Shown one piece after another: positions 1 through 48,870 of a stretch of 48,870 bases of DNA. Each line of letters begins with the position of its first letter. Positions within the stretch are counted from its first letter, which is position 1. A program made the translations under genes and the position numbers. Below the pieces are notes generated by a model. That model was not told the origin of the DNA and ran no database searches. It saw only the letters and a program-made list of their open reading frames with translations. The stretch spans positions 1 to 48,870 of the IMG/VR virus record IMGVR_UViG_3300046755_000023, one strand, 5' to 3'. Origin of the DNA: a virus.

Positions 1-259
1 CAACCTTTTGGTCTCCACCCACTACCACAAGTGTGCCACCTACAGGAATCGGTGCATCTTTTACGAGATGCACGTTGTCAACTGCACCGCTAGTACGACC
101 TGCGCCGTTCAGCTTCACACTAACCGTAATCTGTGAGGTTACGATGTTCGCAACTGACAGACCGATAATGGTGGTTTCGGTAGAGGAAGGACAGGTGTAA
201 ATGGTTGCGGCACCAGTGCCAACAGCCGTGTCCGTCTCACATAGAAAAGCGTTTGCCAT
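1..259 (-). CDS. Putative tail/virion protein, cut by window edge
   Basis: This ORF starts with ATG at 259 and runs off the left edge (86 codons visible). The visible part begins MANAFLCETDTAVG and reads as a beta-rich, Thr/Val-rich virion protein with an IPVGGTLVVVGGDQK stretch typical of small structural proteins in marine phages; I do not recognise a named family. A consensus promoter lies just upstream (280-308). If the window is a circular map, the frame continues without a stop into the fragment at the right edge, giving a 145-aa protein. The two halves look like different domains, so a true join is not proven. Confidence 0.7.
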   Translation of the reverse strand, partial: MANAFLCETDTAVGTGAATIYTCPSSTETTIIGLSVANIVTSQITVSVKLNGAGRTSGAVDNVHLVKDAPIPVGGTLVVVGGDQKV

Positions 260-279
260 GTTAATCCCTCTTCGGATAC

Positions 280-308
280 ATTATAGAATATTTTTCAGGG
301 GTTGTCAA
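280..308 (-). promoter_or_regulatory. Consensus sigma70 promoter
   Basis: Minus strand: -35 TTGACA (308-303), 17-bp spacer, -10 TATAAT (285-280). This is a 12/12 match with optimal spacing. It overlaps the last codons of the tail fibre gene and points at the ATG at 259. Expected start of transcription is near 273. Confidence 0.85.
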
Positions 309-2059
309 CCCAAAGCGATAGCCATAACTACAGACTGTCCAGCAGCATCAAAATCTGTGGTAGCTGCCGTAGCCGCTGTGCCGAGACCGAGTGTGGTGCG
401 CTGTGCCGAAGCGTTAGCATCATCGAGAAGAGCCTTACCGGCGGCGGTCAGGTCATACGTTGCTGCCGTGCCCGAGCCGGTGAATTGGATGCCCTTATCT
501 GCTGCGGATGTCAGACCGGCAAGTGCCGCGAGTTCCGCATCGTACGCCTGTACGTCTGTCCCGATAACAACGCCGAGTGTGGTACGTCCCGCTGCAGCAT
601 CAGCGTCATCAACCAGACTACGACCAAATGCCGTAAAGTCGGTGACTGCGTACGTATCGCTACCTGTAGTATAAATAACTTTATTCGCTGCGGTAGTGAG
701 GCCAGCAATAGAAGCGAGACCTGCGTCGTAAGCTTGGACATCAGAGCCAATGGCTACTCCCATAGTTGTGCGCTGTGCGCTTGCATTGGCATCGTCGAGC
801 AGTGCTTTACCAGCAGCAGTTAGGTCGTACGTAGCTGCAGAGCCGCTGCCGGTAAACTGGATTCCCTTGTCTGCGGCAGAAGTCAAACCTGCAAGTGCCT
901 GTAACTCAGCATCTAAACGGGCGTTAGCTACTGTGCCCGTAAGCTGAGAGGCGTCGATAGACTTGTTGGTGAGGGTCTGCGAACCAGAAAGGGTGGCAAC
1001 TGTGCTGTCGATTGCAACAGTCAGAGTGTTACTGGAGCCGCTGGTGTCAATACCCGTGCCGCCAGCAATGTCAAGCGTTTCACTGTCAAGGTCAATGCTT
1101 AGTGCGCCACCGCTGTCACCCTGAAAGTCGAGGTCGGATGCAGTCAGTTGCGCGTCTACGTACGCCTTGATGGCTTTGGCCGATGCGAGGGTGGTATCCG
1201 TGCCAGCTACACTCGACAGGTCCGTGTCGAGTACACCCGACTTGAGGTTGTCCACTTCGAGGTTCGACACTGTGTTGTTATCAGCATCGAGTGTCTTGTT
1301 TGTCAGGGTCTTTGTAGTTGCGGCGAGATACGTGTCGAAGGTGTCGACCGTAGTCTGACGCATTGTGCCGCCATCGTTGGTTACGATACCGTCACCACCC
1401 GCTACGGCTGTCGTGCCAGCAGACGTGCCACCATCCATCAGATTGAGTTCTGCGGGAGTGGCAGTTACGTTTGTGCCGCCGATGTCGAGGGTTGTCATCG
1501 ACACTTCGCCAGCAACAGTCAAGATGCCCGATGCGAGGGTCATCAAATCTGTGTCGCTGGTGTGACCGATAGTTGCACCGTCGATGTTGACGTTGTCGAT
1601 AACAGCCTGCGTGATTGCGCTGTTCGTGCCGAGCGTTGCGCCGTCGATTGAACCGCCGTCGATGTTGGCCGTATCCGCAGCCAAGCTGTCGATGTTGGCA
1701 GTGCCGTTTATGTGTAGGTCTTTGAACTGCTTGCTCGACGAGCCGAGATCAATATCGTTGTCGGTTGTCGGCTCGATCACGCCGTCCTTGAAGACAACCT
1801 GTTCTGTGGACGTACCCGATACGTCGATGCTGACTTCGATCTGATTGTTGGGATTGTCAACAACGACCTTGTTCTTTGGCGTGGTTTCGCCCGGATCACC
1901 GATGAGTCCGATGACCGGACCCTCTGCTGCCGTGCCGTCGTGCTTGTGGCCGGTCGAGTTGTTGAACGCAGCAAGAACCTGATCGAATTCGTTGTTACTG
2001 TGTGCGGCGGTGATAGTATCGCCGTCAGAGTAAGACGACTGTCTAGTGTAACCTGCCAT
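305..2059 (-). CDS. Tail fibre protein with tandem repeats
   Basis: This is a 584-aa fibre or collar-type tail protein. Residues 1-60 form a conserved-looking attachment region (SHNN/GHKHDG-like). Residues 90-300 contain short repeats of the 'L.NKT.' and '[11 protein letters not shown]' kind seen in trimeric phage fibres. Residues 384-560 hold about three 62-residue repeats built on [18 protein letters not shown] and [20 protein letters not shown]. Composition is Ala/Thr/Asp rich with no Cys. It is the last gene after the adaptor and nozzle genes, as expected for a receptor-contacting component. Host receptor cannot be read from sequence. Confidence 0.85.
386..910 (-). repeat. Three-copy tandem coding repeat in tail fibre
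   Basis: The unit is about 186 bp (62 codons). Copies 1 and 3 are nearly identical in protein ([18 protein letters not shown](S/T)AATYDL). Copy 2 is diverged ([19 protein letters not shown]). Such repeats allow changes in fibre length by recombination. Confidence 0.8.
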
Positions 2060-2062
2060 GTG

Positions 2063-3586
2063 TTATCTCCTCCCTCCCGGAGTAAATTCTAATTGATAAC
2101 CTTTTATAGATATCGGGGCTGCACCTTGTGTGTCGTCTAAGCGCACGGCTACTGTGAACCCTCCGCCTTCTACGCTCTGTCGTACGAGCGGTGTGCCTGA
2201 CGATCCGTACACTGCGGTGCCGTATGTCGACGCGGTCAGACCGTACAGAGCGATTGCGGAGCCTGTCGTTAAGTCGTACTCCGCTGGTTGCGGTACATCT
2301 GCCGAAGCGAAGTCGTAGCGAATACGGAACTTGGAGTTTACCGCACTTTCGTTTTCGTAGTTCCAGATGATGCGCTGCATCAACTTTCGTATACCCGCAT
2401 CTCCCATCGTGTAGTCGGGAGAGCGGTAAATTGCGTTTATGTTTGTGCCGTCGAAAGTGTTGCCCGACTCTTGCTTGTGAATGTAACCATCGTATCCCCC
2501 ATGCAGGATCGTTTCGACTCCGCTGATGAAACCGGACGCTGCACACGCTGGCTTGATACCCTTGAGGTCGGCATACTCCCAGCCCATGCCCCCCTCTACT
2601 CCTGCCTTGATGACGCCGATTACACCAAGTGCTGCTGCACTGGCCTGTGCGTCAGTAGGAAAGAACAAGCGATACTGAGTCTTGTTACGTATGACCAATG
2701 ACGAGATTCGTTCGGTCGATACGTTGTCGAGACGGGGCTGTATCTGTTTCGACACGGTGCCGAGTTCTACGTCGCCGATCTTTTCCGTACCTGCAATCGT
2801 ACGCAGTCCGTCCGGTGCAAGGAAGACAAGATCACCTGCAATTTCCTGTACGCTAAATCCGTCAATACATCCGATGTTACGTGTCACAGGGACGACAGCG
2901 AAGTCACTTATGCTAGACCCCTGTATTCGAAAAATAGATTCTTTGCAAAACACAAATAAGTTTTCACGGAAGACTTTGAGACCTGTGATGATGCCGTCAA
3001 CTTTGATGCTGCCGCCACCACTGCCCGGAGTAAAATCATCTTCATTAAAGGGCACACTAAATACAAGTTCTTGTGGACTTGCAGACATACCTGCGTAGAA
3101 TACGTGACTTCGGAACACCTCTACAAACGCGGGGTCTGCCGGTCTGCCACTCGCTGTTACGTCAGTAACACTGCTGTTGTTAAAGACTGATGCGTTGTTC
3201 GTCCCATCAACGTAAACAACTTTGTCAGTGCCGTCGAAGTTAAAGTTTGCAAACTGATACCGTCCGGCACTTGTTCGGCCTGAGTCTATCTCTGTCCACG
3301 ATCCGGTTGCGCCACCCTTGAATACTTTTTCACCACGTGCAGCAATGACCTGATCTTTGTAGATGTGTACGCCAAGAACCTTCTCACTAGATGCGCTGGT
3401 CTGTGGTACGATGTTCGAGTTGAACTTAGCGAACCCGTTGATACGACGGTATCCGCCGTTGATGTCAGGTTCAAAGTTTTGCAACTGTGTAGCTGCACCG
3501 GGGGGTAGGGTAAAGGCGTCCTTATCAAGCACCAAACCGCCGCCTAACCTCACAACAAATGGACTGAGTAGTGAAGTATCTGGCAT
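2063..3586 (-). CDS. Tail nozzle / tubular protein B-like beta-propeller
   Basis: This 507-aa protein has repeated hydrophobic/Gly blades (VLGVHIYKDQVIAARGEKVF, GDLVFLAPDGLRTIAG, ENLFVFCKESIFRIQGSS) typical of P22 gp10 or T7 gp12-type tail proteins that close the lower tail tube. The N-terminus (RLGGGLVLDKDAFTLPPGAA) matches the usual opening of marine phage nozzle proteins. It lies directly after the adaptor gene with a 1-nt overlap, the normal podovirus order. Assignment is by fold-like pattern and position. Confidence 0.75.
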   Translation of the reverse strand: MPDTSLLSPFVVRLGGGLVLDKDAFTLPPGAATQLQNFEPDINGGYRRINGFAKFNSNIVPQTSASSEKVLGVHIYKDQVIAARGEKVFKGGATGSWTEIDSGRTSAGRYQFANFNFDGTDKVVYVDGTNNASVFNNSSVTDVTASGRPADPAFVEVFRSHVFYAGMSASPQELVFSVPFNEDDFTPGSGGGSIKVDGIITGLKVFRENLFVFCKESIFRIQGSSISDFAVVPVTRNIGCIDGFSVQEIAGDLVFLAPDGLRTIAGTEKIGDVELGTVSKQIQPRLDNVSTERISSLVIRNKTQYRLFFPTDAQASAAALGVIGVIKAGVEGGMGWEYADLKGIKPACAASGFISGVETILHGGYDGYIHKQESGNTFDGTNINAIYRSPDYTMGDAGIRKLMQRIIWNYENESAVNSKFRIRYDFASADVPQPAEYDLTTGSAIALYGLTASTYGTAVYGSSGTPLVRQSVEGGGFTVAVRLDDTQGAAPISIKGYQLEFTPGGRR

Positions 3587-4248
3587 CAGACGGCCCTCAT
3601 GTAATCCTTATGGTTGATCAGTTCGACACGCAAGCGAAGCAATCCTTCCTTGTAGTCACGCAACGCAAGCTGTGAAAACTGAACATCAGAGCGAAGCATG
3701 TGAACGTAGTAACGAGCGCGGTTGACGATGACATCGTGAAAACGCTCGGGTATGACAGACACGTCGGTGTTGTTCGCCAAGTCTGACGTGGTCTGATAGT
3801 AGTAATACCTGACTGTATATGTTGATACATCAGGCACTGGAGACAGACCAATCTTTTGATCTGGCGTCTTGTAAACAAACTCTGGCAATGCACGAGACCC
3901 TGTGTCAGGATTGGTGTCTGCCTCGTTGCGCTGCTCCAAATACTCGTTAAACGATAAGTACTTCAGTTGTCTTTCCGCCGTGGATGCGGACTCTTGTACA
4001 GTAAAACTATCATAGTCGACAGTCTTTGCATCTGACTCTCGGGAATATTCTGCTGTTCCCGCAGTAGTCGTAAAAGACTGATTAACAACAGTAAACGGCC
4101 ACTCAACTTCGGAGTTGATAATGTCTCGCTGTGCTTTGTTGATGAAGTCTTTGACTGACGTTTGAATACCGCGTGTCGAAGAAACTGTGGTAATCTCCAC
4201 TTCATTGATCTCTCGTAACACAGCGTTGATAAGTTCTAAGAATGTCAT
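3586..4248 (-). CDS. Head-tail adaptor / tail tubular protein A-like
   Basis: This 220-aa protein opens with MTFLELINAVLREINE and has a helical N-terminal half (FINKAQRDIINSEVEWPF), a central beta region and a C-terminal helical hairpin (RFHDVIVNRARYYVHMLRSD). That pattern fits the T7 gp11 / P22 gp4 class of proteins docking under the portal. It precedes the nozzle gene with a 1-nt stop/start overlap, implying coupled translation. Confidence 0.75.
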   Translation of the reverse strand: MTFLELINAVLREINEVEITTVSSTRGIQTSVKDFINKAQRDIINSEVEWPFTVVNQSFTTTAGTAEYSRESDAKTVDYDSFTVQESASTAERQLKYLSFNEYLEQRNEADTNPDTGSRALPEFVYKTPDQKIGLSPVPDVSTYTVRYYYYQTTSDLANNTDVSVIPERFHDVIVNRARYYVHMLRSDVQFSQLALRDYKEGLLRLRVELINHKDYMRAV

Positions 4249-4509
4249 CTATCGTACCTTGCGATATGCGCGAGTCTTCTTCGCTATCTTCTTGGGTTGC
4301 TTCGCCACCTGTTTACCGGCCTTCGTCGCTTTACGCTTCGCGCGAGTCGTAGCAGCGTACTCTTTCGCAGAGAGTGCCTTAATGGCCTTTTCCGGTAGAT
4401 ATCGCTCCCCGGTTGCCTTTGAACCCTGTGTGGACGGCTTCCCACTCTTGGTACGCCACTTCTGCTTAGTCCACGCTGTCAAAGAGCGTTGGCTCTTCTT
4501 CTTCGGCAT
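4249..4509 (-). CDS. Small basic protein (DUF5872-like)
   Basis: This 86-aa, very Lys/Arg-rich protein (MPKKKSQRSLTAWTKQKW; SGKPSTQGSKATGERYLPEKA) matches a conserved basic family found in marine phages. Function is unknown; nucleic-acid binding is likely from charge alone. Its start overlaps the preceding gene by 44 nt and its stop abuts the adaptor gene. Confidence 0.75.
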   Translation of the reverse strand: MPKKKSQRSLTAWTKQKWRTKSGKPSTQGSKATGERYLPEKAIKALSAKEYAATTRAKRKATKAGKQVAKQPKKIAKKTRAYRKVR

Positions 4510-4687
4510 CGTACTCTATTTCCCACTCTATGAGGTGTATGCGGTGTAGCATGTCGTCGGCCTTGCTCCACGTGTGCAAAGCATCTTCGATATCCTCCAT
4601 GATGTCGGAGGTCTTAAATGTCTCAAGCGCATCTGCCTTCGTGGCTTCGTACCTGTGCTTGAGGGCTTCGATTACCATGCGATCCAT
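4466..4687 (-). CDS. Small acidic helical protein
   Basis: This 73-aa hypothetical protein is predicted helical, with an acidic tail (DAEEEEPTLFDSVD). A good ribosome site (AGGAG) precedes the ATG and a promoter with a perfect -10 lies about 20 bp upstream. It overlaps the basic protein gene by 44 nt. No family recognised. Confidence 0.65.
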   Translation of the reverse strand: MDRMVIEALKHRYEATKADALETFKTSDIMEDIEDALHTWSKADDMLHRIHLIEWEIEYDAEEEEPTLFDSVD

Positions 4688-4708
4688 GCAACTCTCCTAA
4701 ATAACCCT

Positions 4709-4737
4709 ATTATACCACAGTTATACAGAGTTTACAA
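4709..4737 (-). promoter_or_regulatory. Sigma70-type promoter before tail genes
   Basis: Minus strand: -35 TTGTAA (4737-4732), 17-bp spacer, -10 TATAAT (4714-4709) with an extended TG one base upstream. It sits in the only real gap (4688-4745) in this stretch and would drive the adaptor, nozzle and fibre genes. Confidence 0.75.
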
Positions 4738-4745
4738 GAAAAAAA

Positions 4746-5177
4746 CTATAACTTGCCCTGATGGTGCAGAAGAAGTGCGATGAACGCACCGAAGATAGTC
4801 AGGCCGAGAACAAAGAAGGTAGTTATGATCGTGATGTCAATTATCTTCTTGCGCTTACGGATTGTGGCTTCTTCTTGTTCCCGCCGTGCAATCCGAGCCT
4901 TTGCTTGGAAACGCTGCCAGTCATGCCACAAGCCGGGACGACCTGTGTAGATCATGATCTGCTTGAGTTGCTCTTCCTGCTCTCGTATCTGTTCGAGAGC
5001 CATGAACTCTTGTAGGTCAGAGCCGCCGCCCTTCTTGTTGGCCTTGCGCTGGAGGTCTTCCTTTGCACCGACGAAGCTTGCAATCGCGCTACCAGCAGCA
5101 GCAATGTCCTTGCCGTTCTGGACAGCCGTCTTGATAACGGCGAAGGCAGCGTTGGCAGCAGCGAGTTCGGCAAGCAT
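4746..5177 (-). CDS. Putative internal virion/membrane protein
   Basis: This 143-aa protein has an Ala-rich N-terminal helix (MLAELAAANAAFAVIKTAVQ), a charged coiled-coil-like middle (EQIREQEEQLKQIM; RREQEEATIRKRKK) and one strong membrane helix at about 112-135 (IIDITIITTFFVLGLTIFGAFI). Similar proteins occur in marine podoviruses near tail and lysis genes and are usually called structural. A spanin-like role cannot be excluded. Confidence 0.65.
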   Translation of the reverse strand: MLAELAAANAAFAVIKTAVQNGKDIAAAGSAIASFVGAKEDLQRKANKKGGGSDLQEFMALEQIREQEEQLKQIMIYTGRPGLWHDWQRFQAKARIARREQEEATIRKRKKIIDITIITTFFVLGLTIFGAFIALLLHHQGKL

Positions 5178-5365
5178 CAGTACACTCGTACACTTTCATC
5201 GACTAGTTTCGGTAGGCAGTACGCCGTAACCGTTTTCCCTTGTTTGTGGAGAGTTTGTGCGTACCACACGCAATCGTTCAAATCACGAAAGTACATGTCG
5301 CCGCTAACTTGACGCTTGTCCTCTCCTATGCCAAGAAAGACAAACAGGAGAAAGACGTGCTGCAT
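5177..5365 (-). CDS. Small exported two-Cys protein (paralogue C)
   Basis: This 62-aa protein has a hydrophobic N-terminus (MQHVFLLFVFLGIG) and then a short domain with two Cys (LNDCVWYAQ...TAYCLPKL). The same plan is seen in the proteins at 19211-19405 and 25267-25464. Secretion to the periplasm with one disulfide is inferred. Its ATG lies 2 nt after the upstream stop. No named family recognised. Confidence 0.6.
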   Translation of the reverse strand: MQHVFLLFVFLGIGEDKRQVSGDMYFRDLNDCVWYAQTLHKQGKTVTAYCLPKLVDESVRVY

Positions 5366-5367
5366 AG

Positions 5368-5730
5368 TTAGTCGCGGTAGCCGCCCCCTGCTTTCTTGTA
5401 TGCTTGTGCAAGCATCTGGGCTTTACGCGCCGACCACTGACCCGGCTTGCCGCCCTTCGAGCCAGCCTTGATACGGTTGAAGATGCGCTTTCTCATTCCG
5501 GGCTTAGTGTAGTTGCCAGCTTCATTAACTCGACTTTTGCTCTTCGTTTTAGGCTTCGACGATTTGCTAGCTTTTCTAACCCGGCCACCCTTCTTGAGTT
5601 CTTCTGTTTCCTCGACGCCTTTAATCTTTCCGGCGTTAGCTGTTGCGTAGAAGACTTGTTCACCCTTACGGCCCCCGTATGTGCGTTTCATGGATTGCAT
5701 GATCTTTTTGCCTTTGTCTGTTAGGGGCAT
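5368..5730 (-). CDS. Basic two-domain protein
   Basis: This 120-aa, strongly basic protein has an N-terminal part (MPLTDKGKKIMQSMKRTYG..KGEQVFYATANAGKIKGV) and a C-terminal part (KPGMRKRIFNRIKAGSKG, WSARKAQMLAQAYKKAGGGY). Both are conserved motifs in marine phage small proteins, often found as separate genes or fused as here. The middle is a Lys/Ser linker. Virion or DNA association is an inference from charge. Confidence 0.7.
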   Translation of the reverse strand: MPLTDKGKKIMQSMKRTYGGRKGEQVFYATANAGKIKGVEETEELKKGGRVRKASKSSKPKTKSKSRVNEAGNYTKPGMRKRIFNRIKAGSKGGKPGQWSARKAQMLAQAYKKAGGGYRD

Positions 5731-5960
5731 TACGTAATAGCGTAAGGATCACCGCGTTCGATGATCTTTATTCCCTTTTTCGAAGGTTTCATAGGGATAC
5801 CTTTACCTTTATCTTCCTCCATTTGACGAATACGTCCGGGAAGAGTTCTACGGCCCTCTTCAATTTCTCTGCGAAACTGTTGACCTGCGCCCATACGATA
5901 GTTGTAAGGAACTTCTGCACTAGACATAGCCCTACGCCCTTTTGCATATCCGCTACTCAC
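5730..5960 (-). CDS. Hypothetical 76-aa protein, GTG start
   Basis: I place the start at a GTG that shares its first base with the lysozyme stop codon. A GGGAG ribosome site lies 7 nt upstream, inside the lysozyme end. A longer reading frame exists upstream but would overlap lysozyme. The protein is polar with a basic C-terminus (MKPSKKGIKIIERGDPY). No family recognised. Confidence 0.55.
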   Translation of the reverse strand: MSSGYAKGRRAMSSAEVPYNYRMGAGQQFRREIEEGRRTLPGRIRQMEEDKGKGIPMKPSKKGIKIIERGDPYAIT

Positions 5961-6445
5961 TAGAACTCTCCCTTCTTCATCGCGTCCGAAAGTTTGACTG
6001 CTCTCGAACCTACTTGTGTGGCCCAACGCGAATCGAGCATCTCGACGGATGCTATGTCGAACTTATGTTCGTGGACCGCACTCCACATGTTTTTGAATTT
6101 ACAGAGGCGTGGCACACCCATATTGAAGGCCATGTCCATCAGGATCAGTTGACGTACAGCGTCTAAGTCGTTCACGCACGGATGTACGCGGCACAGTTCG
6201 TCCTCTACGATCTTGATGTCGTTCATGGCAAGATAACGTGCATCCGCTTCCGTGATACCGTGTTCGTACACGATAGCCATCGACGGAATGTCCATGTAAT
6301 CGAGTTCTTCTTTACTGATCCCCCGGTCTTTCAAATTGCGCCCGATACCAATAGTGTCGATGCCGAGAGTGTCCTGATACACAGTGAGGACCATGCCCTC
6401 GTGTGCAATCAGCTTGTCGAGAAAATGTGATGTGTTGTATTTCAT
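5960..6445 (-). CDS. T4-type lysozyme (GH24 endolysin)
   Basis: This 161-aa muramidase cleaves the glycan strands of peptidoglycan at lysis. The catalytic triad of T4 lysozyme is conserved in spacing: Glu16 (AHEG), Asp25 (YQDT) and Thr31 (DTIGIGRNL). The C-terminal RWATQVGSRAVKLSDAM matches the RW..Q...RA motif of the family. There is no signal peptide, so it should need a holin; two holin candidates lie just upstream. Confidence 0.95.
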   Translation of the reverse strand: MKYNTSHFLDKLIAHEGMVLTVYQDTLGIDTIGIGRNLKDRGISKEELDYMDIPSMAIVYEHGITEADARYLAMNDIKIVEDELCRVHPCVNDLDAVRQLILMDMAFNMGVPRLCKFKNMWSAVHEHKFDIASVEMLDSRWATQVGSRAVKLSDAMKKGEF

Positions 6446-6594
6446 TTGTTGTGTACTTTCTGTACGTCAAATGACGCACGAACGGACGCTCCCTTGTGAG
6501 GCTTGTACCCACCCGGAGGATTTTTCATAAGCTTGTAAGTTTTACCAGATTTCATCCAGTGGTAGCCTTTAGGGGCTGGTACTGACTTTTTCAT
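6442..6594 (-). CDS. Small basic protein
   Basis: This 50-aa protein (MKKSVPAPKGYHWMKSGKTY...PHKGASVRASFDVQKVHNK) belongs to a small family common in marine phages. The ATG at 6594 is preferred to an upstream in-frame start because GGAGAG lies 7 nt before it. It overlaps the holin-like gene by 26 nt and lysozyme by 4 nt (ATGA). Function unknown. Confidence 0.65.
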   Translation of the reverse strand: MKKSVPAPKGYHWMKSGKTYKLMKNPPGGYKPHKGASVRASFDVQKVHNK

Positions 6595-6799
6595 TCCGAT
6601 TCTCTCCACCCATCCAAATTCCAAACGCACCGGTCATGGCACCCATCACAACGCTTACAAATGCGGATTGTGCTGCTGTCGGGGCGTCCAAGTTCATAAA
6701 CCACTCTGCACAACGCCAACTCATCAGGGTCATGATGAGCATCATAAAACGGGGAAGAAGCTTCCACTGTGCAATTCGTTCGAAAGTCATCTCTGCCAT
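6569..6799 (-). CDS. Holin-like two-helix membrane protein
   Basis: This 76-aa protein has two predicted membrane helices (about 16-35, LPRFMMLIMTLMSWRCAEWF, and 42-64, TAAQSAFVSVVMGAMTGAFG) and a short charged tail. Size, topology and position between a 3TM holin and the endolysin fit a class II holin or antiholin. No experimental call is possible from sequence. Confidence 0.65.
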   Translation of the reverse strand: MAEMTFERIAQWKLLPRFMMLIMTLMSWRCAEWFMNLDAPTAAQSAFVSVVMGAMTGAFGIWMGGENRNEKVSTSP

Positions 6800-6801
6800 T
6801 G

Positions 6802-7191
6802 TTATTTCTTTCCGAAGAATTTGGCGGCACTACGAACACCGAAGGATGCGGCAACAATCACGCCTAGCGAGTATTGATACCATTGCGGCATAGCGTTGAG
6901 TTGTGCAAAACCATTGGCTACGATTCCCTCCATCCCGGGAATAAATGCAAGCACCAAAGGTACCGAAAATAAAATAACCAACCACTCGTCTTTCCACGAG
7001 GATTGGCTTCCCTTGATAGCTTCCAAGTCCCAGTCGATTTCACCGGTTGCTTTCTTTTCCATGATAGTTGCTTCGGCTTTCGCTTTGGCAACCTTTGCAC
7101 CGGTTTCGGCTTTTGTCTTTTCAACCTTGCCTTCGAGCCACGTACCCGCTAGTTGTGTGATCGGACCTACAAGTAAGTTTAACATTTCCAC
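6802..7191 (-). CDS. Holin, GTA_holin_3TM-like
   Basis: This 129-aa protein has an N-terminal amphipathic region (LLVGPITQLAGTWLEGK), a Lys/Ala-rich helix (KVAKAKAEATIMEKK), a conserved SSWKDEW motif, and two clear C-terminal membrane helices (LVILFSVPLVLAFIPGM; YSLGVIVAASFGVRSAAK). This matches the 3TM holins first described in alphaproteobacterial gene transfer agents. It would form the inner-membrane hole that releases the lysozyme. Confidence 0.85.
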   Translation of the reverse strand: MEMLNLLVGPITQLAGTWLEGKVEKTKAETGAKVAKAKAEATIMEKKATGEIDWDLEAIKGSQSSWKDEWLVILFSVPLVLAFIPGMEGIVANGFAQLNAMPQWYQYSLGVIVAASFGVRSAAKFFGKK

Positions 7192-7463
7192 CTCTTTCGT
7201 GCCTGACGAAGACGGCTATTCGGGTCTTTTGCTGCTTTGGGAAACTTTTTCATCTGACCCGCAGAACGGGCACAGAACGACTTGCGCCGTTTTGCTGCCT
7301 TGCTACCGGGCTTCACTTTGCCGGTGACTGCGGTCTTGAGTTTAGAGCCGGGGTTCTTCTTGCGGTAAGCCTTGACCCCAGCTTCGGTCATACCCGCACC
7401 CTTCTTGGTAGGGCGAAAGTTCTTCTTGTTACGGGCTGGCATCTTGTCGGCTTTACGGGCCAT
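7179..7463 (-). CDS. DUF6321-like basic protein
   Basis: This 94-aa, Lys/Arg-rich protein carries the conserved blocks KKGAGMTEAGVKAYRKKNPG, LKTAVTGKVKPGSKAAKRRK and SFCARSAGQMKKFP. It is a conserved marine phage family; the role is unknown and DNA or RNA binding is likely from charge. It is first in the lysis/tail unit after the promoter at 7491-7519 and overlaps the holin by 13 nt. Confidence 0.75.
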   Translation of the reverse strand: MARKADKMPARNKKNFRPTKKGAGMTEAGVKAYRKKNPGSKLKTAVTGKVKPGSKAAKRRKSFCARSAGQMKKFPKAAKDPNSRLRQARKRWKC

Positions 7464-7490
7464 ACGGTTTATCCCCGCAGGAGGTTCCTG

Positions 7491-7519
7491 CTTTTATCAC
7501 GTAATTAAAGAGATGTCAA
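7491..7519 (-). promoter_or_regulatory. Sigma70-type promoter for lysis/tail genes
   Basis: Minus strand: -35 TTGACA (7519-7514), 17-bp spacer, -10 TAAAAG (7496-7491) with an extended TG one base upstream. The -35 lies in the 3' arm of the terminator-like hairpin at 7515-7541, so read-through and initiation may influence each other. Confidence 0.6.
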
Positions 7520-7541
7520 GGGGGCACGTGGCCCCCCTGAC
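7515..7541 (-). terminator. Stem-loop after coat/decoration genes
   Basis: An 11-bp GC-rich stem (7531-7541 with 7515-7525, one G-U on the minus RNA) closes a 5-nt loop just after the decoration gene stop. The following run is T-rich (ATCTCTTTAATT) but not a clean U tract, so partial termination is more likely than full. A second smaller hairpin (GCAGGA/TCCTGC) lies at 7476-7490. Confidence 0.55.
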
Positions 7542-7548
7542 AGGTTGG

Positions 7549-7971
7549 TTAGGCGAACGAAGCCGCCGTCTCTGCAGTACCGAGTTCTGCAATCACTGCG
7601 AACACGCGCACCTTACCGTCGAAAGTTGCCGTGTTGGCAATCAGGTCGATGGTATCGGCAGCGGTGTACAGCTTTGCAGTACCGGCTGCGTTGTTGATCT
7701 CGTGGCCGGTAGCAGTACCGTCCAGAGCAGCAACGTAGAGATCATCGTCTGCGTCGTCACCGAGATCGAGGACTGGCGAACCAGTTGATGCAGCAGTGAG
7801 GACTTCCACACCCGCCATGAGGACGAGAGTGTTTGCCTTCATTTCGAAAACCTCAACGGAGTCCGAAGTGGTCAGGCTAGTAGACGAGAAGTCGAGAACG
7901 ACTTCAACGATCTGTGGCTTAATGCCCAGAGGGACACCAGCGACAGCACCAGTTACAGTATAAGTAGCCAT
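7549..7971 (-). CDS. Putative capsid decoration protein
   Basis: This 140-aa, beta-rich, Ala/Thr/Asp-rich protein without Cys (MATYTVTGAVAGVPLGI; EVFEMKANTLVLMAGVEVLT) follows the coat gene by 15 nt. Such proteins next to the coat gene in marine phages are generally small structural components coating the head. Function is inferred from position and composition. Confidence 0.6.
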   Translation of the reverse strand: MATYTVTGAVAGVPLGIKPQIVEVVLDFSSTSLTTSDSVEVFEMKANTLVLMAGVEVLTAASTGSPVLDLGDDADDDLYVAALDGTATGHEINNAAGTAKLYTAADTIDLIANTATFDGKVRVFAVIAELGTAETAASFA

Positions 7972-7986
7972 TACAAAGTCTCCCTA

Positions 7987-8925
7987 TTAGTCAGTCTTAA
8001 CGACACCCTGAACGATGGCTTCTGGGCGGATGACCTTACGGCCAAACACGTGGAGACCACGAACGATGTCGCTAAAGGTTTCAGTCGAACGTACAACCTC
8101 AGTCTTCGCGATGTGCGAAGCGGTTGCAGTTGAGGACATGTGTCCAGCAAGAACAACGAAGTCGTTCGTGGTATCTTGCGAGTTGATGGTCACAACGTCA
8201 GTTCCCGAGTTGTTCAGGGCAGTGGACTTGTAGCAGTTGAAACCGGCAATGTTGCCAGCCATTACAAGACCGTTGCGGAGAGGCGTAGTTGCGTCTCCAG
8301 TTACCTGAACTTCTGCGAACTTGGCACCGGCCTTGAACGCATTCTCGTAGAAGATCGGAGGTGCTACAAACCAGCGGTTCTCTTCCGGAACAGTCTGGTC
8401 GTCGAGGATACGAGCCATCGTCATCAGCAGGTTGACAGCAGCGTCTTCGTTACCACTACCGGTGATATCGATAGGCGCACCAGCCGTACCAACGGAGGTG
8501 CCAGTATTACCGGCGTTGTCTGCCATGTTCTGCAGAATGTTGGCGTCGTACTTACGCTTCAGGGAGTATGCACCCGAAGAAGTGGCAAGAGCCTCGAAGT
8601 TGACGTGAGACTGACGCTCTTCGATGTCGTCAATCTTGAATGCAAAGGCGTTTGCCTGATCGACAACCATAGTTGTCTGATCGTCAGCAAGGTCTTGCGG
8701 GTTTACGACTGAGCCACGAGCATACGAAGAAACCGTAATTGTCGGTTCTTTGATGATGCGGACAGTGTCGCCAAAGTTCTCAATTTCGCCAGCGTAGTCG
8801 GTATTCGTAATATCTTCTGCAACCGAAGCGCGACGGAAGAATTTGAGAACTTTTTGGCTAAAGATTTCCGGCGTAAAGTTACCGGAAGGCAGGTTGTTAT
8901 GACCTGACGCGCTATTGAAAGCCAT
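7987..8925 (-). CDS. Major capsid (coat) protein
   Basis: This 312-aa protein is a P22-/HK97-type coat of the podovirus branch: N-terminal FTPEIFSQKVLKFFRRASVAEDITNTDY, then GDTVRIIKEPTITV, a DQANAFAFKIDD strand, and C-terminal SDIVRGLHVFGRKVIRPEA. It is preceded by the scaffold gene and followed by decoration, and it is strongly biased toward preferred codons, consistent with high expression. Confidence 0.9.
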   Translation of the reverse strand: MAFNSASGHNNLPSGNFTPEIFSQKVLKFFRRASVAEDITNTDYAGEIENFGDTVRIIKEPTITVSSYARGSVVNPQDLADDQTTMVVDQANAFAFKIDDIEERQSHVNFEALATSSGAYSLKRKYDANILQNMADNAGNTGTSVGTAGAPIDITGSGNEDAAVNLLMTMARILDDQTVPEENRWFVAPPIFYENAFKAGAKFAEVQVTGDATTPLRNGLVMAGNIAGFNCYKSTALNNSGTDVVTINSQDTTNDFVVLAGHMSSTATASHIAKTEVVRSTETFSDIVRGLHVFGRKVIRPEAIVQGVVKTD

Positions 8926-8955
8926 TAGTTCATCCTTCCTATTTGGAGGTTAAGG

Positions 8956-9849
8956 TTAAGAGTTGTAGTCGATTCGGCCTTCTGCCCGTGCGGCATCGAG
9001 TTCGGCTTCTGCCTTTTCGAATTCCCACGGTTTCATCTTGCCGATTTCTGAAGCCTTCCAAATCTTGTCGTTTCCGCTTGTCGTCTTGACTTCACGGGCA
9101 ACAGTGCGTGTTACGGCGTCTGCTGCTGAAGCTTTGTTAGATTTGGTACGCTTCTTAGTTTGGCCCGTATCTGCTTTGTACAGATCGAGTACTCGTGCCG
9201 CCCAACGTGCATCCGTGTTATTTTTGTAGATGCCGTCAGAGATTGACTCCGGCTGTTCTCCGAGCCATTCAAGGAACTTATCGTCACCCTTGATGTCGTC
9301 AAAGTCCGGATGCAATCGTAGCAGTTCCTCGTAGGCTTTCTGCTTTTCGAGTTGCTTCTCCCGTTCTTTGATCGTACCGAGTTCGTTACGAAGCTCAGAT
9401 AGCTGGGATTCAGCTTGGAGAGAAGAAACGGTCTGTACGACTTCGAACACTTCCGGGTACTGGTTTTTGAATGCTTGCAGTTCTTCAGGCGTCTTGGGCA
9501 TCGCTACACCTTCAGGCATCTGTGCTTGAGGAGTTTGCATTGCCGTTTTCAAGTCGGCGATTTCCTGCTTGAACTCATTAACCTTTGTGTCGTAGTGTTT
9601 CTTTAGGTCGTCGTATCGTTTCTTGTAGTCGTGGTCCGGTTCTTGTTTTTCTTGTACGAAACTCGTTGCCTCTTGGGGAGTAGCCTCGTCGGGGTCCGCG
9701 TTTTGGGCTTCTACAGTCTCGTCGGATTCATCGTCTTCGTCTTTGTAGACTTCGTCACGATAGTTACCACGATACAGCGTGTCGCTGTTGATTGTGCCGA
9801 AAGAATCATTCGGCTTGTTGGCACGATGGCCCTTTACTCGCTTTGCCAT
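8956..9849 (-). CDS. Capsid scaffolding protein
   Basis: This 297-aa, highly charged, helical protein has an acidic N-terminal third, coiled-coil segments (about 70-110, 145-175) and a basic C-terminal region (TKKRTKSNKASAADAV...) of the kind that contacts coat protein. It sits directly upstream of the coat gene, the standard place for a scaffold. Confidence 0.85.
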   Translation of the reverse strand: MAKRVKGHRANKPNDSFGTINSDTLYRGNYRDEVYKDEDDESDETVEAQNADPDEATPQEATSFVQEKQEPDHDYKKRYDDLKKHYDTKVNEFKQEIADLKTAMQTPQAQMPEGVAMPKTPEELQAFKNQYPEVFEVVQTVSSLQAESQLSELRNELGTIKEREKQLEKQKAYEELLRLHPDFDDIKGDDKFLEWLGEQPESISDGIYKNNTDARWAARVLDLYKADTGQTKKRTKSNKASAADAVTRTVAREVKTTSGNDKIWKASEIGKMKPWEFEKAEAELDAARAEGRIDYNS

Positions 9850-9948
9850 TTATTTTACCTCACTTGCGGTGCCACTTGGCTGTGGGTGGCCGCTCCGGTT
9901 GTGCTGGGGCCGCATGAATGTGCGGGTAGCCAGCGAATATACACGCCG

Positions 9949-12267
9949 CTACTTTTCAGGTGCGGCGTCGAGGGCGTAATAGTCGTGCCCTCCAAAACTG
10001 CTGTAATATCTCATTTTAGGGTTTTTTTCGAAATCCTTTGCGAGTGGCGCATCAGGTTTCGTGTAGAACATCACATCGAACGGAAGAGGACGTTGACCTT
10101 CTGTTTCAGGGTTGGTAACATTCTCTGCTGCCATGAATAGTTTAGTGACTGCACTAGGTACCCGACCCTGTACTACTTCTCGTAAGCGTGGAGCAATCTT
10201 GCTCGGCTCTAAGCCGTCGTATTGAAACATACGACTTCCGCTGCCTCGTGCTGACCTCTGCTTCATAACGGACGGCAGATCGTTTACAGCTTTGAAACTC
10301 GGACGATCTGTGTTCGCACGATTGATGGCAGTTTGCATAACGCCCATCATCGAATCAACAGAGTCTTTGGCAGCAGTCGTCTCAACGAGACCTAAGACAA
10401 AAAGACGTTCACGATCATCGAGTTTGTCTATGAGCTTTTCTACATCACCTCGCTGCTTGCGACTTTTTAGAAAGGTATTGAACTTTTGTCGCGTACTAGC
10501 ATCGAGGGCAATCGACTCGTCCATAGGAATGTCTTCGCCTACGTCACCCCCGTTTGCGAACTTTTTTCCGTCGAGGAAGCCACCTCCTGCCGCTTCTTGC
10601 CGACGGGAGACTTCTTTCTTGCCACGATTGTTGATTTTTTCGAGACGGTCGTAGCCGATGATCTTTGCTACTTCGGGAGGTACGATGACTTCGCCACGAG
10701 AGACGGCGACATCGATTTCATCCTCTGTTGGTATTTTAGCAACGCCGATGGTTTTGTCAACCTTTTTCTGCATCTTACCGTACGCATCCGAAAGCATCTT
10801 CTTGATGTCGTCCGATCCGGCGAACTCGACAGCCGCCGCATTGATGACAAACGTACCCTCTGGGACGGACATCGGTTGATCATCCGCTACGGTCTGGCCG
10901 TCAGTAAAGTTCTCGGGTGGACCTCCGACGAACCCGGCAGGTTGTGGCTGTTGAGATACGCCGCCCGCTTGCATACCGATGCGACCGCCATCAGCGAAAC
11001 CGCCATAAGGACCAAAAGATTCACCCGCGCCACCGCCGCCAGTTCCGATGCCGTCACCATAACCGCTACTGCCACCTTCGTTTTCATCTTGGTTGCCGCC
11101 GCCCGTGTTGATTCCCGGACCACCGTCCTCTTCAGCGGGGTCTGGCGGCTGTGTTGTGGGTGTTATGGGTGGAGGAGCGGCTGGGGCTTCTTCTTCCGAT
11201 CCGTAATTTTTAGACACGTAGTTTTTAATAAACTCTTGGGAACGAGTGAGAGCCTTGTTGTAGTCGGCGTCACTCATACGGGCCGTAGTCGTGAAGAACG
11301 ATTTGCTTCCGCTCATCTCCGCGTCGAGAGCTTGCTTCATAGCGAGAGCATCCCTAGACACGTCTACACCGGCAAGACTTTTTCCCTGCATAGCGTCGAG
11401 GAACATCTGTTCCCGTGCGCGTTCGGCTTGAAACGCCCCGACCATCTGCGGACCACCCGCCCCGTGTACGGTTCCGAATGCGTCGATTGCAACATCTCCG
11501 GCAGTAGATAGTGCGCCTTTGCCGGTACGTGTGTACTCTGATCCGATGATATTTTGAAATCCAGTAACTTTAGTTTCTTTCATCGTACCCGGAATAAACT
11601 TATTACGAATTTCGTCGAGACGATAGAGTTGATCGTTCGACATACCCACAATCGTGCCATCGAAGCGCGTACTACCGGGCGCACGGCTCACAGTCTGACC
11701 GTTGAGGGTGAACATCGAACCGGCATTTCTGCCCGCTTCTGAGATTGCGGTTGCGTTTTTAATCTGTTGTTTTTTGTTTAATTGTGCCGCGCCGAAAGCC
11801 ATCGCACCTACAGGAAGACCGGTTAGGGAAACGACACCCGCCGGAAGCAACCCTTGATCTTTGATCGCTTTTGCACCTCGTTCGAGATAACTCTTGAATC
11901 CGCCCGTGTCTGCCGTGTAGCTTTCGTTCTTTCCGAAGTTGGCAATGTATTCATTCGGATCGACATCGGATACATCATATAGGCTCCCGTCTTTTAACGG
12001 CATTCCTGCAAAGACGTTCGGTGCGCCTTCCCCGCGCTCTCCTACAGGCGTCAAAATATCCGGACGAACCGGATCAGGGTCGGGATCAGGGTCAGGATCG
12101 GGGTCAGGGGCACCTGTCACGCCGATACCTCCAAAATTATAATAGTCGATAAGCTGCTGTTGATATTGCTCAGGAGTCAAGGTTCCGGCAACACCACCCT
12201 GCTGCATACCCACCGGCTCGTCAGCCCTTTCGTGCATCTCTTTTAAAATCTCTGTGATTTTATCCAT
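9949..12267 (-). CDS. Large virion protein with possible C-terminal lytic domain
   Basis: This 772-aa protein has a short helix, a Pro-Asp repeat (residues 54-66), Gly-rich linkers (370-440, GGAGESFGPYGGFADGGRIG) and a conserved block (DQPMSVPEGTFVINAAAVEF) common in marine phage virion proteins. The C-terminal 180 residues (FVLGLVETTAAKDSVDSMMGVMQTAINRA...; PFDVMFYTKPDAP...; FGGHDYYAL) resemble the SleB/hydrolase_2 cell-wall hydrolase pattern. A peptidoglycan-opening role during DNA entry is inferred. The preceding 98-bp gap (9850-9948) holds no clear gene. Confidence 0.65.
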   Translation of the reverse strand: MDKITEILKEMHERADEPVGMQQGGVAGTLTPEQYQQQLIDYYNFGGIGVTGAPDPDPDPDPDPDPVRPDILTPVGERGEGAPNVFAGMPLKDGSLYDVSDVDPNEYIANFGKNESYTADTGGFKSYLERGAKAIKDQGLLPAGVVSLTGLPVGAMAFGAAQLNKKQQIKNATAISEAGRNAGSMFTLNGQTVSRAPGSTRFDGTIVGMSNDQLYRLDEIRNKFIPGTMKETKVTGFQNIIGSEYTRTGKGALSTAGDVAIDAFGTVHGAGGPQMVGAFQAERAREQMFLDAMQGKSLAGVDVSRDALAMKQALDAEMSGSKSFFTTTARMSDADYNKALTRSQEFIKNYVSKNYGSEEEAPAAPPPITPTTQPPDPAEEDGGPGINTGGGNQDENEGGSSGYGDGIGTGGGGAGESFGPYGGFADGGRIGMQAGGVSQQPQPAGFVGGPPENFTDGQTVADDQPMSVPEGTFVINAAAVEFAGSDDIKKMLSDAYGKMQKKVDKTIGVAKIPTEDEIDVAVSRGEVIVPPEVAKIIGYDRLEKINNRGKKEVSRRQEAAGGGFLDGKKFANGGDVGEDIPMDESIALDASTRQKFNTFLKSRKQRGDVEKLIDKLDDRERLFVLGLVETTAAKDSVDSMMGVMQTAINRANTDRPSFKAVNDLPSVMKQRSARGSGSRMFQYDGLEPSKIAPRLREVVQGRVPSAVTKLFMAAENVTNPETEGQRPLPFDVMFYTKPDAPLAKDFEKNPKMRYYSSFGGHDYYALDAAPEK

Positions 12268-12484
12268 CGTTTCGTACCACCGCCTCGTGACTACTCTTCA
12301 ATTTGAGGAGCATTTCCAGTAAAGCCAGCTTCCCCTGCGTTTGGCGCAACTCCGACTCCGATTGTGCCGTTACCACGGCCTGAATCGTCACCTCCCGGAG
12401 GTCCGCTAGGTACTCCTCCAGTAGGGGCCATTCCTTGCTGTGGAGGAGCGCCGCCAGCTTCTGCGCTTGCTGCTTGTTGAGCAT
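12260..12484 (-). CDS. Overlapping small helical protein in portal 3' end
   Basis: This 74-aa protein (MLNKQQAQKLAALLHSKEWP...YLADLREVTIQAVVTAQSES) overlaps the portal gene by 194 nt in another frame, continues through the 23-nt gap after the portal stop, and ends 8 nt into the next gene. It reads as a real amphipathic-helix protein, similar to small proteins encoded just after portal genes in other phages. The portal reading in the overlap is low-complexity Gly/Pro/Gln, as expected if constraint lies in the other frame. Function unknown. Confidence 0.6.
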   Translation of the reverse strand: MLNKQQAQKLAALLHSKEWPLLEEYLADLREVTIQAVVTAQSESELRQTQGKLALLEMLLKLKSSHEAVVRNDG

Positions 12485-14411
12485 CTTGCATCATCCCTTG
12501 TAACATCTGTGCGTATACCTGTGCCTCGTTGACATCGTTTACGAGACTGTCCGGATCGATATCTTGTGCGATTGCCAACTCACGCATCAAGTTCGGAATC
12601 TTGACGAACGGCGCTAGCATCGGATTCGCCACCGTTTGCAAGAGCGAAGTTAGACGCTGAGTGCGTACCTCCTTTTGCATAACGGCTGCAACACCGCGCG
12701 GCTTGATCTCCAAGTCACCTTTCACGTCTTCCGCGTCTTCGTTGAACTGCATGTTCCACTGGAAGTACGCCTCGCCGAGAGGCTTTAGGAGATGATCATC
12801 GATGTTCTTGATGACCGTTTTCATCGACAGGCCCGCACTGCCCATGAGCATCGACAAGCCCGCTGCCGTACGTCCGGTGCCGGTTACACCCGTCTGGCCG
12901 TGCATAATCGACGGGATGCCCGTCTCCTCGTCAGCGAGTTGCCGCGAGATTTGATACATCTGGATGTTTTCCGGTGCCGTGTTCGGAAATTTGAGGCCAT
13001 TGATGGCCGTGCCCGTGACGCCCGACTGACGGCGGAATATCTTACCGGGGAAGATGTCCATGTTCTGTCCGGGCACTAACGACGCCTCGTCTACATCGAA
13101 TACGAGGTTGCCAGCAAGGGCGAGGTTGTCGATAGCCATACGCACGTGGCCGTTCATCAGCATCTGTGCGTCTTCCATGTTCTCAGCAACACCGACGCCC
13201 CACACTTGGTACGGGTTGATTTCGAATGGAAACGCCTGATACGGGATACGTGCCGGAGTGAACGGATTGACAACGCAGCGAAGAACCTGATTTCCACAGA
13301 CCCAGACATTCACCTGAATCTGATCGAACTCGGACATGTTCCGAGCCTCTTGCATGCCCACCTCATCAGCGAACTTGGCATCCAAAACACCCCAGTATTC
13401 TAAGACTTCGTACCGGTTTTCGGCTACGTACGGCTCCGTTTCGTCTTCACGAATCGTATCCTCGTAGTATTTGTCCTCGTAATTCGGTCCCTTTGCAAGA
13501 CACTCCCGTATAGCTTCCGCATCGAAATGTGGACGCATGATGAGACTACGAAGCTGCGACCGGTTCATACGATGACGTTCGATAACGTACTCGCAGTCCT
13601 CGATTGTCGTTGCGGACGGGTCCGGGTGAAAGTCCCAGACGGACACGGCTTCGATGCGTGGTACTGTCTTCTCGTAGGGATTGTACGCCCGTTCACCGTC
13701 CTCGCCACGCTCCCAGTTATGAACGCGCTTGTGAAAGTTAAACGGACCCTTTACGATGCCCGTACCGAGCAGGGCAGATTCGAAGATCGCCTTGCGAAAC
13801 ACGTTGACGGCATTTGTGTCGAGGAGTTGATCGTGGATACACTTTTCCATGAGTCGAGCTTGTTCCTTTGCAGGTTCAAACTGCGGCTCACCTACTTTGG
13901 CCTTGCCCGGAACGAGCATATCGCCAAATTCTTTGCCGTACGATCCCAAGACGTGCGGATCAGATGCGGACATAGCTCCGGGTGCGAGTTCGCGACCATC
14001 GCCCGGAAAACCGTACGGATCGCTCTGCCCGCGATTTAGTTCGTCCGCCGGAGTACGCATATGTGCAAACTCCGCGATACCTTCTGGCATCGGCGTAGAT
14101 TCGACTACGAGCGGAAACTTCTTGTTAGCGAAAAGAATGTCAACAATTTGCCCATACGCCGCAAGGACTTTAGTCTTCGTGATTTTGATGAAGACCTTCG
14201 ACCGTTCGGAGTCGCGGTATTGTGTCGTCGAATCATAGATGCCACGAAAATTCTTGTACGCTTGGAGCCATCGTTGCTCGTAGACGTACCGTCCGTTTTC
14301 TGCATCGTCAAATTTCGCACGAATATATCCGGCGAGACCGGGCATCCGCTCCGTCGGTTCGACGAGGGGGATGGTCTGATCGTCTTCCGGCTCTAGGAAA
14401 TTGTCAGCCAT
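12291..14411 (-). CDS. Portal protein
   Basis: This 706-aa podovirus portal forms the 12-fold ring at the DNA entry vertex. Seen: N-terminal helical region with WLQAYKNFRGIYD, the conserved RSKVFIKITKTKVLAAYGQIVDIL stretch, PRIEAVSVWDFHPDPSATTIEDCEYVIE, and GVGVAENMEDAQMLMNGHVRMAIDN before a long helical barrel region. The last 60 residues are Gly/Pro rich. It lies downstream of TerL, separated by the 755-aa recombinase-like gene and a small gene. Confidence 0.93.
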   Translation of the reverse strand: MADNFLEPEDDQTIPLVEPTERMPGLAGYIRAKFDDAENGRYVYEQRWLQAYKNFRGIYDSTTQYRDSERSKVFIKITKTKVLAAYGQIVDILFANKKFPLVVESTPMPEGIAEFAHMRTPADELNRGQSDPYGFPGDGRELAPGAMSASDPHVLGSYGKEFGDMLVPGKAKVGEPQFEPAKEQARLMEKCIHDQLLDTNAVNVFRKAIFESALLGTGIVKGPFNFHKRVHNWERGEDGERAYNPYEKTVPRIEAVSVWDFHPDPSATTIEDCEYVIERHRMNRSQLRSLIMRPHFDAEAIRECLAKGPNYEDKYYEDTIREDETEPYVAENRYEVLEYWGVLDAKFADEVGMQEARNMSEFDQIQVNVWVCGNQVLRCVVNPFTPARIPYQAFPFEINPYQVWGVGVAENMEDAQMLMNGHVRMAIDNLALAGNLVFDVDEASLVPGQNMDIFPGKIFRRQSGVTGTAINGLKFPNTAPENIQMYQISRQLADEETGIPSIMHGQTGVTGTGRTAAGLSMLMGSAGLSMKTVIKNIDDHLLKPLGEAYFQWNMQFNEDAEDVKGDLEIKPRGVAAVMQKEVRTQRLTSLLQTVANPMLAPFVKIPNLMRELAIAQDIDPDSLVNDVNEAQVYAQMLQGMMQDAQQAASAEAGGAPPQQGMAPTGGVPSGPPGGDDSGRGNGTIGVGVAPNAGEAGFTGNAPQIEE

Positions 14412-14423
14412 TCTTTCGCTTTC

Positions 14424-14642
14424 TTAGTAATCGCGTTCTTCAGCCATACGCATGACAGCCGGATCGACAGCGCCTTTGCTCATTTGCTTCGGCATGTCTT
14501 CCGTCAGAACGCCTTGTGCGGTCTTGGTATCGAACTCAAGTCCCTCACGATACAACTGGTCTGCACCCATCTGATCGTCTACCGAAGTGTTCGGAGAATT
14601 CATGATGTAGTCAGCACCGTAGTTATAGTTGTTGTTCGGCAT
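14424..14642 (-). CDS. Small hypothetical protein before portal
   Basis: This 72-aa polar protein (MPNNNYNYGADYIMNSPNTS...) has a strong ribosome site (AAGGGGAG) and ends 12 nt before the portal gene. Similar short Asn/Met-rich ORFs precede portal genes in related marine phages. No function can be assigned. Confidence 0.65.
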   Translation of the reverse strand: MPNNNYNYGADYIMNSPNTSVDDQMGADQLYREGLEFDTKTAQGVLTEDMPKQMSKGAVDPAVMRMAEERDY

Positions 14643-14661
14643 CGGGTTTGCTCCCCTTGTT

Positions 14662-16929
14662 TTATGGTGACATTGTTAGAAAGCTATCGTCGATTGGTGC
14701 GGGAGCAGCTTTCCGGGTCTCCCGTGGCGCGGCCTCTTGAAGTTGACCAGTGGTCTTCAAGCCTTCGCGAACTATTTCACTCTCTGCTGCGGCCCGCTCA
14801 ACAGGACGCATCGAGAACGGATCAGGCTGTACTTCTGCTACGTCTGATGGCGGCACAGGCAAGAACTCGGATGCTCCGGCAATTACACCGGCTGTCTTTG
14901 CGAGAGGGTCGGGTACACTCATAGCCTCCGCTCGTTGCCTAACAGCAGTCCCTGTTGTAACAGCCGCCGCAGTCGTTAAGCCTAAGCCGAGCGGACCGAG
15001 TACAGTCCGCCCTAAGCGTATGCCAAACCTAGCTAGCTTGTTCGACAGTTTATCTGACGGCTCGGTAGTCAGGTTCTTTTCTGCTCCGGCGTCGATGTCT
15101 TCGCCTGTTTCGGCAGCGATTTTAGCAAGTTCGTCTTGCTCTACCTGCTTTGCAAAGTGCTTCTCACGTACCTTTTGACGAATAGTCTCTTCTTCGACGG
15201 CTTGATTTTCTTTGCGCTTTTGTAGATTACGCTTTTCCTTGTCGATGTTAGCCATCTCCAAGTCGAGAGCGTTGCTACGGGCTGTTTCATTTAGCTCTTG
15301 TAGCTCACCCGGAAGCGGATCGCGTCCCTTTGCGGGCTGACTAGCTGATGCAACATCTATAGACTCAGGCGTTGAAAATACGACACTACTTTCGCCGTAA
15401 AAATCAGGAACGTCCACCCGACGATTCAGGAAGAGTTGATTGACCGTACTCGTTCCGGCATTACGGGCGTCATTTCGGATGAGTGTGTTCGTCATTCCGC
15501 CAATACGATCATCAGGAACCTGACCGGTGTACGACTCCGTCAAGATATCTCCTGAGCCGGACATTTCAGCACCGGCATGACCCATCCACGCTTTGACAGC
15601 ATCTTTAGGAAACTTATATTCGACGAGAAGCTGTCGAGCGAGAATTTTACGAATTACAGAGCGAGAGCCTTGCTTTCCCTTAGGGAGAATAGCACTAAAT
15701 TCTGCTTCGAGCTTCGGACGAATTGTAGCATTCCACAAAGCATCGAGCTTAGTGTCCGTAGTCTGAAATAGATTTACCTGAGATGGGTCTGCGCCTTCTG
15801 GCAAGGCAGCACGTGCCCTATCTACTTTTGCCTTCAAAAAATGAGCAAATTCTCCATCGTACATCGCTTCTGGACGAGTCTTTTTTCCGACGGTCTTTCC
15901 AGCTACCTCTGCAATTAAGTTACCATCGGCATCTTTACCGAAGTTGATGTCAGTAATTTTTAAGCCGGTATCTTTGTCAATATTAGATGCGAGACGTTGA
16001 CCAGTATACTTTTCGTAGATAAGATAGTCTCGTGTTTCGGGGTCAATATCTACTGTAACTGTTTTCCCCGTCTTTGTTACTTTTTCGTACGTGTCTTGAT
16101 TGAGAGCTTCGTTGTATACACGGTCTAAGTCTTCAGAAAAGAGCGTTCCTCGCATAGGGTCTGCGCCACGCGACTGTACACCAACCAGTTCGTACGTGCG
16201 TTGTGCGTACCCCTTATCACCACCCAAGAGAGTGAATGGCTCGTTGCGTCCTGCATCTTCAACACGATCCTTAAAACGCCGCTCGAACCATATCCACTCT
16301 TGCCAGCGGTTTACTCCGTCTGCTCTTTCGAGAGGGTCTAGTGCGGCATTAAACTCGCGAGTTTTGTATACATCAAAGTATGGCTGATCTACATCGATAC
16401 CTTCATCAGCTAGTTGAGCGATGAGATTTCGCGTTTTCTTTATGTTGTCTTTTCCGGCTTTTGTTTTATCGGACGTACTGTCCGCTACGAGCGAAAGAGC
16501 TTCACGAACCGTGATGCTTCCATCCTTCATGCGGGTGTTAAAGTCCACCGTTCCCTTTCCGGCATCATTTGCTGGTAAGTCTATCAAATTACCGGCATCC
16601 TGTGTATCGAGTACGCTTCTAAACCTTTCTTCGAAGTCTGCAAAATCTTTTTTATCAATCGTACCCGGAAACTTTTCTTCGATGACTTGAGAAAGAGTAA
16701 AAATTGTGTTTTCGTCTCCTGCGATAGGACTCATGTCCTTGAGGAGTTCTTGCATATGAGCAAAGGTAAATTTACGCGGGATATTTCGTCCGCCAAAAAT
16801 TTCGATGAGACGCTCATTTTCTGGGCCTACTGTCTTATAGCCCTGCATCTTCTTTAGTTCTTTACCGATCTTATCCGCAGCGATGCTGATTTGATCTCGA
16901 CGCTCTGGAAAATCTGTAATTTCTGCCAT
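14662..16929 (-). CDS. Large protein with tyrosine-recombinase-like domain
   Basis: This 755-aa protein lies between TerL and portal. Residues 160-230 look like a SAM-like core-binding region. Residues 300-470 follow the tyrosine recombinase catalytic order: Arg312 (KYTGQRL), then ITDINF and a Lys loop (GKTVGKK, 344-350), Arg427 (SVIRKIL), His451 (AWMGHAG) and Tyr467 (LTESYTG). Arg427 to His451 spacing (24) is near XerD's 23. The first motif II His is Ser424, and the His-Tyr gap (16) is longer than usual. Residues 545-600 form a charged coiled coil and 636-662 are Gly/Ala/Leu rich. Activity is uncertain; it could be a virion protein with a retired domain. Confidence 0.6.
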   Translation of the reverse strand: MAEITDFPERRDQISIAADKIGKELKKMQGYKTVGPENERLIEIFGGRNIPRKFTFAHMQELLKDMSPIAGDENTIFTLSQVIEEKFPGTIDKKDFADFEERFRSVLDTQDAGNLIDLPANDAGKGTVDFNTRMKDGSITVREALSLVADSTSDKTKAGKDNIKKTRNLIAQLADEGIDVDQPYFDVYKTREFNAALDPLERADGVNRWQEWIWFERRFKDRVEDAGRNEPFTLLGGDKGYAQRTYELVGVQSRGADPMRGTLFSEDLDRVYNEALNQDTYEKVTKTGKTVTVDIDPETRDYLIYEKYTGQRLASNIDKDTGLKITDINFGKDADGNLIAEVAGKTVGKKTRPEAMYDGEFAHFLKAKVDRARAALPEGADPSQVNLFQTTDTKLDALWNATIRPKLEAEFSAILPKGKQGSRSVIRKILARQLLVEYKFPKDAVKAWMGHAGAEMSGSGDILTESYTGQVPDDRIGGMTNTLIRNDARNAGTSTVNQLFLNRRVDVPDFYGESSVVFSTPESIDVASASQPAKGRDPLPGELQELNETARSNALDLEMANIDKEKRNLQKRKENQAVEEETIRQKVREKHFAKQVEQDELAKIAAETGEDIDAGAEKNLTTEPSDKLSNKLARFGIRLGRTVLGPLGLGLTTAAAVTTGTAVRQRAEAMSVPDPLAKTAGVIAGASEFLPVPPSDVAEVQPDPFSMRPVERAAAESEIVREGLKTTGQLQEAAPRETRKAAPAPIDDSFLTMSP

Positions 16930-16932
16930 AGG

Positions 16933-18651
16933 TTAGTATCCGAATGTCGAGTCTTGTACTTGGTACACTTGATTCTTGATTGCGCCGAGTTGCTGGTGTA
17001 TAGAAGTGTATCCACTCATGCGTGTCATCAACATGTAGCGGAGGGCGTCGTATGCGTGATCTTCAGCCTTTGTGTCTACGTCTTCGCTGTTAGACTTAGA
17101 AAGCGGTATACCAGCGAGTTGCTTGATCGTGTTTTGGCACGAAGAAAAGATGCGTAGGCGAGGCTCTTCGGTGTACGGATCGTTAGCGAGGCGACGATGT
17201 ATTTCCATCTTTCCCTGTATGCGATTACGATCGGATGGCGTCCAGCGTACGCCCGACCTCATCATAGTTTCCGCTATCGAAGGTCCGAAACCCGTCTTGT
17301 TCCAGCACGAGGAGTCTAAGACGGTATAGTGAGGTTGCGGGTCTAGCTCCTCTGCTTCTAGTATTTTATCAGCGAGTTGCTCTGCTGTCAAGTGTTTAGC
17401 ATATAGTTCGCGATAAATCCAGATATTATTATCCCAGTCAATAGCCCCCCACAGAACGCACGACGGACTCGCGTAGCCGTAGTCTGCCGCCCGTATACGT
17501 GGCCAATTGGTAGGTAGGTCGAAATATTCGACAACGTGCCGACTCCTTGAAAACTCGGGGAAGGCCGCTCCCTCCGCCACGTCCCAATCACCTTCGAGGA
17601 GTCGCCTTCGTTCGACATCCGGGAGCGACCTGAGCATAGCCTCGTATTGGCCGTCTGCCATCAGGTAGGGATTGTCGGTCAGCCTTGCCGGTACAAACTT
17701 ACGAAGGAACAAGGGCTGACCCGCTTTTTCGTGGCTCGGGGGCCACACAAACGGATTACCAGTTTCGATGTCGAACGCAGTGAACGCCTTGTTCGGTTCG
17801 ATCCCATCGATGTACGTTTTCTTAACCCACCAGCCGCCGATACCACCGGGGTTTGCTGTGCAGCGCATATATAGGTGCTGCTGGAGTTCGGGGTCTGTGG
17901 AGCGGAGACGAGAGCGTAAGTAATCCCAGACGTACGGTGTGGGGTACTGGGTTATTTCGTCGATACCGATCCAGTTGAATGCCTGTCCTTGAAAGCGGGT
18001 TACGTCTTTATCTTTGTCGAGGTAGGTGAACCAGATCGTTGCCCCGGATGGAAAGACCCACGTAGACTTCGACTCACGGAACTTCGCACCGGGAAACGCC
18101 TTCGTGTAGAGTTGGCGTGACTTGTCGATGAGTTCGGTTAGCTCATCGAGAGTACGCCTAAGAAGAAGCCCACGATGATTAGGGTTGTGACAGAAGCGCA
18201 GAGGATCGGCCAAGAGAGCGAAAGATTTACCACCCCCGGCTGCTCCCCCGTAGAGAACATCTCGTTCACCCGCTGAAAGAAAGTCCGTTTGCGGACCATC
18301 GTTCGGTTGAAACACCACCTCGCTTTCACCGACCAAGTCCGACACTGCACTCGGTAGATCAGATAAATCCCCAAGATCGATTGTGGCAGTCTGATCGCCG
18401 ACAAGAGCTTTTTCAACTTTTCCTACCTTTTCTTCGAGTTTGCGGGCGTAGCGACGTTTATCTTCTGCGGCTTTGCTCGACTTTGCAGCACGGTTCTTTG
18501 CGGAGCGTAAACGGCCCTGCGCTGCACGTCTCGCACGTTCGCGCGTAGAGAGTTGATATGTGGCTTTCGGTGCATTCGGGTCTTTTTTAGGACGACCGCG
18601 ACGTTTCGGCGCTTTCGCTTGCTTTTCTTCCTCGACAGGCTTTTCCGCCAT
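16933..18651 (-). CDS. terL: Terminase large subunit
   Basis: This 572-aa DNA-packaging motor has an ATPase and a nuclease domain. Walker A is GGAAGGGKS (135-143) and Walker B is WIGIDE (227-232, Asp231/Glu232). The RNase H-like nuclease acidic residues are Asp390 (AADYGYA), Asp446 (TVLDSS) and Asp531 (AEDHAYDALRY). Unusually, residues 1-80 are a very basic extension with an AT-hook-like KRRGRPKK (16-23), which may help bind DNA. It overlaps the preceding small gene by 65 nt. Confidence 0.95.
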   Translation of the reverse strand: MAEKPVEEEKQAKAPKRRGRPKKDPNAPKATYQLSTRERARRAAQGRLRSAKNRAAKSSKAAEDKRRYARKLEEKVGKVEKALVGDQTATIDLGDLSDLPSAVSDLVGESEVVFQPNDGPQTDFLSAGERDVLYGGAAGGGKSFALLADPLRFCHNPNHRGLLLRRTLDELTELIDKSRQLYTKAFPGAKFRESKSTWVFPSGATIWFTYLDKDKDVTRFQGQAFNWIGIDEITQYPTPYVWDYLRSRLRSTDPELQQHLYMRCTANPGGIGGWWVKKTYIDGIEPNKAFTAFDIETGNPFVWPPSHEKAGQPLFLRKFVPARLTDNPYLMADGQYEAMLRSLPDVERRRLLEGDWDVAEGAAFPEFSRSRHVVEYFDLPTNWPRIRAADYGYASPSCVLWGAIDWDNNIWIYRELYAKHLTAEQLADKILEAEELDPQPHYTVLDSSCWNKTGFGPSIAETMMRSGVRWTPSDRNRIQGKMEIHRRLANDPYTEEPRLRIFSSCQNTIKQLAGIPLSKSNSEDVDTKAEDHAYDALRYMLMTRMSGYTSIHQQLGAIKNQVYQVQDSTFGY

Positions 18652-18817
18652 GTGCCATATCCTTCACTTCGAGTCCGGCCTTACGAAGCTCTCGCTTCAT
18701 GAGGATTCCCGCTTGTTCATCAGTTAAGTCGTTTTCACGAGCGATACGCATAACCTTTTGTTGAATTTGCTCTCGCGTAGGTTTTTCACTTTTGAGTACG
18801 TTACTCGGAAATTCCAT
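18587..18817 (-). CDS. Small helical protein between TerS and TerL
   Basis: This 76-aa protein (REQIQQKVMRIARENDLTDE) has a basic, Ser-rich C-terminus that overlaps the TerL start by 65 nt, and its ATG overlaps the TerS end by 17 nt. A GAGGT ribosome site precedes the ATG. Function unknown; an accessory packaging role is only suggested by position. Confidence 0.6.
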   Translation of the reverse strand: MEFPSNVLKSEKPTREQIQQKVMRIARENDLTDEQAGILMKRELRKAGLEVKDMAHGGKACRGRKASESAETSRSS

Positions 18818-19214
18818 CGATTGTTACCTCATTCTTTGGCGGCAACAGGACGACGCCGTGTACTGCCGTTACATTGTGGTTTACCTGCTCGGGGGCTTTC
18901 ACTCCGACACGAGTGAGCAGCGATTCGGCTGCCTTGAGGCGCAGGTCGTCTCCGCGTTCTGGGGCGGGGTTGTCTATTGTTGTGACGAGGCGGTTAGCAG
19001 CCTTGATCGCATTGACGGAAAGGATGTCTTTCGTACGTTCTACGATCTCATCGGCCAACGTCTTCTTGAGCCACTGGCTCGAACCCTTCGAGTAGCCCGC
19101 ATCTACTGCAGCGGCAGTGACATTACCGCCGTTTTCGAACAAAATGTCCAAGAATTGCTGCTGTTGTACGGTTAGGGTGCGCTCTTTTGGCTTTTGCTGG
19201 GGTAAGAGGTTCAC
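18801..19214 (-). CDS. terS: Terminase small subunit
   Basis: This 137-aa protein recognises phage DNA for packaging. It has an N-terminal HTH (LTVQQQQFLDILFENGGNVTAAAVDAGYSKGSSQWLKK), an oligomerisation helix (EIVERTKDILSVNAIKAANRL) and LRLKAAESLLTRVGV, a pattern common to TerS. I use the GTG at 19214, which overlaps the previous stop as GTGA; a GTG 7 codons upstream is also open. Confidence 0.85.
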   Translation of the reverse strand: MNLLPQQKPKERTLTVQQQQFLDILFENGGNVTAAAVDAGYSKGSSQWLKKTLADEIVERTKDILSVNAIKAANRLVTTIDNPAPERGDDLRLKAAESLLTRVGVKAPEQVNHNVTAVHGVVLLPPKNEVTIDGISE

Positions 19215-19405
19215 GTGAAGTCTCTTTCGATGCACTTGAAGCTATACGAAGCCGGAACGGGGAACATTTGAGCTACTCCTTCCGCCATTTCGTACGAACG
19301 AGTCTTACATTGATCGTACGTTTCATACGGACCAAGTGTATCATCAAAACGTACACACTTGTCCGGCGTTGCAAGGGCGCAGACGAGGAGCAATGCTTCG
19401 AACAT
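19211..19405 (-). CDS. Small exported two-Cys protein (paralogue A)
   Basis: This 64-aa protein starts at the ATG at 19405, chosen because AAAGGAG lies 9 nt upstream. It has a signal-like N-terminus (MFEALLLVCALATPDKC) and a short domain with two Cys (YETYDQCKTRS...YSFKCIERD). It is the first gene downstream of the strong promoter at 19517-19545. It resembles the proteins at 5177 and 25267. Function unknown. Confidence 0.65.
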   Translation of the reverse strand: MFEALLLVCALATPDKCVRFDDTLGPYETYDQCKTRSYEMAEGVAQMFPVPASYSFKCIERDFT

Positions 19406-19516
19406 ACGGGGTTTCTCCTTTGAAACGGGGTGAACCACACGTGCGTCGTACCTTTTTTGTGTAAACAATAGCGTTTATGGGAAGGTGTGACGGGTAAATG
19501 TGTGGTTCACGCACTA

Positions 19517-19545
19517 AGTATAGCTATTAATTACCGGGGTGTCAA
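19517..19545 (-). promoter_or_regulatory. Strong sigma70 promoter for packaging/head genes
   Basis: Minus strand: -35 TTGACA (19545-19540), exactly 17-bp spacer, -10 TATACT (19522-19517), 11/12 to consensus. It drives leftward transcription into TerS, TerL and the head genes; expected start near 19510. Confidence 0.85.
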
Positions 19546-19554
19546 CTTTTTTTC

Positions 19555-19583
19555 TTGACAAAATCAAAATTCGACTGTACTAT
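19555..19583 (+). promoter_or_regulatory. Divergent sigma70-type promoter
   Basis: Plus strand: -35 TTGACA (19555-19560), 17-bp spacer, -10 TACTAT (19578-19583). It lies back-to-back with the leftward promoter, 9 bp apart. No convincing plus-strand gene lies within the next 5 kb, so it would make a leader, antisense RNA or an unknown small transcript. Confidence 0.6.
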
Positions 19584-19630
19584 GGGCATAGGCCCGCCGG
19601 GGTAAATATATACACCCCCGCCCCGCCTAC

Positions 19631-19694
19631 GTTAGGGGTACGTTTTGTCCCCTGTTAGGGGTACGTTTTGTCCGCCCCGACAATGTACGTTTTT
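19631..19694. repeat. Direct repeats, possible operator or origin sites
   Basis: Two perfect 20-bp copies of GTTAGGGGTACGTTTTGTCC (19631-19650, 19654-19673) with a 23-bp period, then a partial third copy (TGTACGTTTTT, 19684-19694). They lie in a non-coding stretch (19584-19797) just beyond the divergent promoters. A GC hairpin (CACCCCC/GGGGGTG) follows at about 19757-19784. A regulator-binding or replication role is possible. Confidence 0.7.
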
Positions 19695-19797
19695 ATAAGC
19701 CCCGTTTACTCCAAAAAAACAAAATTGATGGCGGTATTGCATAGCAAATGCCCCCACCCCCGGGTGGCCCTTGCGCGGGGGTGCATAGGTCAAATAT

Positions 19798-19923
19798 CTA
19801 CTTAACTATCGGCGATCCCCAAGGCTCCCGCCCGCACTGGCTCTCGCCACAAAACACCGCCAGATAACCCCGCCGGGATATATCGCCCGGGCACATATGC
19901 GCGCGTGTAACCCGATTTGTCAT
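19798..19923 (-). CDS. Doubtful 41-aa ORF
   Basis: A short frame (MTNRVTRAHMCPGDISRRGY...) has a GGAG 10 nt before its ATG. It has two Cys and no recognisable family. The rest of 19924-20037 holds no better gene. It is reported because it is the only candidate between the terminator at 20038 and the repeat region; it may be non-coding. Confidence 0.25.
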   Translation of the reverse strand: MTNRVTRAHMCPGDISRRGYLAVFCGESQCGREPWGSPIVK

Positions 19924-20037
19924 GCCGCTTAATCTCCGACTGGCCTGTCGCGCTGAGAAAGCGCAGCAATTCCCGAACAACAACCGCGCCGATTTCCCGA
20001 ACGAAAACAGCCCGCCGGGATTAAACGACGGGCCGCA

Positions 20038-20069
20038 CAAAAAAGAACCCCCAGCACTAGGGCCGGGGG
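20038..20069 (-). terminator. Rho-independent terminator
   Basis: On the minus RNA, CCCCCGGC (20069-20062) pairs with GCUGGGGG (20055-20048) across a 6-nt loop, followed by UUCUUUUUU. One pair is G-U, possible only on this strand (A/C mismatch on the other), which fixes the orientation. It closes the gene at 20122-20343. Confidence 0.85.
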
Positions 20070-20121
20070 CAAGGTAAGGGAGGATGCCGGGATATTAGCC
20101 CCTCACCGGCAGGGTAACTGG

Positions 20122-20343
20122 CTAGCCGTCTTTGGCGACTGTAAACTGAGCGGACGCAATGGAACGTGGGCTGCTGCTCATCCACTTTTGCAAGCCGATG
20201 GCATCCATGAATTCATCGAGGGCCGATATCTGGCTTTCGATCCCCTGAATCATCGTGCGGATGGTTCTGATTTCTTTTTCGGTGATAGCAAAAACCGCCT
20301 TCGCTTCGGAGGTGGTCAGCTCTTGTTTGATCGTGCTTTGCAT
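20122..20343 (-). CDS. Small helical hypothetical protein
   Basis: This 73-aa protein (MQSTIKQELTTSEAKAVFAI...IRTIRTMIQGIESQISALDE) is predicted mostly helical or coiled coil. The ATG at 20343 is chosen because AAAAGGA lies about 9 nt upstream. It is flanked by a terminator-like hairpin on each side, so it may be a separately controlled transcript end. No family recognised. Confidence 0.55.
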   Translation of the reverse strand: MQSTIKQELTTSEAKAVFAITEKEIRTIRTMIQGIESQISALDEFMDAIGLQKWMSSSPRSIASAQFTVAKDG

Positions 20344-20360
20344 CGTTTCGTTTCCTTTTG

Positions 20361-20393
20361 CAAAAGAGGCGGGCAAAAGCACCCGCCCCTCTT
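20361..20393 (-). terminator. Terminator/attenuator-like hairpin
   Basis: Minus RNA: AAGAGGGGCGGG (20393-20382) pairs with CCCGCCTCTT (20373-20364) with a 2-nt bulge, ending in UCUUUUG. It lies 12 nt after the winged-helix gene stop and just before the next gene's ribosome site, so it could end or attenuate the transcript. Confidence 0.6.
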
Positions 20394-20404
20394 ATGTACG
20401 TTTT

Positions 20405-20875
20405 TCAGCCCGTCTTAGCAAGCCTGTAAATGTGGGTATATCCGCCCTTGCGGTTGCCGGTGTTACGGATTTCAAGCTCGTAACCCGCCCGCTTGATGCC
20501 GGACAGGTAATGATAGACCGATTCCTTCTTGATGCCGAGATGCCCCGCCAGTGTCGGCACGGCGTAAAACGTACCCTCAGACAAACGAGAGATCAGCCGC
20601 CGGTGCGTCTCACAAAGGCCAGCCGCCCGGGCCGGTGCCACCATGTCGTTATAGGTGACCGGCTGCGGGCCGGTTTCGTGCAGCGGATGACCGTGCATAT
20701 CAGTGATCGGATGGAGCGTTTCGGGCTTCGGCTTTGCCACTGGCTTATCCGGGAATTCAGCCCGAAAGCGATCTAAAAGACGCTGGCGTTCGTCAGCCCT
20801 AATCGCAACTTCTATGCGATCCATGCACCCACAAAGATCATCGACAAGGTTTTTCGGTATGTTGTTAAACGTCAT
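20405..20875 (-). CDS. Winged-helix DNA-binding protein
   Basis: This 156-aa protein has an N-terminal helical part (residues 1-40), a Pro-rich linker, and a C-terminal winged helix-turn-helix (ISRLSEGTFYAVPTLAGHLGIKKESVYHYLSGIKRAGYELEIRNTG... YTHIYRLAKTG). The recognition helix region is GIKKESVYHYLSGIKRA. Its composition differs from the phage core genes. A regulator or replication-accessory role typical of plasmid or prophage islands is an inference. Confidence 0.65.
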   Translation of the reverse strand: MTFNNIPKNLVDDLCGCMDRIEVAIRADERQRLLDRFRAEFPDKPVAKPKPETLHPITDMHGHPLHETGPQPVTYNDMVAPARAAGLCETHRRLISRLSEGTFYAVPTLAGHLGIKKESVYHYLSGIKRAGYELEIRNTGNRKGGYTHIYRLAKTG

Positions 20876-20892
20876 TTTTCAGGTTCCTTTCC

Positions 20893-20976
20893 TTATGTGA
20901 CGTTGAAGATGATTCCGAGAATCAGAATCAGGATGATGCAGACACAAGTCCGGTATAAAAACAGCACCAATTCCAC
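20893..20976 (-). CDS. 27-aa membrane micropeptide, GTG start
   Basis: This frame starts at a GTG 1 nt after the DUF932 stop and encodes one hydrophobic helix (LYRTCVCIILILILGIIFNV), ending at TAA 20895-20893. It fills the gap between the DUF932 and winged-helix genes. There is no strong ribosome site, so translation would depend on coupling. Plausible but unproven. Confidence 0.4.
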   Translation of the reverse strand: MELVLFLYRTCVCIILILILGIIFNVT

Positions 20977-20977
20977 G

Positions 20978-22000
20978 CTATGCCGCCAACACTTCGAGGT
21001 ACCGCCAAGAGGGACCATCGATGATAGCCCGCACCTGTTCGTTTCGTGTGTACCTTTTGCGCTCGGCTCGGCCCCGGTCTCGGGCGTCCGGCAGATGCGT
21101 AGCCCAATGCGTCAAGGCATTGTAACCGGCCCAGAGCGTCAGGCCGAGTTCGCGCCGCTCTTCCTCGAACCGTTCCAAAAGCCAGTTGAGGCGGGATTCA
21201 TTCACCGACAAGCGTTCATCGGCATCAGCCGCCTTCGTGTTTTTCCGGCAGATAGTCTCTTTCAAGATGTCGGCAAACTGGCGATTAGTCAGCGGCGTAC
21301 TCCGCCAGCGGTCCATAACGTCGCGCTGGTCCTGCCACATCGAAAGCCCCATCGTCGCCTTCGCGATCATAGCTTCGGGCGATACCGAACCCCGGTGAAT
21401 CTTCCGCTGGTGGTAAGCCTTTTCCCCACCGAATACCAAAGTATTGCGGCACAGGTCACGGTAGGCACCAGAGAAGATTTGCAAGGCCCACGACATATCG
21501 ACCGAGTTGAACATGTCCATCCGGCAGCGCACCTTGTCCTGCTGGCCGTCTTTCGTGATCGACAGGTCTTCGAGGTCGTGGAAGTAGATGGTGCGATGAA
21601 CCCGCGCCCCCTCTTCATAGATGCGGTCTACCACCTCGACGTTACTCAGCGGCAAGTCCGACGCGGCCAACAAGTCAGCCTGCGCCTTGAAGAGGCCATC
21701 GTGCGGAACGAGTGCGTACGATTTGCCGACGGGCCGGATGTTCAAAAGTCCGCCGGTCGCCGTGTTTTGTAGGGCGTGGAAATCATCCATCCGCTGCGGC
21801 TCGACAATGTCCCGGATAACTTCCCCGGTCGGTGTCAGGTCGGGCGTCGAGGTTAGGGCTTCGATCGGCACCCGGCGAATCTTACCGAATTTTTCGTATA
21901 ACGAAACGTCTTCGATGTTCCGATGAGTAACCCAGATGTCACCGCCCCGGGCTTTCGCCTTTGCTGCGGCTGTTTCTTCGTAAGGTATAAGATCAAGCAT
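20978..22000 (-). CDS. DUF932 / TIGR03299-family protein
   Basis: This 340-aa protein matches the phage/plasmid DUF932 family: NTATGGLLNIRPVGKSYALVPHDGLFKAQADLL, FGGAYRDL-like FSGAYRDLCRNTLVFGG, and the C-terminal RLNWLLERFEEE..LTLWAGYNALTHWATH. The family is frequent on plasmids, integrative elements and some phages; its biochemical role is unknown. A strong AAAGGAACC ribosome site precedes the ATG. It is the largest gene of the compositionally distinct island. Confidence 0.85.
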   Translation of the reverse strand: MLDLIPYEETAAAKAKARGGDIWVTHRNIEDVSLYEKFGKIRRVPIEALTSTPDLTPTGEVIRDIVEPQRMDDFHALQNTATGGLLNIRPVGKSYALVPHDGLFKAQADLLAASDLPLSNVEVVDRIYEEGARVHRTIYFHDLEDLSITKDGQQDKVRCRMDMFNSVDMSWALQIFSGAYRDLCRNTLVFGGEKAYHQRKIHRGSVSPEAMIAKATMGLSMWQDQRDVMDRWRSTPLTNRQFADILKETICRKNTKAADADERLSVNESRLNWLLERFEEERRELGLTLWAGYNALTHWATHLPDARDRGRAERKRYTRNEQVRAIIDGPSWRYLEVLAA

Positions 22001-22041
22001 ATGTCGGTTCCTTTCCGCTTTGCTCGTTGTTGATGTTGTGA

Positions 22042-22070
22042 ATCATGCCAGCCCGGGACGGTCGTTGCAA
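22042..22070 (-). promoter_or_regulatory. Candidate promoter before DUF932 gene
   Basis: Minus strand: -35 TTGCAA (22070-22065), 17-bp spacer, -10 CATGAT (22047-22042) with an extended TG. It is only 4/6 plus 4/6, but it lies correctly in the 249-bp gap (22001-22249) upstream of the DUF932 gene. The rest of that gap is GC-rich and holds the repeat at 22199-22252. Confidence 0.4.
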
Positions 22071-22198
22071 ACAATATCTTTCGGGCCGGTGGCTGGTGAT
22101 CGGCTGGCCCCATCGTCTCGCCGCCGATCCGATCAACCCGCCAGTCTCGCCCCGCCCCAGAACGCGCCGAACGAGAAACCGTTAGTTGATCCCCAATA

Positions 22199-22252
22199 TT
22201 TTAGCGTCGCCGCGTTTGTCATGCGTACGTTTTAGCGTCGCCGTGTTTGTCA
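22199..22252. repeat. Two-copy 23-bp direct repeat
   Basis: TTTTAGCGTCGCCG(C/T)GTTTGTCA occurs at 22199-22221 and 22230-22252 (31-bp period, one mismatch). It overlaps the stop codon of the 205-aa gene and lies upstream of the DUF932 promoter candidate. A protein-binding site or recombination scar is possible. Confidence 0.7.
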
Positions 22253-22867
22253 CGTTATGCCGTGACGATCCCGCCATACGCGCCAAGTGATCGCTTGTAG
22301 CTGGTAGGGCATGAGGCCGACACGTCGCGCCGCCTCTTCATATGCCGCTTGCAAAGCGCGGTATTCACGGACGCCGATATTAGTACGATCATCGGTTAAT
22401 CCGACGCGCTCACCGTATGCAATGTTTCGCGCGTGGCCGTCGATGGTCACGTTGAATTCGCCCATGATGTCCATAAAAAAGGACGTGATCTTTTGTCCCT
22501 TGAGCATCGCCTTTGCGCCGTCGTAATCCGGACGCGCCGCCAAGATGTCCCATGCCTTCTTTTTCATGGCGTGATAAGTCGAGACTTTTACCGCGTCGAT
22601 GCCGTCACCGCGCAGGAAAGCACCAGTTAGCATATCAGCGTTGATAACATTGCGTGACCATTTGTTATTCGGTGAAAGCGCGGCGATCACCGCCACCACA
22701 AGATAAACAGCGATGCCGTGCCGCGCGGCGATATCGTGCGCCGCCTTTTGCGCGTCGGAGTACCACAACAAGCCTTCCGAATGTTGCGTTTCGTCGGCGT
22801 CACGGTAAACGCTGATGATGTTGTGGATCATTCTTTCGTGATCGACTAGCGTTGCCTGTTTTGTCAT
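22250..22867 (-). CDS. DUF7178-like protein, possible HhH-GPD fold
   Basis: This 205-aa protein has the conserved blocks WYSDAQKAAHDIAARHG, VIAALSPNNKWSRNVINAD, LKGQKITSFFMDIMG, VTIDGHARNIAYG and GLMPYQLQAITWRVWR. The GQK...(17)...IDGH pair resembles the Lys and Asp of HhH-GPD DNA glycosylases (EndoIII Lys120 and Asp138 are 18 apart), at Lys126 and Asp143 here. No FeS cysteines are present. Glycosylase activity is a hypothesis; the family is formally uncharacterised to my knowledge. It overlaps the upstream gene by 4 nt (ATGA). Confidence 0.6.
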   Translation of the reverse strand: MTKQATLVDHERMIHNIISVYRDADETQHSEGLLWYSDAQKAAHDIAARHGIAVYLVVAVIAALSPNNKWSRNVINADMLTGAFLRGDGIDAVKVSTYHAMKKKAWDILAARPDYDGAKAMLKGQKITSFFMDIMGEFNVTIDGHARNIAYGERVGLTDDRTNIGVREYRALQAAYEEAARRVGLMPYQLQAITWRVWRDRHGIT

Positions 22868-23109
22868 GCCACCACCTTGATATCGTCGCCAGTGTAAATC
22901 ATTACCGTATCGTCAGTTTCCACCCATACACGCGCGCCGCATGAAAGCGGCTTGTCCGGCGAGTATATGACAGACGATGGTCCGCCGATCTCGACGCGGT
23001 TGGCGTAGTAATTATTTCTGGATGTTTTAACCGTGATTGCCGGGTCGTTGGTGCCGTTCTTGGCATTAGCCCGGATAACGTGCTGATTTATGTGTATACG
23101 TTTTTTCAT
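22864..23109 (-). CDS. Small conserved hypothetical protein
   Basis: This 81-aa protein (MKKRIHINQHVIRANAKNGT; KPLSCGARVWVETDD) belongs to a small family I have seen on plasmids and phages, without known function. It is beta-rich with one Cys. AAAGGAACC precedes the ATG; a 4-nt overlap couples it to the 205-aa gene. Confidence 0.65.
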   Translation of the reverse strand: MKKRIHINQHVIRANAKNGTNDPAITVKTSRNNYYANRVEIGGPSSVIYSPDKPLSCGARVWVETDDTVMIYTGDDIKVVA

Positions 23110-23150
23110 CGGCTCGGTTCCTTTTGTTCGTTAAAAACGATGCGCCGAGA

Positions 23151-23330
23151 CTAGGGCCGATAACCGCCCCGGTCAAGTGGTTTTATTTTGCGGCCCTGTT
23201 CCCGTAGCCAGCACGACGGACAGCGCAACCGGTCGCCCTCCCGGGTCATGGCTGGTTCGCCGCAGTTATCGCAAACGTACTCACGCGATAGTGTCGTGCG
23301 TTTGTCATTTGTCAGAATTTTGGTAGCCAC
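23151..23330 (-). CDS. Zinc-ribbon microprotein, GTG start
   Basis: This 59-aa protein starts at a GTG preceded by AGGGGGG 4 nt upstream. It contains CDNCGE (Cys20, Cys23) and CPSCW (Cys37, Cys40), a compact four-Cys zinc ribbon, followed by a basic tail. It overlaps the upstream gene by 19 nt. It may bind nucleic acid or act as a host-factor modulator; no family is certain. Confidence 0.65.
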   Translation of the reverse strand: MATKILTNDKRTTLSREYVCDNCGEPAMTREGDRLRCPSCWLREQGRKIKPLDRGGYRP

Positions 23331-23494
23331 AGTTCCCCCCTGTGTAGCATATTTGTCAGACGTTTTGCTTCGTTGCGTTGCGCGTTTTTCACCGGTTTGT
23401 CATGCCAGTCTGCCTCATCTATTAGCGTCCGCAAGTTTGTCAGCTTGTCGCGTACGTTTTCGAGGTTCGGATCGTTCTCCGGATCAACCCACAT
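23312..23494 (-). CDS. Small hypothetical protein
   Basis: This 60-aa protein (MWVDPENDPNLENVRDKLTN...HRGELWLPKF) starts at an ATG preceded by GGGGGAG 7 nt upstream. It is predicted helical. It overlaps both neighbours by 11 and 19 nt in the chain of overlapping small genes. No function recognised. Confidence 0.55.
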   Translation of the reverse strand: MWVDPENDPNLENVRDKLTNLRTLIDEADWHDKPVKNAQRNEAKRLTNMLHRGELWLPKF

Positions 23495-23654
23495 CGTCAG
23501 GCTCCCCCGGCTCGGCGTGATCGTACTGCCACTTGAGTTGCAATTCTGTGTATATTTCCGAGACTGTCTCACCGTGTTTATCTACAAATTCCTGCCACGT
23601 CATGTATGCGGCGTCCTCTTCCATCTCAATCATCCAGTCAGATACTTTACCCAT
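23484..23654 (-). CDS. Small acidic hypothetical protein
   Basis: This 56-aa protein (MGKVSDWMIEMEEDAAYMTW...QYDHAEPGEPDDVG) has AAAGGAAGG before its ATG. It is acidic and aromatic-rich. It overlaps the Cys microprotein by 8 nt. Such acidic small phage proteins are often host-takeover factors, but nothing specific supports that here. Confidence 0.55.
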   Translation of the reverse strand: MGKVSDWMIEMEEDAAYMTWQEFVDKHGETVSEIYTELQLKWQYDHAEPGEPDDVG

Positions 23655-23760
23655 CGTCGTCCTTCCTTTCGCAGTCACATCCCCACTCATCAAACAAAGC
23701 CTCGCTCCATGTGCCGTCCTGTGTCAGTCCGCACTCGCAGTGTTCTTCTATTTCATCCAT
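23647..23760 (-). CDS. 37-aa CXC/CXC microprotein
   Basis: This short frame (MDEIEEHCECGLTQDGTWSE...GCDCERKDDDG) has paired CEC and CDC motifs around an acidic loop, a likely metal-binding unit. Its ATG overlaps the upstream stop and its TAA overlaps the next ATG, each by 8 nt, matching the spacing of its neighbours. This supports it as a real gene. Confidence 0.5.
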   Translation of the reverse strand: MDEIEEHCECGLTQDGTWSEALFDEWGCDCERKDDDG

Positions 23761-24088
23761 CTCGTGTCCCCACTTTTGTCTCGTATCGTTCCATGTCACC
23801 AATAGCGTCATCTATTTTGCCATAGATGGCGTCGAGGTCTGACGAATTCATTTCGATGTCTTCGAGTGCGTTCTTTGCCTGTGTAAGGAAGGCACGGATC
23901 ACCGTCGTCTGTGTCAGCTTGGCACGATACCGCTCCCCCTCACCATAACAGGCTGTGCATTCGTACAACTTCTCCTGCAGTTCACCGCCACGGATAGGGT
24001 CAGGCACTGTCACCTCACCCTCGACTTTACCGTAGCCGCCACACACCCAACAGTGACACGCCTCGACGTGGTTTTCAATCGTTCTCAT
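23753..24088 (-). CDS. DnaJ-type zinc-finger protein
   Basis: This 111-aa protein has a Cys4 DnaJ-like module, CWVCGGYG (about 13-20) and CTACYGEG (about 45-52), followed by a helical C-terminus. The ATG at 24088 is chosen since upstream codons overlap the preceding gene. No J-domain is present, so it is not a chaperone; zinc-dependent protein binding is more likely. Confidence 0.65.
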   Translation of the reverse strand: MRTIENHVEACHCWVCGGYGKVEGEVTVPDPIRGGELQEKLYECTACYGEGERYRAKLTQTTVIRAFLTQAKNALEDIEMNSSDLDAIYGKIDDAIGDMERYETKVGTRDG

Positions 24089-24237
24089 CAGCAGTATATC
24101 CTTTCCATGATGCCGTTGAAGGCGTGATACATAATCCACGCAATACAAGCCATGCAAGCCACGCGGATGACATTATCCATGAAGGGGTCTTTTGCTGGGT
24201 CAGTCTCCATCCAGCACGTCAAGATTGTCTTAATCAT
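24088..24237 (-). CDS. Small single-pass membrane protein
   Basis: This 49-aa protein has one hydrophobic helix (VIRVACMACIAWIMYHAF). The start at 24237 follows a GGGGGUG sequence and overlaps the upstream stop by 8 nt; the stop overlaps the next ATG by 1 nt (TGATG). Function unknown. Confidence 0.5.
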   Translation of the reverse strand: MIKTILTCWMETDPAKDPFMDNVIRVACMACIAWIMYHAFNGIMERIYC

Positions 24238-24511
24238 GTTCACCCCCATTGCCTCTGCCAAGCCCACCGAAATACTGGGGCTTGCGCTTGGCGGTCTCGA
24301 ACACAGCCAGCGTGATAAAAATACCAGCCAACAGGATCGCGTGAACCAGTGCGCTAACACCAAACACGACAATCGATCCCATCCACGATGAAAACACGAT
24401 ACACCACATCCACGCAAGAACTTGCATGATCATGTGTCGGGTGTTCATGTCGGGGATGTTGGACAGGGGATTCTTCCCGCTGTCCATCACCAGTTGGTAA
24501 AGCCTAGTCAT
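24230..24511 (-). CDS. Two-helix membrane protein
   Basis: This 93-aa protein has two predicted membrane helices (about 28-45, MQVLAWMWCIVFSSWMG, and 46-72, SIVVFGVSALVHAILLAGIF) and a polar Gly-rich tail. The ATG at 24511 overlaps the upstream stop by 8 nt. It could be an early membrane modulator; it is distant from the lysis genes, so holin is less likely. Confidence 0.55.
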   Translation of the reverse strand: MTRLYQLVMDSGKNPLSNIPDMNTRHMIMQVLAWMWCIVFSSWMGSIVVFGVSALVHAILLAGIFITLAVFETAKRKPQYFGGLGRGNGGEHD

Positions 24512-24746
24512 CGCTCGGCACCTCTTCCTCGAGCAAAAAGTCACGATACCACATCCTGTTGCCGTCATCGTCGAGCGGCGGGGTAAACTTCATCACATGG
24601 TGCATGAGGTGTTGCAAACGCTCTAACTTTGCTAAGTCAGACACCCACAGGTCGTTGCACTCCTGTACCGTCGAAATGATGTTGCGGAGTTCGTTGTGTG
24701 CGCGGAGAAAGTCCCGGCGTTCGTTGTCAGTCAGTGTGATTTCCAT
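24504..24746 (-). CDS. Small helical hypothetical protein
   Basis: This 80-aa protein (MEITLTDNERRDFLRAHNEL; LERLQHLMHHVMKFT) has AAGGAG 8 nt before its ATG. It is the first gene after the terminator at 24818-24850, so it should have its own promoter, though none is clear in 24747-24817. No family recognised. Confidence 0.55.
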   Translation of the reverse strand: MEITLTDNERRDFLRAHNELRNIISTVQECNDLWVSDLAKLERLQHLMHHVMKFTPPLDDDGNRMWYRDFLLEEEVPSDD

Positions 24747-24817
24747 GTGCCAATCTCCTTGTGTACTGGCGTTACGATATGTAACCCATACCGATAACAA
24801 AAACGTACGTCAAGCAC

Positions 24818-24850
24818 AAAAAAACAGGGCCAGCATTTCTGCCAGCCCTG
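24818..24850 (-). terminator. Strong rho-independent terminator
   Basis: Minus RNA: an 11-bp stem (24850-24840 with 24835-24825) including two G-U pairs, a GAAA tetraloop, then UUUUUUU (24824-24818). The wobble pairs become mismatches on the other strand, so it terminates leftward transcription from the 25.8-kb promoter. Confidence 0.9.
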
Positions 24851-25030
24851 CTCACGTTTTCGATGAACGACTCCGCACGAGGAAAAGGAACCGTTAAGAA
24901 ACCTCGTACGGTTGCCCTATGAAGTGTATTTCCGGCTGCTTACGATCGCGCAACCTACACCGGAATCAACGTAACTTGTACCAGCACCGATAGCCGGTAT
25001 TCAGCGGCTACAAGGACACCTCATAGGGTA
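24818..25030 (-). ncRNA. Candidate structured RNA of unknown class
   Basis: On the minus RNA a 13-bp helix (25028-25016 with 24927-24915, one G-U) encloses two hairpins: CUUGUA/UACAAG with an inner UAGCCG/CGGCUA (24975-25014), and UUCCGG/CCGGAA (24930-24965). A further 9-bp helix (24910-24902 with 24882-24874, one U-G) and the terminator follow. The wobbles pair only on this strand. The 5' arm is inside the end of the 90-aa gene. I match it to no known riboswitch or ribozyme. Confidence 0.6.
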
Positions 25031-25280
25031 TACACAGCTTTAGCACTACCGTTCTGTGCTTGTCAAGCCACCTTTTACACTCGATTTCACTACGTCCGAC
25101 GTACAAGGCAACCCATCGTGCGTAGTCGATACACTGCTTCGACTTCACAGCGTTTCGGTTTGTCTCTCCGATACGGACTGAAGATACCGGAGCCACCACC
25201 TCGTGTCGATTATCCTTAGAAGCGACGTACGGTGTGAGTTCTTCGCCCTTTCGATTCTTAAACAATTTAATCCTTCGCAA
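25008..25280 (-). CDS. Hypothetical 90-aa basic protein
   Basis: This protein (MRRIKLFKNRKGEELTPYVA; YARWVALYVGRSEIECKRWL) is basic with three Cys and has no recognised family. Its last seven codons form the 5' strand of the candidate RNA's main helix, so translation to the stop would unfold the RNA. It overlaps the exported Cys protein gene by 14 nt. Confidence 0.55.
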   Translation of the reverse strand: MRRIKLFKNRKGEELTPYVASKDNRHEVVAPVSSVRIGETNRNAVKSKQCIDYARWVALYVGRSEIECKRWLDKHRTVVLKLCIPYEVSL

Positions 25281-25464
25281 GGCTATGCTCCTCCACTCTG
25301 ATACACAACGCTTCCTTGTTTATAGGCATGTTCTCCCAGAAAATCTTGGTCGATGCGACGTAACACTCGGACATCGTGTCGTAGCCACCAAAATCCTCGA
25401 CGATAAAATTGTCACTACTCAAGGCCGTCACTAGGAGTAGCACCCACGTTATTTCCACCATCAT
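25267..25464 (-). CDS. Small exported two-Cys protein (paralogue B)
   Basis: This 65-aa protein has a signal-like N-terminus (MMVEITWVLLLVTALSSD) and a two-Cys domain (YDTMSECYVAS...ALCIRVEE). Start may be at 25473, 25464 or 25461; I choose the ATG after GAGGA. It shares its plan with the proteins at 5177 and 19211. A periplasmic location is inferred. Confidence 0.6.
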   Translation of the reverse strand: MMVEITWVLLLVTALSSDNFIVEDFGGYDTMSECYVASTKIFWENMPINKEALCIRVEEHSLAKD

Positions 25465-25651
25465 AGTCCTCATCCTCTAATGCTTCCAAGTAAATATCTA
25501 TACCTTCACGGATCAAGTCACCAACAGATACCTGCGTGATACTCTTGGCATGTAACCGTTCGGCGTGTCTGGCTAACTTGTCGTACACTGCTACAGAAAT
25601 TAACAGATTGTACGTTTTGGTGGGTTCATCTATCTTCGGTGGTCTTGGCAT
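25415..25651 (-). CDS. Ribbon-helix-helix-like DNA-binding protein
   Basis: This 78-aa protein (KTYNLLISVAVYDKLARHAERLH; SITQVSVGDLIREGIDIYLEAL) fits the Arc/CopG pattern: a short beta strand followed by two helices. It would be an early repressor, perhaps of the divergent region at 25.77-25.88 kb where a perfect palindrome lies. It overlaps both neighbours. Confidence 0.6.
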   Translation of the reverse strand: MPRPPKIDEPTKTYNLLISVAVYDKLARHAERLHAKSITQVSVGDLIREGIDIYLEALEDEDYDGGNNVGATPSDGLE

Positions 25652-25769
25652 CGCGTACCTCTTTTGTCAATCGTTTGTCTTCTTTGCTCTTACGTTTGTC
25701 AGGTACAACCCGCTTACCATACTTAGGTAACTCTCTAGCTATAGGGTTTATCTTGTTGATTTTTTTCAT
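25626..25769 (-). CDS. Small basic protein, first leftward early gene
   Basis: This 47-aa, Lys/Arg-rich protein (MKKINKINPIARELPKYGKR...) resembles a tiny conserved phage family with the IA.EL..PKY..RV motif. AGGGG lies 9 nt before the ATG. Its end overlaps the ribbon-helix-helix gene by 26 nt. Nucleic-acid or ribosome binding is suggested only by charge. Confidence 0.6.
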   Translation of the reverse strand: MKKINKINPIARELPKYGKRVVPDKRKSKEDKRLTKEVRDAKTTEDR

Positions 25770-25779
25770 AATAGTTATC

Positions 25780-25789
25780 CCCTATAGGG
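25780..25789. promoter_or_regulatory. Palindrome, candidate operator
   Basis: CCCTATAGGG is a perfect 10-bp palindrome between the leftward -10 region and the first leftward start codon. A second CTATAGGGT half-copy lies at 25739-25747. It is a plausible site for the nearby ribbon-helix-helix protein. Confidence 0.4.
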
Positions 25790-25802
25790 TATGGTAATAA
25801 GA

Positions 25803-25831
25803 AAGGTAGGTGGCGTGACCGAGCTTGTCAA
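25803..25831 (-). promoter_or_regulatory. Candidate early leftward promoter
   Basis: Minus strand: -35 TTGACA (25831-25826), 17-bp spacer, weak -10 TACCTT (25808-25803). It would start transcription near 25795, about 25 bp before the small basic gene. No equally good rightward promoter is visible before the primase gene (25770-25881). Confidence 0.5.
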
Positions 25832-25881
25832 GATAATTTTTATGGTTGACCCGGTTTCCGGTGTCGGTTACTTTCACCGTT

Positions 25882-26685
25882 ATGAAATCACCAGCGTGGC
25901 TAAAAACGTATGTCGAGGGCTTGGACATCGTACCGAATACACGGTATCGATCCGACTGCCCCGTGTGTGCCAAGAAGAACACATTCTCGGTCACGGACAA
26001 CGGAGTGCAGCGGATGTGGTTTTGCTTTCACGCAGACTGCAACGTGTCCGGACGTACTGGTGTTACCCTCTCTCGTACGTCAGCGTCAACCGTGTTCGAG
26101 CGGTCGGCGGTTTCGAAGCCGCCTTCCCATGCCGGTAACACTTATGAAATACCTGACACGTTCGTCAGCGTATCTCGCCGTGTCGAGGCCGAAGCGTACC
26201 TCCGCAAGGTTGGGGCGTACGATGCGTACCTTTCCGGGGCGGCGGACATACGGTACGACGTACGGATGAACCGTGTGGTGTTTTTAGTTAAGGATGGTAA
26301 AAAGGTCGTAGATGCGGCAGGAAGGAGTTTAGATGGACGCGGACCCAAATGGTATCGTTACAATAGCAGCAAGTATCCCTTTGTATCTGGTACACATACT
26401 GCCGGGATTGTTGTCGAAGATTGTGCTAGTGCTTGCTCTTGTAGTTCTGTGGCGGCGGGTATAGCTCTACTCGGGACTAACCTTCTTACAGAACACATCG
26501 AAATATTGAAACAATATGACCGTGTGTTCGTAGCCTTAGACAAAGACGCTACCGACAAGGCAATCACTATGGTACGAACGCTTCACTCTCACGTGCCAAC
26601 ACGGCTGATGGTGTTGCACACGGACTTGAAGAACATGGAAAAGGATGAGCGGAATGACTTCTTACGATCCCATATCAATCGATAA
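25882..26685 (+). CDS. DNA primase (zinc + TOPRIM)
   Basis: This 267-aa protein makes primers for lagging-strand synthesis, like the N-terminal half of T7 gp4. The zinc-binding motif uses Cys26/Cys29 (CPVC) and Cys48/Cys53 (CFHADC). The TOPRIM acids are Glu179 (IVVEDCAS) and Asp220/Asp222 (VALDKDATD). The ATG at 25882 has no strong ribosome site; an upstream TTG at 25846 is an alternative start. It is separate from, and overlaps, the helicase gene. Confidence 0.85.
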   Translation: MKSPAWLKTYVEGLDIVPNTRYRSDCPVCAKKNTFSVTDNGVQRMWFCFHADCNVSGRTGVTLSRTSASTVFERSAVSKPPSHAGNTYEIPDTFVSVSRRVEAEAYLRKVGAYDAYLSGAADIRYDVRMNRVVFLVKDGKKVVDAAGRSLDGRGPKWYRYNSSKYPFVSGTHTAGIVVEDCASACSCSSVAAGIALLGTNLLTEHIEILKQYDRVFVALDKDATDKAITMVRTLHSHVPTRLMVLHTDLKNMEKDERNDFLRSHINR

Positions 26686-27883
26686 ACAGGTACTCGGATT
26701 CGTACTCGACAACGAGTTTTTTACTAAGGTGTCGAACATCGTAACTCGGGATATGTTTACCGGGGAGATGCGCGACGTGTTCGACGTGATATCGTACGCG
26801 CACACGCAGTACGGTACGTCTGTGAACGTACGTGAACTCGGAGCATTGTTCAACGACCGCAACCCTGCGATGCCGGACTCCACGCGTGAGAAGGCGCAAG
26901 GGTTGATCGCGGAACTCGAACGGGGTACGCCCGACAAGCACGACCTCTACCTCGACTTGGTAAATAACTTCTGGTTGCGTGATCGTGCGCGTCAGATCGG
27001 CGAGAAGGCTATCGAAATTTTCACAGGAGAAAGTGAAGACTTCGGCAGTTTGCGTCAATTAATTGACGTTGTAGAGGATGGTCGGATTTCTGACAAGACC
27101 ACGTATCAGGTCGTAGACGACGACATCGACACACTCTTAGACGAAAATGCGGGAGACCCCGACTTCCCTTTTGAGTTCGAGTTGGTACGCGAACACGTAC
27201 CGGGCTTAGACCGGGGCAACTTGGGTATCTTGTTTGCGCGTCCGGAAGTCGGAAAAACGACATTCTGTTGTTTCCTTGCCGCGTCGTATATTCGTCAAGG
27301 GTTCAAGGTGACGTACTGGGCGAACGAGGAACCGGCAAAGAAGATCAAACTGCGTATCATCCAGTCGTTCGTCGGCATAACAAAGGATGAAATGAAGAAT
27401 GACCGTGAAAGTTTACGTGCGACGTACGCTCGTGATATCGCCCCGTACCTAACTATAATGGACTCTGTGGGTACGTCTGTCGAGGAGGCTGACGACTACG
27501 CCAAGCTCAACAAGCCGGACGTGATGTTTATGGATCAGCTAGACAAGTTTCGCATCGGCGGGGAGTACAACCGGGGTGACGAACGCTTGAAGGAAACGTA
27601 CGTGAAGGCACGAGAGATTGCCAAGCGCAATGACTGTCTCGTGTGGGCCGTCAGTCAAGCGAGTTACGAAGCGCACGACCGTCAATTTATTGACTACTCT
27701 ATGCTCGACAATTCCCGTACGGGTAAGGCGGGCGAGGCCGATATCATCATCGGCATCGGCAAGACCGGGGCGAGTGACGTGACTAACACGGTACGCCACA
27801 TCTGCATCTCCAAGAACAAGATCAACGGCTACCACGACATGATCAACGCAAACATCGACGTACAACGAGGAGTGTATTACTGA
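26654..27883 (+). CDS. Replicative helicase, DnaB/T7 gp4-type
   Basis: This 409-aa hexameric helicase has an N-terminal DnaB-like helical domain (residues 1-120) and a RecA core. Walker A is ARPEVGKTT (195-203) and Walker B is VMFMDQLD (290-297), followed by a conserved AVSQ-type motif (CLVWAVSQAS). I choose the ATG at 26654 because AAGGA lies 8 nt upstream. It overlaps the primase by 32 nt, so T7's fused primase-helicase is here two coupled genes. Confidence 0.9.
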   Translation: MTSYDPISIDKQVLGFVLDNEFFTKVSNIVTRDMFTGEMRDVFDVISYAHTQYGTSVNVRELGALFNDRNPAMPDSTREKAQGLIAELERGTPDKHDLYLDLVNNFWLRDRARQIGEKAIEIFTGESEDFGSLRQLIDVVEDGRISDKTTYQVVDDDIDTLLDENAGDPDFPFEFELVREHVPGLDRGNLGILFARPEVGKTTFCCFLAASYIRQGFKVTYWANEEPAKKIKLRIIQSFVGITKDEMKNDRESLRATYARDIAPYLTIMDSVGTSVEEADDYAKLNKPDVMFMDQLDKFRIGGEYNRGDERLKETYVKAREIAKRNDCLVWAVSQASYEAHDRQFIDYSMLDNSRTGKAGEADIIIGIGKTGASDVTNTVRHICISKNKINGYHDMINANIDVQRGVYY

Positions 27884-28185
27884 TGGCTAACACTAACAGA
27901 ATAGGTGATATTACTGAACTTGATATATGCCATTACTTCTTGGAACACGGCTTCGAAGTTTTCAGAAATGTGGCGTCGAGTGGGCCTGTTGACTTCGTTA
28001 CCTTAGACATAAACACGGGTGAGATAACCTTGTATGACAGTAAAACTGTAAATCCATACGTGAGCAAGGAGGGTAAATGCGTGGTTCACATGTCAAAGTT
28101 AAGTGACGTGCAGAAACGCTTGGGTGTTGTGATTGTGGGTAAGTACGGTGATAGACTAATAACTGAGGACAAGACAGTAATATGA
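27883..28185 (+). CDS. PD-(D/E)XK nuclease-like protein
   Basis: This 100-aa protein (NRIGDITELDICHYFLEHGF; SSGPVDFVTLD; ITLYDSKTVNP) follows the small Holliday-resolvase/VRR pattern: Glu13, Asp37 and a DSK (52-54) in place of EXK. It lies between helicase and exonuclease with 1- and 4-nt overlaps, placing it in the replication unit. DNA-structure cleavage is an inference. Confidence 0.6.
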   Translation: MANTNRIGDITELDICHYFLEHGFEVFRNVASSGPVDFVTLDINTGEITLYDSKTVNPYVSKEGKCVVHMSKLSDVQKRLGVVIVGKYGDRLITEDKTVI

Positions 28186-28763
28186 ATGTTTTGACATTTG
28201 ACGTAGAGACGACGCACGTAGAGAAGCCGAGCGGGGGCTACACACCCCTGCCGTACTTCGGTAACTACCTCGTCTCTATCGGCTACAAGTGGCTACAGAG
28301 TACCGTTGCATACGACTGCTACTACCACTCGACCGAGCCAAAGACCCTCGCTGCTGCGGGCTTGTTCCAGAAGGCATTGGATCACGCTGACGTACTTGTC
28401 GGCCAGAACATAAAGTTCGACTTGCAGTGGATACGCGGGTGTGGCTTTACCTACGACGGAGATATCTATGATACGATGGTTGCTGAATATATACTTTCGA
28501 AGGCGCGGCGTTGGCCTCTCGGACTTGCTGCTCTTGCAAGGAAGTATGGTGTTACCCAAAAGGAGACGGACCTTATTGCGCCGTATATCAAGAGCGGTAA
28601 GACCTTCTACGACATCCCGTGGGAGATCGTACGAGAATACGGAGTAGCCGACGTAAAGGCCACAGAAGAGATCGCACTGAAACAGCTAGACGCCTTTGGC
28701 GTAACATTTGAGGAGTTGTTCGATGGAAAAGGGCTTGATACCCACACTGAAGCTGTCGCTTGA
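28182..28763 (+). CDS. DNA polymerase 3'-5' exonuclease subunit
   Basis: This 193-aa DEDDy exonuclease corresponds to the proofreading domain of family A polymerases. Asp7/Glu9 (FDVETT), Asp80 (GQNIKFD), and Tyr153/Asp157 (REYGVADV) are present, with Asp97 (IYDTM) as an additional conserved acid. In most relatives it is fused to the polymerase; here it ends in its own stop 41 nt after the polymerase ATG. Confidence 0.85.
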   Translation: MNVLTFDVETTHVEKPSGGYTPLPYFGNYLVSIGYKWLQSTVAYDCYYHSTEPKTLAAAGLFQKALDHADVLVGQNIKFDLQWIRGCGFTYDGDIYDTMVAEYILSKARRWPLGLAALARKYGVTQKETDLIAPYIKSGKTFYDIPWEIVREYGVADVKATEEIALKQLDAFGVTFEELFDGKGLDTHTEAVA

Positions 28764-30264
28764 AATGACAGACGTACTCGCTCGTACGGAGCAAGTAGGC
28801 TTGAAGATCAACATGGATACGCTCGACGAAATCGAGCAGATGTACACAGAAGAGCTAGAGACCCTAGAGATACGGCTCAACGAGTTAGCACGTGAGGCTA
28901 TGGGCGATACACCCGTCAGTCTGACCAGCCCTGACGACCGGTCGATGCTCCTCTACTCTCGTAAGGTCAAGGACAAGAAAGACTGGTCGCGTACGTTCAA
29001 CTTGGGCATGGAGCAACGCGGCGCAACTATGAAGCCGAAGCAGCGTACCCGCTTCTCTCAGCGCGAGTTCAACCAGACCGTCCGCCGTATGACCGACATC
29101 GTCTACAAGACACGTGCCGAAACGTGTACGTCGTGCAACGGTCACGGACGTACCCGTGTAACAAAGAAGGATGGCACACTCGGTAAGGCCGTGCGCGTGT
29201 GCAAGCGGTGCGACGGCAAGGGTGTTCTTTACATACCGAGTACGGAAGTTGCCGGGTTCAAGATATCACCCCGAGATTCGTACGACGTAGCCTCTGCCGG
29301 GTTTCGTACGGACAAGGACACACTCGACGTACGCTCGTCCGAGTTGTCGGGAGACGCACGGGAGTTTGTCACGGGATACGTCCGGTTCAACGCCCTGCGT
29401 ACATACCTCAACACTTTCGTAGAAGGGATCAAAAACAATGTGGACGGACGTGGTTTCATCCATCCGGAATTTATGCAGTGTGTTACGGCGACAGGTCGCC
29501 TTTCGAGCCGCAATCCTAACTTTCAGAATATGCCACGTGGAAATACCTTCGCTATACGTAAGGTGGTCGAGAGCCGCTTCGAGGGTGGCTTCATCATTGA
29601 GGGGGATTACTCGCAGCTAGAGTTTCGGGTTGCCGGGTTCCTCGCTAAAGATGCACAGGCGTACATCGACGTGAAGGACGGGACGGACGTACACAACTAC
29701 ACGGCGTCTGTTATCGGCTGCACACGCCAAGAAGCGAAGGCACACACCTTCAAACCTCTCTATGGGGGCACAACCGGCACAGACGCTCAACAACGCTACT
29801 ACAGAGCCTTCAAGCAAAAGTATGAGGGTGTCACCCAGTGGCACGACGACTTGCAGCGTACGGCTGTTGAGCGACGAGTAATCACACTTCCATCCGGACG
29901 CGAGTACGCTTTCCCCGATGCCCGCTGGACGAAGTACGGCACGGCTACACACCGCACATCGATCTGTAACTATCCCGTGCAGGGGTTCGCCACAGCCGAT
30001 CTCTTGCCTATCGCTCTCGTCGCCTTAGACAAGATCGTACGTGACTCGGGGGTACGCAGTGTGATCTGTAACACGGTACACGACTCTATCGTCATGGACG
30101 TACACCCGGACGAAAAAAATATTTGCATCGACATGATGAAGCATGCGATGCTTTCGTTACCCTTTGAAACTGTTCGACGTTATGGAGTCACGTACGACAT
30201 GCCCGTCGGGATAGAGATCAAGGCAGGTAAAAATTGGCTTGACTTACACGAAGTAGAACTGTAA
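28723..30264 (+). CDS. DNA polymerase family A with DnaJ-type zinc module
   Basis: This 513-aa replicative polymerase lacks its own exonuclease domain. A DnaJ-like Cys4 module sits at 135-166 (CTSC...CKRC), as in HMO-2011-type phages. Motif A is GDYSQLEFR (Asp295), motif B is RQEAKAHTFKPLYG (Arg335, Lys339, Tyr347) and motif C is VHDS (Asp454). Phe343 aligns with E. coli Pol I Phe762. GAGGAG lies 7 nt before the ATG, inside the exonuclease gene, so the two parts are translated as a coupled pair. Confidence 0.92.
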   Translation: MEKGLIPTLKLSLEMTDVLARTEQVGLKINMDTLDEIEQMYTEELETLEIRLNELAREAMGDTPVSLTSPDDRSMLLYSRKVKDKKDWSRTFNLGMEQRGATMKPKQRTRFSQREFNQTVRRMTDIVYKTRAETCTSCNGHGRTRVTKKDGTLGKAVRVCKRCDGKGVLYIPSTEVAGFKISPRDSYDVASAGFRTDKDTLDVRSSELSGDAREFVTGYVRFNALRTYLNTFVEGIKNNVDGRGFIHPEFMQCVTATGRLSSRNPNFQNMPRGNTFAIRKVVESRFEGGFIIEGDYSQLEFRVAGFLAKDAQAYIDVKDGTDVHNYTASVIGCTRQEAKAHTFKPLYGGTTGTDAQQRYYRAFKQKYEGVTQWHDDLQRTAVERRVITLPSGREYAFPDARWTKYGTATHRTSICNYPVQGFATADLLPIALVALDKIVRDSGVRSVICNTVHDSIVMDVHPDEKNICIDMMKHAMLSLPFETVRRYGVTYDMPVGIEIKAGKNWLDLHEVEL

Positions 30265-30267
30265 GAT
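30239..30267 (+). promoter_or_regulatory. Candidate promoter before SSB-like gene
   Basis: Plus strand: -35 TTGACT (30239-30244), 17-bp spacer, -10 TAAGAT (30262-30267). It spans the polymerase stop codon, about 40 bp before the SSB-like gene, and could boost that highly needed product. Confidence 0.45.
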
Positions 30268-30306
30268 TGCCCTTACCGACTATCCAATCGTAAAGGAGTA
30301 AAGGAT

Positions 30307-31173
30307 ATGGATGGAACAGAAATCATGGAACTGAACAACGACATGGACGCTCTCGTATCTGCGTTGCAGAACGACAACACCGAAGAGTTGAAGAAGCTCA
30401 CCGGGCAGGGTGAGGGGAGGGGTGATCGTGTCGGACTCCCTCGTCTCGGAATTAACTACGACCAAGAAACCGACGACGGTAATCCGCTCACACGTGGTGA
30501 CTGGAAGATTTTTGTAGATGGCGAGTTCTTGTTTTCACCAGAAGTGAAAATTCAGAGCTTGATGCGTATGTTCGAGTATTCGATGTGGGATGCCGAAGCG
30601 AATGAGGGACGGGGTGGCTTCTCATGTAAGTCAGTGCAAAAGCCTAAGTTCGACGGTACGTTTCCTGACACGGAGGGTGGCAACAAGTGTGGCCGTCTCA
30701 CCCGTCAAGAGGAAGAGCAACTCGATCAGCAAGACCCGGCGTACCTCAAGAGTCGCGCCGTGATCTGCAATCAGGTTATTTACGGTACGATCTCCGGTAC
30801 GTTCAAGAATGGTGCGGGCCAAGAAGTTACGCTCGAAAAGAAGCCTATGATTGCGTACTTCAAGAAGTCGGGTTTCAAGCCTATTGCAGACTTCATCAAT
30901 GGTCTCGGTCGCCAAGACAAGCTCATGGCTCACTGTGAGATCAACCTTCGTACGCACAAGAACAAGAAGGGTAGCGTCGTCTATTGGACCCCAGTACCGA
31001 CGCTTTCTGGTGTGGTGGGTCTCGACGACGATGACAAGCAACTCGTTGTCAAGTTCGATCAGACTATCCGGGGACACAACGAGGCAGTGCTTCGTGAGTT
31101 CAAAGAAGCGCAGAAGCTCCTGCTTTCGGAGGATGACTCCGACTTGGCATCGGACTTCGCAGATGCTTCTTAA
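30307..31173 (+). CDS. Probable single-stranded DNA-binding protein
   Basis: This 288-aa protein has a central beta-rich core (GDWKIFVDGEFLFSPEVKIQSL; YWTPVPTLSGVVGL) and a very acidic C-terminal end (SEDDSDLASDFADAS), the hallmark of phage SSBs that recruit partners through the tail. It lies between polymerase and exonuclease genes. GGAG lies a few nt before the ATG. Assignment is by architecture and context, not by a clear family motif. Confidence 0.6.
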   Translation: MDGTEIMELNNDMDALVSALQNDNTEELKKLTGQGEGRGDRVGLPRLGINYDQETDDGNPLTRGDWKIFVDGEFLFSPEVKIQSLMRMFEYSMWDAEANEGRGGFSCKSVQKPKFDGTFPDTEGGNKCGRLTRQEEEQLDQQDPAYLKSRAVICNQVIYGTISGTFKNGAGQEVTLEKKPMIAYFKKSGFKPIADFINGLGRQDKLMAHCEINLRTHKNKKGSVVYWTPVPTLSGVVGLDDDDKQLVVKFDQTIRGHNEAVLREFKEAQKLLLSEDDSDLASDFADAS

Positions 31174-32050
31174 TATCCAAGACTATATGAGTCGGGCAAT
31201 TCGGGGGGACGTACAAGTCTCCCCGGAGAACCTCGAATTATTCGTTAAAGAATCACGAGAGGCTATCAAAAAACAATTCGGTGGCCGCAAACGTGAGTAT
31301 CGTATTCGTATGTCTGGCATAGGCAAACCCCTATGTCAGCAGATACTCGACAAGTTCGGCATCGAGGAGTCGATGCAATACAACAGCATCACACGGTTTG
31401 CATTCGGCGACTTAACCGAAGCCTTGCTGATGCTCATTATGCGTGAAGCCGGGATTGACATCGTAGACTTCCAAAAGGAAGTAGAGCTAGAGGTCGGTGG
31501 CTTAAACGTAAAAGGTACACTCGACGTGATCATACGGGGCGACGATGGCAAGGAGCGTGTGTGGGACATCAAGTCGGCTAGCGACTGGGCGTACAAGAAT
31601 AAGTTCACAGGCTCCGGTGGTTACGAACACATCAAGAGCGACGATCCATTCGGGTACGTTATGCAGGGCCACCTGTACGGTGCGGCTACCGGCTTGGACT
31701 TCGGCGGATGGATCGTCATCAACAAGTCGAGCGGTGAGGTTGCCGTCGTCGAAGCGTACGACTGGACAGGGGATGATCGTATCACGTACCTCGCCGAAGC
31801 TAACGAGCGCGTACGTTTTATAGCGGACCCGAAGTCACAGCCGTTCAAGCCGTTCAAGGATGAGTTCGAAACGTACAAGCGGAAGGGCGAGGTATATCGT
31901 ACCGGCAACAAAGTTTTGCCGAAAGAGTGCGGCCTCTGCGGATTCCGGGGTCACTGCTGGCCTGACGCTATCCTTCACGACAGGGTAACGTCACAGGCAA
32001 AGTCTCCTCCGAAAGTGTGGTACTCGAAGCTCAAGACTAAGGAGTTGTGA
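31163..32050 (+). CDS. Cas4/AddB-type PD-(D/E)XK exonuclease with FeS Cys
   Basis: This 295-aa nuclease probably resects DNA ends. PD-(D/E)XK core: Glu86 (GDLTEAL), Asp121 (GTLDVII), Asp135-x-Lys137 (WDIKSA), then a RecB-like YVMQGHLYG (165-173). Cys58 plus CX2CX5C at 256-265 (CGLCGFRGHC) reproduces the 1+3 Cys plan of the Cas4/AddB iron-sulfur cluster. No CRISPR array is present. It overlaps the SSB-like gene by 11 nt. The ATG at 31163 is chosen over longer shadow starts. Confidence 0.8.
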   Translation: MLLNIQDYMSRAIRGDVQVSPENLELFVKESREAIKKQFGGRKREYRIRMSGIGKPLCQQILDKFGIEESMQYNSITRFAFGDLTEALLMLIMREAGIDIVDFQKEVELEVGGLNVKGTLDVIIRGDDGKERVWDIKSASDWAYKNKFTGSGGYEHIKSDDPFGYVMQGHLYGAATGLDFGGWIVINKSSGEVAVVEAYDWTGDDRITYLAEANERVRFIADPKSQPFKPFKDEFETYKRKGEVYRTGNKVLPKECGLCGFRGHCWPDAILHDRVTSQAKSPPKVWYSKLKTKEL

Positions 32051-32430
32051 TGGCATACGTTTTCCTACGCGACTACGACTTGGAGCTTCTCGAACTCAAC
32101 AAAGACATGCACCACGTGTACGTCGAATCCCACGTAGCGGCAGGAGGTGAGCGAAAGACTGTCTTTCTTCGCCAGCACCAAAGGGGCTTGCCTCTCACTT
32201 TGCGTAACAATTTCAGCGACTTAGGTGCGCTTTCGTCCGATACGGAAAAACGTGACATCACAACTGTCGAGGCCGAGATCAGCAAGATCAGCCGCCTTGC
32301 AAACTCCGGAGTAAACGTATGCGTCCCTCTGACTCGCTTGACAAACGAATTCTCAACTATGGAACGCCTGTCTCCAAGACTGGCCGGGTATCTCCTAAAA
32401 CGTCTCGGGTCCGTCGGAATGCGTCTATGA
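32050..32430 (+). CDS. Hypothetical 126-aa protein
   Basis: This protein (MAYVFLRDYDLELLELNKDM...) overlaps the exonuclease stop by 1 nt (TGATG) and the endonuclease start by 4 nt (ATGA). A strong AAGGAG lies 5 nt before the ATG. Mixed alpha/beta, basic C-terminus. No family recognised; by position a replication accessory protein. Confidence 0.6.
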   Translation: MAYVFLRDYDLELLELNKDMHHVYVESHVAAGGERKTVFLRQHQRGLPLTLRNNFSDLGALSSDTEKRDITTVEAEISKISRLANSGVNVCVPLTRLTNEFSTMERLSPRLAGYLLKRLGSVGMRL

Positions 32431-32813
32431 AAAAGAGTTCGGCAGGTAAGGCCGGGTTCCGCTCTAACTTCGAGTTGAGCCTTGCCCGATCTCTTGCGGA
32501 CAAAGGCGTTGACTACGAATACGAATCTATGAAGGTGACGTACCTGCCGAAGCCGCGCACGTACACGCCCGACTTTTACATTCCGAGTAGCGACGTGTAC
32601 GTCGAAGCGAAGGGTCACCTCGACAAGGGAGATCGTATGAAGATGCTTCTAGTCAAGGAACAGCATCCGGACCTAGATGTACGTTTTGTATTTCTTCGGG
32701 CAAACAACAAAATCTACAAAGGCTCTAAGACTACGTACGCTCAGTGGGCTACGAAGCACGGCTTTGAGTGGGCAGAGGGATCGATCCCGGAGGAGTGGTG
32801 TAAGAATGGATAA
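32427..32813 (+). CDS. T7-type endonuclease I (junction resolvase)
   Basis: This 128-aa nuclease resolves Holliday junctions and branched DNA before packaging. It aligns closely with T7 gp3: GFRSNFE (Glu16), YTPDFYIP (Asp49), YVEAKG (Glu60, Lys62), then LLVKEQHPDLDVRFVF and KIYKGSKTTYAQWATKHG. The ATG at 32427 matches the T7 start region and forms ATGA with the upstream stop. Confidence 0.95.
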   Translation: MKKSSAGKAGFRSNFELSLARSLADKGVDYEYESMKVTYLPKPRTYTPDFYIPSSDVYVEAKGHLDKGDRMKMLLVKEQHPDLDVRFVFLRANNKIYKGSKTTYAQWATKHGFEWAEGSIPEEWCKNG

Positions 32814-33153
32814 CAAAGATATGCAGTCAACCCTAGAACGTGCTAGCCTGTTGCAAGACAGATGGTACCTCATATTTCGTCAGGGGGATGATGACGAACA
32901 CGTCACCATGACGGCATACGATACCACGGAGGAGGATGAAGATGACGAGTACATTCCTGCCGGTACCGTGATTATTTCGGGACTTGTCGAGTTGATGGAG
33001 AATGACTTCGAGCGGGTGATGCAAGCAGGTCTAGCCCGACTCGCTTTCGAAGCGACAAAAGAGACTATGATCGAAGAGACCGGCAACGGTGTCGATGTCC
33101 AGCACGAACCTGACACTAACATCGTCAAGATAAATTTTGGTAAGACACAATGA
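32806..33153 (+). CDS. Acidic hypothetical protein
   Basis: This 115-aa acidic protein (RWYLIFRQGDDDEHVTMTAY; GLVELMENDFERVMQAGLAR) overlaps endonuclease I by 8 nt and MazG by 4 nt, so it is part of the same translated chain. No family recognised. Confidence 0.6.
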   Translation: MDNKDMQSTLERASLLQDRWYLIFRQGDDDEHVTMTAYDTTEEDEDDEYIPAGTVIISGLVELMENDFERVMQAGLARLAFEATKETMIEETGNGVDVQHEPDTNIVKINFGKTQ

Positions 33154-33485
33154 TCAAAGATAACTGGAACCTCAACAACTATCAGATGCAAGCTCGTAAG
33201 TTTGCAATCTACCCTGAAGACGCAAAGATCACGTACCCTGCACTCGGTCTTGCCGGTGAGGCAGGAGAGGTTGCGGACAAGGTAAAGAAGATCATCCGCG
33301 ACAGACGCGACGACGTCCGGTTCAAGGGGGAGATTGCAAAGGAGATCGGGGATGTTATGTGGTACTGCGCCGTCCTTGCGGAAGACTTGGGCTTCTCCCT
33401 CCAACAAGTTGCAGAGATGAACATTTACAAGTTGCAACAGCGAAAGGCTGTCGGTAAGATTTCTGGCGAGGGCGACAACCGGTGA
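33150..33485 (+). CDS. mazG: MazG-like NTP pyrophosphohydrolase
   Basis: This 111-aa single-domain MazG hydrolyses (d)NTPs or ppGpp-type nucleotides. It has the two EEXXE/EXXD metal motifs: Glu37/Glu40 (GLAGEAGEVADKV) and Glu65/Asp68 (EIGDVMWY). Phage copies are thought to alter the nucleotide pool or stringent response. It is coupled to its neighbours by 4-nt overlaps. Confidence 0.9.
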   Translation: MIKDNWNLNNYQMQARKFAIYPEDAKITYPALGLAGEAGEVADKVKKIIRDRRDDVRFKGEIAKEIGDVMWYCAVLAEDLGFSLQQVAEMNIYKLQQRKAVGKISGEGDNR

Positions 33486-33841
33486 TCAGTCCTGATTCGA
33501 TGAGACACGAGGCGTACATGAAAATGAAAGCAGAAGAAGAGAGCATGGCAAGTCTGCAGAGTAGGGCCAATACGAAGTGGGCCACTATGCAAGAAGATGA
33601 AGATCGGCTCATGGACGAATACTATGCGGCTCAGTCCGACATGGTTAACAAACCGCCGCACTACAATCAGGCAGGGATTGAGTGCATCGATGCTATCGAA
33701 GCCGCCACTACTGACGGCTACGAGTATTACCTGCAAGGAAATATAATAAAGTACCTCTGGCGCTATCGTTACAAGAATGGCGTCGAAGACCTGAAAAAGG
33801 CACAGTGGTACTTAGGCAAGCTGATTGAGGAGATACAATAA
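33482..33841 (+). CDS. DUF3310 protein (T7 gp1.7-like region)
   Basis: This 119-aa protein has a variable N-terminus and the DUF3310 block VNKPPHYNQAGIECIDAIEA...NIIKYLWRYRYKNGVEDLKKA. In T7 the DUF3310 domain occurs in gp1.7, a nucleotide kinase; whether this short version is active is unknown. It lies between MazG and RNR, in line with nucleotide metabolism. Confidence 0.85.
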   Translation: MISPDSMRHEAYMKMKAEEESMASLQSRANTKWATMQEDEDRLMDEYYAAQSDMVNKPPHYNQAGIECIDAIEAATTDGYEYYLQGNIIKYLWRYRYKNGVEDLKKAQWYLGKLIEEIQ

Positions 33842-35769
33842 TGAACAACATGTTGCCCACCCCATACCAACAATTTATTCATAAGTCCCGGTACGCACGG
33901 TGGCTCGACGACGAGCAACGCCGTGAGAACTGGGATGAAACTGTACAACGCTACTTAAAGTTTATGATCTATCAGGCGAAGGGCAAGCATCAGTTCGACC
34001 TTTCCGCTGACGACATCACGGACATTCGTGAAGCGATCATCGGACAGGAGATCATGCCGTCGATGAGGGCGATGATGACATCGGGTCCGGCCCTTGCTCG
34101 TGACAACATCTGCGGCTACAACTGCTCGTACATCCCTGTAGACAGCCCTCGTTCGTTCGACGAGTGCATGTACATCTTGATGTGCGGTACAGGTGTGGGC
34201 TTCTCTGTCGAACGTGAGAACGTGGACAAGCTGCCTGTCGTCAGTGATGCGATGCACGACACAGATACTGTGATCAAGGTGGGCGACTCCAAGCCGGGGT
34301 GGGCCAAGTCGTTGCGTGAGTTGATTGCGCTTCTCTACGCCGGACAGATTCCGACATGGGACTTGTCTCAGGTACGTGCGTCTGGTGAGCGCCTCAAGAC
34401 TATGGGTGGCCGAGCATCCGGCCCGGGTCCGCTCGACGACTTGTTTCACTTCACTGTCGAACTGTTCAAGAAGGCACAGGGCCGTCGTCTCTTCCCGATT
34501 GAGTGCCACGACCTGATGTGTAAGATCGGAGAGATTGTTGTGGTAGGTGGTGTACGTCGCTCTGCTCTAATCTCCCTGTCGAATCTCAACGACGATCAGA
34601 TGGCACATGCCAAGTCCGGTGCGTGGTGGGAGAACGAGGGTCAACGTGCCCTCGCTAACAACTCCGTTGCCTACAAAGGCAAGCCAGAGATGGGTACGTT
34701 TATGCGGGAGTGGCTAGCTCTCTACGACTCCAAGTCGGGTGAGCGTGGCATCTTTAATCGTGAGGCTGCTGACGTACAGGTTGCTCGTAATGAGCGACGG
34801 GAGACGGGACACATGTGGGGTACGAACCCCTGCTCAGAGATCATCCTTCGTCCGTATCAGTTTTGCAACCTTTCAGAGGTTGTCGTTCGCGAATCCGATA
34901 CACTCGATTCCCTGAAGCGTAAGGTACGTCTCGCAACGATCTTGGGTACGCTACAGTCCACACTCACTGACTTTAAATACTTGAGGAAGGTATGGAAAGA
35001 CAACACAGAAGAAGAGCGTTTGCTCGGCGTATCCTTGACTGGTATCATGGATCACTCGGTTCTTTCAAAATCCGTAGACTCACCTCGCTGGCTCGAAGAG
35101 ATGCGACAGGTGGCCGTCGATACAAACAAAGAGTACGCAGAGAAGCTTGGAATTCCACAGTCGGCTGCTATCACCTGTGTAAAGCCGTCGGGTACTGTAT
35201 CGCAACTGGTGGACGCTGCAAGCGGCATTCATGCTAGGCACAACGACTACTACATTCGTACCGTGCGGGGTGACAACAAAGACCCCCTAACTCAGTTCCT
35301 CAAGGATCGGGGCGTGTACAGTGAAGCGTGTGTGATGAAGCCGGATTCGACCACGGTGTTTTCGTTTGCTATGAAGTCGCCGCAGGGTGCCGTGACACGC
35401 GATGCGATGTCGGCTGTCGAGCAGCTAGAGTTGTGGAAAACGTACGCGATCCACTGGTGCGAACACAAGCCGTCCGTCACCATCACCGTAAAAGAACACG
35501 AGTGGATGGACGTAGGTGCGTGGGTCTACGAAAACTTCGACGTTGCGTCGGGCGTCTCGTTCCTGCCGCACTCGGATCACACGTATCAGCAAGCCCCGTA
35601 TCAGGACATCGAAGCTGATGACTACGCGGAGTGGCAACAGGCGTATGGTCACTTGGAGATTGACTGGAATGCCTTGTCGGAGTACGAACGTGAAGACAAT
35701 ACGTCCGGCTCACGTGAGCTAGCGTGTACGGCGGGTGTGTGTGAGGTAGTTGATCTCAATGCCGCCTAA
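33841..35769 (+). CDS. nrdJ: Class II (B12-dependent) ribonucleotide reductase
   Basis: This 642-aa, single-gene RNR makes deoxyribonucleotides for phage DNA. Catalytic Cys331 and Glu333 lie in NPCSEI; the redox pair is probably Cys95 (NCSY) and Cys342 (FCNL), with a C-terminal CTAGVC pair for re-reduction. No separate small subunit is present and size fits adenosylcobalamin-dependent NrdJ, so the host must supply B12. GGAG lies 8 nt before the ATG. Confidence 0.93.
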   Translation: MNNMLPTPYQQFIHKSRYARWLDDEQRRENWDETVQRYLKFMIYQAKGKHQFDLSADDITDIREAIIGQEIMPSMRAMMTSGPALARDNICGYNCSYIPVDSPRSFDECMYILMCGTGVGFSVERENVDKLPVVSDAMHDTDTVIKVGDSKPGWAKSLRELIALLYAGQIPTWDLSQVRASGERLKTMGGRASGPGPLDDLFHFTVELFKKAQGRRLFPIECHDLMCKIGEIVVVGGVRRSALISLSNLNDDQMAHAKSGAWWENEGQRALANNSVAYKGKPEMGTFMREWLALYDSKSGERGIFNREAADVQVARNERRETGHMWGTNPCSEIILRPYQFCNLSEVVVRESDTLDSLKRKVRLATILGTLQSTLTDFKYLRKVWKDNTEEERLLGVSLTGIMDHSVLSKSVDSPRWLEEMRQVAVDTNKEYAEKLGIPQSAAITCVKPSGTVSQLVDAASGIHARHNDYYIRTVRGDNKDPLTQFLKDRGVYSEACVMKPDSTTVFSFAMKSPQGAVTRDAMSAVEQLELWKTYAIHWCEHKPSVTITVKEHEWMDVGAWVYENFDVASGVSFLPHSDHTYQQAPYQDIEADDYAEWQQAYGHLEIDWNALSEYEREDNTSGSRELACTAGVCEVVDLNAA

Positions 35770-35890
35770 GAAGGAAACACGTCCCATATGGAAACAGGGG
35801 AAGGGGTGGGTCCAGTACGAACCACCCCGGAACCATCCGAGCTACGAAGAGTGGAGAAAGATCGTTGATCGAAGTAAAGATAACGCCTGA
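35759..35890 (+). CDS. 43-aa protein overlapping RNR end
   Basis: This short frame (MPPKKETRPIWKQGKGWVQY...HPSYEEWRKIVDRS) overlaps the RNR stop by 11 nt and the next gene by 26 nt. It is basic and Trp-rich with the look of a conserved phage microprotein. No family recognised. Confidence 0.5.
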   Translation: MPPKKETRPIWKQGKGWVQYEPPRNHPSYEEWRKIVDRSKDNA

Positions 35891-36359
35891 ATTAGTCGAA
35901 CGCGCAAAAAAGAAAACTGCCACTGTAGGCGTACTACAGGGCAGCATCACGGGTAGTGCTAGTCACGAGGTGGGTGCTATAGGCGAACTCATCGTAGCCG
36001 ACCTCACAGGGGCTACAGAAGCAAATACGCACGACTACGATCTTCTATTGGATGGTAAGCGTATCGACGTAAAGACGAAGCGATGTAACACTCGGCCTCG
36101 CGACTACTACGACTGTTCAGTAGCCGCACACGGATCGAAGCAAGACTGCGACTCGTACGTTTTTGTACGGATCAAGATCGACGGCACGAAAGCGTGGGTC
36201 TTGGGTGAAATTGACAAACGTGCGTTTTACGAAAATGCGACGTACTACCGTCGGGGCGATGTCGATCCGGATAACGGATTCGTGTTCAAGGCGGATTGCT
36301 ACAACCTGCCGATACGTGAATTGAGCAATGTAGATGAAACAAAAAGCACAACTCTTTAG
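35865..36359 (+). CDS. PD-(D/E)XK nuclease-like protein, TTG start
   Basis: This 164-aa protein has GAIGELIVADL (Glu40), HDYDLLLDGKRIDVKTKR (Asp58-Asp67-x-Lys69 type core), a restriction-endonuclease-like fold signature. TTG at 35865 is used because GGAG lies 8 nt upstream. It could degrade host DNA or repair ends; no close family is identified. It overlaps the next gene by 26 nt. Confidence 0.6.
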   Translation: MIEVKITPELVERAKKKTATVGVLQGSITGSASHEVGAIGELIVADLTGATEANTHDYDLLLDGKRIDVKTKRCNTRPRDYYDCSVAAHGSKQDCDSYVFVRIKIDGTKAWVLGEIDKRAFYENATYYRRGDVDPDNGFVFKADCYNLPIRELSNVDETKSTTL

Positions 36360-36549
36360 GTTAGAGGCTAACCTCTTGACGAATGGTAACGTAGAAATTT
36401 TGTACGATTCTGTTCGTCCGGAAGATTTCGAGCGTACAATGAATCAAGGGATGCCGGAGTACGAGGGTTCGCACTCAGTAGCATCCCTTCTTCGTTACTT
36501 ACGTACTATGGCCGACGAGGCTATGCAGAAGTCTTCTTCATACCTTTAG
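36334..36549 (+). CDS. Small hypothetical protein, end of rightward unit
   Basis: This 71-aa protein (MKQKAQLFRLEANLLTNGNV...) is the last plus-strand gene. Its last 29 nt overlap the end of the convergent minus-strand gene, and no terminator hairpin is visible between the two units. No family recognised. Confidence 0.55.
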   Translation: MKQKAQLFRLEANLLTNGNVEILYDSVRPEDFERTMNQGMPEYEGSHSVASLLRYLRTMADEAMQKSSSYL

Positions 36550-36757
36550 TGGCACCGGCAATACGGTCTGCGGCAGTGGGCTTGGGGTTATTGTCGATCC
36601 CCGCGTTCACACTGAGCATACCAAAGGCTTCGCCACCCTTAGCCATCTTCTTCTTCTTTTTCTTCGTTGTGGCCATGCCGCCGTACATCATCGGCTTGCG
36701 CTTGGCAGCACCACCATACATCATGGCCTTGCGCGGGCCGTTGTTGTACATTTTCAC
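36521..36757 (-). CDS. Basic Met/Lys-rich small protein
   Basis: This 78-aa protein (MKMYNNGPRKAMMYGG...TTKKKKKKMAKGG...) has repeated MMYGG blocks and a Lys run, a type seen as a small virion-module protein in marine phages. It starts with GTG overlapping the upstream stop (GTGA), with GGAG 8 nt upstream. Tail-to-tail overlap with the plus-strand gene is 29 nt. Confidence 0.6.
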   Translation of the reverse strand: MKMYNNGPRKAMMYGGAAKRKPMMYGGMATTKKKKKKMAKGGEAFGMLSVNAGIDNNPKPTAADRIAGATKGMKKTSA

Positions 36758-39700
36758 TGTTCTGTCTCCTGTTGACGTTGAATCATAGCTGCCTCGATGG
36801 CATCTTCTGGAATGTATTCTGAAAGTTTCTGACCACTCCGGATAGTTTCGCGGAGAGCGATGGACCTGACGAGTGTAGAAAACGTACGAACGTCGTCGTC
36901 CGTTACGAGCTTCGGGTCTTGCATCAGCAACGACATGATACGTGCGCCATCTTGTGACTCCGAAGCAATCTCGAACGCTGATACCTTTTGTTCTTCGAGG
37001 AGCCGGAAGGCAAATTCTGCACCGACATACGTAGGACTAACCATACCCCGTGCGATGTTAAACGCGCGGCTGATCATCTCGTTCGGAGAGATGCCCCGGA
37101 TTCCGCCCGGTGTGTACTTGGCTATGCCCGTGCCGGACGCAATGAGCATCATCTCGGCCATATCTTCCATAAAGGTGATATGCTTCTCGCTAATAAATTC
37201 TCCGAGAATGGCACGAGTGTTTTTGTCTCCTAAGTCGTACGCAAGCTGTTGGGCGTTGCTCAGAGTCTCTACCTGTCGCTTCGTACCATCGAGAGCCGTG
37301 TAACTAAATTCACGTACGGGTGCTACTTCTGCGCGACGGAGCATACCATTGGTGAGCATGTACACCATGCCCTGATTGAATACCTCCTGCGCTTCGGCAT
37401 CAGTGATCTCACCGTCGCTAGCCTTGAGACCGGCAATGAAAGTGTCTCGAAGGTCATCCACCATGCCGGGTGCATAACCGATGACATAACGTTCGTAAAA
37501 CTGTAGGGGATCAGTTACACCCGCCGCCTGTTCTAAGTTACGAACGGCCCGCTGACCGAGTTCGATAAACGTACGCGCTTCGTCAGCCAAGTCTCCGGTG
37601 TCCGCGTTTACGAAGCGGCGGAAGTCAGCAAGCTGTTCACGTACACCCGTATCTTTTTGTACGAGTTTCACGATGTCGTTTTCTTCGGAGATGAGTTTCT
37701 CCGCATCGAACCACTGACGGGTTTCGTACGTATCGGGGCCGGTCTTTACCTTGACGCTAAAATACTTATTCAAGTTTCGTGCCCGCTCGATACGCTCGAA
37801 ATCGTACGATCCGCCCACCGGAGAACCTGCGATACCCAAGCTGCCTAGCTTTGTTTTGCTGACGACGTTGGTACGAACCTGATCACCCCACGACACATAG
37901 ATAGCGTTCGAAAGCATCTTCTGAATGTTCTCGAAGTCTTGTTCACTGTTGCCTTCGATGGTGAGGTCGTAAACCCACTCGCCCCTGTTGTTTACGGTCA
38001 TACGACCATCAGACCAGAAACGATTGAAGTCTTCCATCTCTAAGCGGAGAGCCGCTCTACTGTCTGTTTCATCTACACCAGAAAGAATTTTCCCTACCTG
38101 CTGACCGATAGGATCGTGCCACGTGTGTGGAAGCTCACCCTCGTCGTACCTTTTGAAGTACCCTTCTCCGACGCTTTCGAACTCCGGCTTACGTTGCGCG
38201 TTTGCAATGCGATTTCCGAGTGAGCCTCTCGACTCAGTAGGGTCGAATATGATCTGCTTGTACTTACTACGTGCGTTTAGCATCTCGGTAGCAACTTGCG
38301 GATTTGCCATGATGGCATCTTCAATAGCATCGCGAGTTTCACTATACGGACGTGCTGAATCGCCATCCGGCATAGACCGAGCCTTGTTACGCATATGTCG
38401 AGATAGCTCATCTGCCTCGAATGGCGTAGCGAGGAAGGGTGCGAAGGTCAAACCCTCATCACTCTGCTTCGTAGAGAAGTGAAGCGCAATCTCGATAAAC
38501 GAAGGGTTCGGGCCGAGATAGTCCTCGTTCGCTACGAGACGTGTAGGATCGGTTGGGTCACGTAGCTCTTGAGTGGATACGCGCAGGAGTAGCTCTTCCA
38601 TATCATCAGCATCGAGGTCCATACCCTCTGTGAGTCCGCGATATGCAGCATCATCGAGTGCCTTGAAAGCAAAGCGACCGCTGCGACTACGCAGGAAGTC
38701 AGAGTCGCTACCGAAATACGTACGATAATCACTCGCTTTAGTCAGACCCATACGTTCGAGAAGATTAGTGACTGCAGGGGTGAGGTCTACCTTTTCATCC
38801 CCCATAGCTTCATCCGCTTCTGCATACACGGACTTACCCAAGCGACGTACTTTTGCATCCCGTACGTCCGACATGAGTTCGGCGATACGCCCCATAGCAA
38901 CACGATACTCGTCCGTACCGCGAAGTTTTTCTACTGCGTCGATACGTACTTGTAAGGCACTGTCCATGTCGAGCATATTCTTGACGAGAATCTCTCGCTC
39001 GGCTGCGATGTTACCGAGAGCGTTCGGAGTTAGCTTGATCTCTAGTTCGACGAGTCGATCAAAGGTATCGCCCTCTATAGCGGCTGTGGGGTCTTTTAAG
39101 ACCTCCTCTTTGTAATCATTGAGAACGCGCATGTATTCGCGGCGACGTTCTGCCAGCATCATTGTCTGTCCGTCTGCCGCGTCTTGGAAGCCGTTTAGGA
39201 ACATTTCCAAGTACGCTCGATCTGAAGGGTCTACTCCCGTACTTTCTTCTACGAGGCGACGAAGCTGATTGATGCCGAGTTGTGACATCTGTAGGTACTG
39301 CTCTGCTTGAAGCTGCTTGTCTACGGCTTGAAGTACGCCCTTCATGTTGCCTTTTGCAGACTTGATCGCGTTTTGCTCCATAACTTGCAGGGGAGCCAAG
39401 CCGCTTGCGTGTGCAAAGGACAGAGTAAAAGCATTCTGAGCCTGATTGAATATGGCTTCTTTTTCGGCAAGCTGTGTTATTGCGTCTTGATCTCCGTTTG
39501 CTGCAGCCGCACGAAGTTCGTCTGACGGCTCGAAGTTTTTCAAGATTCTACCACGAATGTCGTTGTAGTTCTGAATGGCGGAAAATACCTTTTCTCTACC
39601 CTCCGGGGTCAAGTTACCCATCATACGAGCCGCTTGTTGGAACGAGCGCGTTTCTTGCGGTGTGAGGGTACGACCGATAGCTTCACCGATATCGTCAAAC

Positions 39701-41388
39701 GTACGATCTACAAAGAACGAACGAGGAGCGAGTCGAATATCTTCGAGAAATCTTCCGAATCCCGTGAGAGGTTCATCGAGTGTAGTAACTCTACCTAATG
39801 CTTTTATACCAGATTTTCCTAGCCTCAAAGCCGGACGACCTACAAATGCGGTAGAAAGGGCACCTATAGCTCCTCCCGAATCCTCGTCCATATTCATCAT
39901 AGGACCGAGATACTCGTAGCCGAGTGCCTGACCTGCGCTAATAAAAGCCTCATCAGAAACGAGGGTAGCCATAAACGGGCTGTTGGTGTACATGGCACCG
40001 CGAGTAACTGCTGTTAAGCGATTCTCCATGTTACCCTTACGAGTACGAGCCTGATCGAGAGTCAGTTCAATTCCATTCTTTGTTCCGTCATCGATCCGAA
40101 TAATCGTCGATCCGTCTGTCTTCGCTTTCTCTGCGATGTTGATAGCCGAATCGTACTCGGTGATATTCTTGTTGAGCTTACGTACGGCTTCTGCGTGGGC
40201 ACGGTCTTCGAGAGCATTTCCGATTGCTCCCTTGTAGCCCACCTTACGGGAGAAGAACCCACCGATACCTGCTTGAAATTTACGGAAAGATTTGCCCCAT
40301 ACCGTCTTTCTATCCGCGATCTCGATCAAACGGATAGCGTCAACAGGATTGAGTGCGCCATACTTAGTAGGATTTTTTGCTACTTCTTCAGCGAGACGAT
40401 CCGCCTGTCTGTTCCCTTTTGAAAGGGTCATCGCACCGAGCTTGGCTGACACAGCCGCATTAGGTGCAAAGAACGAAAGAATTTTCTCGCCGAGACTGAG
40501 TTCGTCGAAGCCGTAATCGAGGAGAGCATCTCCTGCTGCGTCGTTGATGATCGGTGTTACGAGCTTGGTACCGTCGCGTAGGGTCGGTTCGTACACGGAA
40601 TCGTACGCCTCTTGACCGTAGCGTTCGATGTACATTTCTTTGAGGCGTTCATTCGTACGTTTTGCGAATGACGTATTGAAGCCTATGTTAGAAAGAGCCA
40701 CACGATTGCGAACTAGACGCTCCTGTACGTCCGGGGCAACTTTTTGCCACTGCTCTGCGATAGAAGTGCCTTCCATAATCGAGCGGGCTACTGCGGATAC
40801 TGCCTGTGGACCGTACGTGTTGAATACGTCGTAGCCCCCAAAGAAGGCATCTTTTCCGAAGTCTTCTGCTTGACGTGTGAATTCCGTGAAGAATTCACCG
40901 CTGCGAAACTCTGCGTTCAAAAGTTCTTGTGCGCGGGGATCGATTACGTGCTTTTTGATGGCGTCGTTTAAGCGAATACGCGACTCGGAGTATTCTGTAA
41001 ATTCTTGCTGTTCTGACGAAACTATGCCAAAAAGTCTTCGTTCCCCTTCGAGTCCTTCAGGTATATCCGGAACACGCTTTCCCGTTTCGGAAATCTTTGT
41101 TCCCGGTATGTCGGCCTGTGTGAGTGATGGAATTTGTGTACGATTGTACGCATCAATCTGTTGTGCAATCTTTGTCATTGCACTGTTGTCACCGGCATTA
41201 GCCTGATCGATAAGAGACGGACGTACTTCTGCAGAACCGATAGTTGTCACATTGCCCGAAAGAACGTCTTCGATGTTGATCATCGGATCGACGGCTGGCT
41301 TCATAGCCTCTGCTTCGACAGCCTTTCGCACAGGCTGCGTAGCAACTTCGAGATTCGCTTGGGGGATCAACGGTTGTTGTTCAGCCAT
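36754..41388 (-). CDS. Very large internal virion protein
   Basis: This 1544-aa, mostly helical protein is the biggest gene here. Size, long coiled-coil-like stretches and position after other virion genes fit the podovirus internal core/ejection proteins (compare T7 gp16). I see no clear lytic transglycosylase motif; the lytic domain may instead be in the protein at 9949-12267. It overlaps the neighbours by 1 and 4 nt. Confidence 0.7.
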   Translation of the reverse strand: MAEQQPLIPQANLEVATQPVRKAVEAEAMKPAVDPMINIEDVLSGNVTTIGSAEVRPSLIDQANAGDNSAMTKIAQQIDAYNRTQIPSLTQADIPGTKISETGKRVPDIPEGLEGERRLFGIVSSEQQEFTEYSESRIRLNDAIKKHVIDPRAQELLNAEFRSGEFFTEFTRQAEDFGKDAFFGGYDVFNTYGPQAVSAVARSIMEGTSIAEQWQKVAPDVQERLVRNRVALSNIGFNTSFAKRTNERLKEMYIERYGQEAYDSVYEPTLRDGTKLVTPIINDAAGDALLDYGFDELSLGEKILSFFAPNAAVSAKLGAMTLSKGNRQADRLAEEVAKNPTKYGALNPVDAIRLIEIADRKTVWGKSFRKFQAGIGGFFSRKVGYKGAIGNALEDRAHAEAVRKLNKNITEYDSAINIAEKAKTDGSTIIRIDDGTKNGIELTLDQARTRKGNMENRLTAVTRGAMYTNSPFMATLVSDEAFISAGQALGYEYLGPMMNMDEDSGGAIGALSTAFVGRPALRLGKSGIKALGRVTTLDEPLTGFGRFLEDIRLAPRSFFVDRTFDDIGEAIGRTLTPQETRSFQQAARMMGNLTPEGREKVFSAIQNYNDIRGRILKNFEPSDELRAAAANGDQDAITQLAEKEAIFNQAQNAFTLSFAHASGLAPLQVMEQNAIKSAKGNMKGVLQAVDKQLQAEQYLQMSQLGINQLRRLVEESTGVDPSDRAYLEMFLNGFQDAADGQTMMLAERRREYMRVLNDYKEEVLKDPTAAIEGDTFDRLVELEIKLTPNALGNIAAEREILVKNMLDMDSALQVRIDAVEKLRGTDEYRVAMGRIAELMSDVRDAKVRRLGKSVYAEADEAMGDEKVDLTPAVTNLLERMGLTKASDYRTYFGSDSDFLRSRSGRFAFKALDDAAYRGLTEGMDLDADDMEELLLRVSTQELRDPTDPTRLVANEDYLGPNPSFIEIALHFSTKQSDEGLTFAPFLATPFEADELSRHMRNKARSMPDGDSARPYSETRDAIEDAIMANPQVATEMLNARSKYKQIIFDPTESRGSLGNRIANAQRKPEFESVGEGYFKRYDEGELPHTWHDPIGQQVGKILSGVDETDSRAALRLEMEDFNRFWSDGRMTVNNRGEWVYDLTIEGNSEQDFENIQKMLSNAIYVSWGDQVRTNVVSKTKLGSLGIAGSPVGGSYDFERIERARNLNKYFSVKVKTGPDTYETRQWFDAEKLISEENDIVKLVQKDTGVREQLADFRRFVNADTGDLADEARTFIELGQRAVRNLEQAAGVTDPLQFYERYVIGYAPGMVDDLRDTFIAGLKASDGEITDAEAQEVFNQGMVYMLTNGMLRRAEVAPVREFSYTALDGTKRQVETLSNAQQLAYDLGDKNTRAILGEFISEKHITFMEDMAEMMLIASGTGIAKYTPGGIRGISPNEMISRAFNIARGMVSPTYVGAEFAFRLLEEQKVSAFEIASESQDGARIMSLLMQDPKLVTDDDVRTFSTLVRSIALRETIRSGQKLSEYIPEDAIEAAMIQRQQETEQ

Positions 41389-43688
41389 CAGTTGCTACCT
41401 TCGGTTTCTCTGATTCTTTCGTATCGACCGTTTACTACGCTATATTTTCCGGGAAGTTGTTCGCCTGTTGATGTGTCCTTGAGGACAAACCCGGCAATGT
41501 TATTGCCGCTTACCGCTTCGAACATCTTACCTTCCATCGGTCCTAGTTCGGGTTGTGGAGCAGCAGCGGCAGGGGCGGGAGCAGCAGCGGTAGCATTGTT
41601 CGGCTGCAGAGTGAGTTCTGCCTGTGATCCGCCGCCTGTTTTGGTGACGGTTGCACTAGGTTCATCCCCAGCAGCTATGGTGTCGTCTTGTGCAGACGGA
41701 CCCCCCTGCTTTGACTTACGTACTACCTGTCCGTCGTACAGTTTGAAGGTGCCATCTTCTTCTTTTGTAAAGTACCCGTCTCGCTGTTTTCCTTTTAATG
41801 GATCAGGATCATCGTAAAGAAGAAACAGGGGTAGTCCACCCTGAGTTACGAGGCTGCGTGACTCTTCGCCGTGTTTGAAGTTGGCGAAAGAACCTCCGCC
41901 TCGTGCCGCACCCCGTTCCGAAAGCGCCTGACGAGTTACGTGATCATACGCAATAGCCGCGTCGATGACTCCCTTGTTGAAACGGGTGAGTTCACCCTCG
42001 CCACGACCATAACGTACGAGGACATCGAGTTGAGCGGCTTGATTCGCAAACTCTTCGCGTACGATAGACAGCTTCGCAAGAACCTGATCAGCCGTATCAA
42101 AATCACCGCCGAGACGCTCAAGCTGCTGGATGATGTCTTGGTTCGATAGACGACCAGAGGGATCGGCTGCACGAGCCATCTTAAACGCGAGGGCGATACG
42201 CAGCGACTGAGATTGTGCAAACAGTAAGCCTTGACCGGTTGCTTCACCGCGCTTTCGTGCGTCATCGACAAGCCCTTGAAAAGCTGCAAAGTCAGCTTCG
42301 CCGAGACCGTCGAGTGCTTCGTCCGAAACACCCAAGTCTCGAATAGCACTCCGGGTAATATCTCCTGCGATACGGAATATCTGCTTGAACTTAGAGTAAG
42401 CGACGGCATCGCCCTCGTTTTTTCTGAGTTCTGCTAGCTGATCTATCTGCTCTACAACGCTAGCGTTTGCCTGTTGATCTTTTAAGAGGGTGTCAAAGCT
42501 CTTTGTCTTGTATACACTCTTGCCGTAGTACATTTTCAAAACGTACTCGGATTTACTCTCTTTGGCAAAGTTTACTACTTCGTACGGGCTACTTCCGCCC
42601 GTTGACATGCCAGTTTGCGGACTCCACATGTGAGGTACGAGCATAAACACGCCGTTTTCAAACGTACCCGTAGCGTTGTGTTCCTCTAGTTGTGTATAGA
42701 CAGAATCATAATTGTCGAGAGTGTAGAGAGATTTTTGAGGTTGCAAGCCGTCGATGTCAGGAATATCTCCCGCGTTTATGGCGCTTGCAAAATACGTAAC
42801 TTTCAGTTTCGGGTCTTTTCCCGGAAGGTCTACGGCATCTTCCCATTCTCCGAATACTCCCTCCGGACTAGGTGAACTCAAGAACTTACCCGTGTGATCG
42901 TAGGCCATAGCCTGACCGTCAGTGTTCAAGATGACCGGTCCGTACTCTTTCGAGCCGTCACCTAAGTCAACGCTCCACGCACCGACTGCCCGTTCACCAC
43001 CCGGCATACCTTTTATGACTTGAGTGGCTGCTGCAGTATCCGTGATCGAAGGCACACCGATACGTCGACCGAGTTTACGCCAGTTATCCATCCACGAGTA
43101 TTCTTTTGCGTCCCATTGAATCACGAGACGTTCGTCTTCAGGAACTTTCGCATTCTCAGCCATAATAGCTAGACGGCCATTGTTGATACGTCCGTCGAGT
43201 TGTTTGTACGCGTCAGGATCGGTAATCAGTTTAGTTAGGGATTCTTCGCTACGAAGAAGAGGCTCAATCTGAGAAAATAAGGCACGAGCAGAGTTACCAC
43301 TACCCGAAAAGTCATCGTTGTAAAAGTTGATGCGGGTATCATCACTGCCGACAAACCACTTAGGGTCGATTTTATCTTCGGTCTTCGCAGTGGTTTGAAG
43401 CGATCCGAGCAAACTCATCGTATCTTCTTCGGTGATAACGTCACCCTTGTACGTACCAAAGATATCGATGCCGCCCTGCTCCTCTAGTGCTTTTCGACCC
43501 TCTTGGATGTACGCGGTTATGGCATCAACGTTTTTATTGTTGAAATCGTCGCCGAGACCTGCCGTAATAACGGCGCTATTCAGGGCATTTAGCCGAGCCT
43601 TCTCCGCCTTACGTTCTTCTGAGCGCATTCCGATGTTTTGCGTAAAACCTTGTACGAGTCCTGATGCAAGCGCGTATCCCACACCCAT
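41388..43688 (-). CDS. Internal virion/structural protein
   Basis: This 766-aa protein has an N-terminal helical part (MGVGYALASGLVQGFTQNIG), a mixed middle, and an Ala/Pro-rich linker near the C-terminus (about 690-715) followed by a small folded end. It is one nucleotide from the 1544-aa gene. By position it is likely an ejection or tail-associated protein. No family recognised. Confidence 0.65.
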   Translation of the reverse strand: MGVGYALASGLVQGFTQNIGMRSEERKAEKARLNALNSAVITAGLGDDFNNKNVDAITAYIQEGRKALEEQGGIDIFGTYKGDVITEEDTMSLLGSLQTTAKTEDKIDPKWFVGSDDTRINFYNDDFSGSGNSARALFSQIEPLLRSEESLTKLITDPDAYKQLDGRINNGRLAIMAENAKVPEDERLVIQWDAKEYSWMDNWRKLGRRIGVPSITDTAAATQVIKGMPGGERAVGAWSVDLGDGSKEYGPVILNTDGQAMAYDHTGKFLSSPSPEGVFGEWEDAVDLPGKDPKLKVTYFASAINAGDIPDIDGLQPQKSLYTLDNYDSVYTQLEEHNATGTFENGVFMLVPHMWSPQTGMSTGGSSPYEVVNFAKESKSEYVLKMYYGKSVYKTKSFDTLLKDQQANASVVEQIDQLAELRKNEGDAVAYSKFKQIFRIAGDITRSAIRDLGVSDEALDGLGEADFAAFQGLVDDARKRGEATGQGLLFAQSQSLRIALAFKMARAADPSGRLSNQDIIQQLERLGGDFDTADQVLAKLSIVREEFANQAAQLDVLVRYGRGEGELTRFNKGVIDAAIAYDHVTRQALSERGAARGGGSFANFKHGEESRSLVTQGGLPLFLLYDDPDPLKGKQRDGYFTKEEDGTFKLYDGQVVRKSKQGGPSAQDDTIAAGDEPSATVTKTGGGSQAELTLQPNNATAAAPAPAAAAPQPELGPMEGKMFEAVSGNNIAGFVLKDTSTGEQLPGKYSVVNGRYERIRETEGSN

Positions 43689-43691
43689 AAC

Positions 43692-44243
43692 TTACGACTC
43701 CTTCTTCTTCATAGTCATAAAGTTTTCCTCACGCGGAGGTTGAGGTTCCTGACCTCGACGAATACCCTCGTTGATCGTCTCACTGACGTACGCGAACATA
43801 GCCGGGTTGTTGTCACGCATCATCGTGAAGAACGTCTTGTCGTCCATTTCGTCTTCGATCAGGGCGTCGTCGTTCTCAAACAAACGATAGGGTACGTTTT
43901 CGTCCTCTGCTACAGACGCGATGTACATAGCCAGCGGACCCTTGATCAACAAGCCCACGTCCGGAGAGAAGCCGCCCTCTTGAAACGCCTGAAAAAGGTA
44001 CCCCTCGACGAGTGCCTCGACAGATGCACCCACCATGAGGAGCTTCATCATTTCTTCGCGTACGTGCGGTATCTCTAAAGAGTCTACGGCTCTACGGAGT
44101 ACGGCTTCCGGATCGACATCCTCTTGAGGCTTTCCCCACGGCCAACGCTCGTTGTCGGACGTGAGGCCGTAGCCCGGAGGTGCCATAGAGAACGGGTCTT
44201 TGGCCTCGATGGTACCACGTTGAGGCGTCTGCTCTTCGGCCAT
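43692..44243 (-). CDS. Hypothetical virion-module protein
   Basis: This 183-aa acidic protein (DSLEIPHVREEMMKLLMVGA; SPDVGLLIKGPLAMYIASVA) has two moderately hydrophobic segments that resemble tail-module chaperone/assembly proteins of marine phages. It lies 3 nt downstream of the 141-aa gene and 3 nt before the 766-aa gene. Function unknown. Confidence 0.6.
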   Translation of the reverse strand: MAEEQTPQRGTIEAKDPFSMAPPGYGLTSDNERWPWGKPQEDVDPEAVLRRAVDSLEIPHVREEMMKLLMVGASVEALVEGYLFQAFQEGGFSPDVGLLIKGPLAMYIASVAEDENVPYRLFENDDALIEDEMDDKTFFTMMRDNNPAMFAYVSETINEGIRRGQEPQPPREENFMTMKKKES

Positions 44244-44246
44244 TAC

Positions 44247-44672
44247 TTATGCTCCTACCTTGATGTCACCGGGCTGCTTCGTTGCAATCGTCTTACGACC
44301 TTGCGGTGTCGTGACGCGAGTAGCGTACTTAGCGGAGAAGTCACGCATCTGCTGGTTCGAGCTTTCGGTGAGCATACGACTCACGGCGGAGGCCACTCGC
44401 GGATCAGACTGTACTAACCTTTGAGCCGGGTCCATACGCATCGCACGAGTGGCGGGTTGACCACGAGTCAACTCGGCAACGGAACGAGGACGTGCCGCTT
44501 CGGGTGCCGTGAACGGCTGTACGCCCTTCATGCCCGACTTACCTTCCATCGCTCCCATACTTACAAGAAACGACTCGGCTAGGCCCATGCCTTCCTTCTT
44601 TTCTGTGCCGCCACCTGTTCCGCCAGTAACTGCGGCGATGCCGAGAGGAATGAGTGCTGTCAAAAGATTCAT
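44247..44672 (-). CDS. Hypothetical virion-module protein
   Basis: This 141-aa protein has a hydrophobic Gly-rich N-terminus (MNLLTALIPLGIAAVTGGTG) that could insert in membrane or be packaged, then a basic C-terminal half. It is in the same operon as the internal virion proteins. No family recognised. Confidence 0.6.
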   Translation of the reverse strand: MNLLTALIPLGIAAVTGGTGGGTEKKEGMGLAESFLVSMGAMEGKSGMKGVQPFTAPEAARPRSVAELTRGQPATRAMRMDPAQRLVQSDPRVASAVSRMLTESSNQQMRDFSAKYATRVTTPQGRKTIATKQPGDIKVGA

Positions 44673-44681
44673 CGTTATCCT

Positions 44682-46031
44682 CTATTTATTCGCGTACCAC
44701 AAGGCCAACCAGTTGCCGATACCGGCAGCGAGTTGATCCTTTTGTTGTTGATTGTAAAGTGACTTAGAGTTAGCAAACTCCATTGCCATTATACCTACTT
44801 CGTGTTGTCTTTGCAAGTACGATTCGTTTTTCTGGAAGTTCCACGCTGCGTTGTCGCGGTACTTTTGCCACAAGTTGTTCAGGGAGTTCTGACTTGCATT
44901 GAACAGGTTTTGTGCGTTGATACGGTTCGTTTCATTTTGCACGGCAGTGTCGGCAGTGTTGACTTGTCTGCGCCACTGTACGTTCGACTGATCTACAGCA
45001 TATTGCATGTTTGCATTGAACTTTTCGCGGTTGTCACGCATCGCAGCGTTGAACTGACCTTGTGCGTTGATCTCGCCCGCATTGAACTGATCCGTCGCAG
45101 CTTTCCGGTTAGCGTTTGCCGTTTCGACTTGTGATCCGAGTTCGGCGAAGAACTCTTCAACTTGCAATTCGTTCTTTGCATTGAACTGCTGGCGGGCGTT
45201 CTCTTCGGCAGAGTCTTTGAAGACGGCTTGCGTCAAGGCGTTGTACGAAAGGGTATCCGCTTTTTGCTGAGAGTCGAGGTTTTTTGTTTCGGTAGCAAGG
45301 AGAAGCTGTGCGTTTGTGACGGCACCCTGCAAGCGGGCGGAAAGGTTCGCCTTGTCCATAGCCGCAATCTGTGCGGAGTTAGCGAGAGCAGTTTGCTGCT
45401 GGTTGTTGAGATTTTGTAGCTGGATCGTGGCGTACTTGTTAGCGTCTTGTGCGGCGATGACGACGCCCGACTCCATGACGGCCTGTGTCATAGCGGCTGC
45501 GGCCATCGACGACGAACCCAAGCCACGAGCCTGCATGATGCCCGCTACTTTTCGTACCCCCGGCGCGGCCCATGCGGGCATAGGCTTGCCTTCCTCGATA
45601 CTTCCGAGAAGCTCTCCGAGTTGGTACTGGACGGTAGCACGTTCGTCGAGTTCTTGAGTGGCAGCGGTTGCCATCGCCCCCGGAGAGAGCGTACCCTCAA
45701 CTTGGGTCATGTCGATCTGTGGTGCGACCTCGATCTGTGCCGCTTCCATCGCACCGATTTGTGGTGTGATCTGCTCGATTCCGGCGACCGTACCGAGACC
45801 TACGGTCGGTGCGGCGGGTGCGGCTACGTCGATATCAGTTGTCGGGGCGAGACCTGTCGGAGCTAAAACAGGACCGGCGAGTTGTGCCCCTGTCGTTGTC
45901 TGTATCTCACCGGTCTGTACTGTCGGACGTACCACATCGACTTGCGGCACTCCTGCCTGTTGTCCGGCTGCAAGTGCGCCGACTTCGTTCATCAGGTCTG
46001 CGTCGGTGGATATCTTGTTCGCTTCTGCCAT
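44682..46031 (-). CDS. Helical internal virion protein
   Basis: This 449-aa protein has a Pro/Val/Thr-rich N-terminal third and a long Gln/Asn/Ala-rich helical C-terminal region (residues 200-440, e.g. QLQNLNNQQQTALANSAQIA) with repeated NxxxQFNA motifs. This matches the glutamine-rich, coiled-coil core proteins ejected by podoviruses (T7 gp14/gp15-like role). Inference is from composition and context. Confidence 0.65.
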   Translation of the reverse strand: MAEANKISTDADLMNEVGALAAGQQAGVPQVDVVRPTVQTGEIQTTTGAQLAGPVLAPTGLAPTTDIDVAAPAAPTVGLGTVAGIEQITPQIGAMEAAQIEVAPQIDMTQVEGTLSPGAMATAATQELDERATVQYQLGELLGSIEEGKPMPAWAAPGVRKVAGIMQARGLGSSSMAAAAMTQAVMESGVVIAAQDANKYATIQLQNLNNQQQTALANSAQIAAMDKANLSARLQGAVTNAQLLLATETKNLDSQQKADTLSYNALTQAVFKDSAEENARQQFNAKNELQVEEFFAELGSQVETANANRKAATDQFNAGEINAQGQFNAAMRDNREKFNANMQYAVDQSNVQWRRQVNTADTAVQNETNRINAQNLFNASQNSLNNLWQKYRDNAAWNFQKNESYLQRQHEVGIMAMEFANSKSLYNQQQKDQLAAGIGNWLALWYANK

Positions 46032-46033
46032 CG

Positions 46034-46246
46034 TTACCTAATTCCCATAAATACGGAGACGACCATAGCCACGACTAAAACCGTGCTACCCATAATCATT
46101 GCTTCCAGCCGCCACATGCGCTTGTCCAACGAGTCTAGCTTGCCATGAACCAACTCACGAAACATGGCACACTCCTTCTCGTGCGCCTCTAGCTGCAGTT
46201 GTGTCTTCATCTCTTGCTGCACAGTCTGCTCCACCGCCAGTTTCAT
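46034..46246 (-). CDS. XhlA-like coiled-coil membrane protein
   Basis: This 70-aa protein has an N-terminal amphipathic helix with HEKECAMFRELVHGKLDSLDKRMWRLE and one C-terminal membrane helix (MIMGSTVLVVAMVVSVFMG), the plan of hemolysin XhlA-type phage proteins associated with lysis. It lies apart from the main lysis cluster. Its ATG shares 1 nt with the previous stop. Confidence 0.6.
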   Translation of the reverse strand: MKLAVEQTVQQEMKTQLQLEAHEKECAMFRELVHGKLDSLDKRMWRLEAMIMGSTVLVVAMVVSVFMGIR

Positions 46247-46431
46247 CAGTCGGCGTCCGCAATGGTCAAGGTACCGGCGGCGACTTGTCGCAGAATCTCA
46301 GCATAGTGAGTATTATCCGGGTCTAGTGGTATAGACAGATGTTGACCATCAATAACAGCTTTGATAGATGCGTTTTCACCTGATATAGAACCAAGCACAT
46401 ACTGAGCAAATGTGATATTCATTCCATCCAT
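46246..46431 (-). CDS. Small tail-module protein
   Basis: This 61-aa protein (MNITFAQYVLGSISGENASI..., IPLDPDNTHYAEILRQVAAG, LTIADAD) belongs to a recurrent small family found beside fibre genes in marine phages. Function unknown. A likely alternative start is the second Met. Confidence 0.65.
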   Translation of the reverse strand: MDGMNITFAQYVLGSISGENASIKAVIDGQHLSIPLDPDNTHYAEILRQVAAGTLTIADAD

Positions 46432-46433
46432 AA

Positions 46434-47531
46434 TTACATCTCCGCATCAAAAGCAATGAACGAGGTTTTATTGTTGTTTGACATTAGCTGAGAACCTTGT
46501 CCGCTTGTTAGACCGCTGGCAACATTTACCTCTAAATTAACTAACTCTGGGCCAGAACCGTCGCCCCCGATTGCGGGTGTGCTACTGCAAGCAGTGTTAC
46601 CACCTGAATGTGTGATGGCGTAATTAGATGCTGTTCCAGTTGTGCTAACGGATGGTGTTGCCCTCATAGTAACTGGCATATGATAGCTTCCCGCAGTCCC
46701 TGTGGTGCTTGTATTGCGTTGGGAATTATACCGATAATAATTACCATTAGCGTTAGCTGAATCTAGTCGATGATAATACCTCTGACACCTAGCCAACTCA
46801 TCGCCAAACGACCGATGCTCAAACGGCGTGTCCTGTTCGCCAAGTTCAAGCTGGACGCCGGTGATGTGGAAAGTAGCCGATGCTGTTCCAATTACGTTTG
46901 TTGCGCCTGTTGCTGAAATATTACCGGAACCAACCCAAGCCCCAGCAGTGCCAGAATAAGTTGAACCAACTCCAAGACCCCAAAAAACTTGAATGGACGC
47001 ACTGTTATCTGTAGGCCACGTTCCTGTAGTGTCACCTGCAACAGTTATTGTTTTCTTTTCCCAAGTATTTGCTGATGAAATTGAATAGGTAAAAGGATAA
47101 GATCGGTTAAACGCATTGTTTGCAAACGCACCACCAAAAGTGCCAGTTAAAGAACTTCTCACATAAAAAGATAGTGTTACTGTTTTTGCGTTTGCCGTAC
47201 CCCAATTTAGGTGGGCAACATTCAAGCCCTCTAGCTTTTGCCCGACATAACATAGTTGTGTTGCAGCTAAACTTGTGTCAGCGGTTCCCGTAGTTAAAAG
47301 CGCAGAATATTGAAAGTCTGTTGGTGATGTTGATGACTGTTGAATAGTCATAGTTCCATCAGTATCTTCAACAGCAAAAAATCTATCTAAATAATATACT
47401 TGCGATGATGTTAGGGTAGAACTAGATGTACCCCGCTGCGCCACCTGCATCGCACCGTTGATAATTAGGTTCCTGTTCGACAACGCCGTCTGCGAACCAA
47501 TCAGTGCGGCGAGTTCTGCTGCCTTACTCAT
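46434..47531 (-). CDS. Tail fibre / receptor-binding candidate
   Basis: This 365-aa protein starts with NLIINGAMQVAQRGTS, a motif typical of phage fibre or carbohydrate-binding tips, followed by a jelly-roll-like beta region (LDRFFAVEDTDGTMTI; VTLSFYVRSSLTG; FHITGVQLELGEQDTPFEHR). The C-terminal third is variable-looking. It is the last of a run of tail tip genes and is the best receptor-binding candidate. Confidence 0.75.
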   Translation of the reverse strand: MSKAAELAALIGSQTALSNRNLIINGAMQVAQRGTSSSTLTSSQVYYLDRFFAVEDTDGTMTIQQSSTSPTDFQYSALLTTGTADTSLAATQLCYVGQKLEGLNVAHLNWGTANAKTVTLSFYVRSSLTGTFGGAFANNAFNRSYPFTYSISSANTWEKKTITVAGDTTGTWPTDNSASIQVFWGLGVGSTYSGTAGAWVGSGNISATGATNVIGTASATFHITGVQLELGEQDTPFEHRSFGDELARCQRYYHRLDSANANGNYYRYNSQRNTSTTGTAGSYHMPVTMRATPSVSTTGTASNYAITHSGGNTACSSTPAIGGDGSGPELVNLEVNVASGLTSGQGSQLMSNNNKTSFIAFDAEM

Positions 47532-47893
47532 GCGAGGTCTCCCAATACGCCCATACCGCCGCCGCCGTCTACACGGGTTCCAGCATCAGCATCAAACAAA
47601 TCAAGTGCTATGCTCCCTGTAGCTAGAGTGCTGTAACACAAGACTCTGTTGTCATTAGATTTTGAAGAGCAAACACCAGTATAATTGACATTATTCATAC
47701 TGTTGGTAAAAGAAAAGGTGTAATCACCAGTTCCGTTATCTGTTCCAGATGAAATATTGTGCGAGTCTAATGCCGTAGCAGTTTGGTCTGTTCTACACCA
47801 CGCCTTTGCCGTACCCTCTGCGACAGTAGACATGCCCACGCTGTTGTTCCCGCTGGCATCTTTGAGGGTGTTTACTCTAAGTTCACTAGCCAT
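47528..47893 (-). CDS. Tandem fibre cassette protein 1
   Basis: This 121-aa, Asn/Ser/Thr-rich protein starts MASELRVNTLKDASG and ends GVLGDLA. It is paralogous in layout to the next two genes: a leader of the 'L.V.T' type, a mid NNGTGDYTFSFTN-like strand, and the same C-terminal GDLA. It may be a small fibre or fibre tip alternative. Confidence 0.7.
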   Translation of the reverse strand: MASELRVNTLKDASGNNSVGMSTVAEGTAKAWCRTDQTATALDSHNISSGTDNGTGDYTFSFTNSMNNVNYTGVCSSKSNDNRVLCYSTLATGSIALDLFDADAGTRVDGGGGMGVLGDLA

Positions 47894-48341
47894 TATGCGA
47901 GGTCTCCCAAGACTGCTGCATCATTATAGTCACGGTCTAGGGCTATAAAATTATTGATAGACGTAACATACCCCTGATGCACTCTGTATAAAGATGAGGT
48001 TCTAGGCGTCAGGTTGTCATACACCTGCATAGCGACCAATCCTGTGTCTCCGCTTTCTTTATCTCCCGATTGTGCGAAGACAGAATAGGTGGCGTTATTC
48101 ATATTATTTGTCAGCGTAAAAGAAGTATCACCTGTTCCGTTATCTGTAAGGCTAGAATTGTTAAAACTACCTAGCACAGATGTTGAACTGTCCGTATCAA
48201 AATTACACCGATGTTTTACCAGCCCCTGCTGCAAATTCGTTGTGGTCGAGTTTCCCTCGCCTGTCACCGCAATAGACCCAGCCGTGGTTACGCCTGTAAT
48301 TGTATCGACTTTGAGTATGCTTGCCATTATGCGAGGTCTCC
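47530..48341 (-). repeat. Shared junction sequence of fibre cassettes (three copies)
   Basis: The minus sequence GGAGACCTCGCAT recurs at 47542-47530, 47907-47895 and 48341-48329. The last two continue identically as AATGGC (total 19 nt). It encodes the GDLA end of one gene and supplies both ribosome site (GGAG) and start for the next, so cassettes can be exchanged without breaking frame. Confidence 0.75.
47893..48327 (-). CDS. Tandem fibre cassette protein 2
   Basis: This 144-aa protein (MASILKVDTITGVTTAGSIA... NGTGDTSFTLTNNMNNATYS... AVLGDLA) shares the start, core strand and GDLA end with its neighbours but differs between them. Stop and next ATG overlap by 1 nt in the shared junction sequence. 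Confidence 0.7.
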   Translation of the reverse strand: MASILKVDTITGVTTAGSIAVTGEGNSTTTNLQQGLVKHRCNFDTDSSTSVLGSFNNSSLTDNGTGDTSFTLTNNMNNATYSVFAQSGDKESGDTGLVAMQVYDNLTPRTSSLYRVHQGYVTSINNFIALDRDYNDAAVLGDLA

Positions 48342-48695
48342 GTGGGCTACAGCCATAACATTTTTCTCTGGGCGACTTTGGTCAGAAGACAGAAAAGAAT
48401 AGTCACGGAAACTTCCAGTGGTTAAGTCTGAAACCTGAGTAAAAGAACCGCCAGAAGTGTGTCTATTACATGCAGTTACAACAAAATTAGCGTCTGCCAT
48501 GCTATTAGTAAAACTAACCTGTGTCTGCCCCGTAGTAGAAGGGTTATCCGTAGTAGAGGACACATTAAAACTGCCGTTTACAGTTGAATCACTACTGTGA
48601 TTACACCAAACTTTAGAGGGGCTTTGCTTAGTCAGTGTCGCAGCAGACGTACCATCCTTCGCAGCAATCGTGTCTACATTCAATACGCTAGTCAT
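48327..48695 (-). CDS. Tandem fibre cassette protein 3
   Basis: This 122-aa protein (MTSVLNVDTIAAKDGTSAAT... TGQTQVSFTNSMADANFVVT... VAHGDLA) is the third cassette. ATG at 48695 overlaps the upstream stop as ATGA. GGAG inside the upstream codons serves as ribosome site. Confidence 0.7.
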   Translation of the reverse strand: MTSVLNVDTIAAKDGTSAATLTKQSPSKVWCNHSSDSTVNGSFNVSSTTDNPSTTGQTQVSFTNSMADANFVVTACNRHTSGGSFTQVSDLTTGSFRDYSFLSSDQSRPEKNVMAVAHGDLA

Positions 48696-48870
48696 ACGAT
48701 GCTCCAATACCCGTTAACAGTGACGGTGGCACTCTGCGTAATCGGCCCTGCCGACACACCGTTCTCGTCGCTGTCAATCGTGATGTCTGCGCTGATGGTC
48801 TGACCGTTCAAGCGGATGATGCTGTTGTTACCCTTGAATGGGTAGCGTGTATCTGCTTGCGACTTGGTGT
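48692..48870 (-). CDS. C-terminal part of a tail protein, cut by window edge
   Basis: The visible 58 codons (NNSIIRLNGQTISADITI; SAGPITQSATVTVNGYWSIV) look like the end of a phage fibre or collar protein; the 'ATVTVNG.W.IV' end is common there. The start is off the window. In a circular map it is in frame with the fragment at 1-259. Confidence 0.7.
   Translation of the reverse strand, partial: TKSQADTRYPFKGNNSIIRLNGQTISADITIDSDENGVSAGPITQSATVTVNGYWSIV

Follow-up and report, generated by a model that had tools for sequence, protein, structure and literature searches.

A hypervariable tyrosine recombinase gene in a fixed slot between terminase and portal genes of uncultured HMO-2011-type marine phages

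We wondered why a phage would encode a tyrosine-recombinase-like protein among its packaging and head genes, and whether that protein is an enzyme. The DNA analysed here, which we call the window, is a whole viral record of 48.9 kb from an uncultured clade of HMO-2011-type marine podoviruses; the nearest relatives of its terminase large subunit (TerL) are those of Roseobacter CRP phages, Pelagibacter HTVC phages and HMO-2011 (48-59% identity), and its DNA polymerase contains a DnaJ-type zinc motif, a mark of HMO-2011-type phages (PMC9038755). Kinship with phages of Roseobacter, SAR116 and SAR11 makes marine Alphaproteobacteria the probable hosts of the clade. Its packaging and head genes are transcribed in the order TerS, TerL, 755-aa recombinase, 72-aa ORF (p72), portal, 772-aa protein (p772), 297-aa protein and major head protein, with 3 nt between TerL and the recombinase gene and 19 nt between that gene and the next ORF (Table 1). 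A preliminary description, based on the single sequence, had proposed a tyrosine recombinase domain in this packaging unit, either carried in the virion, linked to packaging or reused structurally. Its observation is confirmed by the fold, the conservation and the position between TerL and portal of the domain, and its interpretation is partly supported; the main feature of the gene, that it is a hypervariable exchangeable cassette, is invisible to single-sequence reading.

Table 1 Recombinase gene, its parts and its neighbours in window coordinates
Feature	Position	Strand	Remark
Tyrosine recombinase gene, 755 aa	14662..16929	minus	ATG start
N-terminal helical domain, residues 1-126	16552..16929	minus	optional module
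SAM-like core-binding domain, residues about 127-250	16180..16551	minus	AF2
Catalytic domain, residues about 255-510	15400..16167	minus	AF2, fold matches
Arg312 (Arg I)	15994..15996	minus	invariant 47/47
Lys350 (strand lysine)	15880..15882	minus	invariant 16/16 of core class K0
Arg427 (Arg II)	15649..15651	minus	invariant 47/47
His451, in WMGHAG	15577..15579	minus	
Tyr467	15529..15531	minus	predicted nucleophile
Long continuous helix / coiled coil, residues 542-608	15106..15306	minus	AF2
Exchangeable C-terminal tail	14662..15020	minus	
Gly/Ala-rich hydrophobic segment, residues 639-669	14923..15015	minus	
C-terminal peptide SFLTMSP	14665..14685	minus	family motif [SGD]F[ILVM]
TerS	18801-19235		
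Terminase large subunit TerL	16933..18651	minus	fixed upstream neighbour
72-aa conserved ORF (p72)	14424..14642	minus	recombinase-portal interval
SU10-type portal protein	12291..14411	minus	fixed downstream neighbour
772-aa protein (p772)	9949-12267		
297-aa protein	8956-9849		
Major head protein	7987-8925		

Taken alone, the window protein had no significant recombinase match in Pfam, PHROG or the PDB, so the motif reading depended on relatives. From scans of viral contigs with the recombinase and TerL we obtained 47 non-redundant full-length proteins encoded at the same gene position. Mean column identity in their alignment is 16%, and the only invariant columns are Met1, Arg312, Arg427 and Tyr467, which places the motif set far beyond chance. 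The sequence and the alignment both put Arg312, Arg427, His451 and Tyr467 where they had been named; the lysine, given earlier as a range (345-350), is present and best assigned to Lys350, which is invariant in the window's own core class. Conservation in homologues, on which the preliminary description had staked its reading, holds for Arg312, Arg427 and Tyr467 but not for His451, which is replaced in two classes: column 451 holds His throughout K0, K2, K4 and K5, but K3 has Arg there and K1 varies. Tyr467 is aligned in 47/47 sequences in alignment A1 and in 44/47 in a MAFFT local alignment, where the remaining three have gaps.

The box-II histidine (H-x-x-R) varies among accepted tyrosine recombinases, being common rather than universal, and for this reason we do not count its loss as excluding the protein from the superfamily. 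That loss had been pointed out for the window (Ser424) and is real; the same position is S, Y, T, K or R in relatives, making the absence a family-wide trait and not a local defect. PF00589 was matched by 23 of the 47 family members at E<=1 (best 1.5e-5) and PHROG integrases by 17 and 11 of them, while a profile of the whole family retrieved archaeal XerA, Tn1549 Int and XerD chains from the PDB (best E 2.3e-9). Profiles of classes K1 and K3 each matched PDB sequences as well; a profile of class K0 only found none there. Single members fall below profile cut-offs, which explains why standard annotation misses this recombinase.

The predicted structure agrees with this assignment. The AF2 model (m2c3fdb4923c1) contains the core-binding and catalytic fold (Foldseek to Cre, probability 1.00), with block pLDDT of 84-98 over catalytic residues 261-450 and only moderate model quality in the segment bearing the tyrosine. 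Inter-domain orientation weakened a Foldseek search with the whole protein, which was cured by a rerun on residues 142-512: the first 19 matches were Cre variants and the protelomerase TelA (probability 0.95-1.00). VIA-align with the same residues matched Tn1549 Int (Z 13.1), XerH (12.2), lambda Int (11.0) and Cre (10.9), so the fold test suggested for the recombinase region returned recombinases; a search of BFVD with the model gave nothing usable. The SAM-like region and coiled coil anticipated on either side of the core appear in the model as a helical domain at about residues 127-230 and a helix at 542-608. The optional N-terminal domain, shared at 84% by the window and the relative L003, is missing from many homologues, which begin at the core. 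Between the window and the relative L001, dN/dS of the core is 0.076 against 0.091 for TerL, indicating that the core evolves under purifying selection. From sequence and model, the gene product is thus assigned as a tyrosine recombinase with the R...K...R...H...Y set, whose predicted catalytic competence is well supported.

The position of the gene is fixed as well. Searching two core classes across viral contigs and counting wherever the contig reaches, we found TerL upstream of the recombinase in 96/96 contigs and portal downstream in 93/93, as the preliminary description had suggested looking for in relatives. A search with one C-terminal tail yielded 43 recombinase ORFs, further to or overlapping with the earlier set, all of which lie in the TerL-portal slot as far as their contigs show (31/31 where both neighbours are readable). 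Judged from these contigs, the window's uncultured clade keeps the gene strictly between TerL and portal. The window protein and two other cores had no match among the isolated phages of the collection; in isolated HMO-2011-type phages portal follows TerL directly or with only small ORFs between, and HMO-2011, CRP-2, CRP-603, CRP-235, HTVC033P and HTVC115P have no recombinase there. In more distant phages the TerL-portal gap is a general cargo slot: the same place (L095:5222-6829, L264:3935-6484 and L097:6532-7191) is occupied by a GDSL hydrolase, an FAD oxidoreductase and an HNH-like ORF.

What occupies this fixed slot is extremely variable. The recombinases fall into six core classes, defined at BLAST E 1e-10, and some pairs of classes are barely recognisable as kin even by profile comparison. 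Mapping the classes onto a TerL tree (45 phages) takes 25 changes, where shuffled labels take 25.5; this near-random spread points to strong diversifying or frequency-dependent selection on an enzyme that recombines DNA. In 32 pairs of phages with TerL at least 93% identical, the recombinases are less than 50% identical in 91%, compared with 0% for p72, portal and TerS; p772 is as variable as the recombinase, falling below 50% in 92% of such pairs. This 772-aa protein carries FADGGRI/FANGGDV motifs, and its homologue in L036 weakly matches the cell wall hydrolase family PF07486.

The edges of the variable segment coincide with the ORF. L067 and L071 are 96.3% identical in DNA until the start codon and 97.6% identical over the 3.4 kb that begin with the last codons, and their recombinases are of classes K5 and K1. 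Throughout 14 near-identical pairs, upstream homology stops at -4 to +13 relative to the start codon and usually returns no more than about 30 nt from the stop codon. Unrelated cores occur in phages whose flanks on either side are 96-98% identical. Exchange also takes place within the gene. The window shares its N domain and core with L001 (core 92% identical), where the tail is replaced, only its N domain with L003, and no part of the ORF with L015; its tail recurs in L006, L009 and L010 with different cores, being all that L006 and L010 have in common with it. Core distances show no correlation with tail distances (rho 0.01) but do correlate with those of the N-terminal region (rho 0.54). 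Cassette exchange at the TerL-portal locus is therefore well supported by genome comparison, in which deeply divergent alleles replace one another cleanly from start to stop codon; recombination has also acted separately on N domain, core and tail. Such ORF-exact boundaries need no special mechanism, because divergent alleles in freely recombining flanks would give the same picture, and we saw no repeats or target-site signatures at the cassette ends.

The exchangeable tails nevertheless have a common plan, in which the core is followed by the long helix, then by a hydrophobic segment about 60-180 residues before the end, and finally by a C-terminal motif. Peak hydropathy exceeds 1.2 in 32/47 tails, compared with 1/47 outside the tail. 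A C-terminal [SGDNT][FY][ILVM] or F..GG.[ILV] motif is present in 85 of 95 distinct tails where shuffling predicts 6.9, a ratio that is descriptive only, since the motif class was defined after the tails were inspected. Ends of the SFLYGGVVR type are one example. One 40-aa end module sits on five of the six core classes, and even unrelated cores have tails built alike, with a Gly/Ala-rich hydrophobic stretch and [S/G]F[L/I/V] as the C-terminal motif. TerL, portal and p72 do not have the motif at their ends, nor is it enriched in most other genes of the window, and so it is not a general virion signal. Tail and p772 distances correlate weakly (rho 0.17, or 0.12 once portal is removed), and for this reason we make no claim, from co-variation, that p72 or p772 is the specific partner of the tail. 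We rejected as spurious a resemblance of the window tail to paramyxovirus F protein, which reflects low-complexity Gly/Ala-rich sequence.

What would an exchangeable recombinase with such a tail do? Its place in the late operon, the conserved tail and the lack of a canonical early integrase are together best fitted by an enzyme loaded into the virion. The operon position suggests that the recombinase would be produced late, together with packaging and head proteins; the fixed head-operon position adjoining portal and the conserved tail motif would be in keeping with carriage in the virion. The tail may dock the enzyme onto a component of the assembling head (portal, p72 or scaffold); the enzyme would then travel in the virion, enter the cell along with the DNA and at once cut and rejoin DNA at a putative core-specific site. 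The likeliest job would be the integrase or circularization role that a canonical early integrase fills in HMO-2011 and CRP-2, and alleles would turn over through diversifying selection on target specificity, whether for a host att site or in competition among co-infecting phages. Cre packaged in engineered T4 heads is active after delivery (PMC10229621), which makes virion delivery of such an enzyme mechanically possible. We favour this reading, of a catalytically competent, late-made, tail-docked and virion-carried recombinase with an integrase-like role, while putting its probability somewhat short of even. More tentatively still, the locus could represent a natural system of virion-delivered site-specific recombinases that are interchangeable, tethered by a common C-terminal docking tail and injected with the DNA: a population pool of specificities swapped at one locus, much as antigen or toxin cassettes are.

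Alternatively, an ordinary temperate-phage integrase may have moved into the late operon and act only in the cell, its alleles corresponding to different attB sites and no enzyme being carried in the virion. Integrase exchange is common between temperate phages, and we found no canonical integrase in any of the 11 records of 40-54 kb that carry the cassette. HMO-2011 and CRP-2 both possess an early one (see also PMC9038755 and PMC6918029), and another phage of the group, CRP-3, uses tRNA-Met as its integration site (PMC6918029). With ORF-exact swaps and such narrow intergenic gaps, however, no adjacent attP or excisionase moves along with the gene, and the common tail motif is unexpected for an ordinary integrase. 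Signs of lysogeny were also missing: a TerL-pattern scan of GTDB species representatives (one genome per species) revealed no lysogen of the clade, its sole match, L116, having no recombinase gene, and no repressor or excisionase was recognised among the proteins scanned. We consider this explanation unlikely. The TerL of L116 (L116:6747-9338), on a contig binned as Blastopirellula, is interrupted by an intein-like insertion, and an ORF at 15006-15710 may encode a homing endonuclease.

We found no attP, dif-like or lox-like site; an Rfam tRNA-fragment test for attP gave no site in its positive control, CRP-3, either and so carries no weight. A handful of dyad candidates, mostly GC-rich and terminator-like, included none recognisably common to all genomes. 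This bears on a second alternative, that the enzyme helps packaging or replication late in the cell, for example by resolving multimeric or concatemeric genomes while TerL packages them or beforehand. Strict placement beside TerL and portal would suit such a helper, as would its closest structural matches, Cre and TelA by Foldseek and Tn1549 Int and XerH by VIA-align. Yet the isolates listed above package their DNA with no such gene in the slot, and a helper working on the phage's own genome should not require six unrelated cores amid near-identical neighbouring genes, nor did the genomes have a dyad site in common; we regard a packaging helper as rather improbable. A role in tail-fibre inversion was rejected, as inverted repeats are only short, imperfect and distant, with no long ones flanking the fibre genes.

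To much the same degree we doubt that the gene is a selfish or moron cassette in a cargo slot, mainly promoting its own exchange or kept as a passenger. Gene-exact replacement and the varied cargo of distant relatives are what such an element would produce, but in the window's clade the slot is always filled by a recombinase, its ends bear no element-like signatures, and the partial swaps of N domain, core and tail, with the conserved tail motif, indicate that selection acts on the protein as a whole. Structural reuse, which the preliminary description had also entertained, is very improbable: the phage SPbeta/phi3T repressors SroF and YopR show a tyrosine recombinase fold turned to other use, such as DNA binding, SroF is among our weaker fold matches (Z 7.9) and the box-II His is missing here, but SroF and YopR are not known to have the catalytic residues, whereas Arg312, Arg427 and Tyr467 are invariant across six core classes, and the window's core is under purifying selection.

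Over residues 142-512 the window protein has the two domains of the Xer, Int and Cre enzymes (Tn1549 Int, XerA/XerH/XerD, lambda Int and Cre) in the same fold, together with their R-K-R-H-Y set. It is about twice their usual length, however, with an optional N domain, the long helix and a hydrophobic tail that carries the C-terminal motif, and its gene is multi-allelic and lies in a packaging/head operon. The canonical integrase of HMO-2011 and CRP-1/2/3 comes from the same phage group and enzyme superfamily; it is about 300-360 aa long, is encoded upstream of the replication module and scores well against PF00589, and in the window's clade the TerL-adjacent form stands in its place. The T4 capsid targeting signal is N-terminal, whereas the window's motif is C-terminal and natural, with a putative role. 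Alongside the T4 internal proteins with a capsid targeting sequence, the engineered Cre shows that a phage head can take up an active recombinase (PMC10229621). That multidomain proteins bearing enzymes are packaged in virions is an established proposal (Iyer et al. 2017, PMC5512222). Such polyvalent or ejection proteins (PMC5512222; P22 E-proteins) resemble the recombinase in their large multi-module build, portal-adjacent genes, exchange of enzyme domains and possible membrane-active segment; the survey itself has no mention of a tyrosine recombinase or integrase (PMC5512222).

Our literature search found no tyrosine recombinase reported in virions or from the interval separating terminase and portal; the available portion of the report on the Lacusarx phage gives XerC/D-like genes and does not place them in its virion proteome. 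The superfamily is known, and its large, position-locked, exchangeable head-operon form appears to be unreported in the literature searched. HMO-2011-type phages are reported to be dominant and widely distributed in the ocean, and members of subgroups IV-X, with no identifiable integrase, have been inferred to be lytic (PMC9038755); a recombinase in the packaging operon bears on whether integrase-less members truly are. For studies of specificity, and, if virion carriage is true, of how proteins are loaded into phage heads, the locus offers many divergent recombinase cores, a large natural set with one kind of tail, and the spread of core classes is an evolutionary question that can now be tested.

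Several smaller features were seen elsewhere in the window. Upstream of TerS lie a gene for a DUF932-domain protein (20978-22000, E 6e-21) and a 1.2-kb stretch with no assigned genes, within which positions 20032-20117 (minus) give a sub-threshold match to the alphaproteobacterial sRNA suhB/mmgR (27.5 bits, cut-off 41). Short direct repeats in non-coding DNA at 19631-19673, 22199-22252 and 23420-23442, GTTAGGGGTACGTTTTGTCC (twice) and TTTTAGCGTCGCCGCGTTTGTCA (three times), are perhaps promoters or protein-binding sites. At 47528-48327, two neighbouring small ORFs have common repeats of 67 nt (73%) and 34 nt (82%) about 400 nt apart, which suggests a tandem gene duplication beside the tail-fibre genes.
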